NCBI GenBank assembly: GCA_013388745.1
Contig: JACAER010000029.1
Span: forward strand, 1-64,000
DNA from: Chloroflexota bacterium
GTDB taxonomy: Bacteria; Chloroflexota; Anaerolineae; Aggregatilineales; Phototrophicaceae
Reading direction: 5' to 3'
Length of the DNA: 64,000 nucleotides
Under the pieces are notes generated by a model. That model did no database searches. It saw only the letters and a list, made by a program, of their open reading frames with translations, and had not been told where the DNA came from. Made by a program: the position numbers and the translations under genes. Within the stretch, counting starts at the first letter, position 1; each line of letters starts with the position of its first letter. Positions 1 through 64,000 of the stretch are shown piece after piece.

Positions 1-118
1 CCGTGAAGGTGAAGGTGTCGCCCGTGTCAGGATCGGTGGCCGTAAGCGTGCCGACGACAGTGCCCACCGAGGCGTTCTGCGCGACGGTATCGGGCGCGAG
101 GGTGATGTCGGTGGGCGG
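1..118. repeat. Intragenic near-identical repeat, copy A
   Basis: This block matches 547-664 with only scattered mismatches. The offset is 546 nt, a multiple of three, so the reading frame is kept. It encodes the start of a cadherin-like module of the lipoprotein. The module between the two copies is much less similar, which suggests a recent duplication or gene conversion. The copy may extend beyond the left edge. Confidence 0.85.
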
Positions 119-2557
119 TTGGTTAACGGCGGTCACTGTGATATCGAAGTTCTTGCTGAAGGGGTTGCCGGCGCTGTCGGTGCTGGTGACGGTCACCTGA
201 ACTGTGCCCGCGCTGAGCGTATTGGTGACGACCAGATCGTTGCCCGACACATTAAACTGGTTGCTGGGATCGTTGATCGTGTACGTGAAAGTATCGACAG
301 TATCGGGATCAGTGGTGCTGAGCGTGCCGACGACGGTGCCAAAAGCGGCAGTCTGCGCGACAGACGCGGCAGACAAGCTGATGTCTGTCGGAGGTTGGTT
401 GACTGTCGTCACGTTAATCGTGAGCGTTTCGCTGTAGGCGTTGCCCGCGCTGTCGGTCACTGTAACAGCGAGTGATTGCGCGCCGGCGGTCAATGCTCCC
501 GCGACCTGCACCTGACTGCCGCTGACGCTGAACTGCGCGTCGCCGCCCGTGAAGGTGAAGGTGTCGCCCGTGTCGGGATCGGTGGCGCTCAGCGTACCCA
601 CAATCGTGCCCACCGAGGCGTTCTGCGCGACGGTATCGGGCGCGAGCGTGATGTCTGTTGGCGGCAGGTTCGCGCTGGTGACATTAATCTGGGCGCTAAA
701 GACATTGTCACCTGCGCTGTTGCTGGCGCGCAGTGTCACGGTGAAGTTCCCGGTTGTGGTGAAAATGTGGACGGGGTTGCGTTCGGTGCTGGTGCTGCTG
801 TCGCCAAAATTCCAGTCGAACGTCAGGTTGTCGCCTGTGGAGGTGTTGGTGAAGCGCACGGTGAGCGGGGCCGGCCCGGTGGTGAAATCTGCTGTAAAAC
901 CGGCGACAGGCGCCTGAATAGGCGTGGTAACACTGATAGTAGCGGTTTCGGTGTCTGTGCCGCCGGGTCCTGTGGCTGTCAGGGTCACCGTGTAGGTGCC
1001 GGCAGCCGTGTAGTTATGTGTCGGGTTGGCGCTGGTGCTTGTGCCACCATCGCCAAATGTCCACGAATAGGAAGTGGCGTCTGTCGAAGTGTTGGTGAAA
1101 GTCACATTCAGCGGGAAATCGCCGGATGTAGGATTCGCCGTGAACGCCGCGACAGGCGCGTTAGGCGGGGCGGTGGTAGTAATGGTGGTCGTGGCGGTGT
1201 CCTGGCCGCCGGGGCCGATAACACGCAGCGTTACGGTGAATGTGCCGGCGCTGGTATAAGTATGCACAGGGCTGACTTCGGTACTGGGGGTTGTGCCGTC
1301 GCCGAAGTCCCATGTCTGGCTGACGATTTGCCCGGTGGATTGGTTGGCAAAGCGCACGGTAAGCGGTGTCTGGCCGGTAGAAAGGTCAACCGCAAAGGCC
1401 GCATCGGGAGCAGGCACCTGTGGGTTTTCCACTGTAATCTGGCGGGTGACGTTGGATGAGCCGCCGGGTCCCGTCACGCGCAGAATAACGTTGTACGTGC
1501 CGACAGCCGTAAAGGTATTGGTGGGATTGCGCTGATTGCTGGTGTTGCCGTCGCCGAAAATCCATTCATAAGTAGTGATTGACCCGGTTGATTGGTCGGT
1601 GAACTGCACAGAAAGCGGCGATGGCCCGCTGAGGCGGTTAGCGGTGAAGGCGGCGACAGGGGCGGTGGCGCTGTTGACGACGATCTGGCGCGATACATTC
1701 GATGAACCGCCGGGGCCGGTGGCGGTCAAAATGACATTGTAGATGCCGGGATTGCGGAAGGTATGCAGCGGACTAAATTCGGTGCTGCCGCTGCCGTCGC
1801 CGAAGTCCCAGGTATAGGCGCTGATCTGGCCGCTGGAGAGGTTGGTGAACTGCACAACCAGCGGCGCGTTGCCTGTAGTCAAGTCCTGTGTAAAGGCCGC
1901 GATTGGGCGAGGGACAGAACTGGTGGGCGACGGGATGGGCGTTGCGGCGCGATTTTGCACGCGGATGTTGTTCACAATGGTAGAAAGGTCTGTGCCGTCA
2001 CGCAGGAAGACGCGCAGACGTACCTGATAAACGCCGTCCTGCGTGGAGGAGGTGTTCCAGATGCCGAGCAAGCCGTTCTGCACCGGCGCTTGCACAACGC
2101 CGCTGGCTAAGAACCACAGGTTGCCGGGGTTGGGGTCTGGCCCGAATTCAATCTGATACTGCAAGAACTGCGGATGGCTGGCCGAGCCAATCACCTGCAC
2201 ATTGCCGGCGACGGTATTGCCGGGAATGGGCGAAAGGATGAAGATGCTGATCGGCATGGACGTGTTAGTGGGTACCTGCACAAAGGCAGTGGGAAACACG
2301 CCGATGGAGGTGGGCGGGATGAACACCTGGCGCGTTGGCAGCGTGAAGGGGGTCAGCGGCAGTCCTGTCGGCGGGCGATTGGTGGTGGAAAGTGTGCCGA
2401 TAGGCGTGCGCGTCGGCTGCTGCGTGCCTGTCGGGAGGTCGGTGACGTTAAGGGGTTCTTCTGGAGCGGTGGAGAGATTGCAGGCCGCGAGGAAGATACC
2501 CAGAATCACTGTAAGCAACAGCAGGGCAAACGGTTTGGCCCTAGAGAGACTAAGCAT
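1..2557 (-). CDS. PKD/cadherin-like repeat surface lipoprotein (C-terminus outside window)
   Basis: Open minus-strand frame of at least 852 codons that starts at ATG 2557 and runs off the left edge. The start is supported by AGGAAGG about 10 nt upstream. Residues 1-25 form a lipoprotein signal ending in LAAC (Cys26), followed by a Thr/Pro-rich linker (about 30-95) and an Ig-like domain (about 100-205). Five PKD-type domains follow (starts near residues 219, 299, 386, 468, 550), each with a WxFGDG motif and a conserved tail such as GTYTVTL. Then come about 90-residue cadherin/Ig-like modules beginning DITLAPDTVAQNAS (near 635, 726 and 818). It is probably anchored outside the cell membrane and used for adhesion, matrix or polysaccharide binding; the ligand is unknown. 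Plus-strand frames over this region are shadows of the repeats. Confidence 0.88.
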   Translation of the reverse strand, partial: MLSLSRAKPFALLLLTVILGIFLAACNLSTAPEEPLNVTDLPTGTQQPTRTPIGTLSTTNRPPTGLPLTPFTLPTRQVFIPPTSIGVFPTAFVQVPTNTSMPISIFILSPIPGNTVAGNVQVIGSASHPQFLQYQIEFGPDPNPGNLWFLASGVVQAPVQNGLLGIWNTSSTQDGVYQVRLRVFLRDGTDLSTIVNNIRVQNRAATPIPSPTSSVPRPIAAFTQDLTTGNAPLVVQFTNLSSGQISAYTWDFGDGSGSTEFSPLHTFRNPGIYNVILTATGPGGSSNVSRQIVVNSATAPVAAFTANRLSGPSPLSVQFTDQSTGSITTYEWIFGDGNTSNQRNPTNTFTAVGTYNVILRVTGPGGSSNVTRQITVENPQVPAPDAAFAVDLSTGQTPLTVRFANQSTGQIVSQTWDFGDGTTPSTEVSPVHTYTSAGTFTVTLRVIGPGGQDTATTTITTTAPPNAPVAAFTANPTSGDFPLNVTFTNTSTDATSYSWTFGDGGTSTSANPTHNYTAAGTYTVTLTATGPGGTDTETATISVTTPIQAPVAGFTADFTTGPAPLTVRFTNTSTGDNLTFDWNFGDSSTSTERNPVHIFTTTGNFTVTLRASNSAGDNVFSAQINVTSANLPPTDITLAPDTVAQNASVGTIVGTLSATDPDTGDTFTFTGGDAQFSVSGSQVQVAGALTAGAQSLAVTVTDSAGNAYSETLTINVTTVNQPPTDISLSAASVAQTAAFGTVVGTLSTTDPDTVDTFTYTINDPSNQFNVSGNDLVVTNTLSAGTVQVTVTSTDSAGNPFSKNFDITVTAVNQPPTDITLAPDTVAQNASVGTVVGTLTATDPDTGDTFTFT
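547..664. repeat. Intragenic near-identical repeat, copy B
   Basis: Second copy of the block at 1-118, inside the same lipoprotein gene, two modules upstream in reading order. Long stretches such as the run over 607-649 are identical between the copies. Confidence 0.85.
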
Positions 2558-2606
2558 AAAACAATCACCTTCCTAAAAAGTGCGGGCATAGATGCTTTCT
2601 GGCTAA

Positions 2607-2612
2607 ATTATA
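2607..2612 (-). promoter_or_regulatory. Candidate -10 element of the repeat lipoprotein gene
   Basis: TATAAT on the minus strand, 50 nt upstream of the ATG at 2557. No good -35 hexamer is visible at 16-18 nt, so this rests on the -10 match alone. Confidence 0.35.
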
Positions 2613-2660
2613 GCTTAGATTAAGCAGCTTAACCTGACGATCACCGGGCGCAAAGTCCAC

Positions 2661-2689
2661 TTGTCGCAAAACAGTGGCGGTGCTATATT
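2661..2689 (+). promoter_or_regulatory. Promoter of the response regulator-kinase pair
   Basis: TTGTCG (2661-2666), a 17-nt spacer and TATATT (2684-2689). The expected transcription start falls at about 2696-2697, on the ATG of the response regulator, so the mRNA may be leaderless. No Shine-Dalgarno sequence is visible before that ATG. Confidence 0.55.
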
Positions 2690-2696
2690 CAGAACT

Positions 2697-3392
2697 ATGA
2701 AAGTACTCATTGTGGACGACGAACAGGCAATACGCGATGCACTTGGCCGCAAACTGCGGCGCGAGGGTTTTGGGGTCGTGCTGTGCGGCGATGGCCTGGA
2801 GGGGCTGCGCGCATTTCATGCCGAGCGCCCTGATCTGGTGATTCTGGACATCGTGATGCCCGGCGGGATGGACGGGTTGACGGTATGTCAGCGGATTCGC
2901 GAAGTGGCTGACACACCAGTGATGATGCTTTCGGCGCAGGCAGTGACCGAAGACGATGTAATACAGGGCTTGAACGCGGGCGCAGACGAGTATCTGATTA
3001 AGCCAATCCGCTTAAATGAATTCGTCGCACGGGTGCAGGCGCTGCTGCGGCGCGCGCAGATGGTATCGTCGGAAGATGCACAGGTGTATAACGACGGCCA
3101 TTTAAACGTCGATTTGCAGCGGCGCAATGTGCAGGTGAACGGGCGCAAAATGCATTTGACGCCGACAGAATTTAAGCTGTTGGCGGTGCTGCTGGAAAAC
3201 GCCGGGCGGGTTGTGCCGCAGCGCGATCTTTTGGAGCAGGTATGGGGGCGGGAATACGTGGATGACGTGTATTATCCGCGTGTGTATATTAGCCAACTGC
3301 GGCGTAAGATCGAGCCGGACGCGGCGAATCCTATTTATATTTTGACCGAACATCGGGTCGGGTATCGGTTCGAAAGACACGATACACCCTAA
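2697..3392 (+). CDS. OmpR/PhoB-family response regulator
   Basis: 231-residue two-component response regulator. The N-terminal receiver has the acidic pair DD at 7-8, the phosphorylation site Asp51 in LVILDIVMP, a conserved Ser/Thr region (MMLSAQ) and the Lys of the LIKPIR motif. The C-terminal half (about 130-228) is a winged-helix DNA-binding domain with LTPTEFKLLAVL and the VGYRF end typical of OmpR/PhoB proteins. ATG 2697 starts directly at MKVLIVDDE, the usual receiver start; an in-frame TTG at 2661 lies in the promoter and adds 12 residues without family match. The sensor kinase begins 5 nt after the stop, so the two are very likely one phosphorelay. The target genes are not evident. 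Confidence 0.93.
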   Translation: MKVLIVDDEQAIRDALGRKLRREGFGVVLCGDGLEGLRAFHAERPDLVILDIVMPGGMDGLTVCQRIREVADTPVMMLSAQAVTEDDVIQGLNAGADEYLIKPIRLNEFVARVQALLRRAQMVSSEDAQVYNDGHLNVDLQRRNVQVNGRKMHLTPTEFKLLAVLLENAGRVVPQRDLLEQVWGREYVDDVYYPRVYISQLRRKIEPDAANPIYILTEHRVGYRFERHDTP

Positions 3393-3397
3393 CAACC

Positions 3398-5605
3398 ATG
3401 ACCGGCCTGACGCTGCTGATTAACGCTGTATCACTGGCGCTGGCGCTGGGCTTCCTGCTGATTATTCTGTGGCAAGATAGTCGCAAGGAACTGAATCAGT
3501 TCTTTGCGATTTTTCTTTTTCTGACGGTGTTGTGGAATGTCGGCGCGCTGCTGACGCAGATGGCAGTGATGGTCGGGCTGGAAACGTTTATTGTGCGCTT
3601 TGCTGTTGGTGTGCTGGAATTAGGCTTTATCGGCGCCAGTATTGGTGTCTATACTTTTGCCAGTGTGCTAGCAGGCACGCATCTGCAGCGTTTTCGTACC
3701 TTGGCCCTGGCGAGCCTGGTGTTGGTGCTGGCCTATCGTGGGTTGATTATCGCCAGCACGCCGCCAGCCTTCACTGTTATTAACGAGACATTCAACTACC
3801 GTTTTCCACTACCTTCGATCGTTTTTTATCTGTTTTTCGATGTTGTGACAGCTTTTACGGTCTGGCGCTACCGGCGCACTATAGGCTCGCGACTGTTGGT
3901 GGGGGCGATTCTGCTGTTTGTCGGCGGGCAGTTCATGGCTTTTTTGAATCCGGAGCTTTCGACGATATGGCTTTCGACCAGTATCAGTTCGGTAGCGACG
4001 TTAGTTATCAGCAGTGAAATGCTTCAGCGCGAGATTCTCAAGCCGCTGGCATCGCGTATTTCGCAGGTCGAAGCCATGAACCGCGTTAGCCTGTCGATCA
4101 CGAGTCAGATTGCGCTGGATACTGTGCTGGAAGAAATCACGCGGCAGGCGGTGGGCTGGGTAGACGCTGACGGCGCAGGCATCTTTTTGATTCAGGGTAG
4201 AGAGCTGGATTTAGAGACAGTTTATGAACTGCCGGAGGAATTTCTGCATGTGCGTGTGCCCCTGGGTGAGGGGGTTGTCGGAAGCGTCGCGCGCACCCAA
4301 CAATCGATTCGGCTGGTAAATTACGCGCGCGATTGGCAAGGCGTAGCCGAACTGCCTGACGCAAAAGAAACTATCGGGTCGATGATCTGCGTACCGCTGA
4401 TTTACGCGGCCAAAGTGATCGGCGTCCTGATGGTGGTGACAGGTAAACATGGCCGCCGCTTTGCCCCGGAGGACGCGCGTCTGCTAGAGATGTTGGGCGC
4501 CCAGGCAGCGGTGGCGATTGCCCACAGTCGATTGTTCGGAGAGCAGCGCAAGCTGACGGAACAGGTGGAAGCCGGGCGCAGCCAATTGGAAAGCTTGTTA
4601 GAGAGCACGGAAAATGCGGTGATTGCCGTTAACCGGCGCTTTGAAATCATCTTCATGAATCCGGCGGCGCGCGAGCTGCTGGCTTTGGACGAAACACTAC
4701 CGAGCAAAAATGTGCTGCGCGCACTGCCGCGCGCGGTGCTGCCGCCGGATTACCGGAGAGCGCTGCGTGATATGCGCCAGAACCGCGTACATATTTACGA
4801 AATCACGCTGCATGGCAAGGTCTTTTTATGTCATCTGGCGCCGATTGGACGTTCGAAAGCGGGTTGGGTCGCTGTGGTTAACGATGTGACTCAGCTCAAA
4901 GAACTTGATCGTCTGAAAAGCGAGATGGTGCGCATGACCAGCCACGATCTGAAGAACCCGCTGCAAGCAGCGATGGCCAATCTGGAACTGCTGCGCGATG
5001 ATCTGGCTGCGGAGACGAATCCTGAGATTGATTTGTCGCTGACGATGGTGGAAAAACAGCTTGTGCGGATGAACCGCATTATTCGCGGCATTCTCGATCT
5101 GGAACGGGTGAAGACGGGCACGCTGACATTTGGCGTTTGCCGCCCGGCGCGTATTTTGAAAAACGCCGTGGAAGAACTCAAACATCTGGCGGACGATCAG
5201 CATATTGTTCTGGAAACGCAGGTGGCAGAGGATACACCTGATTTCCAGGGTGACGTGGAGCAGTTTGAGCGCGCGCTCATCAATCTGGTAGAAAATGCGA
5301 TCAAGTTTACGCCGGCAGGCGGGCATGTGTGGGTGAGCGCCGAACGCAGCGAGGACAATGTGTTGTTCAGCGTGCGCGACACCGGTATTGGTATCCCCGC
5401 CGAACTACAACCGCAGCTCTTCGAGCGTTTTTTCCGCGGGCGGCAAAAGGGCGCGGAACATGTCAGCGGGTCGGGTTTGGGATTAAGCCTTGTCAAAACT
5501 GTTGTCGAAAACCACAATGGCAAGGTATGGTTAGAGAGCACTGAAGGCAGCGGCACGACATTCTACGTCAGTATCCCCGCGTTGTCTTTACAGGTCGCTG
5601 AATGA
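3398..5605 (+). CDS. Membrane sensor histidine kinase with GAF and PAS domains
   Basis: 735-residue kinase, partner of the response regulator just upstream. Residues 1 to about 215 hold about seven hydrophobic segments, like the 7TM sensor module of some histidine kinases. A GAF domain (about 235-385) and a PAS domain (about 400-505) follow. The dimerisation/phosphoacceptor helix has His516 in MTSHDLKNPLQ. The ATPase part shows the N box (LVENAIKFTP), G1 (DTGIGIP) and G2 (GSGLGLSLVK). It autophosphorylates His516 and passes the phosphate to Asp51 of the regulator (family knowledge). The signal cannot be told from sequence; the 7TM part suggests a membrane or extracellular cue, the GAF/PAS part a second internal cue. 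Confidence 0.93.
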   Translation: MTGLTLLINAVSLALALGFLLIILWQDSRKELNQFFAIFLFLTVLWNVGALLTQMAVMVGLETFIVRFAVGVLELGFIGASIGVYTFASVLAGTHLQRFRTLALASLVLVLAYRGLIIASTPPAFTVINETFNYRFPLPSIVFYLFFDVVTAFTVWRYRRTIGSRLLVGAILLFVGGQFMAFLNPELSTIWLSTSISSVATLVISSEMLQREILKPLASRISQVEAMNRVSLSITSQIALDTVLEEITRQAVGWVDADGAGIFLIQGRELDLETVYELPEEFLHVRVPLGEGVVGSVARTQQSIRLVNYARDWQGVAELPDAKETIGSMICVPLIYAAKVIGVLMVVTGKHGRRFAPEDARLLEMLGAQAAVAIAHSRLFGEQRKLTEQVEAGRSQLESLLESTENAVIAVNRRFEIIFMNPAARELLALDETLPSKNVLRALPRAVLPPDYRRALRDMRQNRVHIYEITLHGKVFLCHLAPIGRSKAGWVAVVNDVTQLKELDRLKSEMVRMTSHDLKNPLQAAMANLELLRDDLAAETNPEIDLSLTMVEKQLVRMNRIIRGILDLERVKTGTLTFGVCRPARILKNAVEELKHLADDQHIVLETQVAEDTPDFQGDVEQFERALINLVENAIKFTPAGGHVWVSAERSEDNVLFSVRDTGIGIPAELQPQLFERFFRGRQKGAEHVSGSGLGLSLVKTVVENHNGKVWLESTEGSGTTFYVSIPALSLQVAE

Positions 5606-5638
5606 TAACGTTTATGATTTGATAGGACTAATCTAAGC

Positions 5639-6661
5639 ATGATAAAGCGTGCGTTCATCCTTTTGAGCTTGATGCTGGCGTGTGTAACCCTGCTAGCGCA
5701 AGCATTGACCACACACGCCACCACCCCTACACCCGCACCATCGAAGACCCCGACGCCTTTCCCCACCGCCACGCTTCCGCCCACCAATACACCCGCAGCG
5801 ACTGCGACGATAATTCCCAGCAATACGGCGGCGCTGGAGGCCTTCACGCAGGGCGACTTAAGCGTGCTGACAGGTAATGTGCAGCGTCCGAACGGAATCA
5901 CATGGATCAATGACCGACTGTATATTGCCTGTACAGGCGATTCATCGATCTATGAAATTGAAGCGGCCAATGGTTCGACGATACTGTACATTTTTGGGCT
6001 GGCTAACGCACATATGCTGTATGCGGAAACCGACGCCGATAATGAACTCAACATCTGGGCGCCCGATTTTGAACGCAATTTGCTGATACGCATCCGGCGT
6101 GTCGGGCTGATTACCGTTACGGATGAGGGGTTGAACGGCCCATGGGGCATCGCATACCTGGACGACGAGTCTTTTCTGGTGACAAATATCCTGGATAACA
6201 ATGTGGTGCGCGTTACGCGCGACGGCCAGGTAAGCGAATTTTTGAGCGGACTGCGCTCGCCGACAGGCATGGCAGTAGATGAAGAAGGCTATATTTATGT
6301 CGCCAATAACGGCAGCGCACGCCGGGCGATTGAGTGGACAACCCGCGCGCCCGAAACCAATGTGGCGAACGAAGCGCAGCCCCTGGTGAGCGGCCTGCAA
6401 AATGTCACCAATGTGGTTATGGCAAGTGACGGCTATCTGTACTTCGCGTATTCGCTGGGCACACGTGGATTAGTAGGGCGGGTTGATCCGGCACAGTGCC
6501 GCGCGGAAGGGGGCTGCACCAACGATCAGGTAGAGATCGTCCTGTACAGCGAACTGCCTGCGCCGCTGGCCGGACTGACGATCTCCCCTGATTTGCGTTT
6601 ATTCGTGCATACGATTTATCGCCCAGAGATTTATTGGGTGCAGCTCGATCAGCGCCCGTAA
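5639..6661 (+). CDS. Secreted NHL/SMP-30-like beta-propeller protein
   Basis: 340-residue exported protein. An N-terminal signal peptide (about 1-24, hydrophobic core LLSLMLACVTLLAQ) is followed by a Thr/Pro-rich linker (about 28-60). The remainder consists of repeating beta-propeller blades of the NHL/gluconolactonase type, with phrases such as GITWINDRLYIA, GPWGIAYLDDESFLV and PTGMAVDEEGYIYVANNG. No catalytic role can be assigned: proteins of this shape are lactonases or ligand-binding scaffolds. It lies 33 nt behind the kinase and may be co-transcribed. Its 3' end overlaps the convergent permease gene by 13 nt. Confidence 0.8.
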   Translation: MIKRAFILLSLMLACVTLLAQALTTHATTPTPAPSKTPTPFPTATLPPTNTPAATATIIPSNTAALEAFTQGDLSVLTGNVQRPNGITWINDRLYIACTGDSSIYEIEAANGSTILYIFGLANAHMLYAETDADNELNIWAPDFERNLLIRIRRVGLITVTDEGLNGPWGIAYLDDESFLVTNILDNNVVRVTRDGQVSEFLSGLRSPTGMAVDEEGYIYVANNGSARRAIEWTTRAPETNVANEAQPLVSGLQNVTNVVMASDGYLYFAYSLGTRGLVGRVDPAQCRAEGGCTNDQVEIVLYSELPAPLAGLTISPDLRLFVHTIYRPEIYWVQLDQRP

Positions 6662-7521
6662 CTAAAACGGCGTTCCAGATAGCGGATGAGCAGCGAACCG
6701 AGCACCGTCATAGTCAGATAGATCATTGAGGCGACAAAATAGGTTTCGGCGAAGCGGAAGGTTGCGCTTGACCAGAGTTTGGCGTTCTGGGTAATGTCGT
6801 TGATGCCGAGCACAGTCACCAGCGATGAGTCTTTAATCATCGAGATGAAGTCGTTGCCCATCGGCGGCAGTACGCGGCGAATGGCCTGCGGCAGAATGAT
6901 ATAGCGCATGGTCTGAAAATAGGTCATGCCGAGCGAACGCGCCGCTTCGGTTTGGCCTTTTTCGATGGATTGGATGCCGGCGCGCAGCGTTTCTGACAAA
7001 AAAGCGGCATAGGCCAGCGCCAAAGCGATGACCGCGGAGGGCGGCGAACTGCCGCGCAAGTTAAACTGAGGGGCAATAGTAGCCTGGATCGAATTAACAA
7101 CGGCTGGGACAATGACAAAAGCGACGATTAATAGAATCACCAGCATAGGCAAGCCGCGCAGCACAGAAACATAAAGAGTCGCCATCTGAAAGAGCACTAA
7201 GCGTAAGAAACTGACAGCTTTGCCGCCAAGACCGTGCCCCGGCTGCGGCGGATTGGCGCGGATCAGGGCGATAATCAGGCCTACAGTGAGCGCTAGAAGG
7301 TAAGCGGTGAAGGCTACCGTCAGCGTCATAAGAATGCCATCTTTAAGTTCGTTGAAGATGTCGCGATAAAGTTCTGTCGAAAAAATAAGTATGACGACAT
7401 AGATTCCTGCTAATAACAGCAGCAGCAGCCACCAGGGGAAAGTGTAGAGAAAATTGCCGCCAGCGGCACGGGCACGCGAAGCACTAAGCGCTTCGTCCAG
7501 AGAGTTAGATGTTGATGCCAT
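6649..7521 (-). CDS. Polar amino-acid ABC transporter permease (HisM/GlnP type)
   Basis: 290-residue membrane permease. There are about five hydrophobic segments after a short polar N-terminus, and an EAA-type cytoplasmic loop (QTEAARSLGMTYFQTMRYII), where the ATPase docks in this family. ATG 7521 is preferred because GAGGA lies about 6 nt upstream; the in-frame start at 7578 would add 19 non-homologous residues. It follows the binding-protein gene by 82 nt on the same strand, so together they would import a polar amino acid. No ATPase gene is next to them, so the importer must borrow one from elsewhere. Confidence 0.9.
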   Translation of the reverse strand: MASTSNSLDEALSASRARAAGGNFLYTFPWWLLLLLLAGIYVVILIFSTELYRDIFNELKDGILMTLTVAFTAYLLALTVGLIIALIRANPPQPGHGLGGKAVSFLRLVLFQMATLYVSVLRGLPMLVILLIVAFVIVPAVVNSIQATIAPQFNLRGSSPPSAVIALALAYAAFLSETLRAGIQSIEKGQTEAARSLGMTYFQTMRYIILPQAIRRVLPPMGNDFISMIKDSSLVTVLGINDITQNAKLWSSATFRFAETYFVASMIYLTMTVLGSLLIRYLERRFSYGR

Positions 7522-7603
7522 GAGGTTTCCTCGATAAAAATGCGGGATGCACATACGTGCATCCCGTTTCGTTCTCAACCTGAAAATACGTGAGGCCGGC
7601 GCC

Positions 7604-8527
7604 CTAAGGAGTTGCCGTTGCTTCTGCTGCAGCGGCTTCGGTCGCTTCCGCAGGCGCTTCTTCTTCGGCGGCGGGTTCGGCGGGGACGAACCAGCGGGCG
7701 TTGATTTCCTGAAGCGTGCCGTCGGCTATCATGCTTTCGAGGGCGGCGTTGACGGCGGCCACCAGTTCGGAGCCAGGCGGGAAGGCGAAGCCGAGGGCGT
7801 CAGAGCGCAGGGACGAGCCGACGATCTTGACGGATTCGGGGTTAGCGCCGACATAGCCGAGGCCGGCGGTGTTGTCCATGATGACGGCATCGACATCGCC
7901 GGCGATGAGTGCCTGGACAGCCACGGGGAAGAGGTCGAAAGCCTGGACACGCTCTGCGCCGACCAGTTCGACGGCGACATCGTAGTTGGTGGTGCCGGTC
8001 TGCGAGCCGATGATGAGGCTGGTGTCGGCGGCCAGTTCTTCGGCAGTGCTGAAGCGTTCTTCGTCGGCGCGCACGAGGATGGCCTGCTCAACGGTCATGT
8101 AACCCATCGAGAAATCGACGGTTTCGTCGCGTTCGGCGGTGATGGTGATGCCATCGGCGGCCATGTCGAATTCGCCGTTGGCGATGGCGACCAGCATCCC
8201 GTCCCACGAAGTCTGGATGAATTCGGGGACACAGTTGAGGCGGGCGCAGATTTCGCCGACCGCGTCGTAGTCCCAACCAACGGCCTCACCGCTTTCGGGG
8301 TCGATGGAGTTGAAGGGCGGATAAGCATTTTCAACCGCCACTGTTACCGTGCGTCCTTCCAGATCAGGCAGCGCTGCGCTTTCGGAGGTCGCTTCTTCAG
8401 TAGGTACGTCCGTCGGGGCCGCGGTTTCGGTTGGGCGAGCCGTTGGCGTTGGTTGGGCAGCACAAGCTCCGGCGACGACGAGCACCAAAGCTAACGTCAT
8501 CAGGAACAGCAATTTTCTAAATGTCAT
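7604..8527 (-). CDS. Amino-acid ABC transporter substrate-binding lipoprotein
   Basis: 307-residue extracellular solute-binding protein, family 3. The signal peptide ends at VVAGAC (Cys22), a somewhat relaxed lipobox, followed by a Thr/Pro/Glu-rich linker. Family hallmarks are visible: VAVENAYPPFNSIDPESGE near the start of the mature domain, GWDYDAVGEICARLN, and DGITITAERDETVDFS. A second low-complexity Ala/Glu tail ends the protein. The start at 8527 has GGAGG about 6 nt upstream, and a promoter is visible at 8598-8626. It delivers an amino acid to the permease encoded next; the specificity is not readable. Confidence 0.92.
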   Translation of the reverse strand: MTFRKLLFLMTLALVLVVAGACAAQPTPTARPTETAAPTDVPTEEATSESAALPDLEGRTVTVAVENAYPPFNSIDPESGEAVGWDYDAVGEICARLNCVPEFIQTSWDGMLVAIANGEFDMAADGITITAERDETVDFSMGYMTVEQAILVRADEERFSTAEELAADTSLIIGSQTGTTNYDVAVELVGAERVQAFDLFPVAVQALIAGDVDAVIMDNTAGLGYVGANPESVKIVGSSLRSDALGFAFPPGSELVAAVNAALESMIADGTLQEINARWFVPAEPAAEEEAPAEATEAAAAEATATP

Positions 8528-8597
8528 TGCATCCTCCAAGGGTTTCAATTCTAGTTGGTGAATCTCATTTCCCCACACACGGGGTAAGCGAGTCAGA

Positions 8598-8626
8598 ATA
8601 TTAAACGCAAATCGTTATGGAAGCAA
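8598..8626 (-). promoter_or_regulatory. Promoter of the amino-acid ABC genes
   Basis: On the minus strand TTGCTT (8626-8621), 17-nt spacer, TAATAT (8603-8598). It lies about 70 nt upstream of the start codon at 8527. Confidence 0.5.
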
Positions 8627-8662
8627 ACTGAAATTTCGCACAAATTTTACTGTGCAGTTTTG

Positions 8663-8911
8663 TCACTTTCCCAATGGTTCTGCCAGAAGCAGGCCGATCA
8701 GTGCTGTGAGAATGCCAATATAGTGCAGAATCACCCCTGCAAGCTCTAGAGGCTGCGAGGGCGAAAAGACGTTGAGGATGTGCAAGACAAAGGCCACGAT
8801 GACGAAGCCAATGCCGATCAACACGGGTACGCCGCGATTGCGTGCGAGTGAGGTCGAAAGCCAGCGCACGAGTTTGAGTAAGCGCTCGTTGCGATCAATC
8901 CATTTGAACAT
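8663..8911 (-). CDS. Small membrane protein, function unknown
   Basis: 82-residue protein with a charged amphipathic N-terminus (about 1-25) and two hydrophobic segments (about 28-48 and 55-78), so an inner-membrane hairpin is likely. I do not recognise the family. Its ATG lies 2 nt after the hflX stop, and its Shine-Dalgarno (GAGGAA) is made from the last hflX codons, which indicates translational coupling. It is the last gene of the run that starts at plsX. Confidence 0.7.
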   Translation of the reverse strand: MFKWIDRNERLLKLVRWLSTSLARNRGVPVLIGIGFVIVAFVLHILNVFSPSQPLELAGVILHYIGILTALIGLLLAEPLGK

Positions 8912-8913
8912 CG

Positions 8914-10230
8914 TTATTCCTCAACCTGATATTCGCGGAAACGACGATACAAGGTCGATGGCAGTTGCAGCGTCAGCAGCACACCATCTTCGCGGTCAAC
9001 GCGGTTTTCGACCTGACTATGTTCATACAGATAGGCCAGCAAATCGCCCTGCGTATGGGGAATAAGCAAGGTCGAATGGTAGCTGGTGACGGCCAACCCC
9101 TGTTCGATGGCTTTCAAGAGGTCAGCGATGCCTGTCTTGGCCGCAGCCGATACCCGGATTTGCTCCAGATAGGTGTGGCTGTCGCTCAATGTAGGCAGTG
9201 TTTCGCCAGACCACAGATCCATTTTGTTCCATGCTAAAAGGCGCGGAATAGCAGGGACATCGATTTCTGCCAATGTATCTTCGACGGTTTCGATCTGCTG
9301 CAAGACGTTGGGATGATTAACATCGACCACGTGGATGAGCAGGTCAGCTTCGGTGATTTCTTCGAGGGTAGCGCGGAAGGCGGCGATCAGCGTTGTCGGC
9401 AGTTTTTGGATGAAGCCGACGGTATCGCTCAACAGGACTTCGCGCCCGGATGGCAAATCCATACGCCGTGTGGTTGGGTCGAGCGTGGCAAAAAGCTGAT
9501 CGGCGACGTAAACATCTGCGCCAGTGATCGCATTGAGCAGCGTCGATTTGCCGGCGTTGGTATAGCCGACGAGCGCGACCACAGGCACACCGGCGCGTGT
9601 GCGCTGCTGGCGATGGCGCGTGCGGTGTCCGCGCACACGCTCCAGTTCCTCCTTGAGTTTGGTGATGCGGCGGCGAATCTCGCGGCGGTCAACTTCAAGC
9701 TGCGTTTCGCCGGGGCCGCGCAAGCCGACACCCCCGATACCGCCGCGCGCGCTGCCGCCGCCTGCCTGCCGCGCCAGATGGGTCCACTGGCGCGTAAGAC
9801 GCGGCAGGCGATATTCATACTGTGCCAGTTCTACTTGCAGCGCCCCTTCACGGGTACGCGCGTGCTGCGCAAAAATGTCGAGGATGAGCGCCGAACGATC
9901 CAGCAGCTTAACATTTTCGCCGAAGCGTTCTTCTAGCTGGCGTTGATGACGGGGTGAAAGTTCGTCGTCGAAAATGATGATCTGTGCGCCGCAGTCTTCG
10001 ATTTTTTGGCGAATCTCATCAACCTTGCCGGAGCCGATGAAAGTGGCAGGCTCAATATGATGCACCTGCTGCGTCGCTTGCCCCACAATATCTATGCCCG
10101 CCGTGCGCGTCAGCAGGGCTAATTCATTGAGCGAATCGGACGTGCTTAAAAGCGGGCGGCTGCCTTTGACAGAAACGCCCACTAAAAAGGCTTTTTCGGG
10201 ATCAGTTTTGACAATACTGTTATGTGCCAT
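8914..10230 (-). CDS. hflX: GTPase HflX
   Basis: 438-residue ribosome-associated GTPase, close to the usual HflX length. The N-terminal domain contains the characteristic Gly-rich stretch GGGSARGGIGGVGLRGPGE and the GPGETQLEVDRR motif. The G domain has G1 (GYTNAGKST), G3 (DTVGFIQKLP) and G4 (NKMD). HflX binds 50S/70S ribosomes and splits or rescues stalled ribosomes under stress (family knowledge). The gene sits 3 nt downstream of the aminotransferase and 2 nt upstream of a small membrane protein, so all three are probably one transcript. Confidence 0.97.
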   Translation of the reverse strand: MAHNSIVKTDPEKAFLVGVSVKGSRPLLSTSDSLNELALLTRTAGIDIVGQATQQVHHIEPATFIGSGKVDEIRQKIEDCGAQIIIFDDELSPRHQRQLEERFGENVKLLDRSALILDIFAQHARTREGALQVELAQYEYRLPRLTRQWTHLARQAGGGSARGGIGGVGLRGPGETQLEVDRREIRRRITKLKEELERVRGHRTRHRQQRTRAGVPVVALVGYTNAGKSTLLNAITGADVYVADQLFATLDPTTRRMDLPSGREVLLSDTVGFIQKLPTTLIAAFRATLEEITEADLLIHVVDVNHPNVLQQIETVEDTLAEIDVPAIPRLLAWNKMDLWSGETLPTLSDSHTYLEQIRVSAAAKTGIADLLKAIEQGLAVTSYHSTLLIPHTQGDLLAYLYEHSQVENRVDREDGVLLTLQLPSTLYRRFREYQVEE

Positions 10231-10233
10231 AGC

Positions 10234-11403
10234 TTATTTTTTGCTGTACCATTGTTTCAGGCGTTCTAAGGCCTCGTCCAGACGTTCGTCTTTGCCACAC
10301 AGACTGAAACGCACATAGCGCTTGCCGCCGGGTCCGTAGGCTTCGCCGTGTGTCAGGGCAACATGCGCGCTACACAGCGCATCTTCGACATATTCTGCCA
10401 CAGCGCCGTTTTCGACTTCGGCCCAGATATAGAGCGAACCTTTGGGGGCATCGGCGCGCAGACCAATTTGTGGCAGCGCGGCCATCACGCGATCACGCCG
10501 CCCCTGATAGATGCGATTACGTTCGGCGGCCCATTCCGGCGTTGTGTGTGTCAGCGCGGCGATGCCTGCGTCATAGACAGGCTTGAAGTGCCCACTGTCC
10601 ATGTTGCTTTTGACTTTAAGCAGATGTTTGAGCGCGGTGGCTGAACCGACGGCAGCGCCCAGACGCCAGCCGGCCATATTGTAGCTTTTGGAGAAGGACA
10701 TAAATTCCACAACCCACTCTTTCGCGCCGTCGGCTTGCAGCGCGCTGAGCGATGGGCCACCGTCGTAAACGATGTCGATATAAGGGTTATCGGATGCAAG
10801 AATAATATCGTGGTCGCGACAGTAATCGACGGCGCGCTGGTAATAATCCGCTGAGGCCACAGCGCCTGTAGGGTTGTTCGGATAATTGACCCACAGGAGC
10901 TTGGCCTGTGCCGCTGCTTCCAACGGAATCGAATCAAAATCTGTCAGGAAGCCGTTTTCTGGCAGAATGGGCACCCAATGTACTTCGCCGCCCGCCAACC
11001 GCGCGCCCATTGAATACGAGGGATAACCGATGTCGGGCACGAGCACCAGATCGCCGGGGCCGATATAGGCCAGCGCCAGATTAACGATACCCTCTTTGCT
11101 GCCCAAAAGGGGCAGGACTTCGGTCTCGGGATTCAATTCGACGCCAAAGCGCCGCTTGTAATGCTCGGCAACAGCCACCCGGAAATCGGGCGTGCCTTTG
11201 TAGTCTGTGTAGCCGTGATGTTCTTTTTGCTGGGCGGACTGCGCCAATTTTTCGACGACGATATCCGGCGGCGGCAGATCGGGGCTGCCAATATCCAAAC
11301 GAATGACATCGATATTTTGTGCGCGCAGTTGGCGGATGCGTTCACCGATGATGGCAAAAACGTAGGTGGGAAGTTGGTTCAAACGTGCTGCGGGGATGGG
11401 CAT
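10234..11403 (-). CDS. Class I/II aminotransferase, LL-diaminopimelate aminotransferase-like
   Basis: 389-residue PLP-dependent fold-type I aminotransferase. The N-terminal region (VIRLDIGSPDLPPPD), YPNNPTGA, the PLP-lysine motif SFSKSYNMAGWRLGAA and a late Arg in the RYVRFSL segment are as expected. Proteins of this subgroup in Chloroflexota are annotated as DapL (tetrahydrodipicolinate to LL-diaminopimelate), but other keto-acid specificities cannot be excluded. The start overlaps the kinase stop by one base (TGATG), with GGAGG just upstream, so the two are translationally coupled. Confidence 0.88.
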   Translation of the reverse strand: MPIPAARLNQLPTYVFAIIGERIRQLRAQNIDVIRLDIGSPDLPPPDIVVEKLAQSAQQKEHHGYTDYKGTPDFRVAVAEHYKRRFGVELNPETEVLPLLGSKEGIVNLALAYIGPGDLVLVPDIGYPSYSMGARLAGGEVHWVPILPENGFLTDFDSIPLEAAAQAKLLWVNYPNNPTGAVASADYYQRAVDYCRDHDIILASDNPYIDIVYDGGPSLSALQADGAKEWVVEFMSFSKSYNMAGWRLGAAVGSATALKHLLKVKSNMDSGHFKPVYDAGIAALTHTTPEWAAERNRIYQGRRDRVMAALPQIGLRADAPKGSLYIWAEVENGAVAEYVEDALCSAHVALTHGEAYGPGGKRYVRFSLCGKDERLDEALERLKQWYSKK

Positions 11404-12599
11404 CAGTCCTCCGAACGCTGCTGTAAATCAATAGGCGCTTGGGTGTATATCGGGATCATGATGTGAAACGTGCTGCCGGGGCAGGCCACCTCGTCATAGC
11501 CAGGACTTTGCGCCCAAATTGTCCCGCCATGCGCTTCGATAATGCCTTTGGCAATCGCTAACCCCAGACCGGGGCCGCCGCCTTTAAACTTGGTCTTGCC
11601 GCTGGAATGCAGCGCCACATCACCCAATGATGAGAACAGATCGAAGATGCGCGGCAGATCGGTAGGCGAAATGCCAATGCCGCTGTCTTCGATAACAATA
11701 TCGGTAAAGCCTTGCAAATCACGCCCGCTGATAGTGATTGTCCCGCCGTCGGGCGTGTATTTGATAGCGTTGATGACGACTTTTTCCAGCACTTGCAGCA
11801 TACGTTCCGGGTCGGCGTAGGTGATTTGATTGGCGATGCTGTGACGGTCAATAATGAGCTTTTGATTGCGCTGACGCACCGAGTCTTTGACTTCGCGTTC
11901 GATGGCGTCGAGCAAATGATACAGGCGCATGGGCTGGAAGCGCATTTTGGAGCGCATGATGTTGAGATTGATGAGCGACACATCAATCATATCGTGGATG
12001 ATTTCGCGCAGGCGCCGCACGCCGCCGCTGACGCCTTCCAGAAACATGGCCTGCGTTTCGGACGCGCCGCTGCGCAGCATGTCGGTATACCCTTCGACGA
12101 CGGTGAGCGGGGTGCGCAGTTCGTGGGCGGCAACGGCGATAAAGTCGGATTTGCGTTTTTCCAGATGGCGGATGTGCGCAACCGCTTCCTTCAGGCGTCG
12201 TTCGACATCTTTGACGACCGCATCGGTTTCCAGCCGCGAGAGATAATTCAGCGCTTCGCCGTAAATTACATCGCTGGCAAACAACAGTTCGACGGCCTCA
12301 TCCGGCGGGCACAACGCCTGGATTTTTTGCCAGGTGACGCGCTTGAGCGTTGTCAGCACGGGAATTAGACCGGTTGGCTCGTCTTCGGTGGGTGCGCTGC
12401 GCGCTTCAACCCAATCCAGCAGAATCACGTCGAGCAAAGTCGGGTTGCCGGTACGGGCGGCGCGAATAAAACCATCGAAAAAGGCCTCGACAGAATCCTG
12501 GACTGTCGAACGCAGCATTTCATCTTCCGATAGTTCGGCGACAGCCGTTTGCACCAGGGTGTCGAAGTTTGCTTCCAGCCAATCTGCCAAATTTGCCAT
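11403..12599 (-). CDS. Soluble sensor histidine kinase
   Basis: 398-residue kinase without transmembrane segments. The first 150 residues are helical and resemble the RsbR-type N-terminal sensor fold (weak resemblance). A coiled linker leads to the H box AAHELRTPLTVVEGYTDML, followed by the N box (VINAIKYTPDGG), G1 (EDSGIGI) and a Gly-rich G2 (GGGPGLGLAIAKG). No response regulator is adjacent, so it is an orphan kinase. It sits inside the plsX-hflX run and its stop overlaps the aminotransferase start, an unusual place for a signalling gene. Confidence 0.9.
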   Translation of the reverse strand: MANLADWLEANFDTLVQTAVAELSEDEMLRSTVQDSVEAFFDGFIRAARTGNPTLLDVILLDWVEARSAPTEDEPTGLIPVLTTLKRVTWQKIQALCPPDEAVELLFASDVIYGEALNYLSRLETDAVVKDVERRLKEAVAHIRHLEKRKSDFIAVAAHELRTPLTVVEGYTDMLRSGASETQAMFLEGVSGGVRRLREIIHDMIDVSLINLNIMRSKMRFQPMRLYHLLDAIEREVKDSVRQRNQKLIIDRHSIANQITYADPERMLQVLEKVVINAIKYTPDGGTITISGRDLQGFTDIVIEDSGIGISPTDLPRIFDLFSSLGDVALHSSGKTKFKGGGPGLGLAIAKGIIEAHGGTIWAQSPGYDEVACPGSTFHIMIPIYTQAPIDLQQRSED

Positions 12600-12638
12600 G
12601 CGCAGCCTTTGTCCTCTCGCTCGTGATATTTCAGCGTA

Positions 12639-14027
12639 TTATAGTTGCGGAGCGGGATTCGCGCTGGCAACTGAGGGTTCTACGTTAGCAGCCAAATAGT
12701 CATCCCCCAACGCTGTGAGCGCGCCGCGCATATCGTTAAGCGCGCGCTGGACATAGGCGGTATAACGGTCGCGTTTATTTTTTACGGGGGTGGGCAGCGG
12801 AGGCAGGATGCCAAAATTGGCTTTCATGGGCTGGAAGTGCTGCGCTTCGGCGTGGGTCACGTAATGGCAGAGCGCGCCGAGCATGGTGGTCGGCGGCAGC
12901 GTGTATGTTGGCTGACCATTGAGCCAGCGCGCCATGTTGATTCCCGCCAGGAGGCCCGTAGCGATATTGCCCATATACCCTTCGACGCCGGTGATCTGCC
13001 CGGCGAAAAACAAATGGGCACGCTGACGAAACTGCATAGTGGGATGCAGTAGGGTCGGCGCGTTGATAAAGGTGTTGCGGTGCATCTGTCCCATACGCAG
13101 CAGTTCGGCGTTTTGCAGGCCGGGAATGAGGCGAATGATCTGCTGCTGCTGTCCCCACTTGAGGTTGGTCTGAAAGCCGACAATGTTGTAAAGCGTGCCG
13201 ACAAGATTGTCGCGGCGCAGTTGGACAACGGCATAGGGACGCTTGCCTGTGCGTGGATCGCGCAGCCCAATCGGGCGCATGGGGCCGAAGGCCAGCGTTT
13301 CGTGGCCGCGCGCGGCGATCTGCTCAATCGGCAGGCAGCCCTCGAAGAAATGCGGGTCTTCGCGCTCGAAGTCGCGCAGTTGGATGGTTTCGGCTTGCAG
13401 CAGTGCGGTGACAAAAGCGTCGTATTCGTCTTTGGTCATCGGGCAATTGATGTAGTCGCCTTCTTCATCGTCGCCACGTCCAAAACGGCTGGCTTTAAAG
13501 GCAATGTTCATGTCAATGCTGTCGGCGCTGACGATAGGCGAGATCGCATCGTAAAAATAGAGGTGCTCTGCACCAGAGAGGCGTGTGATTTCCTGGGTGA
13601 GCGCCGGGGAGGTCAGCGGGCCGCTGGCAATAATCGTGGGCGTATCGGGGATGCGCGTGATTTCTTCGCGAAGCACGCGGATGTTGGGATGCTGTTCGAG
13701 CGACTGCGTAACCGATTGGGCGAAAAGTTCACGGTCAACCGCCAGCGCGCCGCCGGCGGGGAGCGCTGCCGCTTGCGCACAGGCCAACAGATGGGAGCGC
13801 AGCAGCCCCAATTCCAGGTTGAGCAGCCCAGACGCGCGGTCAGGCAGCTTCGACCCCATGGAATTGCTGCATACAAGCTCTGCAAGGCGATCGGAAACAT
13901 GGGCGCCGGTGGTTTTGGTCGGACGCATTTCATACAAATCGACCTGAAAGCCGCGCTGGGCAAGCTGCCAGGCGGATTCTGAGCCAGCGAGTCCACCCCC
14001 GACAATGATGATACGTGAGTCGCGCAA
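12639..14027 (-). CDS. trmFO: TrmFO, folate/FAD-dependent tRNA m5U54 methyltransferase
   Basis: 462-residue flavoprotein that methylates U54 in the T loop of tRNA with methylenetetrahydrofolate as carbon donor. The N-terminal dinucleotide-binding motif is [29 protein letters not shown] and the C-terminal [19 protein letters not shown] are highly characteristic. The start is a TTG at 14027, supported by AAGGA seven bases upstream. It lies 54 nt behind the TPR gene and 39 nt before the kinase gene in the same direction. Confidence 0.97.
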
Positions 14028-14081
14028 TGGTTGATCCTTAATCCCTCTGATGCAGCGATTCTAACCCGCGCGTTAAGCGCT

Positions 14082-15338
14082 TCACAAGGGCTGTTTAAGC
14101 CGTTGTGTAGCAAACTCGTGATACATGCGAATTTTGTCGATATTCTGCGCATTCGGCGGTGCAATCTCGAGCGCGCGTTGATACGACTCGACGGCCTTAT
14201 CGTACTTGCCAAGCGCAAAATGCGCGTTCCCCAGGACATCATAGACGCGGTAATCGCTGACCGGCTGGCCTTCTTGCGCCGCGGTTTCGAAAAGGCGCTG
14301 CACGGCGCGCACGGCGTTTTCATAATCGCGCTGTTGATAGTAACTGCACGCGATGCGGTAGTAGAGGGAGATTTCCCAGGGGTGATAGGGATTAAACTGC
14401 AAGGCCGAACGATAGGCGGCGACGGCTTCTTCATACTGCGACTGGCGGAAATGAGCGTCGCCGAGCATTTCGTGCAGGCGCGACCAGGTGACATCGACGC
14501 CGAGCGGTTTTTTGCTGATCTGGATGAACTGCTGCAACAAGTTGATGGCGTCCCGTTCTCGGCCTTCGAGTTCCAGCATCAGCTCACCCGCCGTGAACAG
14601 CGCTTCGGCCAGCGAGGAACGATTTTCACTGCCGGCGCTGGCCGCGATAGCGACCGCGTTTTCGGCGGCCTTGAGTGCCGCTTCAGACTGGCGCATATCG
14701 CGTAGGACACGGCTGCGCAGCAAATGAAGCTGCACTAACCAGGCGCGATCTTCACTGCCGGGATACGTATCGATGGCGCGATTCAGGAAACTGTAAGCTT
14801 TGTTAAGGTTGCGTTCTTCGTAGAAGGCCACGAAACCCAGACGCTCGTAACAGTAAGCCGTGAGCGCGCTCAGGGTACTGGGGGTGAGCAGGGCCTGCTG
14901 GAAACAGTGTAGGGCTTCGTTGACCTCGTTCGAGGTCAGCAGCACGCGCCCCAGTTGATAATAGACCCAGCCCAGATTTTCATAATCCGGGAAGGCTTTG
15001 ATAATCGTGCGATAGGCAGTGCGCGCTTCGGTGGCATCATTGCGGTCAGCAAACCCGACGCTGGCAAGCTCGAAGCGCGCGAAACGGCAGTCGGCGTAGA
15101 GTTCCTGAAAGGCAGCGCTTTGGCGCTGGGCGGGCGAAAGCGCCGCGATTTCCTGTAGGTCAGCCAGCGCATCTTCCTGGCGTGCGCTTAAAAGGCGCGC
15201 GCGTGCTCGTAAAGTGAGCAGCGCCAACCGTTCGGACAGCACAAGGTCTACACGCAGGTGTTTAGCAATCAGAATCTCGGCTTTTTTGATCTCCCGTTTT
15301 GTCAGCAGGCCTTCGATGGTTTTGAGATGTTCCTGCAT
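14082..15338 (-). CDS. TPR-repeat protein
   Basis: 418-residue soluble protein built almost wholly of tetratricopeptide-like helical pairs, for example GWVYYQLGRVLLTSNEVNEA, ALHCFQQALLTPS, AVAAYRSALQFNPYHPWE and AVESYQRALEIAPPN. ATG 15338 is chosen over a TTG at 15350. There is no catalytic motif; it is probably a protein-protein scaffold. It lies between fabF and trmFO with 48- and 54-nt gaps and is probably co-transcribed. The partner is unknown. Confidence 0.85.
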   Translation of the reverse strand: MQEHLKTIEGLLTKREIKKAEILIAKHLRVDLVLSERLALLTLRARARLLSARQEDALADLQEIAALSPAQRQSAAFQELYADCRFARFELASVGFADRNDATEARTAYRTIIKAFPDYENLGWVYYQLGRVLLTSNEVNEALHCFQQALLTPSTLSALTAYCYERLGFVAFYEERNLNKAYSFLNRAIDTYPGSEDRAWLVQLHLLRSRVLRDMRQSEAALKAAENAVAIAASAGSENRSSLAEALFTAGELMLELEGRERDAINLLQQFIQISKKPLGVDVTWSRLHEMLGDAHFRQSQYEEAVAAYRSALQFNPYHPWEISLYYRIACSYYQQRDYENAVRAVQRLFETAAQEGQPVSDYRVYDVLGNAHFALGKYDKAVESYQRALEIAPPNAQNIDKIRMYHEFATQRLKQPL

Positions 15339-15386
15339 ACCTTTTTCCAAAACTGATGGCTGTCCTGCGACCGGGGTGGACTGTGG

Positions 15387-16652
15387 TTATAGAGCGCCCA
15401 GCACCAGCGCGGCATTTTGGCCACCGAGGCCAAAACTGTTGGACAGCACGTACTTGAGATGGCGCACATCACGCGCGCTGTTGGGGACATAGTCCAGATC
15501 GCACTGCGGATCGGGATACTCGTAATTGATGGTGGGGTGCAGCACTTTATTCTGGAGCGAAAGAACGCATACGATGGCTTCGATCGCCCCTGCCGCTGCC
15601 ATCGCGTGCCCGATCATGCTCTTTGTCGAACTGATTGGTATATGATAGGCATGATCGCTAAACACCGTTTTGATCGCCTTGGTTTCCATTGCATCGTTGG
15701 CGGGCGTAGAAGTGCCGTGCGCGTTAATATAGTCGATTTCGTCCGCTGGCAGATGCGCATCTTGCAACGCCCAACGCATACACCGCACAGCGCCTTTGCC
15801 TTCGGGTTCGAGCGCGGCGATATGGTAGGCATCAGAAGACGAGGCATGGCCGAGCACCTCGCAATAAATGCGCGCGCCGCGCGCGCGCGCATGTTCCAGC
15901 GACTCCAGTACCACGATACCACAGCCTTCGCCCATAACAAAACCGGAACGACAGGCATCGAAAGGGCGGCTGGCGCTTGCGGGACTTTCGTTATATTCGG
16001 CAGCGGCCAGCGCGTTCATGGATTCAAAGCCTGCCAGCACATAATCCTGCAAGATGGCCTCGACCCCGCCCGCCAGCACAACATCGCAGCGGCCATGCCG
16101 TATCAGTTCACTGCCCTCGCCAATCGACTGCGTGCCTGCCGCGCAGGCTGTTGAGGGCGCGCTGAGCGGCCCAAAGGCGCGCGCAAGGCGGCTGACATAG
16201 TGCGCGGGCATGTTAGGGATACAGTTGACAAAATTGAGCGGATTGGGGCGGCGATAGCCGTTGGTGCGGAACTTAAAAGTTTCGTTGATGCCCATATCGT
16301 GCGCGCCCAATGTTGTGCCCAGCACCACCCCTCTGCGCTCGCCCTCTGCTTCCAGTTCTTCAAGAACGAATCCGGCGTCTTGCAGCGCTTGTTTGGCGGC
16401 GACAACGGCAAACTGGGCGCAGCGGCCCATGCGCCGCGCCTCTTTGTGCTCGATATATCCAGTCACGTCAAAATCGCGCACTTCAGCGCCAATTCTGACA
16501 GGCAGGTGTTCGGTGGCGATCGTTTCCAGGCGGCGGATCCCAGATTTCCCCGCCAGAACCGCTTGCCACAAGTGCTGTGGACTGCCGAGTGTCGTGACAG
16601 CTCCCAGCCCGGTAATAACCACCCGATGACGACCCAACCGCATTGTCTCCAT
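15387..16652 (-). CDS. fabF: 3-oxoacyl-ACP synthase II (FabF)
   Basis: 421-residue thiolase-fold condensing enzyme for fatty-acid chain elongation. The active-site triad is visible: Cys in STACAAGTQSIGEG, His in NAHGTSTPANDAMET, and His in SSTKSMIGHAMAAAGA. GLGAVTTLG near the N-terminus and NSFGLGGQNAALVL near the C-terminus are typical. ATG 16652 has AAGGG about 8 nt upstream. It follows plsX by 21 nt, a common pairing of phospholipid and fatty-acid synthesis genes; no acpP lies between them here. Confidence 0.96.
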   Translation of the reverse strand: METMRLGRHRVVITGLGAVTTLGSPQHLWQAVLAGKSGIRRLETIATEHLPVRIGAEVRDFDVTGYIEHKEARRMGRCAQFAVVAAKQALQDAGFVLEELEAEGERRGVVLGTTLGAHDMGINETFKFRTNGYRRPNPLNFVNCIPNMPAHYVSRLARAFGPLSAPSTACAAGTQSIGEGSELIRHGRCDVVLAGGVEAILQDYVLAGFESMNALAAAEYNESPASASRPFDACRSGFVMGEGCGIVVLESLEHARARGARIYCEVLGHASSSDAYHIAALEPEGKGAVRCMRWALQDAHLPADEIDYINAHGTSTPANDAMETKAIKTVFSDHAYHIPISSTKSMIGHAMAAAGAIEAIVCVLSLQNKVLHPTINYEYPDPQCDLDYVPNSARDVRHLKYVLSNSFGLGGQNAALVLGAL

Positions 16653-16673
16653 CGTCTGACCCTTTGCTCAAAT

Positions 16674-17672
16674 TTATACTTTGGGCTGTGTTATCCCTTC
16701 GCGAATGGCGTCAATCAAACCTCCTGCGGCTGCTTTTTCCGCCTGACGCACGCAATTCTTGATGGCCACGTCGTTCGAACGCCCGTGCCCGATGATGACC
16801 ACGCCATTCACCCCCAGCAGCGGCGCGCCGCCGATTTCAAAAGGGTCGATTTCTTTGCGCACGCGGTTGAAGGCCGGGCGTGCCAGCAAGCCCCCCAGCG
16901 TGCTGAGAGGGCCGCTCCTGATTTCGCGGCGAATCAGATTCAACAGCAAACTCGTCGCCCCTTCTAATGATTTAATCAGAATATTGCCGACAAAACCATC
17001 GGACACAATGACATCGGCATGGTCTTCGAAGATTTCGCGCGGCTCAATGTTGCCGACGAAGGTGAGCGAAGTCTCTTGCAGCAGCTCGGCGGTTTTGTGA
17101 ATGAGGGCTGTGCCTTTGCCTTCTTCTTCGCCGTTGGATAACAAGCCAATGCGGGGTTTTGCCAGCCCCAATGCAGTGCGGGCGTAAATCGAACCCATGA
17201 CGGCAAACTGTGTTAACCATTCGGGCTTACAGTCAGCGTTAGCGCCGACATCGAGCAGAATCACGCTGCGCCCGCCGATGCGCACGATCGAACTGAGCGC
17301 CGGGCGTTCCACATTGGGAATGCGCTTGAGGGTCGCCAGCATGGCAATGGCTAGCGCCGCGCCCGTGTTGCCCGCGCTGATGAAGCCATCGGCCTGGCCG
17401 TCTTTGACGAGATTCATGCCGACATGCATGGACGATTGGGGCTTGCCTTTGATGACCGCGCTGGGCTTGTCGGTCATCGCTATCGTTTCGGCAGCGTGAA
17501 CGACGTCGATTTTTAAACCCACCGTGTGGTGTTTGACGAGTTCTGCTTTGATCGCTTTTTCGTCGCCCACTAACAGAATCGCGCTGCCCAATTCGCGCGC
17601 CGCCAGCACGGCGCCGGCGACATCTGGAGCAGGACAGGCATCGCTGCCCATCGCATCTACAACAATCCGCAT
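16674..17672 (-). CDS. plsX: Phosphate acyltransferase PlsX
   Basis: 332-residue enzyme that converts acyl-ACP to acyl-phosphate, the donor for PlsY in phosphatidic acid synthesis. The N-terminal MRIVVDAMGSDACPAPDVAG, GNTGAALAIAMLATLKRIP, LLDVGANADCKPE and FVGNIEPREIF are family signatures, and the length is normal. It is the first gene of the minus-strand run reaching to about 8663. The promoter is not clear in the 110 nt shared with the divergent tRNA-Leu promoter. Confidence 0.96.
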   Translation of the reverse strand: MRIVVDAMGSDACPAPDVAGAVLAARELGSAILLVGDEKAIKAELVKHHTVGLKIDVVHAAETIAMTDKPSAVIKGKPQSSMHVGMNLVKDGQADGFISAGNTGAALAIAMLATLKRIPNVERPALSSIVRIGGRSVILLDVGANADCKPEWLTQFAVMGSIYARTALGLAKPRIGLLSNGEEEGKGTALIHKTAELLQETSLTFVGNIEPREIFEDHADVIVSDGFVGNILIKSLEGATSLLLNLIRREIRSGPLSTLGGLLARPAFNRVRKEIDPFEIGGAPLLGVNGVVIIGHGRSNDVAIKNCVRQAEKAAAGGLIDAIREGITQPKV

Positions 17673-17744
17673 CGAAAATATCCTTTTTTGACAAAAGCAT
17701 TTAAACGCATGATTTTAGATTAATCTGCGCGTTTCGCAAAAGGA

Positions 17745-17772
17745 TTGACACGAAGACGTCTGCCGTTATAAT
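17745..17772 (+). promoter_or_regulatory. Promoter of tRNA-Leu
   Basis: Perfect -35 TTGACA (17745-17750) and perfect -10 TATAAT (17767-17772) separated by 16 nt. Transcription would start a few bases before the tRNA 5' end at 17787. Confidence 0.9.
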
Positions 17773-17786
17773 GTTGCTTAGCATCA

Positions 17787-17868
17787 GCCCTGGTGGCGGA
17801 ATCGGCAGACGCGCACGCTTGAGGGGTGTGTCCTTTCGGGGGTGGAGGTTCAAATCCTCTCCAGGGCA
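17787..17868 (+). tRNA. tRNA-Leu (anticodon GAG)
   Basis: 82-nt class II tRNA. Acceptor GCCCTGG pairs with CCAGGGC, discriminator A at 17868. The D stem is GCG/CGC, the anticodon stem CACGC/GTGTG with loop TTGAGGG (anticodon GAG), followed by a long variable arm. The T stem GGAGG/CCTCT encloses TTCAAAT. CCA is not encoded. Its own promoter and terminator make it a single-gene unit. Confidence 0.96.
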
Positions 17869-17873
17869 AACAG

Positions 17874-17897
17874 CCCACCGGCAACGGTGGGTTTTTT
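17874..17897 (+). terminator. Rho-independent terminator of tRNA-Leu
   Basis: Perfect 7-bp stem CCCACCG/CGGTGGG with loop GCAA, followed by six T. Confidence 0.93.
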
Positions 17898-17965
17898 ATT
17901 TGCGTTCGCGCCCTACAGCGGATACACTACTTTGTTATTGCGCCTTACCATAAGGGATGCACGCC

Positions 17966-19093
17966 ATGTCCGATGCAAACCAGTTAGACAGAGCCTACCA
18001 ACTTATCGAAGCTGATAATCTGAGTGAGGCTCGTGCGATTCTGGGGCCTTTGGTTGCTCAAGAACCGAATAATGCCGACGCATGGTGGTTGTATGCCCAT
18101 GCGCTTGATGATCCAGGTCAGGCGCGCAGTGCGCTGCAAAATGTGCTGCGCATTAATCCCGATTATCCAGAGGCGCGTTCGCTGCTGGAAACGCTGAATA
18201 CACAGTTCGGTGGGCTAGCGGCGCCGGCTGCTCTTCCAGCCGCTCCGCCGCCGCTCACACAGCCGCCGGTTCAGGGAATTAAGCCGCTTTCCACGTCCGC
18301 GCCGAAGCCGGCGGAAGATGATGTCCCCGATTTCTCTGATGAAGAACCGATAGATTTCGATGAGCCGGAAGAAGAAGAAACCCCCGCGGCATCAAGTCGC
18401 CCGCGCTGGCTGATGCTACTGGTCGCCGTACTGGCGATGATCGGTATCATTGTTGTCGGTCTGTTTATTGTCGCGCTGCTGAATCCGCCGGGAACAGTGC
18501 CAACTTCTGCGACTGCCGCAACGGAAGGTTCAACGGTGGCATTGGCGACAGAAACGCCAACGGAAGAAGTGACCGAAGCGGCAGTGATCGAGACCAGCGA
18601 GGCCACCGAAACGCAAGAAGTTGAGGCGACGGCGGCCGAAGAGCCAACGCCGACTGTGGAGCCAACACAGGGAGAAACCGCTGTTGCAGAGGCTTCCCCC
18701 ACACCGGAAGAAGAGCTTGCGGCGACCTCTGAGATTGATCTAGGGGTTGGTGGTGGCGGAACACCCGAAGAATTGATTGGTGAGGCGTTGGTCGATTTTG
18801 CTGTGCCAGAGAATCCGGTTGAAGTCGTTGAAACAAGCCTGGGACGCACCTTGTTGGCGATCGTGTGCGCAGCGCCGGAACAAGTGCGCCAGACGGCGAT
18901 CGACGCCATGATTGCCATCGCACAAGTCAGTCTATCAGTGAGTGACATTGATGCGCTGGCTGTGCGTACAGATAACTGCGAACAGGGCACACAGGGACGG
19001 CTGATCGGCGTGACTCTGACTGATGCGCAGGATTTCGCCAACGGCACGCTTGATGCCAATGAATTTCAAGTGCGCTGGCAGCCTGCGAGCTAA
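17966..19093 (+). CDS. TPR-containing single-pass membrane protein, unknown function
   Basis: 375-residue protein. Residues 1 to about 80 are TPR-like (AYQLIEADNLSEARAILGPL, ALQNVLRINPDYPEARSLLE). A Pro-rich and then acidic segment follows, one transmembrane helix (about 145-170, core MLLVAVLAMIGIIVVGLFIVA), a long Thr/Glu/Ala-rich linker, and a small C-terminal domain (about 270-375) that is presumably extracellular. The ATG at 17966 is preferred to 17957 because AAGG lies about 10 nt before it but directly touches the earlier ATG. This topology, with a cytoplasmic TPR and an external domain, is common in Chloroflexota; no function is known. Confidence 0.75.
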   Translation: MSDANQLDRAYQLIEADNLSEARAILGPLVAQEPNNADAWWLYAHALDDPGQARSALQNVLRINPDYPEARSLLETLNTQFGGLAAPAALPAAPPPLTQPPVQGIKPLSTSAPKPAEDDVPDFSDEEPIDFDEPEEEETPAASSRPRWLMLLVAVLAMIGIIVVGLFIVALLNPPGTVPTSATAATEGSTVALATETPTEEVTEAAVIETSEATETQEVEATAAEEPTPTVEPTQGETAVAEASPTPEEELAATSEIDLGVGGGGTPEELIGEALVDFAVPENPVEVVETSLGRTLLAIVCAAPEQVRQTAIDAMIAIAQVSLSVSDIDALAVRTDNCEQGTQGRLIGVTLTDAQDFANGTLDANEFQVRWQPAS

Positions 19094-19135
19094 ATCAAAC
19101 CGGTTGTGAAAAGAAAGGTTTTGGCAGGGTGACCC

Positions 19136-19161
19136 ACAGGGCGTCGCCCTGTCTTATTTTT
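19136..19161. terminator. Hairpin between convergent genes
   Basis: ACAGGGC/GCCCTGT 7-bp stem with a 3-nt loop (19136-19152), then CTTATTTTT in the plus direction. It fits a terminator for the TPR gene; the T tract runs into the 3' end of the convergent kinase gene. The GGGCG/CGCCC core resembles other palindromes in this window. Confidence 0.5.
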
Positions 19162-20779
19162 CGGCACTATCAGGGACTTTGAGCGTGATCGGTAGTTTGA
19201 TCGTGAAGCGAGATCCTTTGCCTTCCACGCTGTTGACCTCAATGCTGCCGTTGTGGCTTTGTATAATGCCGTAGCTGACGAACAATCCCAGCCCTGTCCC
19301 CTCCTGTTTGGTGGTGAAGAAAGGATCGAAGATACGATCCATGTATTCCTGCGGAATACCATGCCCGTTGTCGGCAAATTCGATAACGATGTTTTCACCC
19401 TCACTGTGGGCACCAATATAGAGTTCTCCCCCCCTGGGCATGGCGGCCTGTGCATTGAGCGCCAGATTCATGAACACCTGCTCAAGTTTGTCTTTGCTGC
19501 CATAGACAGGTGGAAGCTGCGGTAGTTCGGTGATGATTTTGACGTTGTTCTGCTGGAAGAATTTGCGATTGAGGGTTACAATGCCTTCAAGAATTTTTTC
19601 GATATTAATGAGTTTGGTTTCTTCACCCTCGCTGCGTTTGCCCGTGAAATCCAGCAATTGGCTGACAATCCGCCGGATGCGCTCGACGCTTTGTTGGATC
19701 ATTTCGATGTCGCGGATGTCTGGCATATGTTTGGCTTCAAGATCCTGACGCATCTCATCGAGGATGACGACAATCGGCTGTAAGGGATTGTTGATTTCGT
19801 GGGCAATACTGGCTGCCAAATGGCCGATAGAAGCCAGTTTTTCCGAACGCACCAACAACTGCTGGGCGTCGCGCAGTTCTTTGGTTTGTTCCGCAACCAT
19901 ATCTTCGAGATGCAGCGAGTAGTTCATCTGAATCTCATACAATTCGGCGTTGCGCAGAGCTAAGCCGGCCTGTCGGCCAATGCCCTCGAACAGGCGCAGG
20001 TGGCGCTCATCGTGCTCAACATCGAGCGAAAGAATCAACAGCAGGCCGTGTGTCGTGTCGCCATGCTGAAGCGGCATCACCATGCCACTTTTGAAGCCGC
20101 TGACCAGCGCTTCACTGCCGTTCCAGCGCATGGCGCGGCGCGTTTGCAACAGGCGGGTAACAAGCTGTTCGTTCAGCCCTGGGCTGCGGGGCGCGCGTTC
20201 ACTGAATTCGGCATAACTGTTGATCATCTGGCCTTCTTCGTTCAGGTGATAGATCACAGCACTATCGCCCGGCAGCATTTCCAGAGTCAGGCGTGTGATC
20301 AGGTTCAACAGTTCGTTAATTTCGCGGCGCTGGTTCAATTCTTCGCTGACACGCAGCAAGGCTTCCAGTTCTTCAGTGCGGCGCTGCAAATTGTCTTCGA
20401 GCTTGCGCGCTTTCATCTTGCTTTCGGCGCGCGCCAGTAGTTCGCGGGTGTGGAAGGGCTTGCGAATGTAGTCATCTGCGCCGAGATTCAGCCCGCGCGC
20501 AATGTTATCCGGCTCGTCCAGGGCGGTAATCATGATAGTCGGAATAATGGCCGTGGCTGGATCCTGACGCAGCGTTTCCAGCACATCAAAACCGCTCATG
20601 CCGGGCATTAATACGTCAAGCAAGATGAGGTCGGGGATGAGTTCACGCGCTGACTTGAGCGCGGCAGGGCCGTCATAAGCGCATTTGACGCGATAGCCGT
20701 GATGCTCAAACAAGCGTTGCAACATCACGGTTGCTGGAATCTGATCATCAACGACCAACACGAGGGGCTGCTGTTCCAT
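19154..20779 (-). CDS. Receiver-GAF-histidine kinase hybrid
   Basis: 541-residue signalling protein with the receiver first. The receiver (about 1-120) has VVDD, the acceptor Asp in LILLDVLMPGMSGFD and the Lys in YIRKPF. A coiled stretch and a GAF domain (about 140-285) follow. A kinase core has the H box SIAHEINNPLQPIVVILDEM, N box (LALNAQAAMPRGG), G1 (DNGHGIP) and G2 (GTGLGLFVSYG). ATG 20779 starts at MEQQPLVLVVDD; a start at 20815 would add 12 residues. There is no membrane segment. The N-terminal receiver suggests input from another kinase. The gene is divergent from the protease gene at 20847. Confidence 0.92.
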   Translation of the reverse strand: MEQQPLVLVVDDQIPATVMLQRLFEHHGYRVKCAYDGPAALKSARELIPDLILLDVLMPGMSGFDVLETLRQDPATAIIPTIMITALDEPDNIARGLNLGADDYIRKPFHTRELLARAESKMKARKLEDNLQRRTEELEALLRVSEELNQRREINELLNLITRLTLEMLPGDSAVIYHLNEEGQMINSYAEFSERAPRSPGLNEQLVTRLLQTRRAMRWNGSEALVSGFKSGMVMPLQHGDTTHGLLLILSLDVEHDERHLRLFEGIGRQAGLALRNAELYEIQMNYSLHLEDMVAEQTKELRDAQQLLVRSEKLASIGHLAASIAHEINNPLQPIVVILDEMRQDLEAKHMPDIRDIEMIQQSVERIRRIVSQLLDFTGKRSEGEETKLINIEKILEGIVTLNRKFFQQNNVKIITELPQLPPVYGSKDKLEQVFMNLALNAQAAMPRGGELYIGAHSEGENIVIEFADNGHGIPQEYMDRIFDPFFTTKQEGTGLGLFVSYGIIQSHNGSIEVNSVEGKGSRFTIKLPITLKVPDSAEK

Positions 20780-20846
20780 AGCTTGGGTTTCGCTCACTTG
20801 GATGCTACAATTCAATACTACAGTAGATTATACAGGCGAGTCCGGA

Positions 20847-22055
20847 ATGATAGATACGAAATACGCCAACACTAAACAATCAGTCCTCTACGGCTTTCTG
20901 ATTGGTCTGGGCCTGGCGTTGGTGTTCACCGCGGGCTTTTTGTTCCGTGACTTCGTGCAGATTGCTGCTGTGAATGCGCAAACGCCCGGCGCGGGTTATC
21001 CACTGTTGGATGAAGTGCAAATTCTGCTGGATCAGAATTATCTGCGCGAACAGCCGGATTATACGCAGCGGCAGTACGCGGCGATACGTGGGTTACTGTC
21101 TGCGCTGGATGATCGTTACACCTTTTTCATCGATCCACCGGTCGCGCAGAGCGAATCGGATGTACTGGCGGGCACGTATGGCGGTATTGGCGTGCTGCTG
21201 CAACGCAATGAGGCGGGTGACTTTGTTTTGTTTCCCTTTCCCGACAGCCCGGCGATACGCGCGGGCATTGTGGATGGCGATCGCCTGGTCGCCGTAAACG
21301 GCACGCGGCTGACATTGGCCGAGCAGCAGGATGCTGTCGATCAACTGCTGCGCGGCGAAGTGCGCGAGGGGAACGGCGTTGAAATCACGGTGGGACGGCA
21401 CGCGACAGGCGAAGAATTTACTGTGTTTATCACGTTCGACGTGATTAATGTGCCATCTGTGGTCTGGCGTGTGCTGGAAGAAGACGCGCGTATCGGTTAC
21501 ATTCAGATTTTACGCTTTACTAACCGCACGCCTGATGAACTGGCGGCGGCGGTGACTGATCTGCGGGCTGCCCCTATTCAAGCGCTGGTGCTGGATTTGC
21601 GCAATAATGCCGGCGGCCTGCTGCAAGAATCGGTAGATATTGCAGATGCATTTTTGGATGGCGGCGTGGTGCTCTACCAGCGCAGCCGCGATAGCGAACG
21701 CACGTTTGATGCACAACCGGGCGGCATTATGACGGATTTGCCGCTTATCGTGCTGGTGAACGGCGGCACCGCCAGCGCTTCGGAGTTGGTGGCCGGCGCG
21801 ATTCGCGACAGCGGGCGCGGTATCCTGATCGGTCAGACGACGTATGGGAAAGGCACGGTGCAGGAGATTTTCCGACTCTCCGACCAATCGTCCGTTCACA
21901 TCACATCGGCGGAGTGGTTTACGCCTAATAACAGCACAATTGAAGGGACGGGGCTGACGCCGGATATTGCAATGATTCCCGACATCAATGGTCGCGATGT
22001 CGAGTTAGGCGAGGCTGTGCGCCAATTACAACAGCAGTTGGGGCAATCGTCATGA
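20847..22055 (+). CDS. C-terminal processing peptidase (S41 family)
   Basis: 402-residue exported serine protease of the CtpA/CtpB type. An N-terminal membrane anchor (core VLYGFLIGLGLALVFTAGFL) is followed by the S41 N-terminal part (ALDDRYTFFIDP), a PDZ domain (GGIGVLLQRNE to about LLRGEVREGNGVEI) and the catalytic domain with the Ser in NGGTASASELVAGAI and the Lys in GQTTYGKGTVQ. ATG 20847 gives MIDTKYAN directly before the anchor; the upstream in-frame start overlaps the divergent kinase gene. The stop overlaps the smpB start (ATGA), so they are coupled. Such proteases trim C-termini of periplasmic or surface proteins. Confidence 0.93.
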   Translation: MIDTKYANTKQSVLYGFLIGLGLALVFTAGFLFRDFVQIAAVNAQTPGAGYPLLDEVQILLDQNYLREQPDYTQRQYAAIRGLLSALDDRYTFFIDPPVAQSESDVLAGTYGGIGVLLQRNEAGDFVLFPFPDSPAIRAGIVDGDRLVAVNGTRLTLAEQQDAVDQLLRGEVREGNGVEITVGRHATGEEFTVFITFDVINVPSVVWRVLEEDARIGYIQILRFTNRTPDELAAAVTDLRAAPIQALVLDLRNNAGGLLQESVDIADAFLDGGVVLYQRSRDSERTFDAQPGGIMTDLPLIVLVNGGTASASELVAGAIRDSGRGILIGQTTYGKGTVQEIFRLSDQSSVHITSAEWFTPNNSTIEGTGLTPDIAMIPDINGRDVELGEAVRQLQQQLGQSS

Positions 22056-22516
22056 AACTTGAGGGCATCAAGGTCATTGCGAAGAATCGCAAGGCCTCGC
22101 ACGAGTATTTTCTGGAAGAAACCTTTCAGGCCGGTCTGGTCTTGATGGGATCAGAAATCAAGTCAATCCGCGCGAATCAGGTCAATATTGGGGACGGTTT
22201 CGTACAGGAACAGGGCGGCGAAATGTGGCTGTTTAATGTCCATATTTCCCCGTATTCGCAAGGGGCGTATGCCGGCCACAAAGACCCGCTGCGCCAGCGC
22301 AAGTTACTGCTGCACAAGAAAGAAATGCGCCAGATTCGTGAACGTGTCCGTGATCGCGGGTACACCGTTATCCCGACGATGATCTACCTGCAAAACGGAC
22401 GCGCAAAGGTAGAGATCGCCATTGCTAAAGGCAAGAAACTGTATGACAAACGGGACAGTATCGGCAAGCGAGACGCCGAACGCGAGATGCGCCGGGCGTT
22501 GAAAAATGACTATTGA
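22052..22516 (+). CDS. smpB: SsrA-binding protein SmpB
   Basis: 154-residue tmRNA-binding protein for trans-translation. KVIAKNRKASHEYFLEETF, VLMGSEIKSIRANQVNI, the HISPYSQG turn, and the basic tail with YDKRDSIGKRDAEREMRR are diagnostic. The start overlaps the protease stop by four bases. The 3' end overlaps the next gene by 11 nt. The ssrA gene was not found in this window. Confidence 0.97.
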   Translation: MKLEGIKVIAKNRKASHEYFLEETFQAGLVLMGSEIKSIRANQVNIGDGFVQEQGGEMWLFNVHISPYSQGAYAGHKDPLRQRKLLLHKKEMRQIRERVRDRGYTVIPTMIYLQNGRAKVEIAIAKGKKLYDKRDSIGKRDAEREMRRALKNDY

Positions 22517-23306
22517 TATTCAGTGGCCTACATCCATTCGTGAGATTAACGCACTTCCTGACATGGAAAAGCACGCCATTTATCGGACTTTGCTGCCGGA
22601 ATGGCTCTTTACCACCTACATTATCGACCGCGAGACATTGACTGTAGACGGTAAAAAGGTCGTCCATTTCCGCTGTCCAGAAGGCAGCCGCGCGATGGAA
22701 ATTACAGTGCGGCGGCGCGCCAGCGACGGCGACCCAATGCTCTACCTGAACATGGCCGACACCTTCAACAATCAACTGCTGGTGCTTCTGGTTGTGGTCA
22801 ATGACCCCAATTCGCCGCGTTTTGGAGTTGATTTTGACCACGACGGCAACCCAACCCATTTCGGGACAACCAGCCGCAATCGCGAGGCAGAACGCGCAGC
22901 GATGGAGTATGGGTTGGCGCCAGGGCAGATTCGTTCCGGGATGCGTGTGTTCAGGACTGCTGTGCCGGTGTTTGAGCAGTTCGTGACCAACTTAGGGCAC
23001 GATATGTTCTTTATTGAGCCGCTGGCGTATCACAACGCCATCACGTTTGAGCGCTATGGGTTCAATTATCTGCGTGGGTTTAAGGAAATGCAGCGCATCC
23101 ATCAGGAATTCCAACCCGGCGGCGAGCTGCACAGCAAACTGACAGGAAGCAGCGTGTTCCGCCACCCGGAGGCGTGGCGCACGGTACGCGGGCGTTCGTG
23201 GGCGATTCATGACGGGGTATTGGGACATCCCTTTACCGGTTTCCAGATGTACAAGCGTATAGGCCTGCACGCCGGAGTCAATACGTTTCCCGATGCGATC
23301 TGGTAA
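22506..23306 (+). CDS. Conserved-looking soluble protein, function unknown
   Basis: 266-residue protein without signal peptide or membrane segments and with many aromatic and charged residues. I do not recognise the family. The segment FIEPLAYHNAITFERYGFNYLRG vaguely resembles the last helix and strand of GNAT acetyltransferases, but no acetyl-CoA loop is evident, so no function is given. It overlaps smpB by 11 nt and the STAND gene by 14 nt, which argues for a real gene in a tightly coupled operon. Confidence 0.75.
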   Translation: MTIDIQWPTSIREINALPDMEKHAIYRTLLPEWLFTTYIIDRETLTVDGKKVVHFRCPEGSRAMEITVRRRASDGDPMLYLNMADTFNNQLLVLLVVVNDPNSPRFGVDFDHDGNPTHFGTTSRNREAERAAMEYGLAPGQIRSGMRVFRTAVPVFEQFVTNLGHDMFFIEPLAYHNAITFERYGFNYLRGFKEMQRIHQEFQPGGELHSKLTGSSVFRHPEAWRTVRGRSWAIHDGVLGHPFTGFQMYKRIGLHAGVNTFPDAIW

Positions 23307-25617
23307 ACCGCCTTTTATCAGCAGTGAAAGTGTGCGCGCGGTGCTTGAAGCGCTGCTCTACAGCGCGGGAAAGCAGACCCGCAGCCCACTCGAATCGCTG
23401 TTGATCGTAGATGAGCATCTGCTGAAAACAGTCCTGCCTGATGTCGAGCAGCGCAGGATGCACGCCCTCAAAGACCTGATTGTCGAGATTATCCGCGCGC
23501 AGGTTGCCGAACATCGTCGGGCGGTCGGTTTGGCTGCTCCCATGCTGTCCGAAACCTATGCGGAAGCCGCCACCGCGCTGAAACATGTTGTCAGCACAGA
23601 TAACATCGAACTTCTTGGTTGGAATTATCTGTACTATCGCTACGTCCGTATTGATCTGGCATTCTCGGCGAAGTTCTTCAGCGACATATTTGCGATGACG
23701 GATCGCAATCTGCGGCGTTACCAGCAGCACGCGCTTGGCAGATTAGTCGAACAGATTGCGCAGCGTGAAGGGAAAGCGCGGCAGGAACAGCGGAAGCGCA
23801 GCCTGTATATGGCGCTGCCCTGGGCGCAGCGTGTGCCGCTTTTTGGGCGTGCGCTGGCCTTGAAGCAGGGGCAGCGCAGCAGTGGCCCGGTGTACGTCAG
23901 CGGGGTGCTAGGGGTGGGCAAGACCGCCTTCGTGCAGGAACTTGTGCGCAACTGGATCGATGCCGCAGAGATCTCTGCGGTGATCTGGATTGATCGTCCC
24001 ATATCTATCCCTTATATCCGTCATCGCCTGGCGGAAAACCTGTCTCAGGAGGGTTCGACGCTGACGCTGCGCGAAACACTGCAACTGACACCAACGGCTG
24101 TGATTCTGGATGACATACATGCCCTGTTAAGCGACAGCGCAGGACTGGACAAGGTGCTCGACGATTTGAGCGCAGCGCGGGTTTGTATTACTAATCAGGA
24201 GTACGTTCCGCTGAGCCGCGCGGCCACCCATATCGCGCTCACGCCGCTTAACCCGGCGGAGACGAGTGAGTTCGTGCAGACGCTCATTAGCGACAACGCG
24301 CCTATTCCTGAGCAAATCTGGGAGCGCAGCGCGGGAAATCCGCTGCTGATACGGCTGATCGCGCAGAATCCGACGTACTACAGCGCGGAATACGAGCGTG
24401 CGCCGGCGCTGCATCAGTTGTTGACCAAAGCCTATCGAGCGCTGCCCCTTGAGGCCAAAGCCCATTGGCTGATGCTGGCCATGTTCGCTGAGGGCAGCAG
24501 CACGGCGTTGGCCGCGTTGTGGCCGCTGCGGTTTCTGGAAGCCCACTTGCATACGCTGGCGCAGTGGCGGTTGATTGATTTTTTGGCCCCGGATCAACTG
24601 AACTTGCCGGGCGAAATGCGTACATTTGTCGAACAACGTGTCGTGGATTCGGGCGAAATGCAGCTTTTGTCGGCACACCTGATCGAGGAGGCCGAAGCCT
24701 GTTTTGGCGAACAAGCGCTGTTTGCGCAAGCGCTGGCTGAACATTTGCTGCTGGCAGATTGGATACAGCTCGATGCGAGCCGTGTGGAACGATGGTTAGA
24801 GCGTTTTGCCAGAAATGCGGCGCAAAACGGCGCTGTGTGGTGCGAGATTTTTCGGCGCTACGATGCGCGCACGTCGTTACAACATACGTCGTATGGGGTT
24901 TGCCTGCGCCGCAGTGCTCATTGGGATGAGGCCGAAGAGCACTTCAGGAACGCTGTCACATTGTCGGGCGCTGAAGGCAAGTTTGACACACAGGCGTGGG
25001 CGCTGCTGGAATGGGCGGTGCTGCTGCGCTATCGTGGACGTTATCAAAAGGCCGTGGAGAATCTTGAGCGTGTGCAAAACATGCTTACACGCCGGCCAGA
25101 CCCGACGCTGCGCATCACCATGCAGATCGAATTTGCTCAGATCGCTGTGGATGTGGGTGATGGTAGACGGGCGCAGCAGTGGTTGGCGACGCTGCCGCAA
25201 ACACGGCGCGTGCTGGCACTGCACAGCGAGGCGCTGCTGTTGCAAAAAGACTATCAGACCAGCCTCGCGCTGGCCGAAGCAGCGCTTCAGACTATAAAAA
25301 ATGATCAATTGGCGCAGGCGCGCCTCTATATTCTGCTCGGACGCATTTTTGACGCGCAGCAGCAGCATATGCAGGCGCATGATGCCTTTGCGCTGGCGGT
25401 GACGCTGCTCGAACAGGACAATGATGTTTTTGCGCTGGGGCGGGCACTGATGAATCTTGGCGCGTGCCTCATGAAGCTGAATGCGTTGGATGATGCTGAG
25501 CTTGTTTTGCAACAGGCTGAGGAGATTCAGGCGAAACTGGGGGACATGATGGCGCTGAAGCTGACGCAGTATAACCGGCATTTGCTGCGCATTCTACGCT
25601 CGACGCGGCAAAATTAA
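23293..25617 (+). CDS. STAND-type NTPase with C-terminal TPR repeats
   Basis: 774-residue protein. An N-terminal helical region (about 1-180) is followed by an NTPase domain with Walker A GVLGVGKTA (Lys210), a Walker B-like hydrophobic strand ending in VILDDIHAL (about 265-275), and a sensor/GxP-like region SAGNPLLIRLIAQNP (about 350). The C-terminal third is TPR-like (AEEHFRNAVTLSGAE, YQKAVENLERVQNML, HDAFALAVTLLEQD). STAND proteins are ligand-switched scaffolds in signalling, transcription control or defence. No effector domain of known toxic type is seen. The start overlaps the previous gene by 14 nt. Confidence 0.85.
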   Translation: MRSGKPPFISSESVRAVLEALLYSAGKQTRSPLESLLIVDEHLLKTVLPDVEQRRMHALKDLIVEIIRAQVAEHRRAVGLAAPMLSETYAEAATALKHVVSTDNIELLGWNYLYYRYVRIDLAFSAKFFSDIFAMTDRNLRRYQQHALGRLVEQIAQREGKARQEQRKRSLYMALPWAQRVPLFGRALALKQGQRSSGPVYVSGVLGVGKTAFVQELVRNWIDAAEISAVIWIDRPISIPYIRHRLAENLSQEGSTLTLRETLQLTPTAVILDDIHALLSDSAGLDKVLDDLSAARVCITNQEYVPLSRAATHIALTPLNPAETSEFVQTLISDNAPIPEQIWERSAGNPLLIRLIAQNPTYYSAEYERAPALHQLLTKAYRALPLEAKAHWLMLAMFAEGSSTALAALWPLRFLEAHLHTLAQWRLIDFLAPDQLNLPGEMRTFVEQRVVDSGEMQLLSAHLIEEAEACFGEQALFAQALAEHLLLADWIQLDASRVERWLERFARNAAQNGAVWCEIFRRYDARTSLQHTSYGVCLRRSAHWDEAEEHFRNAVTLSGAEGKFDTQAWALLEWAVLLRYRGRYQKAVENLERVQNMLTRRPDPTLRITMQIEFAQIAVDVGDGRRAQQWLATLPQTRRVLALHSEALLLQKDYQTSLALAEAALQTIKNDQLAQARLYILLGRIFDAQQQHMQAHDAFALAVTLLEQDNDVFALGRALMNLGACLMKLNALDDAELVLQQAEEIQAKLGDMMALKLTQYNRHLLRILRSTRQN

Positions 25618-25625
25618 CTGCGGGC

Positions 25626-25653
25626 TTGACCCTCTCTTGATCTGGATTACAAT
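25626..25653 (+). promoter_or_regulatory. Promoter of tRNA-Arg
   Basis: TTGACC (25626-25631), 16-nt spacer, TACAAT (25648-25653), ending 15 nt before the tRNA. Confidence 0.7.
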
Positions 25654-25668
25654 GTAGAAAGATAGTAA

Positions 25669-25740
25669 GCGCCTATAGCTCAACGGACAGAGCAGTAGTC
25701 TTCGGAACTACCCGTGGGGGTTCGATTCCCTCTAGGCGCA
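25669..25740 (+). tRNA. tRNA-Arg (anticodon TCG)
   Basis: 72-nt tRNA. Acceptor GCGCCTA/TAGGCGC, discriminator A at 25740; D stem GCTC/GAGC; anticodon stem GTAGT/ACTAC with loop CTTCGGA (anticodon TCG); short variable loop CCGT; T stem GGGGG/CCCTC with TTCGATT. CCA is not encoded. The 3' end lies 5 nt from the convergent anti-sigma gene. Confidence 0.95.
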
Positions 25741-25744
25741 TCCC

Positions 25745-26527
25745 CTACAATTCAACGACTGCGATAGCCTCGGAGGTGGGCGCTTCGCTGCCGCCGGCAG
25801 GTTCGGTGGTGATCCCTATCGCGTCATAGTCGTCTAACGCGCGCGGCGGCTCAAAAATCATGATACCGCGCCCTTCTGTGTCCACGTGGAAAAGCCCGAC
25901 GCTGATGCGATTGTCTCCGCGAATAAGCCAGACCTGATAGGTTTGATCAGAAGCCAGCAGAGGCAATCCCTCTGTAGCGAGCAAGGCCATGTTTTCGCCC
26001 GGCTTCCAGAAGACACGTACACTTCCCTGCTGCGCATTGAGCACAACCTGCTGAGCATCTGCTGAAGTCAGATAGGCGATAATCTCTTCTTGCTGCTGTA
26101 TTTGAGTAGAGTAGGCGTCCTGTATCTGGCGTAGTTGAGCGGCGAGCAGAATCCAGAAGGCATTGGAAATAAGCAGCAGCACGACCAGCGCAGCAGCGGC
26201 GGCTATCCAGCGGCGATTACGCGGCACGGGTAGAGGACGCGGGACGCTGACGTTGACTCGTGTTGCGGGAGCTGCCGTATCTGCTGTGAGCGCCATCAAC
26301 TTGTCGTGCAGTGCTGCTGGCGGTATTGTGGGTTGCGAGGTGTACAACAACGCTTGCGAAAGAGCGATATACTCCTCCAGCTCAGACACGACATCAGGGC
26401 ACAGCGGCAACCAGGCTTCCACCTGCTGTGTTTCGGCGGGGTCGGTTGCGCCAACACTATAGGCAGGAAGCAAGGCTTGCAATGTTTCGCAATCGGGTTG
26501 GCTGGATTGCTGCGGCAAATCACTCAT
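25745..26527 (-). CDS. Anti-sigma factor, RskA type
   Basis: 260-residue membrane anti-sigma factor. The cytoplasmic N-terminus (about 1-110) contains CETLQALLPAYSVGATDPAE, typical of the RskA/anti-sigma-K N-terminal domain, and lacks a HxxxCxxC zinc motif. One transmembrane helix (about 112-138, WIAAAAALVVLLLISNAFWI) leads to an external RskA domain (about 160-260) with TYQVWLIRGD and a C-terminal GITTEPAGGSEAPT tail. It should hold the ECF sigma factor encoded just upstream until a signal triggers proteolysis. The start could also be the GTG at 26530. Confidence 0.88.
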   Translation of the reverse strand: MSDLPQQSSQPDCETLQALLPAYSVGATDPAETQQVEAWLPLCPDVVSELEEYIALSQALLYTSQPTIPPAALHDKLMALTADTAAPATRVNVSVPRPLPVPRNRRWIAAAAALVVLLLISNAFWILLAAQLRQIQDAYSTQIQQQEEIIAYLTSADAQQVVLNAQQGSVRVFWKPGENMALLATEGLPLLASDQTYQVWLIRGDNRISVGLFHVDTEGRGIMIFEPPRALDDYDAIGITTEPAGGSEAPTSEAIAVVEL

Positions 26528-26614
26528 CACGGATCTCTATCAATCATCACACAATGCTTGCTTATCTTGAATACGAAAAAAGTTGTAAAAATAGATTTCA
26601 GAAGCGTGGTTCCC

Positions 26615-27193
26615 TTAAGTATTCTCATTATCTTGTAATGTTGCATCAAGCCACAGCACCTTGAGCTTTTGCAGCCCAAGACGCAAACGGGTTTTGACGG
26701 TGCCCAGCGGCAGCGTTAACTCTTCGGCGATTTCGCTGTGCGATAAGCCTTGAAAAAAAGCCAGTTCGATCACTTGAATCTGTTCGGCGGGCAGATTGCG
26801 CATGAGCGCGCGCATCAGTTGGCGATCCTGTCCCTGTGGCGTATCGAAGAACGAGCGTTTGCCGATAAAGTCTTCGATGTCTTCAAGGGCGACAGCAATG
26901 GGGGTGCGGTTGTGTTCTTTGCGCAGGCGGTCGATAGCTGTGTAGCGGGTGATGGTCATCAGCCAGGTGGAAAGACGGCCTTTGTTGCCATCCCACATAG
27001 AAGCCTGATTCCAGACCTTCATAAAGGTGTCTTGGGCCGCTTCTTCCGCCAGGCCGGGATTGTTGAGGACACGCAGCGCCAGACCATAAACAAGCGCGCC
27101 ATAACGCTGGTAAAGCTCCGAAAGCGCGGTTTGGTCTTTGCCCATGATCCGTTGGATTAGGTGAGCATCATCGTTGAGAAGACCGTCAGGCAT
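26615..27193 (-). CDS. ECF RNA polymerase sigma factor (SigK-like)
   Basis: 192-residue sigma-70 family ECF factor. Sigma region 2 (about 20-95) has ALSELYQRYGALVYGLALRV and the DTFMKVWNQ core; region 4 (about 130-185) has QVIELAFFQGLSHSEIAEEL and LPLGTVKTRLRLGLQKLK. The anti-sigma gene follows 87 nt downstream on the same strand, the normal order for such pairs. The regulon cannot be read from the sequence; the subtilase gene that follows on the upstream side is a possible target. Confidence 0.93.
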   Translation of the reverse strand: MPDGLLNDDAHLIQRIMGKDQTALSELYQRYGALVYGLALRVLNNPGLAEEAAQDTFMKVWNQASMWDGNKGRLSTWLMTITRYTAIDRLRKEHNRTPIAVALEDIEDFIGKRSFFDTPQGQDRQLMRALMRNLPAEQIQVIELAFFQGLSHSEIAEELTLPLGTVKTRLRLGLQKLKVLWLDATLQDNENT

Positions 27194-27301
27194 TGCTCAA
27201 AACTCAAGTCGATGGCGTGAAACGCAGATTACTGGTAAGCAGTGTAGATTGTAACCCGCATCGCAGCCGATGACCATAGGTTATTTATTCATCGAAAGCG
27301 C

Positions 27302-30268
27302 TTACGGCAGAATCGCGCCAATGTCCAGTGCGTTGCCGCGCAGCGTCATGTCCACAAGATCATGAGCCGAGCCAAAGCTAAGCGCGAGCGCCTGGTCGAG
27401 CGCACCTGTGAGAATGGTCGGCAAATGTGTATTGACCGCGCTCACCAGCGCTGCCGGCGCGGGGTTGCCGTTCAGGTCGGTGGGGGGGCCATAGGTGATT
27501 TGGACAAGGTTGCTGCCCTGCTGGATAACGACCGGGACGATGCCGCGCACGCCAACACTTTCAACATAAATGCTTAATTGGTTGGGTGTAATCACGACGA
27601 GAATGATGCGCAGCGGTGTGGTGGGCTGCGCCTGCATCCAGTACAGCAAATCCTGATCGCGCAGCACTGTCGTGCGATAGCCCACAGGCGTGGGCGTAGG
27701 GGTGGGCGGCAGCAAGGCAGTTAAGGCATTATCAAGATCGATACGTCGGAAGGTCAGCCCATTGCGTGTATCAAGTACAGGCACGCCGGAATTACGCAGA
27801 ATGTTGAGCGCATTGGTGACAGTCACGGTGGGTTGTGCCTGGCGCAGCAGTGCCCAGGCGCCCGTGACCTGCGGCGCGGCCATTGATGTACCGCTCAGCG
27901 ATTGAAACATATTGCCAGGTATGGAAGAAATGATATTCGATCCGGGAGCTAACAGGCTGAGGAAGCTGGCGGTGTTGGAAAAGCTGGAAAGGGCATCAGC
28001 ATCAGTGGTGGAAGCAACGCTGATGGCAGTAGAAATACAGGCAGGAAAACCGAGCGCATCACTGAAACCATCGTTGGCCGAAGCAATCACGGTGGCAATA
28101 TTGACGGCGCGCAGTTGGTCAATGGCCGCTTTCATCTCGGCGGCGGGTACGCTTAAGTCATTATCACACACACTGGTGTAGCGCCCGCCACCGATACTGA
28201 GATTGACCGAAGCGATGGTGTATACCGGATGCAGTATGGCATAGGTGTAGTTGAGGGCGTTGATCTGATCGGCTGTGTAGCTCAAAATACACGGTGGCGT
28301 ATAAGGCGCGCAGAGGCCGGCGTGATAAAATGCCGTGAACACTTGAATAGCGATGATATTGGCACTGGGCGCGACACCGCGATAAGTCGCATTGCCGCCG
28401 GCGGCGATTCCCGCCACATGGGTGCCATGATCGCAGCTCACACCAAATAAGTTGCAGCGGTCAAGGGCTGCCGCCCCTGTGCCGAATTGTTCAGTTTGGC
28501 CGCTAGGACACAGAGAATCCTGGCGTTCGTTGATCGTTGGGGTGCCGGGGTTGTCGGTTTCATTCCACGAATAACAGGCTTCGGTGACAACACGTCCGTC
28601 GAAAGAGCTGTGCGTGCGTTCGATGCCGCTGTCTACGATGACGACCGTTTGTCCTGTGCCTGTGTAGCCCATCGCCCAGGCTTCGGGGGCATCAATCACG
28701 CCGGCGCTGGAGTTAAGCCGGAGCGGCAGCGGTCTGTCTTCGCTGATATTGGTGATTCCTGGCAGAGTCATCAGATGTTGCAGCGCGGTCTCATCGACTT
28801 GCAGCGCCAGCGCCGGGATCAGCCATTGGTCTGACTGTGCGACAATCTGGGCGGCATAGCCGCTCAGGGCGCTGATTATGGCCTGCTGCGCCTGGACGAT
28901 TTGGGTCTGCTGCGCCTGCACGGCCTGCGGCGCAAGCTGAGCCTCTGGCTGAAAATTCACGGCCAGGCTGACAATGACGCGCAGTATTCCGCTTGAACGC
29001 GCAGTATTGAGTAAGGCGGCATAATGAGAGGGCCATGCGCCGGGTGTCGCACTGGGAACAGCCACGACCAGTGTATTGCTTCCCCCGAAGCGCACAAAGC
29101 CGCCATCGAGGGTTAAGGTGCGGCCAGAAGCCAGCTCTAAGGCGGCGATGCCAGCGACATAGGGCGCGGCGAAGCTTGTGCCGGTCATCAGCCCGTAGCT
29201 GCCGTCGATTTGGGTGGTCAAAATGTCGCGTCCTGGCGCAAAGAGATCGATACCTGCCGCAGGACTGAAACTGCTGCGCTGCAAGTTTTGATCGACAGCG
29301 CCAACGGCGATAACAGCGGCAAAGGCTGCCGGGTAAAGCAGCCGGTCAGGGTAGTTGCCAGCGGCAGCGACAATCAATGCGCCGCGCGCGACAGCGTACT
29401 CCACGGCGCTTTCCAGTACAGAGGAAGACTGTGTACCGCCTAAAGAGAGATTGATAATCTGCACGCCGTTGTCCACCGCATAGATCATGGCGGCAGCGAC
29501 ATCGGAGTATGTGCCGACACCCTGCGCGTTGAGCACACGCAGCGGCAAAATCTGGATGTTGGGGGCGACGCCGGCGATGCCCAGATCGTTATTGGCATTA
29601 GCCGCCAGAATACCTGCGGCGCTGCATCCATGTCCAAAATCGTCCTGCGGGGCGGAATCGTTTTCTACAAAATCGTAGCCGGGCAGGATGCGCCCTTGCA
29701 GATCGGGGTGGGTAGTGCATATACCACTGTCAATCAGGGCAACGGCGATGTTGGGCGCGCCGGTCTGCATTTGTGCCCATGCGCTGGGCGCGCCGATGGC
29801 CGGAAGCGCCCACTGCTGCGGGTAGAGCGGGTCATTGACACTGGTCTGCTGCGCGCTGACGTAATAATCAGGCTCGGAGCGAGCAACAATGGGTGAGTCG
29901 GGAAGATCAAGTGTGCCTGTGGGCAGGGTGGCGACGACAGTGTTTAAGGCCGGAATGTCGCGAGAGACGGCAGCGCCGATTGACTGGAGATAGGCTGCGC
30001 GCTCTTCGGATGTGGCGGCGGATGAAAAGGCGATGACAACCTGATTCGGCACAAGGGCGTCGGACGCAGGAGCTGCGGCCACCACGGGGGTAACTGAGGG
30101 AGTGATCCCGCTGCCGGAAGGGCGCTGCGGGGGAGTTAAGGTAGGAAATGCGGCCAGCGTGGGGAGGCGATTATCTGCTGGCGGCGGTGGAATCAGAACA
30201 AGGGTAAACAGCACAAGGGCCAGAAGGCTCAACGTGGCGGCGAGGGGCAAAAAAGGCTGTTTTTTCAT
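27302..30268 (-). CDS. Secreted subtilisin-like protease with two complete catalytic domains
   Basis: 988-residue exported protein. The signal peptide (about 1-30) is followed by a Thr/Pro-rich linker and an I9-like propeptide domain (about 75-135). The first S8 domain has Asp180 (VALIDSG), His213 (DFGHGC), Asn305 and Ser365 (GTSFAAP). A second I9-like region (about 425-515) precedes the second S8 domain with Asp546 (VIVDSG), His614 (DHGTHVAG), Asn732 and Ser795 (GTSMAAP). Both triads look intact. A C-terminal domain (about 850-988) after a Thr/Pro linker is unrecognised. Subtilases normally carry one catalytic unit (about 270-400 residues), so this is an internal duplication of a propeptide-protease unit. 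Confidence 0.92.
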   Translation of the reverse strand: MKKQPFLPLAATLSLLALVLFTLVLIPPPPADNRLPTLAAFPTLTPPQRPSGSGITPSVTPVVAAAPASDALVPNQVVIAFSSAATSEERAAYLQSIGAAVSRDIPALNTVVATLPTGTLDLPDSPIVARSEPDYYVSAQQTSVNDPLYPQQWALPAIGAPSAWAQMQTGAPNIAVALIDSGICTTHPDLQGRILPGYDFVENDSAPQDDFGHGCSAAGILAANANNDLGIAGVAPNIQILPLRVLNAQGVGTYSDVAAAMIYAVDNGVQIINLSLGGTQSSSVLESAVEYAVARGALIVAAAGNYPDRLLYPAAFAAVIAVGAVDQNLQRSSFSPAAGIDLFAPGRDILTTQIDGSYGLMTGTSFAAPYVAGIAALELASGRTLTLDGGFVRFGGSNTLVVAVPSATPGAWPSHYAALLNTARSSGILRVIVSLAVNFQPEAQLAPQAVQAQQTQIVQAQQAIISALSGYAAQIVAQSDQWLIPALALQVDETALQHLMTLPGITNISEDRPLPLRLNSSAGVIDAPEAWAMGYTGTGQTVVIVDSGIERTHSSFDGRVVTEACYSWNETDNPGTPTINERQDSLCPSGQTEQFGTGAAALDRCNLFGVSCDHGTHVAGIAAGGNATYRGVAPSANIIAIQVFTAFYHAGLCAPYTPPCILSYTADQINALNYTYAILHPVYTIASVNLSIGGGRYTSVCDNDLSVPAAEMKAAIDQLRAVNIATVIASANDGFSDALGFPACISTAISVASTTDADALSSFSNTASFLSLLAPGSNIISSIPGNMFQSLSGTSMAAPQVTGAWALLRQAQPTVTVTNALNILRNSGVPVLDTRNGLTFRRIDLDNALTALLPPTPTPTPVGYRTTVLRDQDLLYWMQAQPTTPLRIILVVITPNQLSIYVESVGVRGIVPVVIQQGSNLVQITYGPPTDLNGNPAPAALVSAVNTHLPTILTGALDQALALSFGSAHDLVDMTLRGNALDIGAILP

Positions 30269-30396
30269 GTGTCCAGTAAGTTGTGCTTAACGTTTTCTAT
30301 CATAGATTATCACGTTATCGTTTGCCCTATAATTCACTTAATGAATTTTTTACGATTTTTATGGATTTTTTTCGGAATTGCTGCGGGTGTATCAAT

Positions 30397-30432
30397 CAGG
30401 ATGGGTGCGCAGCCTCCGGCGTGCCCATCCTG
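30397..30432. repeat. Intergenic hairpin downstream of the ABC exporter
   Basis: Nine-base perfect arms CAGGATGGG (30397-30405) and CCCATCCTG (30424-30432) with a GC-rich inner part that can extend the stem. No T tract on the minus side. It may end or stabilise the exporter mRNA. Confidence 0.5.
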
Positions 30433-30453
30433 AACAGCGGTCATCTTTGAGCT

Positions 30454-31290
30454 TTAGCGACGGCGGGTGCGAACGCGCAGGCCGTGCATGGCAAAAGCGA
30501 ACAGCACAAGGCCCATAATCAGGCAGGCGGCGACACCGCCGGCCATGATTTCGGCATTCCAGCCGATATTGATGGTGGTGCGCATAGCGTCGAGGATGTA
30601 GGTGATGGGATTGTAAGTGGCGGCGACTTTAATCCAGCCGCTGAGCAGATCGAGCGGGACGAAGGTGGCAGTCAGGAACGAGAGCGGGAAAAAGAGGAAA
30701 CTGGCGCCCTGAGTAGCCGCCGCGTTGCCACTCATGAGCGCGATGCCCACCGTCCAACCGGCGAAGGCTGTGCCCAGCAGCAGCGCGAAACCGATAACGG
30801 TCAGCAGGCCGGGCAAACCGGTGACCGGTTCCAGCCCCATGAAAAGCGCTACCATGATGACGACGGTTGTCTGCAATACGAGGATGACGGCCCCGGCGAC
30901 CATGGGGCCAAGGAGCAGCGCGCCGCGACTGATGGGCGTGAGCATCAGCTTGTCGAAGTAGCCGTTTTCGATGTCGCGCACGATGCTTTGTCCGGCCACG
31001 CCCGCGCCGCTGAGCGCCGCGCTGACAATGGACAGCGGTAGAATGAAGCCGAGATAACTTTGCCCGCGCAGGCCGGGCAGGAAGCCAGATGCTCCGCCCA
31101 GCGTCGATTCGTAGATGAGCAGGAAAAAGGCGCTGATGATTAGCGGCGGCAGAATGACGCCAGGCACGCGAAAGTTGGTGACCAGACTGCGCCAGGTCAT
31201 CATGGTGACCTGCTGCACGAAAGGCATGCGTGCGGGTGCATGGTGTTCGGCCTGCGCGGGCAGGCGGCGTGTAGAGGTAATGCTTGCCAT
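30454..31290 (-). CDS. ABC-2 type exporter permease (DrrB-like)
   Basis: 278-residue membrane protein with about six hydrophobic segments and the ABC-2 fold hallmarks, such as IENGYFDKLMLTPISRGALLLG before the third helix and FFPLSFLTATFVPLDLLSGW late in the protein. It pairs with the ATPase encoded upstream (31406-32374) to export a hydrophobic compound, lipid or drug. The N-terminal 25 residues are polar. The gap to the ATPase gene is 115 nt and holds a 20-nt perfect palindrome. Confidence 0.92.
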   Translation of the reverse strand: MASITSTRRLPAQAEHHAPARMPFVQQVTMMTWRSLVTNFRVPGVILPPLIISAFFLLIYESTLGGASGFLPGLRGQSYLGFILPLSIVSAALSGAGVAGQSIVRDIENGYFDKLMLTPISRGALLLGPMVAGAVILVLQTTVVIMVALFMGLEPVTGLPGLLTVIGFALLLGTAFAGWTVGIALMSGNAAATQGASFLFFPLSFLTATFVPLDLLSGWIKVAATYNPITYILDAMRTTINIGWNAEIMAGGVAACLIMGLVLFAFAMHGLRVRTRRR

Positions 31291-31368
31291 GAGAGTAGTC
31301 CTTTGTTGAGTTACACTAAAAGCGGTCGATGCTGATGTAAAAGCCGTTTGAAGTCATGTTGTGGCGCA

Positions 31369-31388
31369 GGGCGAGCCATGGCTCGCCC
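31369..31388. repeat. Perfect palindrome GGGCGAGC-CATG-GCTCGCCC type
   Basis: Twenty-base perfect inverted repeat with 10-base arms and no loop bases to spare, between the ABC ATPase and permease genes. It shares GGGCG ends and a CATG centre with 62755-62774 and 53828-53854. Confidence 0.85.
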
Positions 31389-31405
31389 CTGGGATGACTT
31401 AAGGA

Positions 31406-32374
31406 TTAGGCGACTTCGGCGGTTTTGGCGTCTGGTTGGAAGCTCTGGCCGGTGACTTGCAGGAACACATCGTCGAGAGTCGGCTGTGTCAGGGTGAGCG
31501 CGACGGGCACAAGCGCCTGTGTATTCAGGCGGTTGACAACGGCAGGCACAACTTCCGCCGCACCGTTGCGGTACAGTTTGAGCGTCTTACGGTCAATCTG
31601 CACTTTTTCGAACATATCGCCGAGCGCATGTTTTGCCAGTTCGACACTCTCGCCATCCTTAAAGGTAACGTTGATCGACTCGCTGCCGAGCGCCGCCTTG
31701 AGTTCCTGGGGTTGACCTTCGACGGCGATCTGGCCTTTGTCGATGATGGCGATGCGATCGGCCAATTCGTCGGCTTCTTCGAGATACTGTGTGGTGAGGA
31801 AGATGGTCATGCCGTATTCACGGTTCAGGCGGCGCACTTCTGCCCAGACATCGCGGCGGCTGGCAGGGTCAAGGCCGGTGGTCGGCTCATCCAAAAAGAG
31901 AATTTCGGGACGATGTACCAGAGCCAGGGCCAGATCGAGGCGCCGGCGCATCCCGCCGCTGTATTTGCCCACAGGGCGCTTGGTCACATCAGCCAGTTTG
32001 ACCAGTTCGAGCAGTTCGAAGGCGCGTTTTTGTGCCTCTTTACGCGACATACCGAACAATTGTCCCTGGATGGTCAGCAGTTCGGTGGATTTCATAAGGG
32101 GGTCAAGGCCGATTTCTTGCAGCGCGACGCCGGCGATACGCCGCACCTGGGCGGCCTGCGAGACCACATCGAAGCCGCCGACATGCGCATGACCGGCGCT
32201 GGGCAGCACGAGCGTTGTGAGCATGGCGACAGTGGTACTTTTGCCCGCGCCGTTGGGACCTAAGAAGCCGAAGATTTCGCCTGTTTTGACCTCGAACGAC
32301 ACACGGTTGACCGCTGTCACATCGCTTCCGAAGCGTTTTACTAATTGATCCGCGACAATTGCCCCTGAAGACAT
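31406..32374 (-). CDS. ABC exporter ATPase (DrrA-like)
   Basis: 322-residue ATPase. Walker A GPNGAGKST, signature YSGGMRRRLDLALAL, Walker B ILFLDEPTTGLD, and H-loop region TIFLTTQYLEEADEL are all present. A C-terminal domain (about 220-322) ending in LTQPTLDDVFLQVTGQ is typical of the DrrA/daunorubicin subgroup. ATG 32374 has a GGAAGGA sequence upstream; the longer start at 32422 adds 16 residues without homology. Together with the permease gene it forms an exporter under the MarR regulator encoded upstream. Confidence 0.94.
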   Translation of the reverse strand: MSSGAIVADQLVKRFGSDVTAVNRVSFEVKTGEIFGFLGPNGAGKSTTVAMLTTLVLPSAGHAHVGGFDVVSQAAQVRRIAGVALQEIGLDPLMKSTELLTIQGQLFGMSRKEAQKRAFELLELVKLADVTKRPVGKYSGGMRRRLDLALALVHRPEILFLDEPTTGLDPASRRDVWAEVRRLNREYGMTIFLTTQYLEEADELADRIAIIDKGQIAVEGQPQELKAALGSESINVTFKDGESVELAKHALGDMFEKVQIDRKTLKLYRNGAAEVVPAVVNRLNTQALVPVALTLTQPTLDDVFLQVTGQSFQPDAKTAEVA

Positions 32375-32475
32375 ACCTGTTTCCTTCCCGTTGTAGAGAT
32401 GACAATAAGAAACTAAGCTCAAGCGAAAACGCTGAGACCTGAACCCGGTTATCGAAATGCGAACTACGTGTTGTA

Positions 32476-32946
32476 TTACTCGTGGCGCAGAGTGGGATCG
32501 CGCTCCAGCGCTGTGGCGAAGACATCGCGCAGCACGGTGAGGCCTTCAATCAGGGCTGTTTCTTGCTGCTCTGAAAGTTCGTCCAGCAGGCCGGCGATAC
32601 GTTTTTCGACATGTCGATTGATGTCGTCCAAAACTGTGCGCCCTTGCGATGTGATCTCGATCCAGACAACACGGCGATCTTCCAGCGAACGTTTACGCAG
32701 CACCCAACCACGTTCTTCCAACGCAGTGATGGTGTTGGACATGGTGGGCGAACTGACAGAATGCCGCTCGGCGAGTTCGCCTAAGGTGTATGTGCGGTGG
32801 TTGAGCATCCCCAGCAGGGGCACATGACCGGCGGCGAAGATATGGCCGGTGCTGCGCATTTCCAGGGACATGACACGCATGACCAGCGGGATGATTTCGA
32901 GCATTTTTTTCGCAATACGTGCCTGTTCTTCGTGTGCCAAGTTCAC
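32476..32946 (-). CDS. MarR-family transcriptional regulator
   Basis: 156-residue winged-helix dimeric regulator. The core is YTLGELAERHSVSSPTMSNT (recognition helix) followed by ITALEERGWVLRKRS, then the wing with DRRVVWIEITSQGR. A GTG start at 32946 has AGAGAAG just upstream. It is the first gene of the MarR-ATPase-permease unit. A perfect palindrome at 32971-32983, 25 nt before the start, is a good autoregulatory operator. MarR proteins of this layout usually repress a linked exporter until the exported compound binds. Confidence 0.92.
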   Translation of the reverse strand: MNLAHEEQARIAKKMLEIIPLVMRVMSLEMRSTGHIFAAGHVPLLGMLNHRTYTLGELAERHSVSSPTMSNTITALEERGWVLRKRSLEDRRVVWIEITSQGRTVLDDINRHVEKRIAGLLDELSEQQETALIEGLTVLRDVFATALERDPTLRHE

Positions 32947-32970
32947 CGCTTCTCTTAGCAGCGCTAATGG

Positions 32971-32983
32971 TTAGTACTACTAA
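32971..32983. promoter_or_regulatory. Candidate MarR operator
   Basis: Perfect palindrome TTAGTA-C-TACTAA in the divergent region between the MarR gene and the FrnE-like gene. Size and position fit a MarR dimer site. Confidence 0.5.
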
Positions 32984-33142
32984 TCAACCACTGTGTACAT
33001 CATATGAGTTTTCAAGAGTGGGGTCAATGCCGCTGGATGAGCGTTCGGTAAAAGGCTGCTAAACTCTTGGTGAAGGGCGGTTTGACCAACGCGGGACGGC
33101 GGGGTAAATTGGTGCGGCGAGGTATCAAGGAGAGAAAAGCGT

Positions 33143-33742
33143 ATGGCGATTGAAATTGATGTCTGGTCGGATTATGTCTGACCGTACTGCCTGTTAGTCT
33201 CTTCCAGTTTGGAGAAGCTCGAAAAGCACTATGCCGTAGACATTCGCTGGCGCGCATTTGAACTGCGCCCAGCGGGTACGCCCCCGATGACGGAAGCGTT
33301 TATGCAGTATATCGCGACGGCGCGGCCAAAGTTTGAGCGTGTGGCACGCGAACAGTATGGGCTGGAAATCGACAGCGGTCCGTTTGGCATCAATTCGCAC
33401 GCGGCGCATGTGGCGGCACATTATGCGGTGCGGATGGGCGTTGGCGCGGCGTATCACAACGCGCTGCTGCGCGCCTACTGGCTGGAAGCGCGCGACATCA
33501 GCGATGCGGGGGTATTGGTCGAATTAGGCGAAAAGGCTGGCCTGAGCGCCGAAGGGCTGCGCGCGGCATTGGCTGACGCTGATTATGACAACAGCGTCAA
33601 GGCGGATATTTATCAGGCGCAACTACTGGGATTAGACGGCGTGCCGGCACTGATCTTCGCGAAAAAGTACCTGGTGAGCGGCGCGCAGCCGTATGATGTG
33701 CTGGCGCGTATCGTAGAACAGCTACAGGCGAAAGTGCGGTAG
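33143..33742 (+). CDS. DsbA/FrnE-like thiol oxidoreductase, probable selenoprotein (UPYC active site)
   Basis: 199-residue thioredoxin-fold protein, read with one in-frame TGA (33179-33181, codon 13) as selenocysteine. Before it, codons 1-12 give a normal FrnE/DsbA N-terminus (EIDVWSDYV), after it PYC follows, so the active site reads U-P-Y-C where relatives have C-P-x-C. The rest is continuous: helical insert (about 60-150), then the cis-Pro strand LGLDGVPALIFAKKYLVSGA and a final helix. ATG 33143 has AAGGAG 10 nt upstream. Starting at the TTG at 33209 would delete the catalytic site and first strand. Location is probably cytoplasmic (no signal peptide). Alternatives are a nonsense mutation or read error. 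The next gene is convergent. Confidence 0.8.
33199..33217 (+). promoter_or_regulatory. Possible bacterial SECIS-like hairpin
   Basis: Directly downstream of the TGA, CTCTTCC (33199-33205) can pair with GGAGAAG (33211-33217) with one mismatch and one G-U, leaving a five-base loop AGTTT. The loop begins 24 nt after the TGA and has G among its first two bases, which agrees with the loose bacterial SECIS model. The stem is short, so this is only supportive. Confidence 0.4.
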
Positions 33743-33746
33743 TAGG

Positions 33747-34727
33747 CTAAAGGGGCAAACGCTGGGCGGCGAAGCCGATCATTTTCGCCAGCAGCCCGGC
33801 GTAGTCGCAGCCGATGCTGCGCGCCGAGCGAAAAAAATTGCTGGCGTCAGAAAAATCCGGGTTGGGGTTGATATCGATCAGGTAAGGCTGGCCGCCGCGC
33901 ACACGCACGTCCATCGCGCCATAATCGCGTGCGCCTATCGCGCGATAGGCGGCAATCGAAATACGTTCGATTTGTGCTTTGAGCGCCGCGTCTAGACCCT
34001 GGGCGACGCTGATTTTCACGCCCTGCTCGTACCATTTGGTGTCGAAATCCTTGAGGTGGTGATGGTAATCGGGCAGCGCAGAATAGTCGAAAGCCAGCAG
34101 CGGCAAGACCTCGACAGCGTCGCCATTTCCCCACAAACTGACACGATATTCTGTGCCGTCGATGAAGTCCTCGACAAGCGCAGGCTGCTGCCACTGCTGC
34201 ACACATTGGCGCACCTGCTGTGCCAGCGCTTGAGGCGTATCCACTACGGAATCGCTGGAGATGCCGAAGGAACTATGCAGCGCGACGGGCTTGACAAGCG
34301 CCGGGAAATGCGGCCAATCGGCGGGGGCATCTTTCTCACAAATAACGTAAGCAGGCGTGGGTAAGTGGTGGGCAAGGAGCAGTTGTTTGACGCGGCTTTT
34401 GTCGCACGAGAGATGCAGTACGGCGTCGTCTGCGCCAGTGTAGACGATCCCCAGTTCATCCATCAGGGCAGTGATCGGGTCGAGGCCGTTGGGGTCATCG
34501 AGATAGCCGTCACAGTAGTTGAAAATCAGTGTCCGCTTGTTATCCAGTTTTTCCAGCTTGTGGCGAATCGCTTCGTTGACATGGAGTATGTCGGCGTCGA
34601 ATCCGGCGCTGCGCAATGCATCGAGCGCTGTTTGGATAGTTTGCTCGCTGGCAAGCGTGTTGAGAATCACCGGATCAGTGACGGTAAAAGGGCGATAGGC
34701 AATCAGGACTTTATAGGGAGCGTTCAT
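33747..34727 (-). CDS. D-Ala-D-Ala ligase-like ATP-grasp protein
   Basis: 326-residue ATP-grasp enzyme. The N-terminal domain has NTLASEQTIQTALDALRSAG and the IFNYCDGY turn; the ATP-grasp part shows CDKSRVKQLLLAH, FPALVKPVALHSSFGIS, VEDFIDGTEYRVSLWG and the metal-binding DINPNPDFS near the end. The fold ligates a carboxylate to an amine through an acyl phosphate. It is not a standard Ddl, because the usual N-terminal GGxS-type start is missing; it more resembles stand-alone D-Ala-D-Ala ligase-like proteins of unknown substrate. It ends 4 nt from the convergent FrnE-like gene. Confidence 0.85.
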   Translation of the reverse strand: MNAPYKVLIAYRPFTVTDPVILNTLASEQTIQTALDALRSAGFDADILHVNEAIRHKLEKLDNKRTLIFNYCDGYLDDPNGLDPITALMDELGIVYTGADDAVLHLSCDKSRVKQLLLAHHLPTPAYVICEKDAPADWPHFPALVKPVALHSSFGISSDSVVDTPQALAQQVRQCVQQWQQPALVEDFIDGTEYRVSLWGNGDAVEVLPLLAFDYSALPDYHHHLKDFDTKWYEQGVKISVAQGLDAALKAQIERISIAAYRAIGARDYGAMDVRVRGGQPYLIDINPNPDFSDASNFFRSARSIGCDYAGLLAKMIGFAAQRLPL

Positions 34728-34849
34728 TTTTTATTAAAATCTGTGTCGAATAAAAGTGAGCCACTATTTTTGCACAAAAGGCTGTAGATGCCAGCCCAAT
34801 CCCGACGCGGATTGCCGCTGCTGGGAAAAAAGGACGTTAAGCGGTAAGA

Positions 34850-34866
34850 GTGATGACATGTATCAC
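34850..34866. promoter_or_regulatory. Weak inverted repeat upstream of the ArsR gene
   Basis: GTGAT and ATCAC arms spaced by seven bases (GACATGT), 62 nt before the ArsR start in the region shared with the divergent ATP-grasp gene. It may be an operator; the evidence is only the symmetry and place. Confidence 0.25.
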
Positions 34867-34927
34867 GGGCGCAGAAGGCGCAGTTTCGCCAATAATCCGA
34901 ATGAACGGATAGAGGAAAGGCTAGTTT

Positions 34928-35272
34928 ATGGACTCGCAGCTTATGGAGGAAATCGAACTTCTCCATAACCAGGTATGCCAGGCATTGGGCGATCCGATAC
35001 GTATCGCTGTCATATATCTGTTGGCCAACCGCGCGCAAAATGTGAGCGACCTGACTGCTGAACTCGACCTGCCACAGTCCACGGTTTCGCGCCATTTGAA
35101 GATTTTGCGAGATCGCGCGCTGGTGAAAACTACGCGGCAGGGCACGGCGGTGTATTATGCGCTGTCTGACAAACGCATTGTGCAGGCACTAGACTTGATG
35201 CGCGGATTGCTGCGCGATCGTGTTGTGCAGCAGTTGCAGGTGGTGACACCCCAGGATGAGGAGGGATTATGA
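34928..35272 (+). CDS. ArsR-family winged-helix regulator
   Basis: 114-residue helix-turn-helix protein with ALGDPIRIAVIYLLA, the recognition region LPQSTVSRHLKILRDRALV and a wing TTRQGTAVYYALSD. No CxC or ELCVCDL-type metal site is present, so it is not a classical arsenic/cadmium sensor. ATG 34928 is preceded by GAGGAAAGG. It stands alone in its direction, divergent from the ATP-grasp gene and convergent with the mutarotase-like gene; its target is unclear. Confidence 0.9.
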   Translation: MDSQLMEEIELLHNQVCQALGDPIRIAVIYLLANRAQNVSDLTAELDLPQSTVSRHLKILRDRALVKTTRQGTAVYYALSDKRIVQALDLMRGLLRDRVVQQLQVVTPQDEEGL

Positions 35273-35276
35273 GCAG

Positions 35277-35302
35277 GCGGGCGCAGCGCTGGCCACGCCC
35301 GC
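35277..35302. terminator. GC-rich hairpin between convergent genes
   Basis: Seven-base arms GCGGGCG (35277-35283) and CGCCCGC (35296-35302), 5 nt after the ArsR stop and 13 nt before the end of the convergent gene. No T tract follows, so termination is only likely by position. The GGGCG/CGCCC words match other palindromes here. Confidence 0.4.
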
Positions 35303-35314
35303 AGCGCAGCGACC

Positions 35315-36379
35315 TTATTCGATGCCGCCGTCAAGACGCACGCGCTTGACACCCTGCGCCTCGTAGGCGACGGCGGTCAGGGTGGTTTCGATGACTGCGC
35401 CGGCAGCCAGCATGTGCGCAGTGCCGTTCTTGATGGCGTTCTGAACCCCGGCAGGCGGATAGCTGGTGAACGGCTCCAGCGCGCAGTTGTAAGTGCGCCC
35501 ATACCAGGGATAGTCGTTGTGACCGCCGTACACCTGCCACATCCACAAATACTTGAACAGGTCATGATCCCAGGCCATGCCGAAGCCAACGCCTTGGTTA
35601 CGGTTGGTCAGGCCGTACCAGCCTTCGCTTAATTCCTTGAAGAACACCACGTCAACCGAACGCACGCTTTTGGGCAGCACATGGGTGATGTCTTCGGCTT
35701 TGCCGCTGCGGCGGTTGGGTACCATCGGGAACTCGTAATCACCGCCGGGCTGCCACAGTCCATTGGGATGAAAGGCCAGCACTTCGACTTTTTTGGCAGG
35801 CGTTTGCACGATGCAGCTTTCGTCGAGAAAAGGCGTGCCGAAGGCCGGATGATGCCCCCACATGACGGCAAATTCGCTTTCCGCTTCGTTGGTCAGGCGC
35901 TCATCGATGAAGAGCGCCGCTACGCCTTTTTTCAGCGCCATGGTGCGTTCAAGCGTCAAAGGCGAACGATACAAACGGACGCGCGTGCGCAGCGCGACAC
36001 GTTCGGCGCTGTCTTCCACCAGCGCGGCTTCAAACGGGAGGAGCGAGACTTCGCCATGCAAGCCCTGATAGGTGCCCATATACGGCTCTGACGCCCAACC
36101 CGCCGAGGGCAGGACTTCCTGCCAGCCGCCGTAAAAATAGTCGTGGAACGCGCCTTCGGGCAGGGCGCTGGTTACCACAAAGGGTTTTTGCATGGGAATG
36201 GGCGACTGCCACATGAAATCAAGATCGCGCGGCTTGTAGGTAAAGTCGAAAATATCCGCGCCTTTGTCGAGCAGGATACCGACACGCAAAAGCTCATTTT
36301 CGAGATAGGCGATGCGCATCCCTTTGTAGGTGTAATCGAGGCTGGCGCGACAGCCCGTTTTTCTGCCATAAGTATACAT
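35315..36379 (-). CDS. DUF4432-like aldose-epimerase-fold protein
   Basis: 354-residue protein of the galactose-mutarotase-like beta-sandwich superfamily, nearest to the DUF4432 group. Seen are GRKTGCRASLDYTYKGMRI at the start, ENELLRVGILLDKGADIFDF, MWGHHPAFG (a conserved His pair of the superfamily), and GLTNRNQGVGFGMAWDHDLF. ATG 36379 has AGGAAAGG upstream; a longer frame to 36454 is possible. It is the last gene of the sugar-acid operon, 94 nt after the second permease, and probably interconverts anomers or handles the imported sugar. The exact substrate is unknown. Confidence 0.82.
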   Translation of the reverse strand: MYTYGRKTGCRASLDYTYKGMRIAYLENELLRVGILLDKGADIFDFTYKPRDLDFMWQSPIPMQKPFVVTSALPEGAFHDYFYGGWQEVLPSAGWASEPYMGTYQGLHGEVSLLPFEAALVEDSAERVALRTRVRLYRSPLTLERTMALKKGVAALFIDERLTNEAESEFAVMWGHHPAFGTPFLDESCIVQTPAKKVEVLAFHPNGLWQPGGDYEFPMVPNRRSGKAEDITHVLPKSVRSVDVVFFKELSEGWYGLTNRNQGVGFGMAWDHDLFKYLWMWQVYGGHNDYPWYGRTYNCALEPFTSYPPAGVQNAIKNGTAHMLAAGAVIETTLTAVAYEAQGVKRVRLDGGIE

Positions 36380-36473
36380 GGTTGCTGCCTTTCCTCTTTG
36401 TTGGATTTGTTTCGAGACGCTACTTGAGTTTGATAGATAGACGTGAGAAAACACTCGTCTAAGAGCGCTTGCT

Positions 36474-37493
36474 TTATGGACTGCCTTTCGCTTTTTCGGG
36501 CTGCCGATTGCCGGCTGGCATGAACAGCGCGGCGATACGTCCCAAACGCCGGCTGACGGAAGCGCGCCACATATCGACGCCCACCGCTAAGACGATGATC
36601 GAACCCAGAGTGATTTCCTGCCACGAGGCCGGGACGATATTCAGGTTCAAACCGTTCTGCACGACGGCCACTGTCAGCGCGCCGAACAGCGTTGAAATGA
36701 TATTGCCGCTGCCGCCCGCCAGACTCGCGCCGCCGATGACGGCTGCGGCGATGGCTTGCAGTTCTGTACCAACACCGTAGTTGGGCGAGCCAGAGTCGAG
36801 ACGCGCGGTGGTGAGCACGCCGGCTATCGCCGATGTCAACCCGGCGAGCACAAAGGTTATCATGCGGGTCTGGTTCACGCGGATGCCGGACAAGCGCGCC
36901 GCTGCTTCGTTGCCGCCGACGGCATAAATCGCGCGCCCCATAATCCCATAGCGTAAGAAAACAAAGGTGAGCGCGTAGAGCGCCACCACGTAATAGAATG
37001 GCATCGGCAATCCCACAAAATCGCCGTAAAACAGCGGTTCCAGATCGGGCGAGACGGAAAAGATGGGCGAGCCGCTGGTAATGAGGAAGGCCAGGCCACG
37101 ATAGATGCTCATGGAAGCCAGCGTGACGATGAACGAGGGTATTCGCCCATAGGTACTGAAGAAGCCATTGACAAAGCCCAGACCTGCCCCCAACAACAAC
37201 ACCATGGGAATGGAAAACACGATGGGAATGTCGTTGTTTTTCGTCAGAATCGCCAACGTACAGCTTGTCAGGGCGACGATGGCGCCGGGAGAGAGGTCAA
37301 TGCCGCCCGTGAGAATGACGAGTGTCGCGCCGATGGCGGCAATCGCTACCGGACTGACTTGCAGCGCCACATTGGAAAGGTTTTGCTGCGTCAGGAAACG
37401 GTTGGTGCTCAGGCTGACAATAACCACAGCCAGCAGCAGCGCCACCAAAGGGCCGACTGCCGGGGAGCGCAAGATGCGGGTGATAACGGTCAT
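36474..37493 (-). CDS. Ribose-type sugar ABC permease (importer 2)
   Basis: 339-residue RbsC/AraH-family permease with about ten hydrophobic segments. Family phrases include LVILTGGIDLSPGAIVALTS, FVNGFFSTYGRIPSFIVTLA, VGGNEAAARLSGIRV and the cytoplasmic VIGGASLAGGSGNI. It follows the fused ATPase gene by 17 nt and forms a carrier with it and with the binding protein at 39726-40793. The C-terminal 35 residues are basic and extend a little beyond the last helix. Confidence 0.94.
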   Translation of the reverse strand: MTVITRILRSPAVGPLVALLLAVVIVSLSTNRFLTQQNLSNVALQVSPVAIAAIGATLVILTGGIDLSPGAIVALTSCTLAILTKNNDIPIVFSIPMVLLLGAGLGFVNGFFSTYGRIPSFIVTLASMSIYRGLAFLITSGSPIFSVSPDLEPLFYGDFVGLPMPFYYVVALYALTFVFLRYGIMGRAIYAVGGNEAAARLSGIRVNQTRMITFVLAGLTSAIAGVLTTARLDSGSPNYGVGTELQAIAAAVIGGASLAGGSGNIISTLFGALTVAVVQNGLNLNIVPASWQEITLGSIIVLAVGVDMWRASVSRRLGRIAALFMPAGNRQPEKAKGSP

Positions 37494-37510
37494 GATTTGT
37501 CTCCCAACAC

Positions 37511-39568
37511 TTATTGCTTTTCCGCACGATAACCCAACGTCCGCGAAATCCGCAGCGCGGTTTCGACCACTTGCTGCCGCATCGCGCTCTGCGCCAGATC
37601 CGCAGGCATACGTTCGCTGCTGCCGGTGACGCTGATGGCGGCGATCACTTCGCCTGTCTCCCCATAAACAGGTGCGGCGATGCAGCGGATGCCGCGTTCA
37701 TGCTCTTCGCGATCCAGCCCAAAGCCGTTTTCGCGGATGGCGCTGAGTTCGCGCATCAGTGTAGCGCTGTCGGTAATGGTGGTTTCGGTGAAGGCAGGGA
37801 TGGTTTGCTGCTTGAACCAGGCTTCGACCTGAGCGCTTGGTTCATAGGCCAACAGCACTTTGCCGAGACCTGTGCAGGTGAGCGGCGCTGTCCCCCCGGT
37901 GCGGGACATCATGGCGATGCTTTGTTCGCCGCCGAATTTATCGAGATACAGCAAGCGCATCGCTTCGCGTTCGAGCACAGCCAGATGCACCGTCTCGTGC
38001 AGTTGGTCGCGCAGTTGATGCACCAGCGGCATCGCCAGCGTGCGCAGGCGCAGAACTTCTTGCATCTTTTCGTCACTCTCCGCGCCCGATGCAATCGCCA
38101 GCAGTTGGTATTCGCTCAAACGATTGGCTTCGGCGATGTGCAGGATACGTCCGTCGCGCACTACCGCTACACGGTCGCTCATCGCCAGCAGTTCGGGATA
38201 ATCAGAGCTAATCAACAGGATGCTGATACCGTGTGCGGTGAGTTCGTTGATGACTTTGTACACATCCAGCTTGGCGCCAACATCAATACCCTGAGTGGGT
38301 TCGTCGAGAATCAGCAAACGGGCTTGCGAAAACAGCCAGCGGGCGATCACGACTTTTTGCTGGTTGCCGCCCGAAAGAAATTTGACTGATTTTTCCAGCG
38401 CGGCTGGTGTGATGCTCAGCTTGTCGATGTACTCGCGCCCGACCTGCCGCTCAGTGCGCAGACTCATGAACGGGCCGCGCAGCAGTTGACCTAACCGCGA
38501 GATCGTGATATTGGGCGGCGCGTCGAAGTTGAAAAACAAGCCGTCGGACTTGCGATTTTCCGGGATCAGACCCACGCCGCGTCCGATAGCTTCTACGGGC
38601 GAGCGGAAATGTACGTTTTGCCCATGCAGGCGGATGCTGCCGCTGGTAGGCTTATCCAGCCCGAACAAGGCGCGGGCGATCTCTGTGCGCCCGGAGCCGA
38701 CCATGCCGCCCAGCCCGAAGACCTCGCCAATATTGATCGTAAAGCTAACATGATCGACGCCACGTTCAGTGGACAGATTTTCGACTTCTAAACAGGGCAC
38801 ATCCTTGACGCTGCTGACTTTGGGATAGTGCTGCTCAATATCCACGCCGACCATCATGCGCACGACGTCGTTCATTTTCAGTTCACCCAACGGTTGGCTG
38901 CTGACGCGGTGGCCGTCTTTGAGCACGGTCACGTGCGAGGCGATCTCGAACACTTCGTCCAGACGGTGCGAGATATAGAGAATCGCCTTACCCTGCGCGG
39001 CCAGACGCCGCACCAGCGCCAGCAGGCGGTCAGTTTCTGCCAGCCCCAGCGCTGCCGTTGGTTCGTCCATAATCAGCAGCGTCGATTCGAGCGAAATCGC
39101 TTTGGCGATCTCGACCAACTGTTGTTCCGCTACTGAGAGCGTGCGGACAACGGCGTCGGGGTTGATATGGATTTCGAGCTGTTCGAGGGTTTTGACGGTT
39201 TCACGCCGCATCGCGTCCCAATCGATCACGCCTAAAGGGGTGTGAAGCTGGCGTCCCAAAAACACATTTTCGGCTACGGTCAGCGACGGCACCACTGAAA
39301 ATTCCTGAAAGATGGTGGCGACGCCGTGCGCGCGCGCGTCCAGCGGGTGGCGGAGGGACACAGCGCGCCCGCGCAGCAGCATCTCGCCTGAATCGGGCTG
39401 ATGCACACCGGCCACACATTTAATCAGCGTCGATTTGCCGCTGCCGTTTTCGCCCAGCAGCGCGTGAACCTCGCCCTCGTAAATGCTGCACGAGACGCCT
39501 TTAAGCGCCTGTACGCCAAAGAATGATTTTTTAATCTCACGGAGTTCCCATAAAGGCATGTGTTCCAT
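37511..39568 (-). CDS. Sugar ABC importer ATPase (RbsA-like) fused to an IclR effector-binding domain
   Basis: 685-residue fusion. Residues 1 to about 495 are a full RbsA-type double ATPase: Walker A GENGSGKST (39-47), signature LSVAEQQ (144-150), Walker B LLIMDEP (164-170); second half with the usual degenerate Walker A GMVGSGRTE (288-296), LSGGNQQKV (398) and LLILDEP (418-424). Residues about 503-683 are a complete IclR ligand-binding domain (ETVHLAVLERE, LTCTGLGKVLLAY, GIRCIAAPVYG, AAISVTGSS) with no helix-turn-helix. AGGGAGG precedes ATG 39568. The domain resembles that of the IclR regulator at 44743-45549. By analogy to regulatory tails on MetN, ModC or MalK it may let a cytoplasmic metabolite switch transport. 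Confidence 0.93.
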   Translation of the reverse strand: MEHMPLWELREIKKSFFGVQALKGVSCSIYEGEVHALLGENGSGKSTLIKCVAGVHQPDSGEMLLRGRAVSLRHPLDARAHGVATIFQEFSVVPSLTVAENVFLGRQLHTPLGVIDWDAMRRETVKTLEQLEIHINPDAVVRTLSVAEQQLVEIAKAISLESTLLIMDEPTAALGLAETDRLLALVRRLAAQGKAILYISHRLDEVFEIASHVTVLKDGHRVSSQPLGELKMNDVVRMMVGVDIEQHYPKVSSVKDVPCLEVENLSTERGVDHVSFTINIGEVFGLGGMVGSGRTEIARALFGLDKPTSGSIRLHGQNVHFRSPVEAIGRGVGLIPENRKSDGLFFNFDAPPNITISRLGQLLRGPFMSLRTERQVGREYIDKLSITPAALEKSVKFLSGGNQQKVVIARWLFSQARLLILDEPTQGIDVGAKLDVYKVINELTAHGISILLISSDYPELLAMSDRVAVVRDGRILHIAEANRLSEYQLLAIASGAESDEKMQEVLRLRTLAMPLVHQLRDQLHETVHLAVLEREAMRLLYLDKFGGEQSIAMMSRTGGTAPLTCTGLGKVLLAYEPSAQVEAWFKQQTIPAFTETTITDSATLMRELSAIRENGFGLDREEHERGIRCIAAPVYGETGEVIAAISVTGSSERMPADLAQSAMRQQVVETALRISRTLGYRAEKQ

Positions 39569-39634
39569 AAAACCTCCCTGAGCGCAGGTTGATTTGCCTT
39601 GCGCGCGGTGGTCTTGAGGGCTGGCAGATGCGGC

Positions 39635-39667
39635 TGTGGGTAAGGAACACGTAGTTCCTCACCCACA
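39635..39667. repeat. Strong stem-loop between binding-protein and ATPase genes
   Basis: Arms 39635-39648 and 39654-39667 pair at 13 of 14 positions around the loop ACGTA. It lies 59 nt downstream of the binding-protein stop and 67 nt before the ATPase start in the operon. Such structures often protect the binding-protein mRNA segment and so raise its level over the ATPase. Confidence 0.75.
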
Positions 39668-39725
39668 ATTCAACTAGAATAGAATGGCCGGGAACATCTC
39701 TGCCCCAGCAGCGCACTGGTTCAGT

Positions 39726-40793
39726 CTACGGGCAGGTATACTCGCCAGAGAGCGCCGGGAAGAGTGTTTCCGGTCGGCAGATGAACTGCATAACGTTGGC
39801 CTGAGCTGTTACGACGGTCGGGGTTTCGGTCCAGCCGCCGGGATACGCGCCGTTCAAGCAGTCGATCGCCACTTGCAAGGCCACCTGACCCATGACATAG
39901 GGCGTGGTATTGACGGTTGCTGTCCAGCGACCAGCGGCAATATCTTCGAGGCCTGTGGTGTCCCCGTCGTTACCGAAGATCAGCACATCTTCGCGCCCCA
40001 TGGCCTGAGCGGCACGGGCGGCGCCGATGGCGATATAGTCATTGGCCGCAACAACCAGGTTGATTTCGGGATACGCTGTGAGCAGGTCGGTCATGGCTGT
40101 GTTGCCGGTTTCGACGTTCCATTCGGTGGGCAGGCTGGCGATAATCTGCATCTGCGGGAAGTTGGCGAAGGAATCGAGGAAACCGCCGATACGCTCGGTC
40201 GAGTGATAGCCGGGCAGGCCTTCGAGCACGCCGACGTTGGCCACGCCGCCCACCATACCCGCGGCGTACAGGCCGAGCATGAATGTGCCTTTACGCTGCG
40301 CATAGCCGACAACGCCATGCACCGGTGTTGGGAAGTTGGGGATGTCGGAATTGACGATAATCACCGCCACGCCCTGTTCGATGGCCTGGGCGACGAGCGG
40401 CGCCGCTGCATTTTCATCGTGGGTCGAAAGGATGATGGCGTTGACGCCCTGTGTCAGCACATCCTGGATCATGCCCATCTGCCCGGCGATGTCCGAGCCG
40501 CTCTGGGGAGCGAGCATGAAGGTTTCGACACCAAGCTGCCCGGCGAGATCGGTAATGCCAGCGCCGATCGCCATGTAGTAGTTGAACTCGGTGGCCGGCG
40601 GCATATAGGCGATGCGCAACGGGCTGCTGCCATCCCAGTTAAAGTTCGCGCATTGCGCCTGGGCGCCTTCCGCTAGCGGTACAGGGGCGCTGGCGGGCGC
40701 GGGGGGCGTATAACCCTGGGCCGAGACAAAGGTGAAGGAAGTCAATAGGCCAACGGCCAGTACCGTCAGCAGCAGTAACATACCGCGTTTCAT
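39726..40793 (-). CDS. Sugar ABC substrate-binding protein (importer 2)
   Basis: 355-residue periplasmic-binding protein of the RbsB/peripla_BP_4 family. The signal peptide (about 1-25: MLLLLTVLAVGLLTSFTF, then VSAQG) has no lipobox Cys. Mature part: LRIAYMPPATEFNYYMAIGAG, NAIILSTHDENAAAPLV, VIIVNSDIP and IFGNDGDTTGLEDIAAG are typical. ATG 40793 has AAGGAG 11 nt upstream, whereas the open frame to 40922 would add 43 residues overlapping the kinase gene. The ligand is presumably a sugar or sugar acid degraded by the neighbouring enzymes. Confidence 0.92.
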   Translation of the reverse strand: MKRGMLLLLTVLAVGLLTSFTFVSAQGYTPPAPASAPVPLAEGAQAQCANFNWDGSSPLRIAYMPPATEFNYYMAIGAGITDLAGQLGVETFMLAPQSGSDIAGQMGMIQDVLTQGVNAIILSTHDENAAAPLVAQAIEQGVAVIIVNSDIPNFPTPVHGVVGYAQRKGTFMLGLYAAGMVGGVANVGVLEGLPGYHSTERIGGFLDSFANFPQMQIIASLPTEWNVETGNTAMTDLLTAYPEINLVVAANDYIAIGAARAAQAMGREDVLIFGNDGDTTGLEDIAAGRWTATVNTTPYVMGQVALQVAIDCLNGAYPGGWTETPTVVTAQANVMQFICRPETLFPALSGEYTCP

Positions 40794-40890
40794 TTTCTCA
40801 ATACTCCTTACTGATAAACGTTCCTGCGTGTTGTTTGTGCTGTATTGCTGCGTTTGTATGCCAGACATCACCTCCTTTAAGGGTATGGTT

Positions 40891-42042
40891 TTAGCGTAGG
40901 GTGCGCGCGCCGCCGCCGACAAGGTCGCTCTGCATCAGCGCTTCGATTTCGCCGGCGTTGAGCAGGGGCAGATCGAACATAATCGTCTGTTTGAGTCGCG
41001 TGGCAGCGTCGCCCACCAGCACACCTTTTTCTATTCCCTGCGCGTTGACGCCCGCGGTCAGCAGGCCGTAGTAAAAGCCGGCGTTCCAGGCATCGCCCGC
41101 GCCGAGGCGTTCGACCAGGCGCACTGGGCGCGGCAGCGGCGAACGGAAAAAGTCGCCCGCTTGCGTAATGGCTGCCGCTTCCCAACGATGTTCTTCGGCG
41201 CTGTCGGCATGACGCAGGGTGATGGCGACCAGGCGCAGCCCGAAGCGCTGGATGACCTCTGCGCCGAATGCCTGTAGATCGCTGTCTTCCAGTTCGTCGA
41301 ACGCGCCGCTGCCGATTTCTTGCGCGCTGTAACGTCCACAGCCGATGCCATAATGCTGCGCCATGTCGTAGAGAGAAGTAATGAGCAAATCGACGTGCTG
41401 TTCGATGAGGGGTGTGAGCACGGCACGGCAGTCGTCCTCGCTCCATAGGGTTGAGCGATAGTTGAAATCGAAACCGACCAGGCAATCGGCGGGCTTATGG
41501 GCGAGGGCGTCGTCAAAAGCATCCAAAAGATAGTTGCGCTGGTAGCCGCTGTGCGCCGCCAGCCCAAAGGTGATGCCCGAAGCGTGCAGCAGCTTGCAAG
41601 CGCGCAGCGCGGCCGCCCAATCCACCATGCCGCGATCGAGGCGGCTGGCCGCAGAAAACATGCGTTGATACCACACGACGCCGGGACGCGGGGTATGCCC
41701 CTGCTCATACAGGTAGCGCCCCACCGTTTCGGTGCGCGGCGCCCAGACCAGATAATCCATGTTCAGGCCGTTGGCGCGCCCGGTATCGCGCAGCATCCAG
41801 CCGTAAGGGTTGTCTGGGACGCGCGAAACGTAGGCGGAGGGCATCCCCAGCCGCGACAACAGCGTGGCGATAGAATATTCACTGCCCGCCAGCGCCAGAT
41901 ACACCTGGCGTGTGTTTTCCGGGCGCTGCTGATCGGCGGGGGTTTCGCGCAGCATGGTTTCCCCCAGAGTGACAAAAGCGGGTCCGTGTCCGGCAAAGCG
42001 GCTTAGATCATCTTGGGTGATATGAAACTTGAGCGCTTGCAC
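40891..42042 (-). CDS. PfkB-family sugar kinase, 2-keto-3-deoxygluconate kinase-like
   Basis: 383-residue ribokinase-fold kinase. FVTLGETMLRETPAD at the start, the LAGSEYSIATLLSRLG substrate loop, FDFNYRSTLWSED (a motif typical of KDG kinases) and the catalytic anion-hole region ERLGAGDAWNAGFYYG are visible. A GTG start at 42042 is used. It should phosphorylate 2-keto-3-deoxygluconate or a related sugar acid; with the KDPG aldolase at the head of the operon it would finish an Entner-Doudoroff-type lower pathway. It lies 18 nt behind the SDR gene. Specificity for another keto sugar cannot be excluded. Confidence 0.88.
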   Translation of the reverse strand: MQALKFHITQDDLSRFAGHGPAFVTLGETMLRETPADQQRPENTRQVYLALAGSEYSIATLLSRLGMPSAYVSRVPDNPYGWMLRDTGRANGLNMDYLVWAPRTETVGRYLYEQGHTPRPGVVWYQRMFSAASRLDRGMVDWAAALRACKLLHASGITFGLAAHSGYQRNYLLDAFDDALAHKPADCLVGFDFNYRSTLWSEDDCRAVLTPLIEQHVDLLITSLYDMAQHYGIGCGRYSAQEIGSGAFDELEDSDLQAFGAEVIQRFGLRLVAITLRHADSAEEHRWEAAAITQAGDFFRSPLPRPVRLVERLGAGDAWNAGFYYGLLTAGVNAQGIEKGVLVGDAATRLKQTIMFDLPLLNAGEIEALMQSDLVGGGARTLR

Positions 42043-42060
42043 GGCGTGTCCCTGCTTCCT

Positions 42061-42831
42061 CTACCAGCTTTCGAGCTGCGCGGTCAAACCACCATCGACA
42101 TACAACTGTGTGCCGGTGATGAAGGACGCTTCGTCACTGGCGAGGAAAGCCACCGCGTTGCCGATGTCCTCTGGCCGCCCGATGCGCTTCATCACCTGCC
42201 GCTGCTCTACTAAGCGCTGCTGCGCCGCTGGATCCGGGTAGCTGTCAAAGATGCCCTGGATCAGCGGCGTGAGCACCCAACCCGGCGCAACCGAATTCAC
42301 ACGGATGGTCGGGCTGTAATCCATCGCCATGGAGCGGGTGAGGGCGGTGGCTGCGCCCTTTGAGGCGGCATAGGGTGAAGTGCCGTTGACATTGGCAAAG
42401 GAATGCACTGAAGAGATGTTGACGATCGCGCCTTTGCCCACTTTTTGCATATGGGGGATGCAGTGTTTGGAACAAAAAGCGATGCCCTTGACGTTGACGC
42501 CCAAACAGCGATCCCAATCGGCTTCTGTCGCTTCCAGTACGGGCATATAGACGCCGATTCCGGCGTTGTTCACCAGCACGTCGATGCGTCCCCAACGGTC
42601 AACGGTCGCCTGTACCATCGCTTTGACCTGGTCTTCTTTGGACACGTCGCACTTGAAGAAAAAGGCGTCGCGCCCGCTTTGGCGGATTTCGGCAGCGGTG
42701 GCTTCGCCTGCTTGTTCATCCCAATCGACGACCGTAACCTTGGCGCCCTCTTTCGCCAGGACAGTGGCGATGCCCCAGCCGATGCCTTTGGCCGCGCCTG
42801 TGACAATGGCGACTTTACCTTCAAAACGCAT
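42061..42831 (-). CDS. Short-chain dehydrogenase/reductase
   Basis: 256-residue classical SDR. The cofactor motif TGAAKGIGWG, NNAG (VNNAGIGVY), catalytic Ser (VNISSVHS) and YAASK are all present, and the C-terminal segment has the usual GTQLYVDGGLTAQ. DWDEQ at the end of the second strand favours NAD(H) over NADP(H). GAGGAGG lies before ATG 42831. It probably oxidises or reduces a sugar or sugar acid on the way to the kinase substrate. Confidence 0.93.
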   Translation of the reverse strand: MRFEGKVAIVTGAAKGIGWGIATVLAKEGAKVTVVDWDEQAGEATAAEIRQSGRDAFFFKCDVSKEDQVKAMVQATVDRWGRIDVLVNNAGIGVYMPVLEATEADWDRCLGVNVKGIAFCSKHCIPHMQKVGKGAIVNISSVHSFANVNGTSPYAASKGAATALTRSMAMDYSPTIRVNSVAPGWVLTPLIQGIFDSYPDPAAQQRLVEQRQVMKRIGRPEDIGNAVAFLASDEASFITGTQLYVDGGLTAQLESW

Positions 42832-42856
42832 AGAAAAACCTCCTCAACTATTTGTG

Positions 42857-42871
42857 GGCGCAGGCTGCGCC
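42857..42871. repeat. Short GC palindrome upstream of the SDR gene
   Basis: GGCGCAG-G-CTGCGCC in the 55-nt gap between the M24 gene and the SDR gene. It resembles the other GGGCG/CGCCC palindromes. Confidence 0.5.
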
Positions 42872-42886
42872 GCGAGTGTGTGCTGC

Positions 42887-44053
42887 TTACCACGGTTGGC
42901 GCGGCGTCGATAAATAGATCGGCCCGTCTGCGCCTACCACAACGTTATCTTCGATACGAATGCCGCCGAATCCCGGAATATACACGCCGGGTTCAACGCT
43001 GGTCGTCATGCCGGCTTCCAGCAAGCTGCTGCTGCCCGGCATCAGGAACGGGATGAATTCGTGGTAGCGGAAGCCAACGGCGTGGCCTGTGACATGCGGG
43101 TAGTATTCGGCCAGGCCGGCCTGCTGTAAGACCTGGCGCGCGGCGGTATCGGGCGCCTCGCAGGTATTGCCCGCCTTGACGGCACGAGCGGCGGCCTGCT
43201 GCGCGGCCAAAACATGGTTGTGGACTTCGCGCTGGCGTGCGCTGGGTGTCCCTGCGACAGCCATGTAGGTCAAATCTGACCAGTAGCCATCGACCACCAC
43301 GGCCATCTCGACCATCACCAGATCGCCTTCGCGAATCTTGTAATTGCGCGATGGGATCACCAGTGTCGCGCGTGTTGTGCCTTCAACGCCGGCGGCGACT
43401 TCTGCCCACGCCCGTACCAACTGCGCGCCTTTGTAGCCCGCGCCGCGCGTGCGAATGGTATATTCGATCAGGGCGCTGACATCGATTTCGCTCATACCAG
43501 GTTGGAGTTTGGCTAAAAACTCGTGCATGCCCATTTCGGCAATCTCATTGGCGCGGCGCAGCTTTTCGATCTCGTAGTCGCCTTTGATGGCGCGCGCGGT
43601 TTGCAGCACATCGGCGCCATCGACTAAGCGCGCTTCGGCGAAGACTTCTTCGACCAGCGCACGCCAGGGGCCAGAGGGCACGACCGGCTCTGATGAACGA
43701 TAGGTTGTGCCGATGACTTCGAAGCTTTTCTCAAACGCAACGACTGCCCCTTTGAGGTGGTATTTGGCGAGCGCCTCGCCCAAAAAGCGCCGCAGATTGG
43801 CGTAGAGATCGCCATCGGTGAGCATTCCCCAACCGAAGTAGCTGACTTCTGCCCAGCCGGTGTGGGTGAAGGGTTCTTCGATGGAGGGCGCGAACAACTG
43901 CGGCTGCCCGTCGGGGGGGAACACGACAGCGGAAAAGCCGTGATGCGGCCAGTAATCGGTCAAGAACATCACATTTTCTGGCAGGCGGCAGACCAGCGCG
44001 TCGATTCCGGCGCTTTTCATCTGCGCCCGCAGCCGTTCTAAACGTGCTTGCAT
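42887..44053 (-). CDS. M24-family hydrolase (Xaa-Pro peptidase/creatinase fold)
   Basis: 388-residue pita-bread-fold enzyme with a creatinase-type N-terminal domain (MQARLERLRAQMKSAGIDAL). All five metal ligands of the peptidase subgroup seem present: two Asp in VDGYWSDLTYM, His in VTGHAVGFRYHE, Glu in TSVEPGVY and Glu in RIEDNVV. So it is likely a dinuclear metallopeptidase acting on Xaa-Pro bonds, not a metal-free creatinase. Its place inside a sugar-acid operon is unexpected; it might cut a peptide or amide bond of the natural substrate. Confidence 0.9.
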   Translation of the reverse strand: MQARLERLRAQMKSAGIDALVCRLPENVMFLTDYWPHHGFSAVVFPPDGQPQLFAPSIEEPFTHTGWAEVSYFGWGMLTDGDLYANLRRFLGEALAKYHLKGAVVAFEKSFEVIGTTYRSSEPVVPSGPWRALVEEVFAEARLVDGADVLQTARAIKGDYEIEKLRRANEIAEMGMHEFLAKLQPGMSEIDVSALIEYTIRTRGAGYKGAQLVRAWAEVAAGVEGTTRATLVIPSRNYKIREGDLVMVEMAVVVDGYWSDLTYMAVAGTPSARQREVHNHVLAAQQAAARAVKAGNTCEAPDTAARQVLQQAGLAEYYPHVTGHAVGFRYHEFIPFLMPGSSSLLEAGMTTSVEPGVYIPGFGGIRIEDNVVVGADGPIYLSTPRQPW

Positions 44054-44078
44054 AGCATGTCCTCTCTATTGACAGGAT

Positions 44079-44759
44079 TTACAGCCGGCCAAATTCGGCC
44101 AGCAGCTCTTCTACGGTTTTGCCTTGGCGAATTTTGGCGCGCGTCTTTTCTTCTTTGTCGGCCTGTTCGCGCGCGGCAGCCAAAACCTGTGCCGCGTTTT
44201 CCAGCGCGATGACCACAACCCCAATTTCATCGCCCAGTACCAGATCGCCCGGTCTGACGACGATACCGGCGCACTGAATCGTGACATTGATCTCAATCGG
44301 CTCCATGCGGCCCGAATAGGGGGAGTGTGTTGAGCGCGGCACAATCGACTTGGAATAGATCGGGAATCCCAGATCGCGGGTTTCGTCGGTATCGCGAATG
44401 CCGCCATCGACGACCGCGCCCACGACGCCTTTCATCAGGCATAGGCCAGACATCAGCCCGCCCCAGATCGAGGTTTCGGTTTCCCCCGCCGCATCAACCA
44501 CGATGACATCGCCGGCCTTCGCGACGCTCAGTGCGTCCAGACAATCGACCTGATTGCCGGGCTCCAGGCGCACGGTCAGCGCGGGGCCAACGAAGCGTTT
44601 TTGCGGGAGCAGCGGGCGTATATAGCTGCGCATGACGCCGGCGCGTTCCTGGGAATCGGCCACGACGCACGAGGGGCTGTAAATCTTCAACAGGTCTTTG
44701 AAACCCTGCAAGACGGCAGGGTCGGGTATGTTTGTGCGCGCATTAATGATTTTCCGCAT
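44079..44759 (-). CDS. RraA-like / HMG aldolase-like protein
   Basis: 226-residue protein of the RraA/4-hydroxy-4-methyl-2-oxoglutarate aldolase superfamily. DVIVVDAAGETETSIWGGLM and GAVVDGGIRDTDETRDLGFPIY contain the conserved Gly-Gly and the Arg-Asp pair that bind pyruvate and metal in aldolase members. ATG 44759 lies within the end of the IclR gene (17-nt overlap), with GGAAGGA upstream, so the two are coupled. Presence of the Arg-Asp motif and the operon suggest a pyruvate-yielding class II aldolase or decarboxylase, not an RNase E inhibitor. This is an inference. Confidence 0.85.
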   Translation of the reverse strand: MRKIINARTNIPDPAVLQGFKDLLKIYSPSCVVADSQERAGVMRSYIRPLLPQKRFVGPALTVRLEPGNQVDCLDALSVAKAGDVIVVDAAGETETSIWGGLMSGLCLMKGVVGAVVDGGIRDTDETRDLGFPIYSKSIVPRSTHSPYSGRMEPIEINVTIQCAGIVVRPGDLVLGDEIGVVVIALENAAQVLAAAREQADKEEKTRAKIRQGKTVEELLAEFGRL

Positions 44760-45549
44760 GGCTGGTCCTTCCGTAACCCAGTTGTGTCGAGATGGTTTGG
44801 GCTGCCCGCAGCAGCCGTGTGATGCGTTCCTGATTCGATTCGAGCGGCTCCATGCGGCTTGAGGGCCCAGCGATGCTGATGGCCGCCGCGATTTTGTGCT
44901 GGCTGTCGAAAATTGGCGCGGCGACACAGCGCACATCCGGTTCATGTTCGCCACGATCAAGGGCGTACCCACGGCGGCGAATTTCTTGCAATTCGGCAAG
45001 AAGCTGGTCTACCTGCACCAGTGTGGTGTCGGTAAAGCGCGTCAGGGGCGTTCGTTCGAAGTGCTGGCGCACACGCTCGGTATCGGTGTAAGCCAGCAGC
45101 GCTTTGCCCAGCCCGGTGCAGTAGGATGGTACCCGCCCGCCGACATGCGAAACCATCAGGCCGATGGCGTGCAGGCCGGGCAGCTTATCCAGGTATAACA
45201 CTTCCATACGATCCAGCACTGCCAGATGCACGGTTTCGGCGGTTTCGTCGCGCAGCGCCTCCAGTTCCGGCAGCGCCACGCGGCGAATGTGATTGCTCAT
45301 CTGATAGGAACGCGCCAACTCCAGGCAGGCCACGCCGAGCGAATATTGGCCGCTGGCCTCGTCGCGGGCGATGTAATTGTGCGAAGCCAGCGCCGAAAGC
45401 ATGCGAAAACAGGTGCTTGCGCTGAGATCAATGCCTTCACTTACTTCCATCAGCGTGCGCGGCCTGCCATCCGACAGCAGCGATAGGATACTGATCGCTC
45501 TGTCGAGCACACGGATGTTGTAGCGTTCCTCTTTTTGCTTCTCTTTCAC
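44743..45549 (-). CDS. IclR-family transcriptional regulator
   Basis: 268-residue regulator. The N-terminal winged helix (about 10-75) has VLDRAISILSLLSDGRP and LSASTCFRMLSALASHNYI; the effector domain (about 80-255) has ETVHLAVLDRMEVLYLDKLP, SYCTGLGKALLAYT, DVRCVAAPIFD and AAISIAGPSSRM. The start is set to GTG 45549, seven bases after AGGAG; the longer frame from 45564 would place that AGGAG inside the coding part. It sits in the middle of the sugar-acid operon and is its likely local regulator, binding a pathway intermediate. An inverted repeat at 45563-45588 may be its own operator. Its effector domain is clearly related to the tail of the ATPase at 37511-39568. Confidence 0.94.
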   Translation of the reverse strand: MKEKQKEERYNIRVLDRAISILSLLSDGRPRTLMEVSEGIDLSASTCFRMLSALASHNYIARDEASGQYSLGVACLELARSYQMSNHIRRVALPELEALRDETAETVHLAVLDRMEVLYLDKLPGLHAIGLMVSHVGGRVPSYCTGLGKALLAYTDTERVRQHFERTPLTRFTDTTLVQVDQLLAELQEIRRRGYALDRGEHEPDVRCVAAPIFDSQHKIAAAISIAGPSSRMEPLESNQERITRLLRAAQTISTQLGYGRTSHAENH

Positions 45550-45562
45550 GATATTGCTCCTC

Positions 45563-45588
45563 ACAATAACGGGTCTGTCCGCTATTGT
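45563..45588. promoter_or_regulatory. Inverted repeat before iclR-type gene, candidate autoregulatory site
   Basis: ACAATAACGG (45563-45572) and CCGCTATTGT (45579-45588) match as an inverted repeat at 9 of 10 positions with a 6-nt spacer. On the minus strand the site includes part of a -10-like TACAAT, so a bound repressor would block an internal promoter. It is only 14 nt upstream of the regulator start. Confidence 0.5.
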
Positions 45589-45602
45589 AGAGCACTTTCA
45601 CA

Positions 45603-46601
45603 TTAACTATTGTGACGGAACTGAGCAACGTTGTCGCGCGTGATGGTCATCACGCCGGTTTCGACACGTTCGGGCAGAATGTTGACGCCCGCCGAACGCC
45701 AATCGGGCAGCACGCGCAGCGCATCGGTGTTCAGCCAGTGCAGCAGATGGACGGCGAGGAACATTTCGGTGTAGCTCTTTTGCGCCACCGAGCCGAAAAT
45801 CGAGCCGTCTTCGATGAAGTCCAGCATGTCTTCGTTGCGATCCATCGCCACGATCTGGATTTCGCCGACGCGCCCGGCGTCGCGCACAGCAAGCGCCGCG
45901 CCTTTGCCGCTGTCACCGTCTGTGCCGCCTATACCGACCACATCCGGGTTGGCGGTGATGGCCGCCGCGTAAGCCGTTGGGGCGTAGGCCGGGTCAGCGC
46001 GATCATCAACGACTTCGGCGACTTCGATTTCCGGGAATTCTTCGGCGAACACGGCCTGATAACCTTCAACGCGCTGCAAGACGTTCGGACTTTGGAATGT
46101 GCCGAGAATGACGCGCCCGCGCCCGCCGATGGCCTGCGCCAGCATACGCCCGCCAATGCGGCCAGCCTGGAAGCCGTCAATGCCCAGATGGACCGAAATC
46201 GGTGCGTTGGGGATTTCGCTAATGACGGTGGCGACAGGAATGCCGGCTTCGACCGCGCGGTTCACGCCTTCGGCCAGCGTATTGGGATCGCCGGGGAAGA
46301 TAATGATGCCGGCGGGATTGCGTGCCACGATTTCGTCCAACTGGCGCGCCTGGCCGGCGACGTCAAAATCGACGGGTCCGGTGAACGTGCCCTGCACGCC
46401 GAGCAGAGTGGCGGCGTCTTCTAACGCCGCGCGGTGATCCACCCAGAAGGGCACCTGCGTCACGATCGACAAATAGACATATTCACTGCTGCCTTGCGCA
46501 CGCACACGACGTGGGCTGAAGCCCTGGTTAGCCAGCATAGCGCCAACCGACGCCATGGCCCCAGCGCGTAAGAAAGCACGACGAGAAAATCCCTTGCTCA
46601 T
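45603..46601 (-). CDS. Sugar ABC substrate-binding protein (importer 1), Tat signal
   Basis: 332-residue RbsB-type binding protein. The N-terminus FSRRAFLRAGAMASVGAML carries a twin-arginine motif and hydrophobic stretch, so export is likely by the Tat route, unlike the second binding protein of this operon. The mature part has GIIIFPGDPNTLAEGVNRAV, IPVATVISEIP, GIGGTDGDSGKGAALAVRD and IVAMDRNEDMLDFI. ATG 46601 follows AGGAG and AAAGG; a start at 46619 would add six residues. Confidence 0.92.
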   Translation of the reverse strand: MSKGFSRRAFLRAGAMASVGAMLANQGFSPRRVRAQGSSEYVYLSIVTQVPFWVDHRAALEDAATLLGVQGTFTGPVDFDVAGQARQLDEIVARNPAGIIIFPGDPNTLAEGVNRAVEAGIPVATVISEIPNAPISVHLGIDGFQAGRIGGRMLAQAIGGRGRVILGTFQSPNVLQRVEGYQAVFAEEFPEIEVAEVVDDRADPAYAPTAYAAAITANPDVVGIGGTDGDSGKGAALAVRDAGRVGEIQIVAMDRNEDMLDFIEDGSIFGSVAQKSYTEMFLAVHLLHWLNTDALRVLPDWRSAGVNILPERVETGVMTITRDNVAQFRHNS

Positions 46602-46651
46602 AACCTTTTTACTCCTCATAGCACTGAACTAATTTTTTAGTGAACCGGCCT

Positions 46652-47626
46652 TCAGGCATTGCGCCGGCTGACCAACATATCGAAGGCAACGGCGGTGATC
46701 AGGATGAAGCCCGTCACAGCCTGCTGCCAGAAAATTGACACAGCTTCCATCGTCATGATATTAGAGACGATGCTGATGAACACCACGCCCAAAAACGCGC
46801 CCAAGACCGTGCCTTCGCCGCCGGTGAGGCTCGCGCCGCCGATAACGCAGGCCGCCAGCACTTGCAGTTCCAGTCCCTGCGCCGCTGTCGGTGTCCCCGC
46901 CATCAAACGCGACGCCAGCAGCACCCCCGCGAAGGCCGCCAGAAACGCGGTCAGCATATAGGTGAAGATGCGTACCCGGTCTACAGGAATGCCCGATAAA
47001 CGCGCGGAGTTCTCGTTGCTGCCGACATAATAGGCCTGCCGCAGGGCGCGTGTGTGCCGCAGCGCGAGATCACCGATGATGACGATCACCAGCATCATCA
47101 GCACCATATAGGGGATATTGGCGATTTGCGCGCTGCCTGTTGTGCCAAAGGTGGCTGGTAAGCCGCTGATCGATACGCCTTCGGTGAGCACCTGCGCGAT
47201 GCCGCGCGCAATCGAGAGCGTCCCCAATGTTGCTACGAGCGGATTAATTTTCAGTTTCGTGACCAGCAGGCCGTTAATGAAGCCGATGCCAGCGCCCATC
47301 AGCAGCACGCCGAAGACCGCTACGGGTTGTTCCATGCCATCCAGCACGAGGCGCGCGCAGATCGTGCCGCTGAGGGCTAAGACTGCGCCTACAGAAAGAT
47401 CAAAGCCGCCAGAAACCAGCAGGATCACCATACCCACGGCGATGATGGCTGTGGGCGTCAGGCCGACGAACATCGCGCGGAAATTGGCGGTTGTCAAAAA
47501 ATATTCGTTGCGGTTCGCCATGATGACAATGGTGACCACAATAATCAGCAGCAGCGGCAGTTCGCGCGTGCGCAGCATTCCCCGCGCGAGGTTCCATAAC
47601 CGCGTGCTGGCCGTTGTTTCTGCCAT
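46652..47626 (-). CDS. Ribose-type sugar ABC permease (importer 1)
   Basis: 324-residue RbsC-family permease with about ten hydrophobic segments: AVGMVILLVSGGFDLSVGAV, IGFINGLLVTKLKINPLVAT, VGSNENSARLSGIPVDRV and VIGGASLTGGEGTVLGA. It lies 3 nt after the ATPase gene and about 50 nt before the binding-protein gene, completing importer 1. Confidence 0.95.
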   Translation of the reverse strand: MAETTASTRLWNLARGMLRTRELPLLLIIVVTIVIMANRNEYFLTTANFRAMFVGLTPTAIIAVGMVILLVSGGFDLSVGAVLALSGTICARLVLDGMEQPVAVFGVLLMGAGIGFINGLLVTKLKINPLVATLGTLSIARGIAQVLTEGVSISGLPATFGTTGSAQIANIPYMVLMMLVIVIIGDLALRHTRALRQAYYVGSNENSARLSGIPVDRVRIFTYMLTAFLAAFAGVLLASRLMAGTPTAAQGLELQVLAACVIGGASLTGGEGTVLGAFLGVVFISIVSNIMTMEAVSIFWQQAVTGFILITAVAFDMLVSRRNA

Positions 47627-47629
47627 AAC

Positions 47630-49135
47630 CTATTTCTCCCCGCTCGCCACATAACCGGACGCCATCAACATTAACTGCTGTTCGCTGGCGGCGGCGGCGG
47701 GCACTTCGCCCACCAGACGCCCTTCGTACATCACCAAAATGCGGTCAGCCAGCCCGATCACCTCTGGAAGCTCGGAGGAGATAAACACGATCCCCGCGCC
47801 CTGGCGTACCAGTTCGCGCAGCAGCGCGTGAATCTCGACCTTTGCGCTGACATCGACGCCTTTGGTTGGCTCGTCGATGAGCAGGATTTTCGGCTGGCGC
47901 ACCAACCACTTTGAAAGCATTACTTTTTGCTGGTTGCCGCCGCTCAAGCGCCCCACAAGCTGCTGCACACTCGGCGTGCGGATACCCATACGCTCCACAA
48001 ACTGTTTAGAAGCAGCGGCTTCTGCGCGCGGGTTCATCAGCCCCCAGCGCGAAAACAGACGCAGCGCCGTCACAGAGATGTTCTGTGTCAGCGCCATTTT
48101 CAGGAATAAGCCGTCGGTCTTGCGTTCTGCGGGCAGATAGGCTATGCCTGACTCGAACGCTTGCTGTGGACTGTGGATCTGGATTGAGCGGCCCTGCACA
48201 GTGATGCTGCCGGACTGGGCTTTGTCTACGCCGACCAGTGCGCGCAGAAGTTCACTGCGACGCGCGCCCATCAGGCCGGCGATGCCGATAATTTCGCCGG
48301 CGCGCAAGGTGAATGAAATATCTCGGAAGGCTTTGTCGCGGCTCAAACCCTCAACACGCAGCAGTTCTGTTCCGGTGTCCTGCGCACGCTCAGGATACAG
48401 ATCGGTCAACTTGCGCCCGACCATCATTTCGATCAGGTCATCCGGCGTGATACTGCTGATGGCCTCTGTTGCCACGCGCTGGCCGTCACGCAGTATCGTC
48501 ACCCGATCAGCGATTTCCATGACCTCAGGGATGCGATGGCTGATGTAGACAATGCCGATACCGCGCGCTTTGAGGCGTTGAATCGTTTGAAAGAGAATTT
48601 CAACTTCATTGGGCGGCAGTGCAGAGGTTGGCTCATCCAGCAGCAGAATACGTGCGTCCAGGGACAGCGCCTTGACAATTTCGATCACCTGCCGTGTGGT
48701 GATATTCAGCTTTGATACAGGGGTGCGCACATCAACGTCGATGCCAAACTGCTGCATCAAGGCTTGCGTGCGCTTGTAGAGTTCGCCCCAACGGATGCTG
48801 CCGCCGATGCGCGTCGGCACACGGTTGACGAACACGTTTTCGGCAATGCTCAACCCCTGCACTAGGCTCAATTCCTGGAACACCATACCGATGCCCATGT
48901 TTTGCGCCTGGCGCGGCGATGTCAGCGTTACCGGGCGGCCATTGATACGAATGGTGCCGCCATCGGGCGTGTAGACGCCGCAGATGATATGCATCAACGT
49001 CGATTTACCAGCACCGTTTTCGCCCATCAGGGCATGAACTTCGCCCGGCAGCAGTTCAAACGAGACGCCGCGCAGCGCCTGCGCGCCGGGAAACGATTTG
49101 CTGACATCCTGCACTTCGAGCAAGGCTGCGCTCAT
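47630..49135 (-). CDS. Ribose-type sugar ABC ATPase (importer 1)
   Basis: 501-residue double ATPase of the RbsA family. First half: Walker A GENGAGKST, Walker B ILLLDEPTSALP, H-loop IVYISHR. Second half: degenerate Walker A GLMGARRSE, LSGGNQQKVML, ILLIDEPTKGVD. It ends at the normal RbsA length and has no extra domain, a useful contrast to the 685-residue ATPase of importer 2. The start overlaps the KDPG aldolase stop by four bases. Confidence 0.95.
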   Translation of the reverse strand: MSAALLEVQDVSKSFPGAQALRGVSFELLPGEVHALMGENGAGKSTLMHIICGVYTPDGGTIRINGRPVTLTSPRQAQNMGIGMVFQELSLVQGLSIAENVFVNRVPTRIGGSIRWGELYKRTQALMQQFGIDVDVRTPVSKLNITTRQVIEIVKALSLDARILLLDEPTSALPPNEVEILFQTIQRLKARGIGIVYISHRIPEVMEIADRVTILRDGQRVATEAISSITPDDLIEMMVGRKLTDLYPERAQDTGTELLRVEGLSRDKAFRDISFTLRAGEIIGIAGLMGARRSELLRALVGVDKAQSGSITVQGRSIQIHSPQQAFESGIAYLPAERKTDGLFLKMALTQNISVTALRLFSRWGLMNPRAEAAASKQFVERMGIRTPSVQQLVGRLSGGNQQKVMLSKWLVRQPKILLIDEPTKGVDVSAKVEIHALLRELVRQGAGIVFISSELPEVIGLADRILVMYEGRLVGEVPAAAASEQQLMLMASGYVASGEK

Positions 49136-49782
49136 ACCGCTTTTTGCTCCTGCCGCGCTTCGTCAACGGCCTGCCGGAACTGCTGAGCACGCTGGCGCAG
49201 CACGTCGAACTGCCTGTTGTCGAGCAGACTCTGGCTGACAAGTGAACCGCCCACGCCAACGGCCACCGCTCCTGCACGAATAAAGGCTGCTGTGTTTTGG
49301 ATGTCAACACCACCTACTGCCGCGATATGCACCTGTGGCAGCGGCGCGCGAATCGCGCGCAAATAGGCGGGCCCGCCTATGTCTGCCGGGAACAACTTGA
49401 CGAGATCGCCACCCCATTCCCATGCTTGCAGCACTTCTGTGGGGGTATAAGCGCCGGGCATCACGCCGATACTATAACGTTTGCACATCTGAATGGTCTT
49501 GCGATTCACAGTTGGACAGACGATAAACTGCGCGCCCGCCAGAATCGCGGCACGCGCGGTCTCGGCATCCAACACCGAACCCACGCCGAAAGCTACCGAA
49601 GCGCCAAAGCGCTCTACGGCCTGTGTCACGAGGGTGAGTGCGCCGGGTGTGGTGATGGTTACTTCGATAGCGAGTACGCCGCCGGCGCACAGGGCGTCGG
49701 CGGCTGCCAGCAGGTTATCAGCGCTCTTGGCGCGCATAATGGCGACAATACCCGTCTGGCGAATCATGTCCATCGCGTTCAC
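49132..49782 (-). CDS. eda: KDPG/KHG aldolase
   Basis: 216-residue class I aldolase cleaving 2-keto-3-deoxy-6-phosphogluconate to pyruvate and glyceraldehyde-3-phosphate. Active-site segments: Glu in AIEVTITTPGA, GVGSVLDAETARAAI, FIVCPTVN, the Schiff-base Lys in DLVKLFPADIGGP, and AVGGVDIQN. A GTG start at 49782 is favoured, because GGGAG lies 6 nt before it, while the alternative ATG at 49773 is 15 nt away. It is the first gene of the sugar-acid operon and pairs functionally with the KDG-kinase-like protein. Confidence 0.94.
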   Translation of the reverse strand: MNAMDMIRQTGIVAIMRAKSADNLLAAADALCAGGVLAIEVTITTPGALTLVTQAVERFGASVAFGVGSVLDAETARAAILAGAQFIVCPTVNRKTIQMCKRYSIGVMPGAYTPTEVLQAWEWGGDLVKLFPADIGGPAYLRAIRAPLPQVHIAAVGGVDIQNTAAFIRAGAVAVGVGGSLVSQSLLDNRQFDVLRQRAQQFRQAVDEARQEQKAV

Positions 49783-49923
49783 AGCGAACTCCCTGGTGTG
49801 ATCAGTGATGGGGCAGCTTGAGGCACTGTGCCATGAAAACGTGCGGCGATTAAGCCGGCGCGCCGGGCAGAAATTTGAAGAGACAAACAGGAGAGGCAGT
49901 CTGAAAGGCTCATATGAAGTTTT

Positions 49924-49942
49924 ATTTTCATCAGATGAAAAT
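49924..49942. promoter_or_regulatory. Palindromic operator of the sugar-acid operon
   Basis: Perfect inverted repeat ATTTTCATC-A-GATGAAAAT. It lies about 12-30 nt downstream of the predicted transcription start of the operon, a classic repressor roadblock position. The arm sequence differs from that of the repeat at 45563-45588. Confidence 0.7.
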
Positions 49943-49960
49943 TATTTTTATATAGTAGAA

Positions 49961-49990
49961 ATTATATCACAGGCTTTTTAGACTTGTCAA
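49961..49990 (-). promoter_or_regulatory. Promoter of the 14-kb sugar-acid operon
   Basis: On the minus strand perfect TTGACA (49990-49985), 18-nt spacer, perfect TATAAT (49966-49961). It lies in a short AT-rich patch of otherwise GC-rich DNA and points at the KDPG aldolase gene. Confidence 0.85.
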
Positions 49991-50198
49991 TGAGTTTGGC
50001 GCCGCTGGGCGAGAGGGCAAAGGCATGTTCTCTGGGTGGCTGGAGCGATACAGGGATGAAGTGATGTGCCTCATTGATACCCTGTCTCGTGATGCGATTG
50101 CTGTGCGGCTTCGTGGGTTATCCGCCATTTGCAATGAACTGTATCACAGGCTACACTTGTTGCCACACTGTTGGTACGCTGTGTATTGTTTATAGATT

Positions 50199-50888
50199 AT
50201 GTCCCACCAGATTAGCGCCGCTGAATTATCAGGTATTCCTGCACTGCGTGATCTAACTGCTCAGGACATAGACTGCCTGACGCAGGTGATGGTCAAACAG
50301 TTCTATCAGGCCGGGCAGCTTATCTTTTTGGAAGGCGAAAGAGCGCGAGGCATCTGGTTTGTTGTGTCTGGTCTGGTGCGCATCGTTAAGCAGTCGAGCA
50401 CCGGGCGCATCCAGACGCTGTGCGCCTTGAATCGCGGGCGTTGTTTTGGAACGTGCCCGTTGTTTAGCAGCGAAATCAATCCGGCAACTGCCGAAGCGCT
50501 GGAACCGACAACGCTGGCGGTGCTGCCGCAAACAGCGTTTAAAGAGGTCTCACGGCAGCGCCCGGCCTTAGCGCTTATCCTGCTGTCGGTTTATGGACAG
50601 CGTCTGGCCCAACTGGCGCACCTGAGTGAGGCACTCGGCACATGGTCTACGGCAGATCGCATTAATAACTGCCTGTTGACTTATGCCGATTACGGCGCCG
50701 CAAATCCGGTAGTGCGCCTGACGCATGAAGAACTCGCACGGCTTTCCGGGACTGTGCGCGAAGTGGTCACGCGCCACCTGGCACAGCTAGAAAAATCGGC
50801 GATTGTTCAAGCGCAGCCCAGGCTTATCGAAATCCTGAATCTGGGCGTTTTGCAATCCACCTGGTTGTGCAAAGCAGCAACCCCCTGA
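50199..50888 (+). CDS. Crp/Fnr-family regulator 1 of the nos cluster
   Basis: 229-residue regulator: N-terminal cyclic-nucleotide-binding-like barrel (about 10-125), dimer helix, and C-terminal helix-turn-helix (LTHEELARLSGTVREVVTRHL). The recognition helix has R-E-x-x-x-R, the CRP pattern that reads GTGA half-sites. Three Cys lie close together (75, 82 and 86, in TLCALNRGRCFGTCPLF), plus Cys26, 158 and 224, so metal or redox sensing is possible; FNR's N-terminal Cys cluster is absent. Its stop overlaps the CRP-type site before the next gene. Confidence 0.9.
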   Translation: MSHQISAAELSGIPALRDLTAQDIDCLTQVMVKQFYQAGQLIFLEGERARGIWFVVSGLVRIVKQSSTGRIQTLCALNRGRCFGTCPLFSSEINPATAEALEPTTLAVLPQTAFKEVSRQRPALALILLSVYGQRLAQLAHLSEALGTWSTADRINNCLLTYADYGAANPVVRLTHEELARLSGTVREVVTRHLAQLEKSAIVQAQPRLIEILNLGVLQSTWLCKAATP

Positions 50889-50905
50889 TGTGATTTAGAT
50901 CACAT
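50888..50905. promoter_or_regulatory. CRP-type operator upstream of regulator 2
   Basis: ATGTGAT-TTAG-ATCACAT, perfect arms; it fits TGTGA-N6-TCACA exactly. An extended -10-like TGTTATTAC follows at 50920-50928, so the site would be near -40, the activator position. Confidence 0.75.
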
Positions 50906-51016
50906 CGCTGCTTGCTTCCTGTTATTACCATGAAATGGTAGGATGTACGCCGTTACAGGCTAGTTTGTGCTTGATCTGGGCGACTTGGGAATGCAAAGCA
51001 GGCAGGATGGGTTGCC

Positions 51017-51706
51017 GTGGACGCCAATGGCTTAGCTCAGTTTGCTGCGTTACAAAAGCTGCCGGCAGCGGTGTTGTGCCAACTGGCCGATCAAATGGAC
51101 AGGCGGCGCTTTCAAACTGGCGAGAGTTTGTTCCAGCAGGGCGGCGAGGTTTCTCCGCTGGTCGCGCTGCAATCCGGGCGTGTGAAATTGTTCCGACAAT
51201 CGCGGCAGGAACGTGTGCAGATTCTGGCCCTGCCTTTGCCCGGAGAATGCTTTGGTGGGGAAACACTAGCCAATGACACCCCTTGCCCGTACAGTGCGAC
51301 AGCGCTCCAGCCCGCCCGCGCCCTGGTCCTGCCGCCGGAGAAGCTGCGTCAGTTAGTGCTGGCCGTGCCAGAATTTCAGGAAGTGTTCCTGAACCTGGTC
51401 ACTACACGGCTGAAACAGTTTGTAACGCTGGTGCATGATCTTGCCTTTCGTGACGTAACGGCGCGTCTGGCTGCTGTTCTGGTAGCGCGCGCCCAGAGCG
51501 AAGGGCAGCGCACGAATCACGGCATCATTATAGAACGCCTGCTGTCGCAGCAAGAATACGCCGAAATCGCCGGCACCGCCCGCGAAGTGGTGTATCGCAC
51601 TTTCAGGAAATTTGAACAAGAGGGATTAGCTTCTTTCACCCGCGAAACTATCGAAATCACGGCGTTTGAAACCCTCGCCGAAATCGCCCGCCAGGAAACC
51701 CATTGA
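51017..51706 (+). CDS. Crp/Fnr-family regulator 2 of the nos cluster
   Basis: 229-residue paralogue of the previous regulator. A barrel domain (about 10-120) with ESLFQQGGEVSPLVALQSGRV and GECFGGETLAND, a dimer helix, and the helix-turn-helix LSQQEYAEIAGTAREVVYRT, again with R-E-x-x-x-R. The start is a GTG at 51017. The sensor ligand is not evident: FNR-type Cys are missing, and heme binding as in DNR/NnrR-like sensors is possible but not shown. Between its stop and nosZ lies a second CRP-type palindrome. Confidence 0.9.
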   Translation: MDANGLAQFAALQKLPAAVLCQLADQMDRRRFQTGESLFQQGGEVSPLVALQSGRVKLFRQSRQERVQILALPLPGECFGGETLANDTPCPYSATALQPARALVLPPEKLRQLVLAVPEFQEVFLNLVTTRLKQFVTLVHDLAFRDVTARLAAVLVARAQSEGQRTNHGIIIERLLSQQEYAEIAGTAREVVYRTFRKFEQEGLASFTRETIEITAFETLAEIARQETH

Positions 51707-51737
51707 ACTGTGGGAAATTTCACGAATTTGGCTGTCG

Positions 51738-51753
51738 CGTGACTTGAGTCACA
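51738..51753. promoter_or_regulatory. CRP-type operator upstream of nosZ
   Basis: CGTGA-N6-TCACA with inner symmetry GTGAC-TTGA-GTCAC, centred about 82 nt before the nosZ start. CATAAA at 51778-51783 could be the -10, which puts the site near -41. Confidence 0.65.
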
Positions 51754-51827
51754 TCCCCACCGATTGTCTTGCCGCACCATAAACAAAAAGCGATAGAGTG
51801 TTTGGCATTAGAGGAGGAGGATCATCT

Positions 51828-53816
51828 ATGCCAAAGTTTTTACGATCTCGCAATTGGGGAGGATTATTGTTCTTGTTGGGCGCGTTGGTGCTGGCCTTCA
51901 CCTTTCGTCCGTGGAGTACGAATGCACAAACCAGCTCTGATTGGCAGTCGATCGCGGCTGAACGCGGCCTGAGCGAAGCCGACATGCGCGCGGCGATGAT
52001 GACCTACACGCCCAGCGGAATGCTGGATGAGTACGTCATGTTCGCGTCTGGCGGCCACGGCGGTCAAGTATTGGTGATTGGTTTGCCATCGATGCGTTTG
52101 CTGCGCACGATCGCCGTCTTCACTCCAGAACCCTGGCAGGGTTATGGGTATGGGGTAGGGGAGGAAACCCTGGCAGGCGGATTTATCGACGGCCAGGAAA
52201 TCACCTGGGGCGATACTCACCATCCGGCACTAAGCGAAACCAACGGCGAATATGACGGCAACTGGTTATTTGTCGGCGACAAAGCCAACGCACGTGTCGC
52301 GGTCATCGACCTGCGCGACTTCGAGACCAAACAGATTGTCCATAACCCGCTGTTCCTGAACGATCATGGTGGAACGTTTGTCACCCAGAATAGCGATTAC
52401 GTCATCGAAGGCGGTGCCTACGGTCTGCCGATCGCCAGCGAATATGCCCCGCTGGCCGATTACCAGAGCAGTTATCGCGGCATGATTACCTTCTGGCGCT
52501 TTGATCAGGCCGCCGGACGGATTGATTACAGCCAGTCGTTCGCGCTGGAACTGCCGCCCTATTGGCAAGACCTGTGCGATTCGGGCAAGCTCGTCTCCGA
52601 CGGGTGGATTTTCTGTAACTCGTTTAACACTGAAATGGCAACAGGCGGCATTCAGGCAGGCAACCCGCCGTTCGAGGCCGGTGTCAGCCGCAATACAACT
52701 GACTACTTGCATGTCATCAACCTCAATGGGGCAGTCAGTGTTTTTGAGTCGGGCGGCGCAGAAATGGTCAACGGCTTTAACCTGATTCGCCTGGAAACAG
52801 CCATCGCTAACAACCTGTTGTACTTCATCCCCGAACCGCGCAGTCCGCATGGTGTTGATATTGCGCCGGGTGGGGATTATATCGTTGTCTCCGGCAAACT
52901 CGACCCGCACGTGACGATCTACAGCTTCCAGCGGATTATGGACGCGATTGCTGCTGGCACGAGCGAATTTGACCCGTTTGGCGTGCCCGTGCTGCCGCTG
53001 GAAACGACGATGGAGGCACAAGTTGAACTTGGACTTGGGCCGTTACATACCCAGTTCGATAATCAGGGGTATGCCTATACCAGTCTGTTCCTGGACAGCG
53101 CCATCGCGCGCTGGAGTCTGGGCGGCGAAGGGTATCGCCCACAGGATGGCTGGACACTGCAAGGCCGTATACCCGTTCAGTACAACGTCGGCCATATCGC
53201 CGCGGCGGAGGGTGACACCACGTCGCCGGATGGGCGCTTCTTGCTGGCACTGAATAAGTGGTCGGTTGACCGCTTCTTGTCTACCGGGCCGCTTTTACCG
53301 CAGAACTTCCAGCTCATCGACATCAGTCAGCCGGGCGATCAATTGCAGGTCTTGTATGACATGCCGATCACGGCGGCTGAGCCGCACTACGCACAGATCA
53401 TCGCGGCCTCGACTCTGCATGCCTGGGATGTCTACCCAGAAGTCGGTTGGGATTCACAGACGCAGGCGGTCGCTGCCGACGCCGTGCAGCCCGGCACCGA
53501 AGGCGTAACGCGCGACGGCAACAATGTGACTGTGCGGATGACGGTCATCCGCAGCCATTACAATCCGGAATGGGTGGAAATCCAGGAGGGCGACCATGTG
53601 GTCTGGACAATCACCAGTCTGGAACGTGCCCGCGACGCGACACACGGTTTTGGTGTGCCATACTACAACATCAACCTGAGCATCGAACCGGGCGAGTCGA
53701 TCACCTTTGAGTTCGACGCAACCAGGCCGGGGGTCTTCAGTTGGTACTGCACCGAGTTCTGTTCAGCGCTGCATCTTGAAATGATGGGCTACCTGACGAT
53801 CGCACCCTCACGGTAA
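51828..53816 (+). CDS. nosZ: Nitrous oxide reductase NosZ, Sec-type (clade II)
   Basis: 662-residue copper enzyme that reduces N2O to N2 outside the cell membrane. The signal peptide (about 1-33) has no twin arginine, as in clade II enzymes. Seven CuZ His ligands are visible: GDTHHPAL (two), NDHGGTF, SPHGVDI, GPLHTQF, VGHIAAAE and EPHYAQI. The C-terminal cupredoxin domain has the CuA site His in DATHGFGVP and CTEFCSALHLEMMGY. ATG 51828 follows GGAGGAGG. Accessory genes follow in the same direction. Confidence 0.97.
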   Translation: MPKFLRSRNWGGLLFLLGALVLAFTFRPWSTNAQTSSDWQSIAAERGLSEADMRAAMMTYTPSGMLDEYVMFASGGHGGQVLVIGLPSMRLLRTIAVFTPEPWQGYGYGVGEETLAGGFIDGQEITWGDTHHPALSETNGEYDGNWLFVGDKANARVAVIDLRDFETKQIVHNPLFLNDHGGTFVTQNSDYVIEGGAYGLPIASEYAPLADYQSSYRGMITFWRFDQAAGRIDYSQSFALELPPYWQDLCDSGKLVSDGWIFCNSFNTEMATGGIQAGNPPFEAGVSRNTTDYLHVINLNGAVSVFESGGAEMVNGFNLIRLETAIANNLLYFIPEPRSPHGVDIAPGGDYIVVSGKLDPHVTIYSFQRIMDAIAAGTSEFDPFGVPVLPLETTMEAQVELGLGPLHTQFDNQGYAYTSLFLDSAIARWSLGGEGYRPQDGWTLQGRIPVQYNVGHIAAAEGDTTSPDGRFLLALNKWSVDRFLSTGPLLPQNFQLIDISQPGDQLQVLYDMPITAAEPHYAQIIAASTLHAWDVYPEVGWDSQTQAVAADAVQPGTEGVTRDGNNVTVRMTVIRSHYNPEWVEIQEGDHVVWTITSLERARDATHGFGVPYYNINLSIEPGESITFEFDATRPGVFSWYCTEFCSALHLEMMGYLTIAPSR

Positions 53817-53827
53817 CCGTGATTGAA

Positions 53828-53854
53828 GGGCGGGGGATCATGGATCTCCCGCCC
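53828..53854. repeat. Hairpin downstream of nosZ
   Basis: GGGCGGGGGATC (53828-53839), loop ATG, GATCTCCCGCCC (53843-53854); 11 of 12 pairs are canonical and one is G-U. CATG sits at the centre, as in 31369-31388 and 62755-62774. It may protect nosZ mRNA or reduce read-through. Confidence 0.75.
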
Positions 53855-53886
53855 CACCCGCCGACTCAGAGTTAAGGGATTACTTC

Positions 53887-54519
53887 ATGACCGCCAATAT
53901 TTCTAGCGCTGTATCACTGCCAGAAAAACGCTGGCTCACATGGCTGCCCACGCTGATGTGGATTGTGGCCGCCGCGCTGCTCTTAGTCTCCATCACGCTG
54001 CCATACTGGGGGATGGTGCTGCAAGCGCCACAATATCCGGGTGGTCTGCGGATGCGAGTGTTTATCAATACCATGACGGGCGATGAAGATCCGCGTTTGG
54101 ATGAAGTGCGTGAAATCGATGGGCTGAACCACTATATCGGGATGCAGTCTCTGTATAACGCAGCGCAGATTGAACGCGCTATCGCGCTGCCAGCGCTGTT
54201 GCTGATGGCGGCGTTTTTAGTCGTCGCGGGGTTCTGGCGGCGGCGCTGGACATGGTTGCTCACGCTGCCCGCACTGGGCCTGCCGGTGGTGTTTCTTGCC
54301 GATTTAGGTTTGTGGCTGCGCTACTACGGGCAAACGCTTGACCCTTATGCCCCGCTGTCCAGTGCGATCCAGCCGTTTGTGCCGCCAGTTCTGGGCGTAG
54401 GCGTGATCGGCCAGTTTTCGACAGAGTCTTTTGTCGATACAGGCTGGTACCTGGCAGCAGGCGCAGCGGCGCTGATTATCGTGGGTTTGTTCACTCGCTG
54501 GTGGCTTGCCAAGAGGTAA
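53887..54519 (+). CDS. NosB-like multi-pass membrane protein of the nos cluster
   Basis: 210-residue membrane protein with four hydrophobic segments (about 18-42, 98-118, 123-145, 180-203). A large loop after the first helix carries QAPQYPGGLRMRV and the motif EIDGLNHYIGMQSL, which I associate with membrane proteins linked to clade II nos operons (NosB-like). Position between nosZ and nosD supports a role in electron supply or maturation of NosZ, but the molecular function is not known. Confidence 0.8.
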   Translation: MTANISSAVSLPEKRWLTWLPTLMWIVAAALLLVSITLPYWGMVLQAPQYPGGLRMRVFINTMTGDEDPRLDEVREIDGLNHYIGMQSLYNAAQIERAIALPALLLMAAFLVVAGFWRRRWTWLLTLPALGLPVVFLADLGLWLRYYGQTLDPYAPLSSAIQPFVPPVLGVGVIGQFSTESFVDTGWYLAAGAAALIIVGLFTRWWLAKR

Positions 54520-54520
54520 T

Positions 54521-55927
54521 ATGCGCAGCGGAATAGCTTTCGTGTTTGCTGTCTTTGTGCTATGCCTTGCAGGTCGCCCTGTTCAAGCGCAGCGAGTGCT
54601 GGTGGTCGGCAACGACGGACAGTACGCGACGATCGAAGCAGCGCTGGCAGCGGCACAGGATGGCGATACGATAGAAGTGCATGGCGGTGTTTATGGCGCG
54701 CCGCTGAACATCGAAAAAAGTGTGTCATTGATCGGCGTCAACGGGCCTGTGATTGATGGGCAGGGGACGGGCACGCTTGTCCTGATCTATGCGCCTGATG
54801 TGCTGTTTCAGGGTTTTGTTATCCGCAATACGGGCAGCAACCTGTCACACGAGGACAGCGCGATTGTGATTCAGGCTGAACGTGTGACTGTCGCGGAGAA
54901 TCGACTCGAAAGTGTGTTGTTCGGCATTTATTTTGCCGCTGCCTCTCACGGCATCGCGCGGGATAATGTCATTTATGGCAAGCCAGAGGTGAGCGAAGGG
55001 CTGCGCGGGGATAGTATCCGCGTCTGGTACAGCGACCATGTTTTGCTCAGCGGCAACCAGGCTTATATCACACGGGATGTGCTGATCTGGTATGCCAATT
55101 TTGTCAGCATTGAAAATAATATCTTCGCGCGCAACCGCTACGGCTTGCACGTGATGTACAGCAACGACATGACGGTTACGGGCAATACATTTGCTGAAAG
55201 CTCGGTGGGTTGTTACCTGATGTATGCCCTGCGCTTCACAATGACCGACAATTATGTGGTCAACAACCGCGGCCCCAGCGGCTATGGTCTGGCCTTAAAA
55301 GATATGGATTCAGTGACGGTCAGCCATAATGTGCTGGCGGGCAACCGCGCTGGACTGTATCTCGACAATTCACCCGCGCTCTACGAGGGTTTCAACGAAT
55401 TCGAATTCAACCTCTTGGCTTACAACGACATCGGCGTCCTGGCGCTGCCGGCTGTTGCGCGCAATATCTTCCAGAACAACATCTTCCTGGACAATGTGCA
55501 GCAAGCGGGCACAGAGGGGCGCGGCAATCTGCAAGGAAATGTATGGCAGGAAGATGGTATCGGCAATTATTGGAGCGATTACGTAGGCTACGATGAGGAC
55601 GGCGACGGTATTGGCGATCTTGCTTATCGTTCCGAACGGCTTTCAGAAAGTTTGTCCGACAGCTACCCTGTGCTGCGGCTTTTTATCTACAGTCCCGCGC
55701 TGCAAGCATTGGATTTCGTGGGGGCGGCTTTTCCCTCGCTGCGCCCGGACCCGAAGCTGATTGATGAAGCCCCGCTGATGCAATACACGCTGCCTGGCAG
55801 TTCTGCGCTGCCGGGCACGGCGCCGCTCTTCTGGGGAGCAGCGCTGATCTTGTGCATTAGCGGCGCCGCGGTCTATGTGTTCGCTTTGCGCTCGTCATGG
55901 AGTGTGCGGTTACGGAGATTATCATGA
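54521..55927 (+). CDS. nosD: Copper-site maturation protein NosD
   Basis: 468-residue exported right-handed beta-helix protein. The signal peptide (about 1-24) is followed by many parallel-helix repeats (YATIEAALAAAQDGDTIEVH, YGLHVMYSNDMTVTGNTF, YGLALKDMDSVTVSHNVL) and a C-terminal transmembrane helix (about 435-458). NosD is needed for assembly of the CuZ centre together with NosF and NosY. ATG 54521 follows AGAGG, two bases after the previous stop; a TTG at 54506 is possible. The stop overlaps nosF (ATGA). Confidence 0.95.
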   Translation: MRSGIAFVFAVFVLCLAGRPVQAQRVLVVGNDGQYATIEAALAAAQDGDTIEVHGGVYGAPLNIEKSVSLIGVNGPVIDGQGTGTLVLIYAPDVLFQGFVIRNTGSNLSHEDSAIVIQAERVTVAENRLESVLFGIYFAAASHGIARDNVIYGKPEVSEGLRGDSIRVWYSDHVLLSGNQAYITRDVLIWYANFVSIENNIFARNRYGLHVMYSNDMTVTGNTFAESSVGCYLMYALRFTMTDNYVVNNRGPSGYGLALKDMDSVTVSHNVLAGNRAGLYLDNSPALYEGFNEFEFNLLAYNDIGVLALPAVARNIFQNNIFLDNVQQAGTEGRGNLQGNVWQEDGIGNYWSDYVGYDEDGDGIGDLAYRSERLSESLSDSYPVLRLFIYSPALQALDFVGAAFPSLRPDPKLIDEAPLMQYTLPGSSALPGTAPLFWGAALILCISGAAVYVFALRSSWSVRLRRLS

Positions 55928-56802
55928 TCGTTGCTGAAAACCTGACCAAACGCTATGGTGCTGTGATGGCGCTCGATCATCTCGCTTTCAGCATATCGCC
56001 GGGCGAGGCGGTCGCGCTGTGGGGCGCTAACGGCGCGGGCAAGACCACCGCACTGCGCTGTTTGCTGGGGCTGCTTTCTTTCGAGGGCAAGGTGATCGTC
56101 AATGGCATTGACGTACAGCGCCGTAGTAAGCAGGCGCGCGCGGTGATCGGTTATGTGCCGCAGGAAGCTTCGTTTTACGATTTGTCTGTTGCCCAGACGC
56201 TGCATTTCTACGCTCGCTTGAAAAAAGCAGCAGAGACAGAAATCTCGCGTGTGTTGCAGAATGTACAGCTAGAAGAACACAGCGCAAAGCGCGTTTCGGC
56301 GCTCTCTGGCGGCATGAAGCAGCGTCTGGCGCTGGCGGTGGCGCTGCTGAACAACCCACCGATCCTGATGCTCGATGAACCCACAGCCAATCTGGATGTA
56401 CAGGCGCAGCGGGATTTCAGCCATCTGATTCAGAATCTAAATCAGGCGGGCAAGACGATTGTCTTTTCTTCGCATCGCCTGGACGAAGTACTGACGCTGG
56501 CAAAACGTGTGCTGGTGCTGGCGGATGGGCGGCTGAAACTGGAGTGCGCGCCAGAGCAGTTGGCGCAGCAGCTTGAGCTGTATCGCTGGCTGCGCATCTG
56601 GGTTCATGCAGCGCATTACCACAGCACCCAGCAAGTGCTGCGGCAGAACCGCTATGTCTGCACGCCAAACGGCACCTCTGTTTACGTGCGTGTCAACGAA
56701 GGCAGCAAGATGGCGCCCCTGCGTCTCTTGGAAAGCCAAGCGATCCCTGTAGAGGATTTTGAACTGCTCGACCAGCAGCCGGCGCAGGAGGCGCTGCCAT
56801 GA
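55924..56802 (+). CDS. nosF: ABC ATPase NosF
   Basis: 292-residue ATPase. Walker A GANGAGKTT, Q-loop YVPQEASFYDLS, signature LSGGMKQRLALAVALL, Walker B ILMLDEPTANLD and H-loop FSSHRLDE are all present. With NosY and NosD it supplies a sulfur species or energy for building the CuZ cluster (family knowledge). The start overlaps nosD and the stop overlaps nosY, each by four bases. Confidence 0.95.
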   Translation: MIVAENLTKRYGAVMALDHLAFSISPGEAVALWGANGAGKTTALRCLLGLLSFEGKVIVNGIDVQRRSKQARAVIGYVPQEASFYDLSVAQTLHFYARLKKAAETEISRVLQNVQLEEHSAKRVSALSGGMKQRLALAVALLNNPPILMLDEPTANLDVQAQRDFSHLIQNLNQAGKTIVFSSHRLDEVLTLAKRVLVLADGRLKLECAPEQLAQQLELYRWLRIWVHAAHYHSTQQVLRQNRYVCTPNGTSVYVRVNEGSKMAPLRLLESQAIPVEDFELLDQQPAQEALP

Positions 56803-57659
56803 TCGAAATTGATTTCACCAGTGTTGCTGTCATTACCGCCAAAGAACTGCGCGATGCCCTGCGTAACCGCTGGTTTGTGTTCTACACGCTGGCATTCGGC
56901 GGGCTGGCGCTGGCGCTTTCGGCGCTGGGGCAGCCGCTGTCGGGGCGTGTGCAGTTGAGCGGCTACAGCCGTACCGCTGCCAGTCTGATCAATTTGGTGC
57001 TGTTGTTTGTGCCGCTGATCGGGCTGACGCTTGGGGCTTTGAATCTGGCGAACGACCGTGAAAACGGCACGCTTGATTATCTGCTGGCGCAGCCTGTTAC
57101 CCGCGCCGAAGTGCTGCTGGGAAAGTATTTAGGACTGGCGTTGACCTTGTTCGCTATGTTGTGTGTGGGCTTCGGGACGGCGGGAGTGGCGCTGGCCCTA
57201 CAGGGGCGCGCGGGAGATGCCGGCGCTTATGTATTGATGGTGGCACTGGATATTCTGCTTGCCCTGGCAATGCTGAGTCTGGGCTTCCTGGTTTCGACAA
57301 TGGCGGGTAGAACAGCGGCGGCACTGGCGGGCGGTTTATTCTTGTGGCTGCTGTTGGTGTTTATCGGCGATCTGGGCATTATGGGCAGCGCAGTGCTTAC
57401 GCGATTACCTGTTGACACGGTGTTGGGTCTAACATTAATTAATCCATTACAACTCTTTAAAGTGGCCTCGATTTTGACGATCCAGGCCAATCTGGAGGTG
57501 TTGGGCCCGGCAGGTGTCTATGCGACTCAGCGTTTCGGTGATGGTTTGCTGCCGATGGTCGTGATCGGCCTGCTCGTGTGGGGTGTCGTACCGCTCGGCG
57601 CGGCACTCTGGCTGTTCACGCATCAGGAAAAGTTTCGTTCCAGAAGGAGTCGGCAATGA
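56799..57659 (+). CDS. nosY: ABC permease NosY
   Basis: 286-residue ABC-2 type membrane protein with six hydrophobic segments; the cytoplasmic start VAVITAKELRDALRNRWFV and the segment NDRENGTLDYLLAQPVTRAE are typical for NosY. A long acceptor loop lies between helices 5 and 6. It forms the membrane part of the NosFY transporter. Its stop overlaps the next start (ATGA). Confidence 0.95.
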   Translation: MIEIDFTSVAVITAKELRDALRNRWFVFYTLAFGGLALALSALGQPLSGRVQLSGYSRTAASLINLVLLFVPLIGLTLGALNLANDRENGTLDYLLAQPVTRAEVLLGKYLGLALTLFAMLCVGFGTAGVALALQGRAGDAGAYVLMVALDILLALAMLSLGFLVSTMAGRTAAALAGGLFLWLLLVFIGDLGIMGSAVLTRLPVDTVLGLTLINPLQLFKVASILTIQANLEVLGPAGVYATQRFGDGLLPMVVIGLLVWGVVPLGAALWLFTHQEKFRSRRSRQ

Positions 57660-58117
57660 GTTCGCGCATTTTATGGTTGTTAGCGGCGCTGCTGTGTCTG
57701 GCGGCCTGTGCGCCAGCCAGCGCGCCTACACAGTCAGCGACGGCTGTTACGATCAGCCTGCGTTTTGAGCCTGACCCACCTACAGTGGGTGAGGGACTGG
57801 TGGTCATTGGTTTGCAGACTGCTGCCGGGGCAGCGATAGACAACGCGCGTCTGACGGTGGAAGGCAATATGGCTCACGCAGGCATGATGCCAGTTAGCCG
57901 CGAAATCACGACCGGCGAAAACGGCGAGTATCGCACGACGTTTGACTGGTCAATGGGTGGTGAATGGGTGCTGACAGTGCGCGCTGAATTGAGCAGCGGG
58001 GAAACAGTCAGCGAGGATTTTAATGTCTCGGTCGGAGCAATTTCCAGCGAAAGTGTTATTAACCAGCGCACGCCGGAAGCGACTCCAGAAGCAACAATGC
58101 AGATGCAAGGGGGATAA
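57656..58117 (+). CDS. YtkA-like lipoprotein of the nos cluster
   Basis: 153-residue exported lipoprotein. The lipobox CLAAC (Cys18) ends the signal. The domain (about 35-140) is a YtkA/FixH-like beta sandwich with GNMAHAGMMPV, a His/Met-rich turn that could bind copper, and WSMGGEWVLTV. The tail is Met/Thr-rich. Coupled to nosY by a four-base overlap, it probably delivers copper to NosZ in place of NosL, which is missing here. That role is inferred. Confidence 0.82.
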   Translation: MSSRILWLLAALLCLAACAPASAPTQSATAVTISLRFEPDPPTVGEGLVVIGLQTAAGAAIDNARLTVEGNMAHAGMMPVSREITTGENGEYRTTFDWSMGGEWVLTVRAELSSGETVSEDFNVSVGAISSESVINQRTPEATPEATMQMQGG

Positions 58118-58134
58118 TCCCAAGAGGTAAACTC

Positions 58135-58740
58135 ATGGCACAAAACACGAACACCGAACCACCTCAAATTGGCTGCGCGGCGGGTATTTTGTTTGGGTTC
58201 ATTGGCCTGTTATTGAGCTTCTTGCTCACTGTCAAGCCGCTGACTGTGTCTGCCGACGCGGCACGTGTGGCGCGCGCTGAGCCAAGCAGCACGCCGTTCC
58301 CTACGGATACACCGCAGCCGACGTTCACAGCGACCTTTACATTGACCCCGACAGCGATCTCTACTCTGACGCCTACGGTGGCTGCAACCCTGACACCTGT
58401 GCCGCCCACGTCAGCGCCGGCGACGAGCGGCGTAACGACGGCTTACGATCCGGCGTTGGTGGCGCATGGGCAGGAGTTGTTTGTGCTGTGCACGGCCTGT
58501 CACGGGGTGGATGCGCGCGGCATCCCCGGATTGGGCAAAGACCTAGTGGCGAGCGAATTTGTCATCGCGCTAAGCGATGAGGAGCTGCTGGCGTTTATTC
58601 AGACTGGCCGTCCGGTGTGGGATGCAGCCAATACAACCGGGATTGATATGCCCCCGCGCGGCGGTAACCCGGCTATGACTGATGATGATATTGTGGCGAT
58701 CATCGCCTATATTCGTACACTACACGCGCAGTCCGGTTGA
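58135..58740 (+). CDS. Membrane-anchored monoheme cytochrome c
   Basis: 201-residue protein. One N-terminal transmembrane helix (about 12-35, CAAGILFGFIGLLLSFLLTV) is followed by a Thr/Pro-rich spacer (about 48-100) and a small cytochrome c domain with the heme site CTACH (about residue 120) and a probable distal Met in IDMPPRGGNPAMTDDD. It likely passes electrons to the CuA site of NosZ. It is the last gene of the nos operon; a hairpin follows at 58775. Confidence 0.92.
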   Translation: MAQNTNTEPPQIGCAAGILFGFIGLLLSFLLTVKPLTVSADAARVARAEPSSTPFPTDTPQPTFTATFTLTPTAISTLTPTVAATLTPVPPTSAPATSGVTTAYDPALVAHGQELFVLCTACHGVDARGIPGLGKDLVASEFVIALSDEELLAFIQTGRPVWDAANTTGIDMPPRGGNPAMTDDDIVAIIAYIRTLHAQSG

Positions 58741-58774
58741 CCAGAGCCGCTGGAAAGCCTCAAAGCATGAACAA

Positions 58775-58808
58775 TAAAGCGGTAGAGGAATGCAACTCTA
58801 TCGCTTTA
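58775..58808 (+). terminator. Hairpin at the end of the nos operon
   Basis: TAAAGCGGTAGAG (58775-58787) pairs with CTCTATCGCTTTA (58796-58808) at 12 of 13 positions, loop of 8 nt. Only a short T run follows (GTTTG), so it may be a weak or factor-aided terminator. Confidence 0.5.
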
Positions 58809-58865
58809 GTTTGAATTGTGCGGCTGCGTGATAGAAGCACACCGGGTCGGCAGTGAGGTCGTATG

Positions 58866-58938
58866 TGCCCCATAGGGAATTCGAATCCCTGTTTTGGCCT
58901 TGAGAGGGCCACGTCCTGGGCCTCTAGACGAATGGGGC
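58866..58938 (-). tRNA. tRNA-Glu (anticodon CTC)
   Basis: 73-nt tRNA on the minus strand. Acceptor GCCCCAT/ATGGGGC with discriminator A at 58866; anticodon stem TGGCC/GGCCA with loop CTCTCAA (anticodon CTC); T arm AGGGA-TTCGAAT-TCCCT. CCA is not encoded. It lies 38 nt downstream of trpS on the same strand. Confidence 0.95.
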
Positions 58939-58976
58939 GGCTAGTAAGGCGAATTGTAGCAGCATTGCCGCTGCTG

Positions 58977-59990
58977 TCAAGACGGCGCGACCAGACCAAT
59001 GCACTGACGCACCTGCGCAAGTGTTTGGTTAGCCACTTCATTGGCCTTTTGCGCGCCATGCGCCAGGACTTTGTCCAGGTAACCGCCTTCGGCCATTAAT
59101 TCCTGATAACGCGCTTGCAGTGGGGTCAGCAGCGAGACCACCGCTTCGCCGACCTCTTTTTTCAGATCGCCGTAGCCTTTGCCGGCAAAATGCGCTTCGA
59201 TATCGGCATTGGACTGACCTGTAATGGCTTGATAGATCGTCAGAAGATTGTTGACACCGGCTTTTTCCGGGCTTTCGCCAAAAATGATCTCGCGCCCTGA
59301 ATCGGTGACGGCGCGCATGAGTTTCTTGCGGGCAACAGCAGGCGTGTCCAGCAGGTAGACGGCGTGGCCTTCGGAGGCTTCGCTTTTGCTCATTTTGGCA
59401 AGCGGGTTATCCAGACCCATGATGCGGGCGCCGGTTTTGGGGATCATCGCGTCGGGCAGGACAAAGGTTTCGCCGTAGAGATGGTTAAAGCGCTGTGCCA
59501 GATCGCGGGTGTATTCCAGATGCTGACGCTGGTCGTCGCCGACGGGCACAGCGTGCGCCTGGTAGAGCAGGATGTCGGCGGCCATCAGGGTAGGGTAGTT
59601 GAGCAGGCCGGCGCCGACGGATTCCTGCTGCTGCTTGGCGGCTTTGTCCTTGAACTGAGTCATGCGGTAGAGCCAACCGAGCGGGGTGAGGCAGGAAAGA
59701 ATCCAGGCGAGTTCAGTGTGGGCGGGGACGTGTGACTGGATGAAGATGGTGGCTTTGTCGGGATCGATGCCGCTGGCGATATAGAGGGCGGCGACCTCGC
59801 GGGTTTTGGCGCGCAGATGGGCGGGGTCTTGCGGGAGCGTAAGGGAGTGGAGGTCTACGACACAGAAGAAGCAGTCATAGGCATCCTGCTCGGCGACCCA
59901 CTGGCGCAGCGCGCCGATGTAGTTGCCGATGGTGAGATTGCCGGATGGCTGGATACCGGAGAGTACGCGCTTTTTAGCGTTGGCGGTCAT
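58977..59990 (-). CDS. trpS: Tryptophanyl-tRNA synthetase
   Basis: 337-residue class I synthetase charging tRNA-Trp. HIGH-like motif PSGNLTIGNYIGAL, KMSKS loop LAKMSKSEASEG, and GDDQRQHLEYTRDLA are diagnostic; the length is normal. The 224-nt upstream region shows no T-box or other leader. tRNA-Glu follows in the same direction. Confidence 0.97.
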   Translation of the reverse strand: MTANAKKRVLSGIQPSGNLTIGNYIGALRQWVAEQDAYDCFFCVVDLHSLTLPQDPAHLRAKTREVAALYIASGIDPDKATIFIQSHVPAHTELAWILSCLTPLGWLYRMTQFKDKAAKQQQESVGAGLLNYPTLMAADILLYQAHAVPVGDDQRQHLEYTRDLAQRFNHLYGETFVLPDAMIPKTGARIMGLDNPLAKMSKSEASEGHAVYLLDTPAVARKKLMRAVTDSGREIIFGESPEKAGVNNLLTIYQAITGQSNADIEAHFAGKGYGDLKKEVGEAVVSLLTPLQARYQELMAEGGYLDKVLAHGAQKANEVANQTLAQVRQCIGLVAPS

Positions 59991-60214
59991 GAAGAATCCT
60001 GCTGAGAGTAGTTCAGAAATAACATTGTGGGCATTCTACACTAGAGCGCGCTAATCCTCAATAGACGCAGGCACGAGCACGCATGGCCGCCCTGCGCAAG
60101 AATATTTAATCTATTCATTCTTACTTTAGCGTAAATAGGCGGCACTGTTAAGATGCCGTAGGGTAAGTATAGAGCAGAGGGAGGCGCTGCCCCAGCCGAA
60201 TTTGCAACACGCGC

Positions 60215-61315
60215 TTAGAATTGGCGTTCGACGAGGTATTCGGCCCAGAGTTGAAGAAGCTGCTTGTACTGCGAGTCAGGGAGGATGTGCAGGCTTTCGA
60301 GCGCGTGGTCAATATGCTGGCGGGCGGTTTGCTGCGCATAGTCAATCACTTTCAGATCACGCATCATCTGCGTGACTTCGGCAATCGCCTGCGGAGAGGC
60401 GTCGCTGTTCCCCAGCACGCCCAACATAAACGCGCGCTGCGCGGACGAAGCCGACGAAAGCGCACGCAGCGTCAGCAGCGTGTTTTTGCCCTCGCGAATG
60501 TCTGAACCGACGGGTTTGCCCAACTGCGATTCGTCACCCAGGATACCAAGAATATCATCCTGAATCTGAAAAGCTGTGCCACAGCGGCTGCAAAAGGTGG
60601 CGATAGCTCTGGCAACCGGGATATTGGCGTCAGCATCACCGAGTCCAATAGCCGCACCAGCACGCCCGGCAAATTCGTACAGCACGCCTGTCTTTTTCCA
60701 GAGCATATCAGTAACAGCCTGCTCGGAAAGCGAACCCACCGGCGAACGGGAGAACTGAATATCCAGCGTTTCGCCTTCGATGAGCGTGGTATGGACGTAG
60801 GTCGATAATTCCGTGACGAGACTCAGGACAAGCGCAGGATGAACCTTATTTTTGTTAAAGAGATCGAAGAACAAATGCCATGACCAACCCTGCTGTAAAT
60901 CGCCGACGAGCATGGCAATCGACAGGCCATAATGCGCGGCATCCTCGCCTGTCCAACCGAGATCGGCGGCAGCGCGCTGTGTGAACTCGGTATGAACGGT
61001 AGGAGCGCCGCGACGACGATCATCCTTATCGATGACATCATCATGCACCAGTGTCCAGGTGTGGTAAATTTCGACCCCTGCCGCCGCAGGCAGCGCGATC
61101 ATTTCGTCACCGCCGACCGCGCCACAGCTCAGCAGCAGCACCGCCGCGCGCAGCGATTTGCCGCCGCCTTTGAGATAGCTAAAGGCGGCATCGCGGATAT
61201 GGGCGGGGCGAAAACTATCGGCATACGGGTCTTGCAGCAGATAGTCTTTAACAAGCTTTTTGCGTTTATCGAGTTCGGCAAGCAGGAAGTCAAATTTTTG
61301 AGCGGCCACAGACAT
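60215..61315 (-). CDS. Polyprenyl diphosphate synthase-like protein
   Basis: 366-residue trans-isoprenyl synthase fold. First Asp-rich motif in LVHDDVIDKDDRRRGAPTVH and second in FQIQDDILGILGD; GGGKSLRAAVLLLSC matches the substrate-binding GGKRxRP region with Ser-Leu in place of Arg. ATG 61315 is chosen because a likely -10 element (61347-61352) overlaps the earlier ATG at 61348. The product chain length is unknown; it could make precursors for quinones, carotenoids or lipid carriers. Confidence 0.9.
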   Translation of the reverse strand: MSVAAQKFDFLLAELDKRKKLVKDYLLQDPYADSFRPAHIRDAAFSYLKGGGKSLRAAVLLLSCGAVGGDEMIALPAAAGVEIYHTWTLVHDDVIDKDDRRRGAPTVHTEFTQRAAADLGWTGEDAAHYGLSIAMLVGDLQQGWSWHLFFDLFNKNKVHPALVLSLVTELSTYVHTTLIEGETLDIQFSRSPVGSLSEQAVTDMLWKKTGVLYEFAGRAGAAIGLGDADANIPVARAIATFCSRCGTAFQIQDDILGILGDESQLGKPVGSDIREGKNTLLTLRALSSASSAQRAFMLGVLGNSDASPQAIAEVTQMMRDLKVIDYAQQTARQHIDHALESLHILPDSQYKQLLQLWAEYLVERQF

Positions 61316-61346
61316 CAGCCTATCGCGTATGAACGAACCAAGCGAC

Positions 61347-61355
61347 ATTATAACA
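61347..61355 (-). promoter_or_regulatory. Extended -10 promoter of the polyprenyl synthase gene
   Basis: TGTTATAAT on the minus strand, an extended -10 (TGn plus perfect TATAAT). No clear -35. It overlaps the upstream in-frame ATG, which argues against that start. Confidence 0.5.
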
Positions 61356-61480
61356 GCAAAGAGCGCAGAAGAATGAGAGGGAAGCGGTAGGACAATCAAT
61401 GTCTCATCAGAGGTTAAGCCGCGCAAAAGATGGCTATACTACGAAATAGACGCGATACAAAGCAAGATACAGGAGGACTT

Positions 61481-62725
61481 ATGCGCAGACTGATATTTTT
61501 TGCCATCATTATCGTCATGGCAGCATGCAACCTCGCCAGCGGATTACAGGACGGCGAACAGAGCAGCCAGAACGTTAATGCCGCCGATGTCAGCACCACG
61601 AGTGTGGCACAACAGCCAACCAGCACAGCAACCACCACAATGGGTGCAGTCACCCGCACGCCATTCCCAATAGCGACCAGCACGGCCACGCCGGACACGC
61701 AGATTGTGCTGGGCAGTGCAATTTTTGGCGCGATCAGCCAGGGACAAAGCGCCTATGGACTGCGGATTGATGGCCTGCTGCGCGGCGCTGGCCTAACGCT
61801 GCTGCCTGTGCCGAGCTACCAGTTCTCGCAAAATCCGGCGAACCTGAACCGCTTCGCGCTGATTGACACCAGCGGCCTGCTGTACCTGACGGATGTGGGC
61901 GGCGGCAACGCGCTGCGCATCGACAGCGGGCCGTACACCCAATTTCTACCTAATGATCGCCAGACGAACAACGCGGCGGCAGAGCTGGCGCTGTGGTCAC
62001 CGAACGGCCAGCGGCTGGCATTCATCATCAGTGGGCGCATCAATGCCAACGACGGCGTATGGTATGTCGAACCGGGCGTGTTTGGGCCACTGCAACTGCT
62101 GGTAGACTGCCCATTCCAGGGCTTCACCGGCTGCGACATCGTGACCGAGCCGGACGCTTACGGCGTGTGGCAAAGCCGCGAACTGTACTGGTCAGCGGAC
62201 AGCAACACACTGCTGATTAACGTCAATCTGCCCGATAATGGCCGGCGCGCACTGGTCGTGATGGGCATCACACAGTTTGACCGTGTGCGCGACAACCGCC
62301 CGCCGCTGCTGCTGTACGATTACGGCACGTGGGGCAGCGACGGACGCATCCTGGCCAGCGGACGCGATCCGAACGGAGCAATCGTGGTCGCGTGGATTAA
62401 CACCAACGGCACGTTGAGCGAGATGGTTTACGCGGCGAGCGCGAATCGGCTGTGGATGGGTTGGGCGGTGGAACGTCTGAACGGCGAGGTCGTAGCGCTG
62501 GGTGCGCCGGGGGCGGGCGGAACGGCTGTCGCAATCTATGATATGGAAGGCGAAGCGCTCACTGCGCCGATTGGCGACGGTTTCCCGCAGCGCGTAGAGT
62601 GGAGCCCAGACCGCGATGCCGTACTGATCGAAGTCAACGGCAGGCGCTACGTGGCGAGCGTGGCAGGCGAAATCGTAGAGATCACAGCGCAAACAGCCGG
62701 TATGGTTGTCGGCTGGGTGCGGTGA
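61481..62725 (+). CDS. Beta-propeller (WD40-like) lipoprotein
   Basis: 414-residue exported lipoprotein. The lipobox MAAC (Cys16) is followed by a Ser/Thr/Gln-rich linker (about 25-70). The remainder resembles TolB/WD40-like propeller blades with repeated LWSPNGQRLAFI, LYWSADSNTLLINV and VEWSPDRDAVLIEV. ATG 61481 follows AGGAGGA. No catalytic residues; probably a binding or sensing protein at the cell surface. Confidence 0.85.
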   Translation: MRRLIFFAIIIVMAACNLASGLQDGEQSSQNVNAADVSTTSVAQQPTSTATTTMGAVTRTPFPIATSTATPDTQIVLGSAIFGAISQGQSAYGLRIDGLLRGAGLTLLPVPSYQFSQNPANLNRFALIDTSGLLYLTDVGGGNALRIDSGPYTQFLPNDRQTNNAAAELALWSPNGQRLAFIISGRINANDGVWYVEPGVFGPLQLLVDCPFQGFTGCDIVTEPDAYGVWQSRELYWSADSNTLLINVNLPDNGRRALVVMGITQFDRVRDNRPPLLLYDYGTWGSDGRILASGRDPNGAIVVAWINTNGTLSEMVYAASANRLWMGWAVERLNGEVVALGAPGAGGTAVAIYDMEGEALTAPIGDGFPQRVEWSPDRDAVLIEVNGRRYVASVAGEIVEITAQTAGMVVGWVR

Positions 62726-62754
62726 GGGAACAGTTAAAGGCTTGGTGTGTTGTA

Positions 62755-62774
62755 GGGCGACTCATGAGTCGCCC
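62755..62774. repeat. Perfect palindrome GGGCGACT-CATG-AGTCGCCC type
   Basis: Twenty-base perfect inverted repeat between two convergent genes. Same ends and centre as 31369-31388, with both variable arms changed in a compensating way. It could serve as a two-way terminator. Confidence 0.85.
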
Positions 62775-62801
62775 ATACGCCCCTAAAGGGTGCCTCGTAT
62801 A

Positions 62802-64000
62802 TTAGCGCAAGGCGACTTTTTCAGGCGCTTCGCTCCAGGTGGGCGGCAGGCCGATGTGGTCGTTGGGCACGCTGCGCATAGTCAGTTCGGTTAGACGCTT
62901 GCGCAGGATGCTAGCAGCGATCTTCGGCTGGAAAAAGGCGGTCGGCGACTGCACCAGATGCGCGACCTGATAAAACACGCTCAGCGCGTAGGGGTCTTCG
63001 GTGATGAGCGCGGTCAGGATATTCATATAAGCATGCACGAAGGCCGTCACTGCGTTAGTGCGCGGACGCTGCCCTTCAGTAAGCGGCCAGCGGAAGTCCT
63101 CACCGGTCGCCATCAGCCAAGCAGTTTCATTGGATTTGGCGAGTGCCTGCTGGAAACGCAGCGAAAAATTGGTGGCGCGCGGGTGGCGCAGCAGCTCATC
63201 CAGAACGAGCGCGCCCATTGCCGCAACGGTCATACCCTGTCCATAGACGGGATTAAAAGCGCACACCGCGTCTCCCAGCGCGACCAGACCTTCCGGCATA
63301 GCGGTCAACCGTTCATAGTGCCGCAGACGATTTTCTGTGCGCTGGAAACCATACACCGGCGAAATCGGCGTGGCGTGCTGCAAGGCTTGATAAAGCAGGG
63401 GCGTGCGCAGAGTGCGCGCGAAATCCAAAAAGCCGGACTCGTCTGTAGGGGGGAAATCCTTGTTGACACCGCCCAATGTGACAATCCACTGGCCATTTTC
63501 GACAGGGTAGATGCCGCCGCCACGACTGGCGTCCGGCGGGCGTGTGCCGACGATCAGGGCTTTCCAATCGGCCTGGAAATCAGGCAACGGCTGATACCAG
63601 CGAGTCGCGTAGCCCTGAAACGAGTTGATGACGGTCTCGCGCGGCGCTGCATAGCCCATTTGCGCCAGCCATTCGGACATTTTGGAACTGCGCCCGCTGG
63701 CATCGACGACAAAATCAGCGTCGAGCGCGAATTCTACATTACCGCGCTGGCGCAGCTTAACGCCGCTCACACGGGAGTTGCCTTCGCTGGTGAGCAGACC
63801 GACGGCATGGGTGTTTTCGACGAATTGCACTTTCGGCTGAATGAGCAAACGCTGGCGCACCGTCCATTCAAGCAGATCGCGGCTGCATGTATGGATGAGC
63901 AAATCGGAGGAAAAACGCGGCAGCCAGCCCAACTTGCTGAGAGTCAGCGCCTCGGCAGTCCAGTTGAGCATCGGCACACCCGCAGCGCTGAGTTCGGCCA
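62802..64000 (-). CDS. FAD-dependent monooxygenase/reductase-like protein (N-terminus outside window)
   Basis: At least 399 codons; the frame stays open to the right edge, so the N-terminal Rossmann motif is not seen. Visible are LDADFVVDASGRSSKMSEWL (the internal GRxS/DASG motif of group A flavin enzymes) and GLVALGDAVCAFNPVYGQGM (the GD FAD-binding motif). This pattern is shared by PHBH-type hydroxylases, geranylgeranyl reductases and tryptophan-halogenase-like proteins; the substrate cannot be told. Confidence 0.88.
   Translation of the reverse strand, partial: AELSAAGVPMLNWTAEALTLSKLGWLPRFSSDLLIHTCSRDLLEWTVRQRLLIQPKVQFVENTHAVGLLTSEGNSRVSGVKLRQRGNVEFALDADFVVDASGRSSKMSEWLAQMGYAAPRETVINSFQGYATRWYQPLPDFQADWKALIVGTRPPDASRGGGIYPVENGQWIVTLGGVNKDFPPTDESGFLDFARTLRTPLLYQALQHATPISPVYGFQRTENRLRHYERLTAMPEGLVALGDAVCAFNPVYGQGMTVAAMGALVLDELLRHPRATNFSLRFQQALAKSNETAWLMATGEDFRWPLTEGQRPRTNAVTAFVHAYMNILTALITEDPYALSVFYQVAHLVQSPTAFFQPKIAASILRKRLTELTMRSVPNDHIGLPPTWSEAPEKVALR

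Follow-up and report, generated by a model that had tools for sequence, protein, structure and literature searches.

A Chloroflexota FrnE-type DsbA-family oxidoreductase gene with a predicted selenocysteine at the active site

Selenocysteine (Sec)-containing members of the DsbA family have been predicted since 2005, when a study of the Sargasso Sea reported nine Sec 'DsbA-like' proteins with a UXXC motif and the label COG2761 (PMC1088965). DsbA-like selenoproteins of Anaeromyxobacter, Desulfovibrio and Desulfotomaculum were included in a 2006 survey (PMC1794560), the GOS data contain DsbA 1-3 (PMC2398784), and a 2016 survey gives counts of 41 and 45 for the DsbA-like protein, which we read as organisms and proteins (PMC5029168). 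The Sec DsbA-like family also appears in reviews of 2022 and 2026, and is 'form 1' of the latter (PMC9312934, PMC13188914). A lead to a prior description in Ktedonobacter concerns a different protein, AhpC with a UAG codon (PMC5330540). A full-text search for selenoprotein together with FrnE found no description under the FrnE name, and no text on a Chloroflexota branch was found in the literature search. We take COG2761 to be the FrnE COG. In UxxC selenoproteins generally, the Sec attacks and the Cys resolves.

The gene analysed here lies in a stretch of 64,000 nucleotides (the window; contig JACAER010000029.1, positions 1 to 64,000) from a Chloroflexota metagenome-assembled genome (MAG) of 4.57 Mb in 69 contigs, about 89% complete. 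It occupies positions 33143-33742 of the forward strand, TAG stop included, and with TGA left open it translates into 199 residues (M-AIEIDVWSDYV-U-PYC...KVR-stop). The sole in-frame TGA, codon 13 at 33179-33181, takes the place of the first Cys in the CPxC motif, which thereby reads UPYC; the rest of the DsbA/FrnE protein is intact. Cys16 is the only Cys of the protein besides the Sec site. A Shine-Dalgarno-like AAGGAG is found at 33127-33132, 10 nt 5' of the ATG. A mechanically derived open reading frame free of the TGA begins only at TTG 33209, 3' of the active site, which is thereby lost. The original prediction had placed one TGA exactly on the catalytic Cys, read the codons on either side as one normal family member behind a Shine-Dalgarno and ATG, and expected automated annotation to begin at 33209; each of these points was confirmed by direct reading, translation and the domain match described below.

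The Pfam domain PF01323 (DSBA) covers residues 4-189 of the window protein (E 1.7e-33). The UPYC motif lies within this domain, the combination of PF01323 and UxxC by which the DsbA-like selenoprotein family is recognized; no NCBIfam model matched the window protein. Comparison of a family profile with solved structures ranks Deinococcus radiodurans FrnE first (5cp1, 136 bits, likewise 136 bits for 5cnw) and Streptomyces coelicolor SCO1869 (3gl5) second. The AlphaFold2 model of the window protein (pLDDT 95.7, pTM 0.90) is closest to another FrnE structure (5co3, E 1.8e-15, TM 0.89). Sequence and predicted fold both lie nearest to Deinococcus FrnE, and the assignment as a putative FrnE type is supported by these nearest solved structures. 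The branch of 2-hydroxychromene-2-carboxylate isomerase and kappa GST has the DsbA-type thioredoxin fold in common with the window protein, but is a weaker match than FrnE in both sequence and fold, and the window protein retains the redox motif UPYC/CPxC. Val167 and Pro168 are invariant in protein alignments of 24 and of 33 rows; Pro168 (33644-33646, forward strand, in a GVPAL motif) is presumably the cis-Pro, a role we take from the thioredoxin fold in general.

The window protein differs from its Deinococcus counterpart in several respects. D. radiodurans FrnE is Cys-based and comprises 260 residues with a C-terminal extension harbouring Cys239, whereas the window protein has 199 residues and a predicted Sec in the first position. 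The second, C-terminal Cys motif of D. radiodurans FrnE, a feature of the Deinococcus protein that we do not assume to be general to the FrnE family, is absent from the full translation of the window protein, so that this part of the FrnE mechanism does not apply here. No signal peptide is apparent, and in the model the first beta strand begins directly at the start of the protein, for which reason it is best read as a probably cytoplasmic thiol oxidoreductase. Upstream of the gene lie a MarR-family regulator in divergent orientation and an ABC-2 type exporter, and downstream follows a convergent D-Ala-D-Ala-ligase-like ATP-grasp gene. Two more DsbA-family matches without internal stops are found in the same genome.

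We then compared the TGA position with homologues (E <= 1e-30) in a sample of 98 genomes from the taxonomic family of the window. A homologue is present in 25 of the 98 genomes. The window included, 13 of these genes carry TGA at the same column and 12 carry TGC or TGT, that is, the window's TGA is found in 12 relatives and replaced by a Cys codon in 12 others. The other family homologues are 44-55% identical to the window protein, and D6, W8, S9, D10, the Sec/Cys residue, P14, C16, V167 and P168 are invariant in all 24 aligned rows. All 25 genes are free of internal TAA and TAG codons and of TGA codons at other positions. Alignment of the TGA with Cys in homologues is a hallmark of selenoprotein genes. 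Sampling 400 genomes evenly across the phylum yielded 27 homologues, of which 21 have TGA at the equivalent UPxC site. Both checks proposed with the original prediction, an alignment for Cys/Sec exchange and a search of relatives for other stop codons, thus bear it out, as they do its view that a random nonsense mutation would rarely strike this codon: in 12 more family genomes the only in-frame stop lies at this position, and it is always TGA.

Taken in isolation, a lone TGA in an otherwise normal MAG gene would look just like a pseudogene or a sequencing error whose nonsense codon happened to fall in the active site. The recurrence of the same TGA in the family and phylum samples, which include isolates and a complete genome, argues against this. 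Moreover, the TGA copies are under purifying selection, with pairwise dN/dS of about 0.14 and 0.18 for two TGA pairs, and the RNA hairpin described below covaries. The conserved TGA column together with this covariation already refutes a decayed or misread gene, to which we give a vanishingly small probability.

The insertion of Sec in bacteria depends on an mRNA hairpin (SECIS) that lies just 3' of the UGA and has a G in its small apical loop. The TGA rows share a hairpin whose distance from the preceding UGA is constant, with the loop G at +26, a loop GUY and an invariant core CAGUYUG. In the window it corresponds to 33199-33217 of the forward strand, with 33199-33206 pairing to 33210-33217 around the loop 33207-33209. 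Across the 13 TGA rows 93.3% of the cells of the 8-pair helix are paired, and five of the eight pairs show compensatory changes on both sides. The covariation score of 0.540 compares with a mean of 0.189 for shuffled alignments and was reached in none of 500 shuffles, and sliding one side of the helix by 1-3 columns lowers pairing in the TGA rows to 37-53%. In the same columns of the 12 Cys rows, 49.0% of the cells are paired and there is no excess of pairing (206/500 shuffles) or covariation (73/500). This is further supported by RNAalifold, which unaided recovers the hairpin from the TGA rows and not from the Cys rows. Judged by position and covariation, the hairpin is a predicted bacterial SECIS.

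None of the other 12 hairpins is as weak as the window copy, which forms 7 of the 8 pairs with one mismatch and one wobble at about -2.7 kcal/mol as drawn. When the downstream stretch of the window was folded alone, other structures were preferred and no significant structure was seen (z near 0), so that the hairpin is clear only by comparison. In deeper Chloroflexota families (L149, L151-L160) the TGA form is followed by another sequence, to which the CAGUYUG hairpin cannot be fitted.

The hairpin also bears on the notion that the UGA is a real stop and that a protein without active site is expressed only from the internal TTG at 33209, the start that a gene finder would choose. This TTG sits inside the predicted SECIS, while a Shine-Dalgarno-like site precedes 33143. 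Furthermore, the N-terminal beta strand and the WSDxxUPxC segment lie upstream of the TTG and are conserved in all relatives. Initiation at 33209 as the only route of expression is thus highly implausible.

The source genome was searched for the Sec machinery, a check suggested at the outset, and all four components were found. It encodes tRNA-Sec (68.7 bits, confirmed by ARAGORN with a TCA (UCA) anticodon), SelA (535 bits), SelB (347 bits) and SelD (366 bits), the set expected of a bacterium that makes selenoproteins. The selD gene (contig C53 of the genome, G000:C53:234589-235524, minus strand) has one in-frame TGA within an N-terminal SCAGUAS stretch and is itself a selenoprotein gene.

The TGA form co-occurs with this machinery. 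We scored a tRNA-Sec as genuine at 66 bits or more (observed 66-75); the next scores are well separated from these, at 49 and below, and we read them as ordinary long-arm tRNAs. By this measure 12 of 13 TGA genomes have tRNA-Sec, as against none of the 12 Cys genomes (Fisher p 2.7e-6), and for selA the counts are 11 of 13 and none of 12 (p 2.0e-5), where both p-values ignore shared ancestry and hence overstate the independence of the genomes, although the direction never reverses. The TGA genome without detected tRNA-Sec and selA (G097) is 68% complete and has selB. Another TGA genome, a 97% complete MAG (G025, gene L041), has tRNA-Sec and selB while selA was not found, either because of an assembly gap or because Sec-tRNA is made by another route. 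A tree computed from all 25 proteins after masking of the Sec column requires seven Sec/Cys changes, at least three of them on well supported branches. The well supported branches provide only three independent contrasts, and wherever the machinery differs the direction is as expected.

These data also address whether UGA might be read as Trp or Cys throughout the genome, or by a suppressor tRNA, since any residue at the TGA would leave the frame open. However, the genome has a specific tRNA-Sec together with SelA, SelB and SelD, and the TGA form follows the presence of tRNA-Sec across genomes. In addition, no internal TGA interrupts the neighbouring reading frames, selA or selB, and a context signal, the hairpin, lies 3' of the UGA. 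We therefore consider recoding to another amino acid to have only a minute chance of being correct.

Thus, the selenoprotein reading is strongly supported because four lines of evidence converge on it: the TGA/Cys column, the covarying SECIS, the complete machinery and the joint occurrence of machinery and TGA form across genomes. We are close to certain that the gene encodes an apparently cytoplasmic FrnE-type thiol/disulfide oxidoreductase of the DsbA family in which a predicted Sec replaces the N-terminal nucleophilic Cys of CPxC and would be inserted via SelB and the SECIS. During translation, SelB with Sec-tRNA(Sec), supplied by SelA and SelD, would meet the UGA at 33179, and the mRNA hairpin, which spans about +18 to +36 relative to this codon, would hold SelB in place, leading to insertion of Sec at residue 13. 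In the protein, the selenolate may attack substrate disulfides, and Cys16 may resolve the selenenylsulfide.

The original prediction of a probable new selenoprotein accordingly stands as regards the selenoprotein and only in part as regards novelty. As Sec DsbA-like proteins were predicted in 2005 and have since been reviewed, the window gene is a new member rather than a new family, and a very well supported one. It shares with the known family the Pfam domain PF01323, a UxxC Sec site with Sec as the first residue, a COG label covering FrnE, and a bacterial SECIS after the UGA; the Sargasso Sea and reviewed members are likened to the window branch by their COG and Pfam labels only. The branch described here differs in being apparently cytoplasmic and of FrnE type, in its Chloroflexota-wide distribution and in the near-invariant CAGUYUG core of the SECIS in the nearer relatives. 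What is added by our analysis is this spread through the Chloroflexota and the repeated exchange of Sec and Cys that follows the Sec machinery.

Among named genomes, the TGA form is found in Anaerolineae, Caldilineaceae, Ardenticatenaceae, Kouleothrix and Ktedonobacteria, the last including Ktedonosporobacter rubrisoli (complete genome) and Thermosporothrix hazakensis (isolate). The genomes newly added by the phylum sample all have selB above the curated cut-off except G184, which carries the TGA form and gives only a sub-threshold selB match. Herpetosiphon (L079, L140-L145) has the Cys form in a genus that retains selB, indicating that the Sec machinery is necessary but not sufficient. Two FrnE genes from contigs titled Pleurocapsa minor (L112, JAHHHY010000009.1) and Bacteroidetes bacterium (L063, JAPUDW010000087.1) nest in the Chloroflexota family of the window, and these titles probably misname what are Chloroflexota MAGs.

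A larger quick tree needs 12 changes of the Sec/Cys label, of which only two are forced by its best supported branches. In this tree the Cys-type FrnE of Mizugakiibacter and of another Pseudomonadota MAG (L118, L120) are placed, with moderate support, among Sec copies from Chloroflexota, which suggests that they were acquired by transfer and then changed from Sec to Cys. We see roughly even chances that Sec is old or ancestral in Chloroflexota FrnE, that loss of Sec decoding has repeatedly led to Cys together with loss of the SECIS, and that some Cys copies have passed to other phyla. If so, the family would represent a repeated natural experiment in lineages that lost Sec decoding.

A predicted selenocysteine FrnE is thus common in Chloroflexota, cultivated Ktedonobacteria included, and its active site is likely to be missed by gene finders. 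With matched Sec and Cys orthologues and several switches within one taxonomic family, these genes provide a good set for asking what Sec adds to a thiol oxidoreductase, and the same set offers a test of what becomes of such a gene once a lineage drops the use of selenocysteine.
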